Source: a virus
Direction: 5' to 3' (one strand)
Length of the DNA stretch: 20,195 bases
Virus record (IMG/VR): IMGVR_UViG_3300026304_000011
Location: 1 to 20,195 of that record
Positions 1 through 20,195 of the stretch are shown here, piece after piece. Position numbers and translations under genes: made by a program. The number at the start of each line of letters is the position of its first letter. The first letter of the stretch is position 1. Under the pieces are notes generated by a model. It was not told the origin of the DNA and ran no database searches. It saw only the letters and a program-made list of their open reading frames with translations.

Positions 1-1
1 T

Positions 2-319
2 GACGTGGCGAAATGCGATGCCATGCTATACGAGGAAGACATGGCAGCTTACGCCGCCCGGACGCCTGGTTGCGACTGCGGTTATCCGGCGCGGGTGCTG
101 CGCGAGGTTGACGCCAAGCGGAAAATCGTCGCCGAGCATGCGATGGAACCTGGCATGTTGCCGCCGTCCTGTGTTCGCTGCTGCGACACGAACACCGCCC
201 AGTACCCGCAGCGGTGGGACGCCCTGACCTGGCCGTGCCCGACTGTCCGCGCGCTGGCCGCGGTCTGGAGTGACCACAAAGACTACGACTTGGCATGGAA
301 AGGAATAACCGATGGCTAA
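2..319 (+). CDS. DUF6221-family phage protein, 5' end cut by window edge
   Basis: The frame is open to the left edge, and a GTG at base 5 is the first visible start, so the true N-terminus probably lies outside the window. The segment ARVLREVDAKRKIVAEH followed by a Cys-rich stretch (CVRCC), then PCPTVRALAAVW and a final DHKDYDLAW, is the recognisable pattern of DUF6221, a family of small proteins common in actinobacteria and their phages. No biochemical role is known for the family. The usual N-terminal helix of the family (about 20-40 residues) is not seen, which fits truncation by the window. Seven Cys residues, including CDC and CVRCC, could bind metal, but this is inference. The next gene starts inside its last codons (8-base overlap), so the three + strand genes here look like one transcript converging on the tail operon. 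Confidence 0.7.
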   Translation, partial: DVAKCDAMLYEEDMAAYAARTPGCDCGYPARVLREVDAKRKIVAEHAMEPGMLPPSCVRCCDTNTAQYPQRWDALTWPCPTVRALAAVWSDHKDYDLAWKGITDG

Positions 320-458
320 GGGTCCGAAGGCACCCGCGAACACCGGCAAAGTACCGTCCAAGACGGGCGCGAAACACGACGCCAACGTGATCAAGACGGG
401 GAAAACGAACCTGGCGCATCAGGCGAAACACGCCCCGAAAGGCGGCGGCAAGAAATGA
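312..458 (+). CDS. small Lys-rich basic protein (48 aa)
   Basis: An ATG at 312 is preceded by AAGGA eight bases upstream and overlaps the end of the DUF6221 gene by eight bases. The reading frame runs 48 codons to TGA at 456-458, which overlaps the ATG of the following gene (ATGA). The product is very basic (many Lys, with Gly, Ala, Asn and His) and low in complexity, beginning MAKGPKAPANTGK and ending KGGGKK. It has no membrane segment. I do not recognise a family. Such a protein could bind nucleic acid or simply be unstructured. The coupling at both ends and the clear ribosome binding site are the support for it being real. Confidence 0.55.
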   Translation: MAKGPKAPANTGKVPSKTGAKHDANVIKTGKTNLAHQAKHAPKGGGKK

Positions 459-766
459 GCACGGTCGCGATGTCGCAGGCCGCGCAGGGCGCGTGGGTTT
501 TCGTCGTGTGGCTGGTGGTCGCTGCCGCGTCGATCGGGTTGTGGCTGCTGCCGGTGTTCGTCGCGGCACGCCGCCATTCGCCGAACGTGAACCAGGTGAT
601 GGTCGTGGACCTGCTGCTCGGCTGGACCGGGATCGGGTGGGTCGTGGCTCTGGTGATGGCCCTGAAGCCGCTACCGCCGTATCCGCCGCCGTACGCGCAG
701 TACGGGCCGCGGCGAATGCCGAACGGCCCCGGCCGCTCGGATCGGACACCGAAGGGATACGGATAG
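455..766 (+). CDS. superinfection immunity-like membrane protein (Imm_superinfect family, PF14373-like)
   Basis: The 103-residue product has two hydrophobic segments, about residues 12-37 and 48-70. It carries the family hallmark LLGWTGIGWVVALVMALK (residues 54-71) preceded by an ARRHSPN loop, which matches the superinfection-immunity family named after T4 Imm. T4 Imm sits in the inner membrane and blocks DNA entry of related phages. Many family members are uncharacterised, so the role here is inferred. The C-terminal tail, residues 71-103, is Pro-, Tyr- and Arg-rich and probably cytoplasmic. The ATG overlaps the previous stop by four bases. It is transcribed toward, and ends about 50 bases before, the convergent tail/lysis operon. 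Confidence 0.72.
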   Translation: MSTVAMSQAAQGAWVFVVWLVVAAASIGLWLLPVFVAARRHSPNVNQVMVVDLLLGWTGIGWVVALVMALKPLPPYPPPYAQYGPRRMPNGPGRSDRTPKGYG

Positions 767-768
767 GC

Positions 769-816
769 ATGGCAACGACCAAGCAGATGAGGGCCGGGGG
801 CGTGAAGGTTTACTGA
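769..816 (+). CDS. possible 15-residue micro-ORF
   Basis: Two bases after the stop of the Imm-like gene an ATG opens a 15-codon frame (MATTKQMRAGGVKVY) ending at TGA 814-816, just before the end of the convergent - strand gene. Spacing and orientation fit a coupled last cistron, but the nearest purine-rich sequence (GGATAGG) is a poor ribosome binding site and so short a frame can arise by chance. No family is recognisable. Confidence 0.2.
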   Translation: MATTKQMRAGGVKVY

Positions 817-819
817 AGT

Positions 820-1104
820 TCAGCGGTGCGTGAGCCAGAGTCCCAGCCACGTAGCCAGGCCGCTCGCCAGGACGCTGACCGCCACCGCCATGCCCGCCAG
901 CTTGTTGCGGCCCGCTTCCAGGGCGGACAGCCTGCCCTGGAGGCCCCCCGGGACCGCGTTCTCCAGGAGCCGGATGCGGGCCTCGTGGTCCGGGAGGTCT
1001 TTGAGCTGCTCGTGGATGACCGCTAGCTGCGTGCCCATCTCGCCGAGTTTCAGCAGGATCTGCGTGGTCGCCGTATTGTCGATGGACGGGGCTGGCGTGG
1101 TCAT
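820..1104 (-). CDS. coiled-coil plus C-terminal membrane-anchor protein, XhlA/holin-like
   Basis: The 94-residue product has a hydrophilic, heptad-like helix (about residues 12-66, with LLKLGEMGTQLAVIHEQL and IRLLENAV). One membrane segment follows (about 68-91) with a short LTHR tail. This architecture resembles the XhlA/haemolysin-type phage proteins that sit next to endolysin and holin genes, and its place at the end of a tail operon fits a lysis role. The sequence alone does not prove it, and a virion membrane-associated protein is an alternative. The start is the ATG at 1104, which overlaps the upstream stop (ATGA) and has AGGAAGG five bases before it. The frame stays open upstream to 1746, but that part is a shadow of the preceding tail gene. 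No endolysin is present in the window. Confidence 0.6.
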   Translation of the reverse strand: MTTPAPSIDNTATTQILLKLGEMGTQLAVIHEQLKDLPDHEARIRLLENAVPGGLQGRLSALEAGRNKLAGMAVAVSVLASGLATWLGLWLTHR

Positions 1105-1682
1105 GCGACCTTCCTGAAGATCGTTTTCCGGTTGCTGATGGTCGGCGCGCCGGTCACGGACGCCCACCCGCATTTGACGGTGACCGGCATGGTAGCGGTG
1201 GTGTCGATCGTAGCGACGACGGAGTTTGAGTCGGCAAGCCCGACGGTGTTGCTGATCGCGGCCGGGGGGATGGCGCCGACGGCGTTGGCGGTTTCGGAGA
1301 GCTGGACGAACAGGTCGCCGAACACGCCGCCGCTGGCACCGGTCGCGGAGAACACGAAGTGGGTGTACCCGGTGTAGCGGAACCCGGCGCTGATGGGGAA
1401 TGCGGTGGCGGCGACGCCATTGATGGTGTTGAGGACGACGACACCGGAGATGACGAGGGTGAACGCGATCAGCTGCTGGGTGCCGCCCCACACGCCGGTT
1501 CCCCCGAATTTCACCTCGTACGCCGACGCCACTGACGGCTCGAGCGCGGGGATATTGTAGGTGGTGGAGAGGGGCTGCTGGGTGGCGGCGGTGACGGTCT
1601 GCGCCGCCGTATCCGCGAACCCGTAGTACTGGTTCAGGAACGCCGGTGTCACGTCCTGCCCGGCCGCGATAAGGAAACCCAT
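1101..1682 (-). CDS. putative minor tail / tail-tip protein (193 aa)
   Basis: The product is rich in Thr, Ala, Val and Gly with alternating hydrophobic residues, as expected of a beta-sandwich virion protein. It has no signal peptide or long membrane helix. It lies directly after the 1364-residue minor tail gene and ahead of the holin-like gene, the usual place for tail-tip or receptor-contact proteins. I do not recognise a specific family. The ATG at 1682 has TAGGAGC about seven bases upstream, and the stop codon of the previous gene forms part of this ribosome binding site. Residues about 80-185 (from the ISGVVVLNTING stretch to the C-terminal TISNRKTIFRK) look like one compact beta domain. 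Confidence 0.6.
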   Translation of the reverse strand: MGFLIAAGQDVTPAFLNQYYGFADTAAQTVTAATQQPLSTTYNIPALEPSVASAYEVKFGGTGVWGGTQQLIAFTLVISGVVVLNTINGVAATAFPISAGFRYTGYTHFVFSATGASGGVFGDLFVQLSETANAVGAIPPAAISNTVGLADSNSVVATIDTTATMPVTVKCGWASVTGAPTISNRKTIFRKVA

Positions 1683-1690
1683 GTGCGCTC

Positions 1691-4600
1691 CTAGGCGAGG
1701 GGGACGATCGAGGGGGTGAACAGGGACACGGACTCGCCGGCGGCATGGATTCTGACGACGCCGTTGACCGAGCGGACGACCGTGAAGGTCTGGCTGGATT
1801 GAAGTCCGGTGGTGACGTTGCCTAGGTACGCGTCATCGGCGAAGTGGTCTTCGTTAATCGCCCCGGTGGCCAGGACCCGCCCGGCGAGGCGGCAGAACGC
1901 GGCGGTGGCCGGGGCTACGACGGTGCCGGAGATCTTGGTGTAGGCCGAGGCGGAATCCAGGATCGAGGCTGAGGACATCAGCGTGCTGACCGAGACTCCG
2001 GCATTGGTGTAGAACCCCGCGCCGATGTTGCACGTCCGGGCAGGGGCTGCCGTCTCGAACCAGACTGAGCACAGGATCACGTCGCCCGGTGAGCACGCCA
2101 TGCCCTGAGTCAGGATGTTCGCCGCCGTGCACGAGGCGCAGGTCATGTCACCGGCAGCTAGCGACCGGATGCGCAGGGCACCGGCACCAGAATGCGCTGG
2201 CGATGCGACCTGGGCGACGGCGGCGTTGCCGGCGCCGGTCCAGTTCCCGGCCGTGGCGTCGAAGTCGGTGTCGTCGCCGGACAGGAAGTTGCCTGGCGGT
2301 CCCTGAATGTCGCGGACCGTCATCCGCTCCCCGGTCCACCCGGGGGCGGGGCCGACCCGGATGTCGAACGGGAGGTCGGCCTGCGCGGTGGTCCAGAGCG
2401 GGAACAGGCCGCCGTTCGCGTTCGTGCCGGTGACGGCCCGGAAATGCTTCGCGGTGGTAGTGATGGCGGCGCCGAGGGTGGCGCCGTCGGTGTCGGCCTT
2501 GAACGTCACCACGGCGGTTGTGTAAGGGCTCGCGGGGACACCGGTCCAGTCGAGCTCGAACATGTAGCCGCCGAGCCGCTCCGTGGCCTGCTGGACCAGC
2601 TGGCTGATCGCCTCCGGCGGTAGCCACGCAGGCGGGTTGGCGACGGTGATCCGGTCACCGAGGTCGGCATCCTGCAGGTCGTAGTACAGCCCGGCGACGG
2701 CGGTGCGGGCGAGGATCAGCTGGATGAGGGGGTACCGGGATTCGTCGACTGTCCCCATGTGGAGGAGCCACCCGGCCTCATGGAACGCCTGGGAGTCGGA
2801 TGCCACGTTGAGGGTTGCACCGCCGGCGGAGTAGGCGCCGACCCCGGCCGGGGGGGGCTGGACGGACAGCGGCCCGGTGGCCTGGATGAGCCGGTAGGAG
2901 GAGCCGCCCTGCCGGGAGACGGTCACGTCATTAGCCGTGGTCTGGTCATCCTCAACGGGCGTGAGGGCGCCCGCCAAGTGCGCCGCGGCGTAGTCCAGCG
3001 CCACCGCGGCCGGCTGGTTGCGCAGGGAGGAGAGGGTGCGGTAGCCGAGTGCGAGCTGCTGCCGGGGTTCGAGCATGACGCCGCGGTCGGCGTCGGCGCA
3101 TTCCTGCAGCAGCGACGTGAGGATCTGCTGGGTCTGGGCGCCCATCGGCACCGACGTGGACAGGCGGCCCTGGCCGCGGAACCCGACGCCCTCTTCGCCG
3201 CAGAGCCGCTGGAACCGGGTCCCGGCCGGCTCGCCGGCCCAGGCGGCGAGGGGCCCGGCGAGGGCGGACAGGTCCGTCTGAATGCCCTGGACGACGATAT
3301 GGCCGAACACCGAGCCCGACGCCGGGCTGACCTCGTTGGCGTTGACGCTCACGCCGGTGACGGCACCCATGACGTTGTTCGGAAGGGTGATGCTGCCGGT
3401 GCCGGTGACCGGCACGGTCGCGCCAGCCTGCAGCACCTGGAGGCTCATCGCCTGAGTGCTGTTGGCGGGGGGAAGCATCGCGATGCTGACGGCGAGGTTC
3501 TGCCCGTTGACACCGGTGACCAGTGCCGGGCCGCTGCCCGCGAACCCCGAGCCGTCCCCGGCGACGAAGCCCAGGCCGAGGCTGCCGCCATTGGCGGACG
3601 TGTAGATCAGCAGGGTGTGCGCGACCGGGCCGGACATCGCGATATCGAGAAGGACCGACAGGGTAGTCTCGCCGGCGGCCGGGATCGACAGCAGGGCCGT
3701 GACCTGGTTTGCGGTTGCCGGCGTGTAGCCGGGCACCAGGCCGCCGATCCGCGCTCCGCTCATCGTCGGCAGCGGACCCGAGCATGCGAACGGCGACGCG
3801 GCGGCCATCGCGGGTTTCGCTTTCGCGAACGTCATCGGCGTCCCGCCCGGCAAACCGGATGCGAGCGATGTGGCCGACGCCGCGTCTTCGCATGGCCAGT
3901 ACGCGACCGGCACATTCGGGCTGCCGACTTTGGTCCAGTACCGCCGCATCGCGGACACGACGGGCCGGTTTCCCTGGTTCAGGCGGCGCAGCAGCCCGTT
4001 CGCCGTCACCGACACGTACACTTCGCTGCCCGACGGATCCCAGCCCTGCGGCCACGACGCGACCTCACCATGCATGCGGTACTTCCGGTTGCTGATCTCC
4101 GTGGTGCCGTACAGTTTCCACGCGTTCGACTGCGCGTCGGTGAACGTGGCCGCCCCGGGGGTCTGCACCGTGAAATCCGGGGACGCTTTGACGGTGCCGC
4201 CGATGCCCTGCAGCAGTTTGAGGGAATGGACTTTGCCCTGCATGTTCGGGATCTGCGGCGGCAGGGGACCCGCGATGATGCGGCGCATCAGGTCCAGGCT
4301 GTCGGTGGTGTTGCCGATGATGTTGAACCAGAACCCGTCCGCCAGCGGGACCAGCTGCGCCGACTGATACATGACCAGGCCGTTGCCGTACGTGACCGAC
4401 AGGCCGCACCACACCCGGCTCGCCGGGTTCGCGGCCTTAGCCTGCCCCCGCACCGTGTTAAAAAAGCCGGCAAACTCGCCGGGCTGGGCCTGGTTGGCCT
4501 GGTCCTGGACCTCGAACAGGTCGCCGTTATTCGCGCACACCGCAGCCAGATTGGTGCGGATATACCACTGGTCCAGGGTCTCGCCCGCTAGCTTCGGATG

Positions 4601-5785
4601 CGCCGTGTCGGTGCTGCCGAGATCCCGGCCGGGGACCAGGAACACCTTGAAGCCGTTCGCGTGGGCCAGGGTGCAGAAGTTCGCGATGAAGGTCTGCGGG
4701 TCCTGTTTCTCCTCGATCGGGGAGTTCCAGGTGACGCCGCCTTCCACGTCGTACCGGACCCATTTGAACAGGGCGTTTATGGGGCCGTTAGGCGTGTACG
4801 TGATGCCGTTCTGCACGAAATTCGCGTTGGTCACGTCGGCTTTGAACTGGGCGAACGCCACATAGTTCAGGATCGGGGTAGCGGCCAGCCCGTCCTGCAC
4901 CGGGTTGACGAGCGGATTCCCTCCGCTGACGAACGCCTCGGGGGTGTCGAAGAAAACCCGCGTCGTCGTCGCGTCAGCTACGAAACAGGAGTGGACGTTG
5001 GGGCCGTCGGACATCCACCCCAGCTGGCCGGTGCCGCCCGCGTACAGGTTCGCGGTGGAGTCGAAGACCAGGTTCGGGTTGATGTTGCTGGCGAAAACCA
5101 CGCCGCCGAGCTGCACCCAGCCCGTGGTGATCGGCCCGAGCGGAGCCTGGTTGACGGCTGCCGGGGCCGTGTAGAACCGGACCGAACTGTCGGCGGTCGT
5201 ATACGTGACCTTGATGGCCTGCCGCTTCAAGGGCGGAACCGGCACCGGAACAGCCGACACCGCCGTCAGGATCGTCGCATTGTCCGGCGTCAGCAGGAAC
5301 GCGAGGGTACCGTCCTCATTCAGGGTCAGCTTCCACGACCGCTGGTTCATCGGATCGAACCACTTGCCGCACAGCACCTGCTTGCTGTTCCAGTTATCCA
5401 GCGTCACATCCAGCTGAATCTCCGTATCCCCCGTGACGCTGATCCCGGCCGTGTCCGGGCAGTACGCGTAACTCCCCTGATCATTACCCTCGCTGCGCAG
5501 GTAAGACGCGCCTTCCGGCACCGACACGCGGACCTGCGTGTTGCGGACCAGGTTCCCGTAATACGGCCCCGCCGGGTTCTTGGAGGAGAACCGGCCGTCC
5601 CGGTTATCCAGCGTCAGAGTCAGTGACGACGGGTTCGTGCCGGTCGACTCATCCGGATGGCCGCGCGTGACCACCGCGCCGGCCACATTCTTGTTCAAGT
5701 AGACGAATGTGCTGATATCAGTCCAGCCGAGCGAACCCAGCAGCGCTTCGGCTCTCAGGTCCAGGATCGTCGACGGGGGCGCCAT
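1691..5785 (-). CDS. large modular minor tail protein with LamG-like, barrel-like and carbohydrate-binding-like regions
   Basis: At 1364 residues this is the largest gene in the window. It follows the tape measure with a one-base overlap (TGATG). Residues 1-95 form the conserved N-terminal module of actinophage minor tail proteins (LTLDNRDGRFSSKNP, PYYGNLVRNTQVRV). Residues about 110-265 look like a LamG/concanavalin-type sheet. Residues about 300-505 look like an alpha/beta barrel insertion (NYVAFAQFKAD, KWVRYDVEGGV, AHANGFKVFLVPGRD, FEVQDQANQ, GLSVTYG, GFWFNII). Residues about 569-635 carry the family signature (HGEVASWPQGWDPSG, GLLRRLNQG, VAYWPCEDA), followed by a second LamG-like stretch to about 830 and hub-like sequence to about 1160. 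The last 200 residues resemble a CBM-like sandwich (DFDATAGNWTGAGN, SGAGALRIRS). It probably forms the tail tip or hub and touches cell-surface polysaccharide. Domain borders are read by eye. Confidence 0.85.
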   Translation of the reverse strand: MAPPSTILDLRAEALLGSLGWTDISTFVYLNKNVAGAVVTRGHPDESTGTNPSSLTLTLDNRDGRFSSKNPAGPYYGNLVRNTQVRVSVPEGASYLRSEGNDQGSYAYCPDTAGISVTGDTEIQLDVTLDNWNSKQVLCGKWFDPMNQRSWKLTLNEDGTLAFLLTPDNATILTAVSAVPVPVPPLKRQAIKVTYTTADSSVRFYTAPAAVNQAPLGPITTGWVQLGGVVFASNINPNLVFDSTANLYAGGTGQLGWMSDGPNVHSCFVADATTTRVFFDTPEAFVSGGNPLVNPVQDGLAATPILNYVAFAQFKADVTNANFVQNGITYTPNGPINALFKWVRYDVEGGVTWNSPIEEKQDPQTFIANFCTLAHANGFKVFLVPGRDLGSTDTAHPKLAGETLDQWYIRTNLAAVCANNGDLFEVQDQANQAQPGEFAGFFNTVRGQAKAANPASRVWCGLSVTYGNGLVMYQSAQLVPLADGFWFNIIGNTTDSLDLMRRIIAGPLPPQIPNMQGKVHSLKLLQGIGGTVKASPDFTVQTPGAATFTDAQSNAWKLYGTTEISNRKYRMHGEVASWPQGWDPSGSEVYVSVTANGLLRRLNQGNRPVVSAMRRYWTKVGSPNVPVAYWPCEDAASATSLASGLPGGTPMTFAKAKPAMAAASPFACSGPLPTMSGARIGGLVPGYTPATANQVTALLSIPAAGETTLSVLLDIAMSGPVAHTLLIYTSANGGSLGLGFVAGDGSGFAGSGPALVTGVNGQNLAVSIAMLPPANSTQAMSLQVLQAGATVPVTGTGSITLPNNVMGAVTGVSVNANEVSPASGSVFGHIVVQGIQTDLSALAGPLAAWAGEPAGTRFQRLCGEEGVGFRGQGRLSTSVPMGAQTQQILTSLLQECADADRGVMLEPRQQLALGYRTLSSLRNQPAAVALDYAAAHLAGALTPVEDDQTTANDVTVSRQGGSSYRLIQATGPLSVQPPPAGVGAYSAGGATLNVASDSQAFHEAGWLLHMGTVDESRYPLIQLILARTAVAGLYYDLQDADLGDRITVANPPAWLPPEAISQLVQQATERLGGYMFELDWTGVPASPYTTAVVTFKADTDGATLGAAITTTAKHFRAVTGTNANGGLFPLWTTAQADLPFDIRVGPAPGWTGERMTVRDIQGPPGNFLSGDDTDFDATAGNWTGAGNAAVAQVASPAHSGAGALRIRSLAAGDMTCASCTAANILTQGMACSPGDVILCSVWFETAAPARTCNIGAGFYTNAGVSVSTLMSSASILDSASAYTKISGTVVAPATAAFCRLAGRVLATGAINEDHFADDAYLGNVTTGLQSSQTFTVVRSVNGVVRIHAAGESVSLFTPSIVPLA

Positions 5786-7455
5786 CAGCGGAACGCCACC
5801 TTACGGTCGAACATTGCCGGGTCGCCGCCCCGGATGCGGACGGCTTCCTGCAGCGCCGCGATCAGCTTGTCAGTCCCGGTGCCCCGCGCCCACTCCAAAA
5901 CCACCCGCTGAACACCCCCGCCGGCGGATTGGCTGACCATCCGCTCCGTGTCCGGGTTCGAATGCACGTAACTCCCCGCCGGGACCTGGATGAGTTCCCG
6001 GCCGTGCTCGCCTATCTCGATCAGGCCGCTGGCGATGCCGCCAGCCGCACGGTGGCCGGGACCGTGACCGTGACCGGTCGCTGGGGGCGGAGGCCCGAAA
6101 TTAGTCGCGCCGATGATGGTGCCGACAAGGGTGTCCACAAACGTATGGACGGTCTTCCCGTTAAGCGCATCCAGCCTGGCCCTGGCATCGGCGATACTCG
6201 CCTTCAGCTTGTCGATGTTTGCTTCGATACTGGCTCGCCTGGTCTTGGTCAGGTCCGGGTTCTTCAGTGCCTGCTCGGCGATGTACAGCTTCGTCTGAAG
6301 GTCCTGGATATTGCCCTTGAGCGTGATGATCTTCGGGGCTGCGGCGAGAGCGTTCTGCCAGTCCCTGACCTTCCCGATCGCGCCGTTCATCGAGTTGTCA
6401 AAGCCGCTCTTCCATCTATTGACCTGATCAGACCATCCCTTCAGGAAGTTCAGGCCGGGGATGTGCGACATGGCTCTCAGGATCGTGCTGGACGCGGAAA
6501 GAAACGCGTCGCCGATGCTCTTCGCGGCCACGACACCGTAGTGTGCCGTCACCAGCATGAATTGCGCGAAGCCCATCGCAAGACCGCTCGTCACCTTGAA
6601 GGCCCAGCCGATAGACCTGATGGTGGCGGCGAGAACGGTGAATGTGGCCTCCAGCACCATGATCCCGTTCGGGCTGGTCAGGTCCTTGATGAAAGTGACA
6701 AGTGCTCCCGTGACCTGCCCGAGCCCCTGTCCGATCGCGGTGATAGCCGGGCCTGAGAGCCTGGTCATCTCGGCGAAGAAATTCTTGAAGCCCTGAGAAC
6801 TAGCCACCCGGTCGAACTGCTTCAGCAAGCCTTCGATGGCCCGCCCTGCCTCTACTGCCAGCGGCTGCAGGACGGGCAGCAGCTTCTTCACGATGTCGCC
6901 CGCGGTGCTGGCGATCTGCCCGACCAGGGGTGTCATGGACTTCGACATATCCATCCAGGCCTGCTTGATCTGGAGGATGGTCTGCACGGCTGGCCGGAGC
7001 GCTGCCGGGATCGCGGACCAGGCCTTGTCCTTGGCCGTATCACCCACTGCCTTGCCGACTGCGTGGACACCCTTCATGATCTGCTGGAAAATCGGCAGCG
7101 CCAGCGCGCCGAACGCGGCTATCCCGAGGCCAGCCGCAACTAGCTCAGGAAGGATCGTGGCCAGGTAGCCGATAATGGCGACAAGGATCACCCCGAGACC
7201 GGCAAGCCCGGCCCCGCCGCCCGCGTTACCTATCGCGCTGGCCATCGACGACGACATCTGCGGGAAGGCCTGGGTTGCCAACTTGGTGATGCTCCCGGAC
7301 ATGGTGCCGAAAAGAGACGTGACAGCCCTGATAGCGTTGCCGAGGCGACCGCTGCTCTGCGTGTTCTGATTGGCGGCATTGTTCAGCAGCCCGAGCTTAG
7401 CGATGGCGTCCGGCGTGCCAGTCACCTTGATGTCAATCGTCACCTCGTTCGCCAT
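5785..7455 (-). CDS. tail tape measure protein
   Basis: The tape measure sets siphovirus tail length and is expelled during DNA entry. The 556-residue product begins with a short beta-like leader (VTIDIKVTGT). It then has a very hydrophobic Gly/Ala-rich stretch (about 82-120), long amphipathic helices, and a coiled-coil-like region at about 375-434 (LQTKLYIAEQALKNP, IEANIDKLKASIADARARL). The C-terminus is the typical AAGGIASG then GEHGRELIQVPAGSYVH pattern, preceded by a His-Gly run (GHGHGPGH, about 461-468). At roughly 0.15 nm per residue (rule of thumb) the tail would be about 80 nm, which is short. The ATG at 7455 has a perfect AAGGAGG five bases upstream and lies inside the end of the frameshifted chaperone frame. 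No peptidase or transglycosylase domain is seen. Confidence 0.92.
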   Translation of the reverse strand: MANEVTIDIKVTGTPDAIAKLGLLNNAANQNTQSSGRLGNAIRAVTSLFGTMSGSITKLATQAFPQMSSSMASAIGNAGGGAGLAGLGVILVAIIGYLATILPELVAAGLGIAAFGALALPIFQQIMKGVHAVGKAVGDTAKDKAWSAIPAALRPAVQTILQIKQAWMDMSKSMTPLVGQIASTAGDIVKKLLPVLQPLAVEAGRAIEGLLKQFDRVASSQGFKNFFAEMTRLSGPAITAIGQGLGQVTGALVTFIKDLTSPNGIMVLEATFTVLAATIRSIGWAFKVTSGLAMGFAQFMLVTAHYGVVAAKSIGDAFLSASSTILRAMSHIPGLNFLKGWSDQVNRWKSGFDNSMNGAIGKVRDWQNALAAAPKIITLKGNIQDLQTKLYIAEQALKNPDLTKTRRASIEANIDKLKASIADARARLDALNGKTVHTFVDTLVGTIIGATNFGPPPPATGHGHGPGHRAAGGIASGLIEIGEHGRELIQVPAGSYVHSNPDTERMVSQSAGGGVQRVVLEWARGTGTDKLIAALQEAVRIRGGDPAMFDRKVAFR

Positions 7456-8016
7456 CTTCGCCTCCTTCCCCGGGCATCCCCATCGCCGCGATCTTCACCA
7501 GCCGCAGGATGCTGGCATCTTCCTTCTCCAGCTGGCTGGGCAGGCACCCGAAGGTCCGGCACAGCGACAGCACCGTCTCCGCCTCTTCTAGCTCGTACGG
7601 TTTGGCGACAATGTTTCCATCGGAATCGACAGCTCCGGGAACCTCCCGCCACCGTTCGAGGTCCCGGGCAAAGGGCGCGGCACCGACGCCATCGCCGTGG
7701 TCCACGCTTCGAGGATGGCCAGCATCATCACCAGGTCCAGGTCGCTGATCGCCTGCTCCGAGCACGGAACCGGCCGGTCGTCGTCGTCTTCCAGGTTCCA
7801 CGAAACCAGCGACCGCCCCATGATGGAAACCACGCTGCCCGCCTTGTCGATGTCGCCTGCGGTCGGCACGCTGTCCAGTGCCCTGAGGCCGACCATCTGC
7901 CTGGTGACCTCCAGGAACTCGCCGGTCGACAGGGACCGCATGATGACCTCGAAGCCCTCGAACGCCGCGTCAGTGAACGTCAGGCGGTACCGCTTCCTAA
8001 CTGGCTTGAATCCCAT
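7433..8016 (-). CDS. tail assembly chaperone, -1 frameshift product (gpGT-like)
   Basis: The frame -1 relative to the chaperone gene stays open to the TGA at 7433 and encodes a typical second half: a PYELEEAETVLSLC helix, then RTFGCLPSQLEKEDASILRL, as in many actinophage GT proteins. It has no convincing start of its own, and its coding character begins where the first gene should end. A slip at C CCT TTG (bases 7675 to 7669, zero frame CCT TTG) joins residues 1-116 of the first protein to 78 residues beginning ARDLERW. The result is a 194-residue fusion. The last 23 bases overlap the tape measure start. Slipping efficiency cannot be read from sequence. Confidence 0.82.
7588..8016 (-). CDS. 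tail assembly chaperone, unshifted product (gpG-like)
   Basis: This 142-residue protein lies between the tail-tube gene and the tape measure, the fixed place of the tail assembly chaperone pair in siphoviruses (lambda G and GT). These chaperones coat the tape measure while the tube polymerises. Residues 1-110 form the compact conserved part (RYRLTFTDAAFEGFEV, DLDLVMMLAILEAW). The residues after about 116 are a short unrelated tail (GTSNGGGRFPELS) that is replaced when ribosomes slip. The ATG at 8016 has GGAGGACTGA immediately upstream. The acidic cluster EDDDDRP at 76-82 and the Met/Leu-rich helix after it are notable but not diagnostic. Confidence 0.85.
   Translation of the reverse strand: MGFKPVRKRYRLTFTDAAFEGFEVIMRSLSTGEFLEVTRQMVGLRALDSVPTAGDIDKAGSVVSIMGRSLVSWNLEDDDDRPVPCSEQAISDLDLVMMLAILEAWTTAMASVPRPLPGTSNGGGRFPELSIPMETLSPNRTS
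7669..7675 (-). promoter_or_regulatory. programmed -1 ribosomal frameshift site (C CCT TTG)
   Basis: Read on the - strand the heptamer CCCTTTG fits the canonical X XXY YYZ pattern. Its first C is the third base of codon 114 (CGC) of the chaperone gene, so the zero frame reads CCT TTG and the slipped frame reads CCC TTT before continuing at GCC. Just downstream, CCGGGA and TCCCGG could pair across a loop of about 21 bases as a stimulating structure, although the gap to the heptamer is shorter than usual. Confidence 0.75.
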
Positions 8017-8054
8017 TCAGTCCTCCATGTGCGGGCACGTACGCCCGAACCTCG

Positions 8055-8486
8055 TTAGCTCCAGGTAGGTACTACGCCCGAACCGAGTACGCCGGGCACC
8101 GTGAAAGTGAATTCGGCGGTCTGTGCCCGGGTCAGCTGATAGTCCGTGAACAGCACCGCCCCGTTGCCAGCACCCCCGGTTCCCAGGTTCAGGTTCTTCC
8201 CGCCCACCGTCATCGCCCACGCCCGGAGCATCGGCGTCGACGGCACGGACGAGAAGATGACGTGCGACACCGTCGGGTTATAGACGCCATTCAGCGTCGT
8301 CGAGAAGTCCGCCAGGAGCAGCAGCCGCTCGATCGCGTTCTTGTCGATGCCGGTCACGTCCTGCACCCCTCGCGGGGTGCTGAACGAGAAGTTGGGAATA
8401 TCATTCCTGATATCGGTCAGCGTGTTCGGCCCTGCCGTGTCACCAACCTGCAAAGTGGTCCACCCAGCTCCGGTTGTCTTTGCCAC
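8055..8486 (-). CDS. tail tube-like protein (putative major tail protein)
   Basis: The 143-residue product carries the pattern of small actinophage major tail proteins: STPRGVQDVTGIDKNAIERL, LLADFSTTLNGVYN, an acidic-free beta core, then DYQLTRAQTAEFTFTVPGV and a terminal VVPTWS. The gene lies directly upstream of the chaperone pair, where the major tail gene is normally found. The start is GTG at 8486, with AAAGGGG eight bases upstream inside the end of the preceding gene. The gene is followed by 38 bases before the chaperone gene, with the RBS of the latter. An alternative is that the longer protein at 8946-9710 is the main tube subunit and this one is a second tube or tube-end protein. Confidence 0.75.
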   Translation of the reverse strand: MAKTTGAGWTTLQVGDTAGPNTLTDIRNDIPNFSFSTPRGVQDVTGIDKNAIERLLLLADFSTTLNGVYNPTVSHVIFSSVPSTPMLRAWAMTVGGKNLNLGTGGAGNGAVLFTDYQLTRAQTAEFTFTVPGVLGSGVVPTWS

Positions 8487-8490
8487 AGTT

Positions 8491-8949
8491 TCAGCCCCTT
8501 TCGAGCCGTGTTGCTAGCTTGTCCTGATGGAGAGCAAAATCCTCTACCCAGTTCTCCGCGCTGACGTGACGGCGTGGCTCTGTGCCCCGCGGGTTGCCCC
8601 TGAAGTCGCCGCCCTTGACGACATAAATTTCTGGCCGGTCGAGCCGCACCCTGTGATCATGGCCGCCGCGGCCCGGGCTGCCGGGGAAACCCTGCTGGCC
8701 CGGTTCGAACGTGAAGCACGCACGGCCGTCCGGTTCTCTTGTCTCGGTGTGCCTCCGTGACTTGTCGTGGCGGATGTAGGCTGCGGCCTCGCCGTCGGGG
8801 TCGACGACCGTGCGCCATCCGAAGAGGTATGCGTCGCAGCGCACTTCCTCGCACCTCGCAGTGCGGAAATGCGTTTCCAGCGGCGCGGTGATCTGGTAGG
8901 TCTTCATCGCCGACGCGGGAAGGTTCGGCTCGACCCTGTTCAGCGTCAT
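8491..8949 (-). CDS. conserved actinophage protein between tail-tube genes
   Basis: I recognise the general pattern of this 152-residue protein from actinophage and prophage tail regions: NRVEPNLPASAMKTYQITAP at the start, a CEEVRCDAYLFGW segment with two Cys, FTFEPGQQ, then VVKGGDFRGNP and a C-terminal ENWVEDFALHQDKL. No function has been assigned that I know of. The ATG at 8949 overlaps the previous stop (ATGA). A second ATG at 8904 (MKTYQ) is less likely because it would lose the conserved NRVEPNLP segment. The position suggests a structural or assembly role in the tail tube or tail terminator, which is inference. Composition is hydrophilic with many Arg and His, unlike the beta-rich neighbours. 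Confidence 0.7.
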   Translation of the reverse strand: MTLNRVEPNLPASAMKTYQITAPLETHFRTARCEEVRCDAYLFGWRTVVDPDGEAAAYIRHDKSRRHTETREPDGRACFTFEPGQQGFPGSPGRGGHDHRVRLDRPEIYVVKGGDFRGNPRGTEPRRHVSAENWVEDFALHQDKLATRLERG

Positions 8950-9710
8950 GTCACGAAACCAGCTATCTGGTTCTTGACGACCATGACCGAGAAGTCGGCG
9001 TTGGTGAACGTGCCGGTCGTGCCGACGGCGATGTAGCGGCGGACGGTGGTCGTGTTCGGGATGGCGACGCGGACTGCCTGGTTCGCCGTGGTCAGCGCAG
9101 TCGTCGTCAGCGACGTTCCGGCGATGTCGAGGAACGTGATGTTGTCCGCCGAGTCCTGGACCTTGATAGTGACCGACGTCCCGATGAAGGCGAACAGGTG
9201 GACGTACATCTGCGCGCCGAAGCTGAGGCTGGCGCCGGTGTCGTAACTGTTGCCCGCCCCGGCCGCGGTGGCCGAGCCGTCGACGCGGCGGCCGGCGGTG
9301 AGCTGCCAGCCGTTCATCTCGATCCCGAAGCCGTTGCTGAGGGCGTCGACGGAGAAGATCAGCGAATCGTCCTGCCCGATCGCCGGGTCATAGTTGACCT
9401 GCTTGCTGTTGCACGACATGGCGCCGTTGCCGATGCCGAGCGGCCCGTCGAAGTACGTCACGATCACGTCGGTCAGAGGCAGCGCGGACAGGGCGGCGTG
9501 CTCGGCGAGTGCGGCCGGGTCGAACACTGAGGTGAACGCCATCTCCCCGGTACGGCCGGAGCCCTGCCGCTCGAAGCCTGACTGGTTGATCGTCGTCAGG
9601 TCCAGCACATTGGCCGGGCCGCCCCCGATCCTGGACAGGGCATTCACGCCGCCGGACACGTCATAGCCGCCCACATATGCGGCCGCGCCGAGACTCGCCT
9701 TCTTAGTCAT
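8946..9710 (-). CDS. tail tube protein with C-terminal beta (Ig-like) domain
   Basis: The 254-residue product has an N-terminal tube-like part (about 1-160) containing ALSRIGGGPANVLDLTTINQSG and GFERQGSGRTGEMAF, then GQDDSLIFSVDALSNGFG, as in actinophage tail-tube proteins. A separate beta domain follows (about 165-254) with VQDSADNITF (184-193) and VRRYIAVGTTG (223-233). C-terminal Ig-like domains on tube proteins are known in several phages and project from the tail surface. The same domain type occurs in the protein next to the capsid gene (13422-13889). The start at 9710 overlaps the preceding stop by four bases (ATGA). There is no membrane segment. That both this gene and the 143-residue one downstream look tube-like is unusual and is listed as a finding. 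Confidence 0.72.
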   Translation of the reverse strand: MTKKASLGAAAYVGGYDVSGGVNALSRIGGGPANVLDLTTINQSGFERQGSGRTGEMAFTSVFDPAALAEHAALSALPLTDVIVTYFDGPLGIGNGAMSCNSKQVNYDPAIGQDDSLIFSVDALSNGFGIEMNGWQLTAGRRVDGSATAAGAGNSYDTGASLSFGAQMYVHLFAFIGTSVTIKVQDSADNITFLDIAGTSLTTTALTTANQAVRVAIPNTTTVRRYIAVGTTGTFTNADFSVMVVKNQIAGFVT

Positions 9711-10078
9711 CGCATCCTCGCCAGGAACGGTCGCAGGATTTCCTCAGCCATCGGCCCGGCTCGCGCATCGAGCTGCTGGCCGATGAGCCGGAACGTGTGG
9801 TAGCCCTTGAACCTGGTCGACCGGTTCCGCTCATCGGTGCCCTCCAGCCACGGGGAGTACGCCATGTCATTGCCGATGACCTGCGTCTCACCGAGGTCAC
9901 GGACATGAACGCGGGACACGTAAACGCCTCTGTTTTGCTTGATGACGGCGTTGAGGTGCTCGCGGACCATCTGCTGTCCTTTCTCGGCGATCCTCTCCGG
10001 CATCACCCGCGAGTACTCGGCCAGGGCCACTTCGGCTTGCCCGTTAAAGAGCGGACCCGTTGCGATCACGTCAGCCAT
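9707..10078 (-). CDS. HK97 gp10-like neck / tail completion protein
   Basis: The 123-residue product has the layout of the HK97 gp10-like family that joins head and tail. An N-terminal helix follows VALAEYSRVMPERIAEKGQQMVREHL; then come a beta segment YVSRVHVRDL, the typical YSPWLEGTDERNRSTRFKGY loop, and a C-terminal helix (MAEEILRPFLARM). The motif YSPWLEGTD with a following Arg/Lys-rich FKGYHTFR is what makes the call. The gene starts at ATG 10078, immediately after the TAG of the upstream gene, and ends in an ATGA overlap with the tail-tube gene. The place between adaptor genes and tail tube fits. Confidence 0.75.
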   Translation of the reverse strand: MADVIATGPLFNGQAEVALAEYSRVMPERIAEKGQQMVREHLNAVIKQNRGVYVSRVHVRDLGETQVIGNDMAYSPWLEGTDERNRSTRFKGYHTFRLIGQQLDARAGPMAEEILRPFLARMR

Positions 10079-10552
10079 CTAGGCCACCTCCTGCCACAAG
10101 TCGTTGACGATGATCGGGATGGTGACCTGGGCGACCCGGAACAGGGTGTTCTCGTGCATGATGAACCCCGAGGCGGCGGCGAGGGGCTGCCCGGCCGCGC
10201 CCTGCAAATCGATGTTCCGGGCGTTGCCGGTGAGGGTGAACGACCCGGACAGGACGTTCATCAGCTGCGCGGTGTGCGCGAGCAGCCGCTTGTCGATGTT
10301 GTCTTCCGGCTTCTCCAGCATTTTCGCCTCGTAGATCCGGGCGGCGAAGGTGACGACGCCGGACACGGCCGCGAGACCCGACCCGGGAGGGTACGGCGCG
10401 ATCGCCATCCACCACACAGCGAGCGCCGGCAGGGTCGCGGGGGCGGATTTCGGCTCGTGGGTCATGAGGGTCCGGAACGCGCCGATGCCCTTCGCCTTGG
10501 AGACGAGGGCGGCGAGGAGGGCGTTGACGGCGTCCGCGTTGAAGTCAGCCAT
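10079..10552 (-). CDS. tail terminator / completion-like protein (157 aa)
   Basis: The product begins MADFNADAVNALLAALVSKAK and contains a central hydrophobic core (LAVWWMAIAPYPPGSGLAA), a beta stretch VVTFAARIYEAKML, and a C-terminal FRVAQVTIPIIVNDLWQEV. Size, alpha/beta make-up and position between adaptor and tail-tube genes match tail terminator proteins (lambda gpU type), but no motif is diagnostic. The frame is open upstream to 10606. I choose the ATG at 10552 because it overlaps the stop of the adaptor gene by one base (TGATG) and the upstream part is a shadow. The stop is directly followed by the next ATG (TAG ATG), consistent with translational coupling. Confidence 0.65.
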   Translation of the reverse strand: MADFNADAVNALLAALVSKAKGIGAFRTLMTHEPKSAPATLPALAVWWMAIAPYPPGSGLAAVSGVVTFAARIYEAKMLEKPEDNIDKRLLAHTAQLMNVLSGSFTLTGNARNIDLQGAAGQPLAAASGFIMHENTLFRVAQVTIPIIVNDLWQEVA

Positions 10553-11619
10553 CAGACGGCTCTCGAGCGGGCTTTGCGGCCGTAGGCGGTGGTGGCTTCG
10601 TCCCACAGGTCGGCGAGCGCGTCACCGGTCGCCGGCTGGGTGCTGTCGGATTCGCCGACGGTCCGAGAGTAACCGGACGTTTCCTGCAGGACCCGGTTGA
10701 CGCCCTCGGCAATACAGAGATCACGGATGAGGGCGGGGGGCCGGTGCCGCGACAGCGGCGCGTTGTTCAGGTGGACGGCGGCGGTGGTGCCGTACTGGCC
10801 GCGGGCCACCGTCAGCGACCGGTACGCGTTCAGGGTCGTCCCGCCGGCGTGGGTGGCCAAAACGGTGCCGTCCCACTGCCGGACCACCGTCACCACATTC
10901 CCCGTCACGTCGGTCACGAGGAGCCGTTCGGCGTCCAGCAAGAGCACTTCGCCCAGGTTGATGGCCGCACCCGAGGTGACGGTGATGGCGACGTCAGATT
11001 CGGATGCGGTGGTCGCGCCAGACAGGTTGGTCTGCCCGGTCGTGACGGCGGCTTTCTCGGTCACCAGCATCCGCTCCGTGTCGGCGATGACAATGTCACC
11101 CACGCCCACCGCCGACCCGTCCGACACGGTAATCGTGGTCGCGGTGGTGGAGACGATCGCGGCGGCAAGCGTCCCGGCGAGGTCGGTGTCGGCGCAGAAG
11201 CCCCACGTGCCGGTCACCCAGATCGCCAGCTGCGGGGTCGGGCCGGCCGTCCACGCGCCCGTCGCGGACCGGTCAAGCTCGAGATAGGTGAACGGCCAGC
11301 CTGGTTTGCGGTTCACCGGCCGCGGGATGACGTTCGCCAGCGGGATGACGGTTCCGTGCGGCGATTCGACCTGGGTGAGCGAGATGAGGTCCCACTGATC
11401 GAACCACAGCCGCCACGGTGCCGCGTACTGGTAGTTCGGCCAGTCGAACTTGTACACCGTGTCGCGGGGGTAGAACACGCGGCGCAGTTCGGCTTCGATC
11501 AGGTCGGATGCGGACTGGATGGCACGGTCGATCTGGCGGGAGCCCTGCGCGGTAGTCCGGAAGTCCGGGGCCCGCTGGACATCTTCCCTCGAGGCGTAGC
11601 ACACCCTCGAAACGCTCAT
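10552..11619 (-). CDS. head-tail connector / adaptor protein with inserted repeats
   Basis: Residues 1-145 and 265-355 look like an actinophage adaptor of the gp6/gp15 class. The first part has YASREDVQRAPDF, then AIQSASDLIEAELRRVFYPR and WLWFDQWDLISL-like strands. The last part has LTVARGQYGTTAAVH and ALIRDLCIAEGVNRVLQE. Between them sit two related beta units (about 163-190 ITVSDGSAVGVGDIVIADTE and 212-240 ITVTSGAAINLGEVLLLDAE, each ending E-R-x-L-V-T), which make the 355-residue protein longer than the usual 150-200. The adaptor ring would sit below the portal. The start is the ATG at 11619, overlapping the previous stop (ATGA), rather than the upstream in-frame ATG at 11637. The C-terminus is basic (YGRKARSR). 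Confidence 0.75.
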   Translation of the reverse strand: MSVSRVCYASREDVQRAPDFRTTAQGSRQIDRAIQSASDLIEAELRRVFYPRDTVYKFDWPNYQYAAPWRLWFDQWDLISLTQVESPHGTVIPLANVIPRPVNRKPGWPFTYLELDRSATGAWTAGPTPQLAIWVTGTWGFCADTDLAGTLAAAIVSTTATTITVSDGSAVGVGDIVIADTERMLVTEKAAVTTGQTNLSGATTASESDVAITVTSGAAINLGEVLLLDAERLLVTDVTGNVVTVVRQWDGTVLATHAGGTTLNAYRSLTVARGQYGTTAAVHLNNAPLSRHRPPALIRDLCIAEGVNRVLQETSGYSRTVGESDSTQPATGDALADLWDEATTAYGRKARSRAV

Positions 11620-12209
11620 GGCAGGCTCACCGCCCACGCTTCCTCGACGACGAGCTCAGGCCAGGTAAACGGATTAAACGGCTCACCCCAGGACCACCAG
11701 GTGCCGCCGGGGGTGACGGCGACGGCGTGCGGCTCCGGCAGGGTGACGCCTAGGATCAGGCCATGACCGACTGGGACAACGTGAAGATCACTGTTGTCTA
11801 CCCAATCCCGCCCTCGCCCGAGTATCTGGCAGCCTGCGCTGAATGGCTGGCGCTCGTTGAACACGTCGATCTGCGGCATGTCTGCGGCAGCCAGTGTCCC
11901 TTCTATGCTGGCTCCGCTATCGGGGTCGGCAGCGGTGCGCCAGTAGAGAGCTAGCACCTCATCCCAGCCCCACCCCAGCAACAGCCCGACAGCCTCCGCC
12001 GTACAGCACGCCACATCGCAGCCCGGCGACAACTTGCGCGGCTTCGGGTGCTGATGCGAGTGGCTCGTTACGATAATCGGCGGTCCGCTACCCCACTGCT
12101 GCGACTGCTTGTGGTGGCCGGGCTTGTGCTTGACCGTCTGATGATGCTTAGACGTGCCAGTGTGCTTTTTCGCGCGGCCTTTGCCGCCGCCGGGCGGCTT
12201 CCTGCTCAC
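11616..12209 (-). CDS. putative papain-like cysteine-peptidase-fold phage protein
   Basis: The frame is open to 12296, but the best start is GTG at 12209 (MSRKPPGGG), giving 197 residues. Residues 1-58 are rich in Lys, His and Gly (KHTGTSKHHQTVKHKPGHH) and probably disordered. The rest matches a recurrent actinobacterial prophage family: PGCDVACCTAEAVGLLLG (62-79), VLALYWRTAADPDSGASIEG, then LPEPHAVAVTPGGTWWSWGE (157-176) and VVEEAWAVS. A Cys near the start of a helix (C68/C69) and a later His in EPHAV (H161) inside beta strands are the arrangement of NlpC/papain-like enzymes, but I see no confirmed third catalytic residue, so activity is inference. The gene sits between small head genes and the adaptor, overlapping the latter by four bases. 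Confidence 0.6.
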   Translation of the reverse strand: MSRKPPGGGKGRAKKHTGTSKHHQTVKHKPGHHKQSQQWGSGPPIIVTSHSHQHPKPRKLSPGCDVACCTAEAVGLLLGWGWDEVLALYWRTAADPDSGASIEGTLAAADMPQIDVFNERQPFSAGCQILGRGRDWVDNSDLHVVPVGHGLILGVTLPEPHAVAVTPGGTWWSWGEPFNPFTWPELVVEEAWAVSLP

Positions 12210-12314
12210 CGCGGCACCCCGCGAGCACGCTCGCGCGCACAGTCCGGCACCTTGACTCGCTTTCTGTCCTAGGGGCCACATTCGCCCCGGCACCATCTAT
12301 TTGCTATTCGATTG
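12210..12314 (-). other. short gap with AT-rich patch and small hairpin
   Basis: This is one of the few spaced junctions in the - strand operon. It holds an AT-rich patch (GACAATCGAATAGCAAATAG on the - strand, unusual in this GC-rich operon) and a GGGGC/GCCCC hairpin (arms 12272-12276 and 12284-12288). An internal promoter or a weak attenuator is possible, but neither is clear. If the cysteine-rich protein started at 12296, most of this would be coding. Confidence 0.25.
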
Positions 12315-12524
12315 TCACATTCCGGCCATCGTGGCCACGTTCCAGTCCCGGGGATACCGCCACCCGTCGAACGGGCAGTACAGCTGATCGGCCGACCCGG
12401 ATTCGGGGGCGACCTGGCGGAGCGGCTCTCCGTCGTTCGGGCAGTTCGCCGGCGGCTGGCTGGCGTAAAACTCGGCCTCCGCGACCGCGTCCTCATAAAT
12501 GGCGAGCAGCTGATACCAGCTCAT
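12315..12524 (-). CDS. small CPxDG zinc-ribbon-like protein (69 aa)
   Basis: The product starts MSWYQLLAIYEDAVAEAEFY (one helix) and then has two CPxDG knuckles: CPNDGEPL near residue 28 and YCPFDGWRYP near residue 49. Small proteins with this helix plus paired CPxDG layout are common in the head-tail junction region of actinophages, and their role is unknown. With only one Cys per knuckle it is not a complete four-Cys zinc ribbon, so metal binding is uncertain. Two chains could together make a site. The ATG at 12524 overlaps the stop of the SAP-domain gene by four bases. It ends 105 bases before the preferred start of the next gene. Confidence 0.65.
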   Translation of the reverse strand: MSWYQLLAIYEDAVAEAEFYASQPPANCPNDGEPLRQVAPESGSADQLYCPFDGWRYPRDWNVATMAGM

Positions 12525-12742
12525 GGCTGCCCGGCGTCGTGTTCGGTGAGCCGCTGCACGAGTTCGGCTTTCGCCCCCGCCGGCGACAGGCCGCGGGTGC
12601 GGGCCAGTTCGCGCAGCTGCAGGATGGTCTGAGCGTCATACACCGGCGCGGTCCCGGCCGCGGCCGCCTCTTGGGCGAGCGCGGCGGCTTCCGCGTCGGC
12701 CGCGGCGTGCGACGGGCCGCCGCCCGCGCTGATCTTCGGCAT
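12521..12742 (-). CDS. SAP-domain protein (73 aa)
   Basis: Residues 39-66 (ILQLRELARTRGLSPAGAKA followed by ELVQRL) form a complete SAP motif, a two-helix DNA-binding fold with the characteristic Gly between helices and the conserved KAELVxRL. An Ala/Glu-rich helix (13-30) precedes it. SAP proteins occur in the capsid-to-connector region of many actinophages. They may bind packaged DNA or act in head completion, but the role is not established. The ATG at 12742 has GGAAGGA five bases upstream and begins one base after the stop of the 42-codon gene. The stop overlaps the next start (ATGA). The frame open upstream to 12864 in another register is a shadow. Confidence 0.75.
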   Translation of the reverse strand: MPKISAGGGPSHAAADAEAAALAQEAAAAGTAPVYDAQTILQLRELARTRGLSPAGAKAELVQRLTEHDAGQP

Positions 12743-12743
12743 G

Positions 12744-12872
12744 TCAGTCCTTCCGCGTCACGGTTTTCCCTGACGTCGGCGTCGTGGTCTTCACCGGCAG
12801 CGACCCGTTGCTGCCCTCGGACACGACCCGGATCGGGTCCGACACCGGGTCGACGATCACGCACTTCGGCAT
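12744..12872 (-). CDS. 42-residue hypothetical protein in head operon
   Basis: The ATG at 12872 lies five bases after the stop of the preceding gene, with AGGGG about ten bases upstream. The frame ends at TGA 12746-12744, one base before the SAP-domain start. The product begins MPKCVIVDPVSDPIRVVSEG and ends with a Thr/Lys-rich tail (TTTPTSGKTVTRKD). It has one Cys and looks like a short beta hairpin with a flexible end. No family is recognised. The tight spacing on both sides and ribosome binding site support a real cistron that is easily missed because of its length. Confidence 0.6.
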   Translation of the reverse strand: MPKCVIVDPVSDPIRVVSEGSNGSLPVKTTTPTSGKTVTRKD

Positions 12873-12877
12873 CACGA

Positions 12878-13324
12878 TCACGCCCCTGGCGCGACGAGGT
12901 TCGCCGGGCCGCGCTGATAGGTCAGGTCATGCAGGATCGCCTGCACGAGGCCCGCGCCACCCGAGTTCGAGAGCTTGATGTACGCGTTCGGGTCGGGCAG
13001 CATGCTGCCGAATATCTCGATCACCGTCGTATCCCCGGAGGTCGCCTGGGTGACGGCGTTCGCCGCTGTCTGCGACACCTTCGTGAACCCGGTTGAGCCG
13101 TTCTGCGAGGTCGACTGGTAGTAGTGCGAGATGATCCCGCCGCTGGAGGTCGGCGCGACGTACGTGCCGGCGAACGTCGGCGCGACCGTGACCGTGAACA
13201 CCGCGTTGATCGCGCTGTTCGTGCACACGAACGTGATCCCGGAGCAGTGCTTCAGGCTGATCCCCACGCCCGCCGCGATCGGCACCACGTTGTAGATCCG
13301 GCCCAAACCTTCCATACCTGCCAT
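12878..13324 (-). CDS. beta-rich head protein, possible decoration protein (148 aa)
   Basis: The product begins MAGMEGLGRIYNVVPIAAGV and is dominated by Ser, Thr, Val and Ala in alternating patterns (GITFVCTNSAINAVFTVTVA, TVIEIFGSML, AYIKLSNSGG). It ends in a helix-like LVQAILHDLTYQ. It lies two genes after the major capsid gene, a usual place for head decoration or minor head proteins. I do not recognise a family, and a neck protein is possible. The ATG at 13324 has AGAGGG about seven bases upstream. The 97-base gap before it holds a GC-rich hairpin, unlike most junctions in this operon. Confidence 0.55.
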   Translation of the reverse strand: MAGMEGLGRIYNVVPIAAGVGISLKHCSGITFVCTNSAINAVFTVTVAPTFAGTYVAPTSSGGIISHYYQSTSQNGSTGFTKVSQTAANAVTQATSGDTTVIEIFGSMLPDPNAYIKLSNSGGAGLVQAILHDLTYQRGPANLVAPGA

Positions 13325-13393
13325 GACAATCCCTCTTCCCGGCTGGGTTCTTCACCTGGGGCGCCACTGCCAGGCTGCTCGTTCAGGACAGGG

Positions 13394-13415
13394 GCCCCGG
13401 CCCGGTGCCGGGGGC
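13394..13415. terminator. GC-rich hairpin downstream of the capsid-adjacent gene
   Basis: GCCCCGGC and GCCGGGGGC can pair across a five-base loop with one bulged G. There is no T-run on either side, so it is at best a partial terminator or a processing hairpin that could lower expression of the later genes relative to capsid. Confidence 0.3.
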
Positions 13416-13421
13416 TTATCC

Positions 13422-13889
13422 CTACCGTTCTTCTCTGCCGAAAATCTTCGCGTTGTGGTCGGTGGTCGTGATCCGGGCGGCGATGTCTTTCTCGACGACC
13501 GCCGTGAATGTCGCTGACGGGGTGGTGCCGGTGACCGTGGTCGCGATCGCCACATAGCGGCGGATGATCACGCCGTCACCCACACTGACTACCGCCGTCC
13601 CGACGGCGTTCAGGGCCGCTATCGTCACGCCCGGCACGGCGGCGAACGACGAATTATCGGCCGAGTCGAACAGGGCAAACGCGATCGCCGGGGTCGTCCC
13701 CGTCAGGGCGGTCAGGTTCACCGACATGCGGCCCCCGCCGGTGGTGGGGTTCAGGGTATCGGCGCTATTTCCCGTCGCGGCGGCCACCGACGCGACGTCG
13801 GTCCGCGAAAACGCGGCACCGCCCGCCACCACCAGGGTGTTCGCGTTCGACGCCATGGTGGTGCCGCTCAGTTCGATAGCCCTCGCCAT
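13422..13889 (-). CDS. capsid-adjacent beta-domain protein, putative head decoration (155 aa)
   Basis: Immediately downstream of the capsid gene (13-base gap), this protein has a short N-terminal arm (MARAIELSGTTM) followed by a Thr/Ala/Val-rich beta region. Residues 70-133 (ALFDSADNSSF, then VIIRRYVAIATT and FTAVVEKD) resemble the C-terminal domain of the tail-tube protein at 8946-9710, which has QDSADNITF, VRRYIAVGTT and FSVMVVKN in the same order and spacing. Proteins coded right after the capsid are often decoration or stabilising proteins, and the surface-domain similarity supports this, but no motif proves it. The start at 13889 is preceded by a weak GGCGAG. The absence of Cys and of membrane segments fits a virion surface protein. 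Confidence 0.6.
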   Translation of the reverse strand: MARAIELSGTTMASNANTLVVAGGAAFSRTDVASVAAATGNSADTLNPTTGGGRMSVNLTALTGTTPAIAFALFDSADNSSFAAVPGVTIAALNAVGTAVVSVGDGVIIRRYVAIATTVTGTTPSATFTAVVEKDIAARITTTDHNAKIFGREER

Positions 13890-13902
13890 ATCCGTACTCG
13901 CC

Positions 13903-15300
13903 TCAGGAGGTCGCCAGCTGCACGAACGCTGACAGCGATGCGCTGTTGTTGTGGGGGGTGATCGCCGACTGGAGCCACGGACGGCCGTCCAGGCGCTCGA
14001 TCAGCCGGAACGCGGTCTTGTCATTCTGAAATTGGTAGTGCTCGCTGGACATGGCCTGCATGATCTGCCGGTCGCCGATCAGGTAGTAGGACAGGTCGAC
14101 GAAGTTGATGTCGCCGAGGGTGCCGAGCTTGGGGACTTTCTCGGTGAAGTACACGGGGCGCCCGAAGATGCTGATCGGCGGGGCCTGCGACATGTTGTTG
14201 GCGGTCCAGCCGCCCATCCACACGCCAGGCGCGGACTGGGTGATCGCGGCCAGAGCGGGGAACACGTCGATGGAGCAGATCCACACCGCGTTACCGAGGG
14301 ATGACGGCAGCATCCTCGCGTACATGTTGGCGAAGTTCGCCAGTGTCACCGCCGTGGTGCGGGCACCTCCGGCCCCGACTGCAACCATGGCGGGGGCGTT
14401 CAGGAACCCGAGCGGCTCCCCGACGCCGGTCGACGTCATGAACGCCAGATCCTCGAACCAGGTCAGGGCGCGGGGGAAGTTCTGGTCGAAGAACGCCGAG
14501 AACGCGGTCGCATCGGCGAGAAGCTCGTTCGGCACCGACGCGAACCCGGTGAGTTTCTTCGCGTCCAGTACCACGCGGCCGAACGACGCCTGCGACTCGG
14601 TCAGCGCCGCGCCTTCCTCCGTCCAGTAGAAGACGATCCCGCCGAACAGGCTCGACACGTGCGACGTGTCGTCAATCATCGGGATCGGGACCCGCAGCGA
14701 GCTCATGGGGATGACGGTCGCCCGGGACCGGACAATCGACGTCTCGATGGCGAGCTGCATGATGTCGGCCCGCAGCGTCTCGGGGATGAGGAACCCCCCG
14801 TCGGCGGGGACCTCGGAACCGAAGCTGTTCCGGATGTCGGTCTGGATGTCGTTGTAGCGGTCCAGTTTCGTGCTGAGGTCGCGCCGGTTCGGGAGTACGG
14901 CGTTCATCCGCGGCCAGATCGCCTGGAAGAACTCGGCGCTGTTGCCGAACACTTCGTCGATGCCCTTCCGGGCGCCGACGGCAAGCTTGTTGTACGCGCC
15001 GCCGCGGCCGGTGGACACCTTCCGGAAATCCTTGCCGTTCAGGGTGGGCGCGCCCTCCGGCGACAGGCCGACCGGGGGGCCATTACGGCCCCCGTTGGCC
15101 TTCAGGAAGTCCGCCATCCCCATCTGCACCTGCTCGCGGAGTTGCGCCGCGAACTCGTGGTCCTTGTTGTGGACGTTCCGCGAATAGGAGTCGAGGAACT
15201 CCTTAGTGGTGTCCGGGTCGCTGAACACGTCCTTGAATTTCGCGGCGTCGTTGAGGATTTCCGCCAGCTCATCCGGGCTCTGCGGGATCGTCATGGTCAT
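13903..15300 (-). CDS. major capsid protein, HK97 fold
   Basis: The 465-residue product has a charged, helical N-terminal part (1-160; for example ELAEILNDAAKFKDVF and DHEFAAQLREQV) that would act as the internal scaffold (delta) domain and be removed by the protease. The HK97-fold part follows: GGFLIPETLRADI at 168-180, TLRVPI-type strand SLRVPIPMID at 201-210, YWTEEGAALTESQASFG (225-241), FASVPNELLADA, the classic GEPLGFLNAP at 294-303, and GRPVYFTEKVP (380-390). The cleavage site is not certain from sequence; the region 95-165 is the likely place. The start ATG at 15300 overlaps the protease stop by four bases and has AAAGGGG seven bases upstream. Confidence 0.93.
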   Translation of the reverse strand: MTMTIPQSPDELAEILNDAAKFKDVFSDPDTTKEFLDSYSRNVHNKDHEFAAQLREQVQMGMADFLKANGGRNGPPVGLSPEGAPTLNGKDFRKVSTGRGGAYNKLAVGARKGIDEVFGNSAEFFQAIWPRMNAVLPNRRDLSTKLDRYNDIQTDIRNSFGSEVPADGGFLIPETLRADIMQLAIETSIVRSRATVIPMSSLRVPIPMIDDTSHVSSLFGGIVFYWTEEGAALTESQASFGRVVLDAKKLTGFASVPNELLADATAFSAFFDQNFPRALTWFEDLAFMTSTGVGEPLGFLNAPAMVAVGAGGARTTAVTLANFANMYARMLPSSLGNAVWICSIDVFPALAAITQSAPGVWMGGWTANNMSQAPPISIFGRPVYFTEKVPKLGTLGDINFVDLSYYLIGDRQIMQAMSSEHYQFQNDKTAFRLIERLDGRPWLQSAITPHNNSASLSAFVQLATS

Positions 15301-16415
15301 CGTGCTGCCCCTTTCAGAGCCTTTCGGATTGATTCGAAGAATCCCGGGTCCTCCTCGGCGAATCCGCCGTCCGCCTGGTTACTGCCGCCGCCGCTGTCAC
15401 CGCCGCCGCCGGAGCCCATCGCGCTTTCGTGGCCTTCCAGGTGCGACCGTGCGGCGGATTCATTGGTGAGGCCCTGCGTGCTGCCGATACGGCCGAGCGC
15501 CGCGCTGACGCCGTGCCGGTTCGGCGGATCACCCGGGTGGTAGTGATGCGGGAGGGCGTGCGCGGCCTGGGTGGCAGGGTCGCCGGCATTCTTCCCGGCG
15601 CAGATCGCGTTGTAGAACGCCGCCGGATCATCCGACGCGGCGCCAGCCGACCACGCCCTGGACGCGTCCCAGGACGATTCGTCGGCTGCGGCGTTGGCCA
15701 CGTGGATCTCGTCACGGACGACAGCCCGGATCTGCGCCTCGGTAAGCTGCGCCGGGCCGCCCGCTGCAGGCGCGGCGGCGACCGGAAGTGACCGCAGCGC
15801 GGCAGCGATCCGTCCCGGCAGCGACGTGTACGCGGCCAGGTCCAGGCCATCGGGCAGCACCGCCTTGCCACCGCCGACCCGGTCTGCCAGGCCCGCCGCG
15901 ACCGCTTCCTCAGCCGTATACCAGGTTTCCCTGAGCATCGCCGCGCGCCACTCGTCAGCTGGCTGCCCCGACCGGGCCGCGTAGATGCCGGCGATGTTGT
16001 CGCTGACGTCGCCGAGTCTCTGCGCCATCTTGCCCATGTCGGCGGCGTCGCCCTGGCACAACCCGAACGCGTCGTGAATCATCATCATCGCGCCCGGCTC
16101 GATGATCCGCTTCCCGTCACCGCCGGCCTGCGCGATCACCGAGGCGATACTGGCGGCGATGCCGTCGGTCACAGTGGTGACCGGCCCCGTGTGACCGCGG
16201 ATGGCGTTGCCGATCGCGATGCCGTCGAACACGTCACCGCCGCCGCTGTTGATGTGCACCTCGAGGGCGCCCTTCACCCCGGCCAGCTGCGCCGCGAACG
16301 ACTTAGCGGTGAGCCCGTCAGAGAACCAGCCGCCCTCGCCGATGTCGTCGTACACGTCGACGCGGGTCACCGCCGCCTCGGCCCGGATCCTGCATTTCAG
16401 GGGGTACACGTTCAC
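15297..16415 (-). CDS. ClpP-type prohead protease with C-terminal extension
   Basis: This protease processes the prohead. Residues 18-190 show the ClpP/S14 fold: VHINSGGGDVFDGIAIGNAI (53-72), catalytic Ser89 in DGIAASIAS, His114 in MMIHDAFG, and an Asp probably at 136 or 139 in LGDVSDNIAGIYAARSGQ. Residues 222-333 are a second conserved segment (WDASRAWSAGA, FYNAICAGKNAGDP, LPHHYHPGDPP, GLTNESAARSHLEGH) that I recall from other actinophage head proteins. It is followed by a Gly/Ser linker and a short C-terminal helix, which may serve as scaffold. I choose GTG at 16415 (372 residues) because GGAGG lies seven bases upstream and it overlaps the portal stop as GTGA. The ATG at 16439 lacks such a site. 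Confidence 0.88.
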   Translation of the reverse strand: MNVYPLKCRIRAEAAVTRVDVYDDIGEGGWFSDGLTAKSFAAQLAGVKGALEVHINSGGGDVFDGIAIGNAIRGHTGPVTTVTDGIAASIASVIAQAGGDGKRIIEPGAMMMIHDAFGLCQGDAADMGKMAQRLGDVSDNIAGIYAARSGQPADEWRAAMLRETWYTAEEAVAAGLADRVGGGKAVLPDGLDLAAYTSLPGRIAAALRSLPVAAAPAAGGPAQLTEAQIRAVVRDEIHVANAAADESSWDASRAWSAGAASDDPAAFYNAICAGKNAGDPATQAAHALPHHYHPGDPPNRHGVSAALGRIGSTQGLTNESAARSHLEGHESAMGSGGGGDSGGGSNQADGGFAEEDPGFFESIRKALKGAAR

Positions 16416-17785
16416 CTGGCAACCTCCAGGGCGTTCCATGCGGCCATGCGCCGCAACGCGGCGGCCGCGTCGCCGCCGGCCAGGGGGTCACTGCCGGCGT
16501 TCTGGCCAGCCGGCGGCGCGGCCGGGCTGGTATCGGGGACCGCCTCGGGAGTGATCGTGTCCATCGGCGGCAGCCCGACCACGGTCAGGATGTCGTCCGG
16601 ATCCCAGACCCCCGCACTGGCCAGGTTCATCGCCGCGGTCGCCTTCGCCGCCAGTTCCGCGTTGTCCTGCTCCCGGTTCAGCGGCATCGGGAACGAGTAA
16701 TCGAACTCGACGGGCACGTCAGCGCCGTCGGGATAGAACAGGGGCAGGAACTGGTAGTTCAGGACGTCTTTCCACCGGTCCAGCCGCGGCACGATCTTCC
16801 ACGACGCGAAGACCTCTTCGCCGGTCTGAGCGTTAGCCCGGTTGACGTCATCGGTGACCCCGGTCATGACCTTGTGCATGCCGAGGGCCTCCCGGATCAC
16901 ATCCCGGCCCGTCGTCCGCAGGTTCGCGAAATCCATGTCCCGCACCGACATCGAATTCGGAACCCACGTCAGGCCGCCCTCGAGGACCGCGACCCGGTGC
17001 GCCCGGTTCACGCCCCGGTGCGACTCCAGCCACCGGTCCCGGATACGGTCGAAATCGTCGTCATCCAGTTCGCTGTCCGCCTGGATGACACCACCCGGCG
17101 TCGCCGAGTTCTGGAAGAAATTCCGGTTCCACTCCGCGCCGAAACGCGCCGAATCGATGTCGGTCATCACCGACTGGATCGGGCCCGTGCCGCCATAGGT
17201 GTCCAGCGGATCCGGGTACCGGTTGTAGATCACGTCCCGCACGCTGAGGGGGATCTTCTCCCGGCCATCCGGCGACGTGTAAATCCACCCGGCCAGGTAA
17301 CTGTCCGCGGACGGCAGCGGCGTCATCCGGTCCGGCCGCACCGGCCACAAGCCCATCGGGAACGTCACCCGGTCGTCGTAAGAGACAACCCAGTGCGATT
17401 TTCCCGTCGTCTCCAGCCAGATCCCCGATATCTCGAACAGCAGGAACCGCGTCCAGAACGGCAGGGCGGGCGCGTTCAGGACGGCCAGGGCCTGATGCTG
17501 CACCACCTCGGTCCGCTGATCCGACCCCGTGTCAGTCGTCGAGTAACGGACGCGGTTGTCCGCGGGGGCCTTGCGGTACAGCTTCCACGGCGGTTTCGCC
17601 CCCGAACTGGCCAGCAGGCCCACGTTCGAATGGACGGTGCCCTGCGTCCCGTAGGCCCGCATGTTGGCCTCATCGACCGAGGCGCCGGTCTGGAACGTCC
17701 GGTACGGGCCGGGTCCGGGGGTGTTCATCGGCACGGGCGGCCGTGCCTGGCTCCGCAGGGCGAGGGCCTTCCCGATCAGGCTCAA
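16412..17785 (-). CDS. portal protein, HK97 family
   Basis: The portal forms the dodecameric DNA entry ring at one capsid vertex. Family features: SLIGKALALRSQ start, VHSNVGLLASSGAKPPWKLY (51-70), HQALAVLNAPALPFWTRFLL (97-116), MTPLPSADSYLAGWIYT, IRYNRYPDP-like DVIYNRYPDP (184-193), NRNFFQNSATPGGVI (220-234), VLEGGLTWVPNSMS (267-280), and LGMHKVMTGVTDDVNRANAQ (301-320). The frame is open to 17908, but that would overlap the preceding gene by 121 bases. The TTG at 17785 gives MSLIGKAL, 457 residues, two bases after the upstream stop, with GGGG six bases before. An ATG at 17728 has no visible binding site. The Pro/Ala/Gly-rich C-terminus overlaps the protease start. Confidence 0.9.
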   Translation of the reverse strand: MSLIGKALALRSQARPPVPMNTPGPGPYRTFQTGASVDEANMRAYGTQGTVHSNVGLLASSGAKPPWKLYRKAPADNRVRYSTTDTGSDQRTEVVQHQALAVLNAPALPFWTRFLLFEISGIWLETTGKSHWVVSYDDRVTFPMGLWPVRPDRMTPLPSADSYLAGWIYTSPDGREKIPLSVRDVIYNRYPDPLDTYGGTGPIQSVMTDIDSARFGAEWNRNFFQNSATPGGVIQADSELDDDDFDRIRDRWLESHRGVNRAHRVAVLEGGLTWVPNSMSVRDMDFANLRTTGRDVIREALGMHKVMTGVTDDVNRANAQTGEEVFASWKIVPRLDRWKDVLNYQFLPLFYPDGADVPVEFDYSFPMPLNREQDNAELAAKATAAMNLASAGVWDPDDILTVVGLPPMDTITPEAVPDTSPAAPPAGQNAGSDPLAGGDAAAALRRMAAWNALEVAR

Positions 17786-17787
17786 CG

Positions 17788-18021
17788 TCAGCCCCGGGCC
17801 AGCCAGTCGAACACCACGGCCGTAACCCCGGTCACGATCCACCCCGCGTACCGGCTGAAGCCGAACGCCCCGTAGTCCACAGCGGTGAACGCCGCCACGG
17901 TCACGCAATGCTCGCGGGCAAACGGCAATGCCTTCGCGGCCACGCGACGGATCCCCGGGGCCGCCTCAACCAGGGCGCCGATCAGTGACCGGTGACGGCC
18001 ATGCGGGATAGCGGCAACCAC
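17788..18021 (-). CDS. small one-helix membrane protein upstream of portal (77 aa)
   Basis: The product has a basic N-terminal half (HGRHRSLIGALVEAAPGIRR) and one or two hydrophobic segments: CVTVAAFTAVDYGAFGF (about 39-55) and WIVTGVTAVVFDWLA (about 61-75). Small membrane proteins at this place occur in other actinophages, and their job is unknown. The frame is open to a TTG at 18066, but that codon abuts a stable hairpin and lacks a usable ribosome site. GTG at 18021 has AGGAAG six bases upstream, so I prefer it. It is the first gene of the leftward structural operon, and its stop is two bases from the portal start. Confidence 0.6.
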   Translation of the reverse strand: MVAAIPHGRHRSLIGALVEAAPGIRRVAAKALPFAREHCVTVAAFTAVDYGAFGFSRYAGWIVTGVTAVVFDWLARG

Positions 18022-18148
18022 GAGGCGCTTCCTGTCCGGGGACAGCCCCGCGCCCGCACGCGACAAGCCCCAAGCCAGGCGTGCGGGCTTGGGGCCTCTA
18101 CACCCGGCATGCTAGCAGCCAAAACGTGACAGGCGTTAGCTTTGGCGT
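18022..18148. promoter_or_regulatory. divergent intergenic region between structural operon and terminase genes
   Basis: These 127 bases separate the leftward late operon from the rightward terminase genes, so promoters for both should lie here. On the + strand a TANNNT box (TAGCTT, 18137-18142) stands six bases before the GTG of the small terminase gene, the arrangement of actinobacterial leaderless transcripts. On the - strand TAGCAT (18115-18110) is a possible -10 element. No clear -35 element is seen for either, so the promoters are tentative. Confidence 0.35.
18067..18095. terminator. perfect 10-bp hairpin in the leader of the structural operon
   Basis: GCCCCAAGCC (18067-18076) and GGCTTGGGGC (18086-18095) pair perfectly around a nine-base loop. 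It looks like an actinobacterial terminator without a T-run, but it lies between divergent genes, upstream of the first gene of the - strand operon. An attenuator or an RNA-stabilising leader is therefore as likely as a terminator for outside transcription. Confidence 0.5.
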
Positions 18149-18451
18149 GTGACAACCGCAAACCTGCGCGACGCGGACACGCTGCTGCAATCCGCGGTCG
18201 CCGGCACCATCACCGCGCTCGACCTCACCGAAAAGGACCGCGGCGCCGTCCGCCTCGCCTGCGAATACGCGCGGATCATAGACCTCGCCTGCGACAACCC
18301 GGAGATCCTCAACAAGCTCGGGCCCAAGCTCCTCGCCTGCCTCGAATCACTCGGCGCCACCCCGGCCGCGCGGGCGCGGATAAAGGCGGTGAAGCCGCCG
18401 GATGCCAAACCGAACCAGCTCGCCAGGCTCCGGGCAGCGCGCCAGCCCTAA
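18149..18451 (+). CDS. putative terminase small subunit (100 aa)
   Basis: The product is helical and charged (MTTANLRDADTLLQSAVAGT, LTEKDRGAVRLACEYARIID, NPEILNKLGPKLLACLESL, a basic ARARIKAVKPP and ARLRAARQ tail). Its gene overlaps the large terminase by 50 bases. Small-subunit-like proteins of this size and make-up precede the large terminase in many actinophages and would recognise the packaging site, but I see no clear helix-turn-helix, so the call rests on context. The GTG at 18149 is the only possible start in its region: a stop codon lies four codons upstream, and no Shine-Dalgarno sequence is visible. A TAGCTT box six bases before suggests leaderless translation. Glu codons are mostly GAA, as in the large subunit. 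Confidence 0.65.
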   Translation: MTTANLRDADTLLQSAVAGTITALDLTEKDRGAVRLACEYARIIDLACDNPEILNKLGPKLLACLESLGATPAARARIKAVKPPDAKPNQLARLRAARQP

Positions 18452-19910
18452 ACACGGCCGCACCCAGCCCCGCCTCTGGACGCCGCCGCTACGCACCCTG
18501 AACCGCAAAACCACCCGCGGCTACGAAATCATCGACTTCGCCGACATGATCGGCGAACCGCTCCTGCCCTGGCAGAAATGGGCCGTCATCCACGCGTTCG
18601 AACGGAAGCGCGATGGCTCCTACCGGTTCCGCACCGTCCTCATCCTCGTCGCCCGGCAGAACGGCAAAAGCCAGCTCAAGCGCATCGTCTCACTCTGGCG
18701 CATGTACCAGGACGGCGCCAGGCGCATCCTCGGCGTAGCCCAGGACGTCGCCCTCGCCCGCGACCAGTGGAACATGTGCCAGGAAACCATCCACGACTGC
18801 CCCGACCTCGAAGAAGAATGGGGCCGCGTCCGCAACGTCAACGGCGATGAATACTTCATCGCCAGCGGCTGCCGCTACGCCATCAAAGCCGCCAACCGGC
18901 GCGCCGGACGCGGCGGCAGCAACGACGAAGTCAACATCGACGAACTCCGCGAGCAAACCGACTGGCGGGCCTGGGCCGCCGTCTCCAAAACCACCATGGC
19001 CCGCGGCAACGGCCAGGTGTGGGGAATGTCGAACGCCGGCGACGACGAATCCGTCGTCCTCAACCAGCTCCGAGACGCCGCCCTCGCCAGGCACGACGAC
19101 TCCCTCTGCATCCTCGAATGGTCCGCCGAAGACGGCTGCGAACTCGACGACCAGCGAGCCTGGGCCCAGGCCAACCCCGGCCTCGGCTACATCATCAGCG
19201 AATCCGCCATCCGCTCCGCACTCACCGACCCCCCCGAAATCTTCCGCACCGAAGTTCTGTGCCAGCGGGTCGCCCACCTGGACTCGGCGATCGACGCCGC
19301 CGCGTGGAAAGACTGCGCCGACCCCGGCGCCACCATGGACGGCCTCCGCGACCGCACCGCCGCCTGCTTCGACGTCGCCGAAGACGGCCAGCACGCCACC
19401 CTAGCCGTCGCCGCCCGCCTCTCGACCGGCCAGATCCGCACCGAAATCGCCGGGGCCTGGGACAGCACGGCTCAGGCCCGCGACGAACTGCCCCTCCTCC
19501 TCGCCCGCATCAAACCCCGCGCCTTCGCCTGGTACCCCGCCGGGCCCGCCGCCGCCCTCGAACCAGCACTAGCCGCCCTTGCCGCAAAATACGCGCCCCG
19601 CACCGTCAAGCCCCGCACCGGCGAACCCCCGCCATGGCTCCCCGCCAACGGCCAGATCACCGGCCTCAAAGTCGCCGAAGCCTGCCTAGGGCTCGCCGAC
19701 CTCACCCGCGGCCGCCAGATCCTCCACCCCGCCGACCCCCTCCTCGACGCCCACGTGGCCGGCGCCACCAAACAACCCGCCGGCGACGGCTGGCGATTCA
19801 CCCGCCGCCACCAAGGCCACGCCGACGCCGCCTACGCAGCAGCTGGCGCCACCCAAGTCGCGCTCACCATCCCCGAACCGCGACGCGCCCGCATCCGCAT
19901 CATCAGCTAG
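18402..19910 (+). CDS. terminase large subunit
   Basis: This is the ATPase-nuclease that packages DNA. The 502-residue protein has the entry motif LLPWQKWAVIHAFER (54-68), Walker A VARQNGKSQ (83-91), Walker B VNIDELRE (177-184, with D180/E181), motif III GMSNAG (208-213), and a C-terminal RNase H-like nuclease with likely metal ligands D324 (ACFDVAED), D449 (LLDAHV) and D475 (GHADAAY). Length and order match the Terminase_1 family of actinophages. The ATG at 18402 lies inside the small subunit gene. No other usual start occurs before the conserved part. Almost all Glu codons are GAA and Arg is mostly CGC, unlike the - strand genes. It points away from the portal operon, which is unusual. Confidence 0.93.
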   Translation: MPNRTSSPGSGQRASPKHGRTQPRLWTPPLRTLNRKTTRGYEIIDFADMIGEPLLPWQKWAVIHAFERKRDGSYRFRTVLILVARQNGKSQLKRIVSLWRMYQDGARRILGVAQDVALARDQWNMCQETIHDCPDLEEEWGRVRNVNGDEYFIASGCRYAIKAANRRAGRGGSNDEVNIDELREQTDWRAWAAVSKTTMARGNGQVWGMSNAGDDESVVLNQLRDAALARHDDSLCILEWSAEDGCELDDQRAWAQANPGLGYIISESAIRSALTDPPEIFRTEVLCQRVAHLDSAIDAAAWKDCADPGATMDGLRDRTAACFDVAEDGQHATLAVAARLSTGQIRTEIAGAWDSTAQARDELPLLLARIKPRAFAWYPAGPAAALEPALAALAAKYAPRTVKPRTGEPPPWLPANGQITGLKVAEACLGLADLTRGRQILHPADPLLDAHVAGATKQPAGDGWRFTRRHQGHADAAYAAAGATQVALTIPEPRRARIRIIS

Positions 19911-19946
19911 CCGCCCGCCACATATGTCACGCACAGTCACCGCGTT

Positions 19947-19962
19947 TCGAACGCCCGTTCGA
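19947..19962. promoter_or_regulatory. LexA/SOS box 1
   Basis: TCGAACGCCCGTTCGA is a perfect inverted repeat (TCGAACG, two-base centre, CGTTCGA). It fits the actinobacterial SOS box TCGAAC-N4-GTTCGA at every fixed position. It lies 37 bases after the terminase stop, directly ahead of a TAATCT -10-like element, where bound repressor would block transcription to the right. Confidence 0.7.
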
Positions 19963-20007
19963 CCGCTAATCTGGGCCCCGAAATTTTGAATGGCAACTTA
20001 TGTGAGG

Positions 20008-20023
20008 TCGAACGCCCGTTCGA
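20008..20023. promoter_or_regulatory. LexA/SOS box 2
   Basis: The same 16 bases as box 1, TCGAACGCCCGTTCGA, occur again 61 bp downstream (centre to centre). The four variable central bases are identical too. Flanking bases differ, so this is not a simple duplication of a longer segment. Confidence 0.7.
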
Positions 20024-20094
20024 ACCGCCGCGCGGCTCGGCGGCGGCCGGGGAGGGGGAACCAGGCCTACTCTGAGCGAGAGTGACGAGTCTTG

Positions 20095-20195
20095 ATGGAC
20101 TTCGACCGTCTGTTCGAATTTCTGCGCGAGTGTTCGAATTTCTGGATGGTCGTTCGATTTTTTCTGTCCCACTGTGAGTGTGGATGTCCGATTTG
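20095..20195 (+). CDS. possible start of a gene cut by the right edge
   Basis: An ATG at 20095 (preceded by TTG at 20092) opens a frame reading MDFDRLFEFLRECSNFW that stays open for 33 codons to the window end. No good ribosome binding site is seen and the repeats run through it, so it may be chance. If real, it would be the gene under the SOS-like boxes. Confidence 0.2.
   Translation, partial: MDFDRLFEFLRECSNFWMVVRFFLSHCECGCPI
20102..20117. promoter_or_regulatory. degenerate LexA-type box 3
   Basis: TCGACCGTCTGTTCGA differs from TCGAAC-N4-GTTCGA at one fixed base (A to C in the left arm). It overlaps the first copy of the 20-bp repeat. Weaker binding would be expected, and it might be fortuitous. 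Confidence 0.4.
20111..20166 (+). repeat. three GTTCGA direct repeats at 20-bp spacing
   Basis: TGTTCGAATTTCTG occurs exactly at 20111-20124 and 20131-20144. A third, looser copy (CGTTCGATTTTTTCTG) is at 20151-20166. The 20-bp period is close to two helical turns and is not a multiple of three, so it is kept at DNA level rather than as a protein repeat. It looks like a row of operator half-sites or iterons. Confidence 0.6.

Follow-up and report, generated by a model that had tools for sequence, protein, structure and literature searches.

SOS-type boxes at the cohesive-end site of actinobacterial phages: a candidate site for host LexA

What purpose could two perfect copies of a bacterial SOS box serve directly behind the terminase genes of a virus? 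The window, meaning the whole stretch of DNA analysed here, is an entire virus record of 20,195 bp, with tail, capsid, protease and portal genes on its minus strand and the small and large terminase genes on its plus strand (Table 1). A scan of the window finds TCGAACGCCCGTTCGA twice, 61 bp apart, each copy agreeing with TCGAAC-N4-GTTCGA at 12 of 12 specified bases, as the initial annotation had stated. The fit to the actinobacterial LexA consensus also extends to the centre, GCCC in both copies, which provides the purine at position 7 and the pyrimidine at position 10; the LexA boxes of Mycobacterium tuberculosis and Streptomyces have the same 12 specified bases, the same palindrome and the same R-N-N-Y centre. 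A prophage search of genome contigs for the host found no relative of the window phage. Beyond the pair described initially, the window holds a third box and further half-sites. Base composition predicts about 0.0006 perfect boxes in the window; when three mismatches are allowed the window contains 16 matches against 10.6 expected, which is not unusual, so that significance is confined to the perfect sites, for which a chance origin is unlikely.

Table 1. Features of the terminase and cos region, in window coordinates
Feature	Position	Strand	Basis or remark
Small terminase	18149..18451	+	Pfam Terminase_6, E 5e-12
Large terminase (TerL)	18402..19910	+	phrog_9, E 5e-68; reads toward cos, against portal, protease and capsid
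Degenerate copy of window-family palindrome GTCACGCNGCGTGAC	19926..19940	none	From sequence; palindrome enriched at cos in relatives
SOS-type box 1, TCGAACGCCCGTTCGA	19947..19962	none	12/12
SOS-type box 2, TCGAACGCCCGTTCGA	20008..20023	none	12/12; ends 41 bp ahead of predicted cos cut
G-run GGGGAGGGGGA of cos core	20049..20059	+	Kept in window-family relatives
Predicted cos cut near 20064/20065, CTCTG next	20060..20074	+	Homologous contig ends of five relatives
TGGACTT, right edge of cos core	20096..20102	+	Conserved
SOS-type box 3, TCGACCGTCTGTTCGA	20102..20117	none	11/12; beyond predicted cut
Further GTTCGA half-sites	20132..20157	none	GTTCGAATTTCTG, found in relative L312 too

The surroundings of the boxes point to the site at which the phage DNA is cut. 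Relatives retrieved by their terminase share a common core 3' of TerL, consisting of the G-run, CTCTG and TGGACTT, and the contigs of five of them (L283, L285, L288, L292 and L304) end at a homologous point, 14–16 nt past the start of the G-run. This is as expected for a virion end, and by homology the equivalent point in the window would lie near 20064. The neighbouring genes are a terminase and an HNH endonuclease: TerL lies to the left, and ten relatives have the HNH gene, on the minus strand, as their first clear gene on the right-hand side. It is well supported that both perfect boxes of the window sit within the non-coding cos (cohesive-end) region after TerL. An Rfam search matched no RNA element, and Rona, Maja and Jojo24, the nearest isolates by terminase DNA among those checked, have no box at their ends. 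The packaging module of the window (17791–19910) and its relatives is inverted, the terminase genes running opposite to portal and capsid and toward cos, with the HNH gene converging on cos from the opposite direction. Inspection of the sequence by eye suggests an intein-like insertion (CLDIATPVLTARGTLSIGEL...) after TerL residue 282 in L028 and L030, and a truncated match points to the same in L325 and L326.

The box is found at cos in other phages as well. The exact 16-mer lies 49–51 bp from the right end of Yoshi, Demsculpinboyz, Soul22, Jabbawokkie, Avani and a 56,275-bp IMG record, and 48 bp from the right end of IMG isolate 2700988889; in three mycobacteriophages, Yoshi, Avani and Soul22, the distance between box and virion end is 50 bp. 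Four Gordonia phages of the Nyceirae group (Nyceirae, Ewald, Phishy and Meyran) carry a perfect box 64 bp from the virion end, and the Ewald record states joined cohesive ends. Many IMG/VR loci follow the order HNH stop, box, G-run, cos, small terminase gene (TerS); the arrangement of genes around the box varies by lineage, and the box stays with cos whatever the order. Nearly every record searched has one perfect box per genome, at cos, in a count where L103 carries two and L100 was left out of the cos check, and about a dozen IMG contigs have the 16-mer in another conserved context, away from cos. Among the boxes linked to cos, the perfect ones listed share the R-N-N-Y centre. An integrase gene is present in most box carriers (L061 has none, and L082 has one only below the cut-off; compared with the phage collection, L082 gave no near match, just an HNH-level match and a 41-bp end match). 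Across unrelated actinobacterial phage lineages the box is a marker of cos, about 40–65 bp from the cut, and this placement is well supported.

In Nyceirae (L338; KX557282.1, 1339–3010) TerL is annotated as separate ATPase and nuclease genes, and the annotated HNH frame runs across the genome ends. Four IMG isolate records of 64–68 kb (L035, L057, L062 and L116) pack two or three perfect boxes into about 45 bp, a cluster that looks like an ordinary SOS-regulated region, and in L063 (3880–4053) and at the start of L106 TCGAACGGGTGTTCGA-type boxes are clustered within about 150 bp and followed by a G-run.

Among loci fetched by their terminase alone, the box not being considered, there are 16 matches of at least 11/12 in 59.5 kb of cos region, where 0.35 would be expected, versus 4 in 681 kb elsewhere. 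The resulting enrichment at cos is 46-fold, with a p value that is overstated by the interrelatedness of the loci. None of six control palindromes was found at cos in the terminase-fetched loci, and a query combining box and G-run gave 35 matches in IMG/VR versus 7 for its control.

The boxes occupy a slot next to the G-run, about 40–65 bp from the cut and often matched by another site across the cut; in many temperate actinobacteriophages this slot holds SOS-type boxes, in their relatives other palindromes. The motif TTGTACCAA occurs in 29 copies in cos regions and nowhere else in the loci, and is restricted to cos in six whole records too. On the TerL tree of the A1 family, at least three switches between motif classes are seen. 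As the slot is polymorphic and many relatives have no box, the box is not essential for packaging. Repeats of TTGTACCAA lie on both sides of cos, upstream of TerL, in L147, L149, L150, L164, L165, L167, L174, L183 and L185, and just 3' of TerL in L281 (= L008) two TTATCCACA (DnaA-type) boxes flank a GTCACGC palindrome beside the cos G-run. Sites for other host regulators were considered at cos, but two loci with DnaA-type boxes and a single DasR-like site are too few to support a claim.

Judged from the sequence of the sites, host LexA is the most likely binder of the cos-linked boxes and probably does bind them. The consensus measured for LexA of S. venezuelae is tCGAAC-N4-GNNCGa (PMC9380542), and LexA of M. 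tuberculosis binds such boxes at about 1–4 nM (PMC8607333). An alternative reader would be a phage-encoded packaging or cos-binding protein that recognizes LexA-like palindromes, with a specificity that differs between phages while the slot remains the same. Such a protein would suit sites that are tied to cos and lie on both sides of the cut, as well as the other motifs of the slot, TTGTACCAA, GTCACGCNGCGTGAC and GATGGTGACCATC, which are likewise cos-specific; as TTGTACCAA-type motifs have no known host binder, slot readers encoded by phages could exist. However, the box is decoupled by computation from terminase sequence. Ramsey, whose packaging proteins are near-identical to those of Yoshi (TerS 85%, TerL 80% and HNH 79% identity), has no box (best match 7/12), whereas lineages with little or no terminase similarity have the box in common, and the repeated switching of motif class on the A1 tree also argues against a phage-encoded reader. 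The terminase itself is an unlikely reader. In the A1 family (for example L130, L134 and L185) a conserved T-tract starts +21 to +22 from the cut, as placed by similarity to the Yoshi end, and in HK97 the small terminase occupies +15 to +29 relative to its own cut; the T-tract fits the HK97 site, so the small-terminase site is explained without the slot. Recognition by terminase or HNH protein as the sole explanation is weakened both by this separate HK97-like site and by the comparison of Yoshi with Ramsey, and we regard a phage-encoded reader in general as rather unlikely.

A different function was proposed in the initial annotation, which, besides the LexA-consensus fit that stands, took the boxes as evidence for a LexA-repressed gene reading rightward out of the window. 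More broadly, the boxes could be ordinary LexA operators of a phage promoter, serving either such a gene or, elsewhere, a late-operon promoter at cos. In favour of this, the sites are perfect LexA matches; where the order is HNH-cos-TerS, a pair of boxes brackets the DNA ahead of TerS, and the downstream member of the pair overlaps the start of TerS in some phages of the A1 family. Against this, the genes flanking cos in the window family converge on it: the first gene to the right, which the annotation had proposed to identify and which was sought in relatives, is in all ten the HNH gene, aimed back at cos on the minus strand and convergent with TerL, leaving no rightward gene there to control. 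Judged from these right-hand neighbours of the relatives, the boxes do not stand at the promoter of a downstream gene. The TAATCT hexamer offered as a core promoter is present at 19967–19972, but a search of 17900–20195 found no two hexamers paired as in a promoter, and no box lies in the divergent region ahead of the terminase genes, where a promoter would be placed. In the Nyceirae group the HNH reading frame runs across the ends and contains the box. A rightward LexA-controlled gene is accordingly rejected for the window family, and the operator explanation as a whole appears improbable. A role as immunity operators is weakened because perfect boxes and TTGTACCAA are confined to cos, one-mismatch boxes away from cos being few. 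Chance or a passive repeat is most improbable, for although GC-rich phage DNA often contains TTCGAA-type sequence and the three-mismatch count of the window is near expectation, neither accounts for the near-zero expectation for perfect boxes, the enrichment at cos in loci picked without regard to the box or the similar spacing from box to cut in several lineages.

We therefore prefer to think of the boxes as part of cos, where host LexA would bind a swappable flanking slot and make access SOS-dependent, an explanation that, taken whole, we put at about even chances. In an undamaged cell host LexA would sit on both flanks of cos; the SOS response would cleave LexA, which would leave these flanks, and SOS would in this way govern whether cos can be reached or whether transcription can cross it. 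That LexA gates cos in this manner is a tentative suggestion. It is possible, though doubtful, that in lysogens LexA acts as a removable lock on the cos of the prophage, blocking terminase or transcription until the SOS signal responsible for phage induction releases LexA as well. The integrase encoded by most box carriers counts in favour of LexA acting at cos; the optional nature of the slot and its frequent occupation by other motifs count against this, leaving room for a reader of phage origin.

Known systems provide precedents for parts of this model. Packaging at the lambda cos (cosQ, cosN and cosB) requires host IHF, and in the Bacillus phage GIL01 the repressor is host LexA. The likeness to lambda is a host DNA-binding protein at cos, with the role of LexA here a proposed one; the difference is that IHF promotes packaging and stays in place under SOS, whereas LexA is removed by SOS and the box is optional. 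HK97, with its small terminase and the HNH protein gp74, resembles the phages described here in having HNH beside cos and in the position of the small-terminase site, where the T-tract lies, but the slot, about 50 bp ahead of the cut, is outside the HK97 small-terminase footprint. GIL01 is also a temperate phage with SOS boxes for host LexA; there LexA acts at the lysogenic promoter P1, not at cos. Known actinobacterial LexA boxes have been described as operators of cellular or prophage genes, whereas those described here adjoin the packaging site.

Among the open-access papers searched, none was found that connects LexA boxes with cos; the well-supported placement of LexA-type boxes at cos is thus unreported there. 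The model is testable in culturable phages of M. smegmatis, with Yoshi and Avani carrying the box and Ramsey providing near-identical packaging proteins without it. If LexA does bind at cos, the DNA-damage response would reach the packaging site directly and not just the phage repressor, and LexA would be one more host factor in the biology of actinobacterial cos sites.
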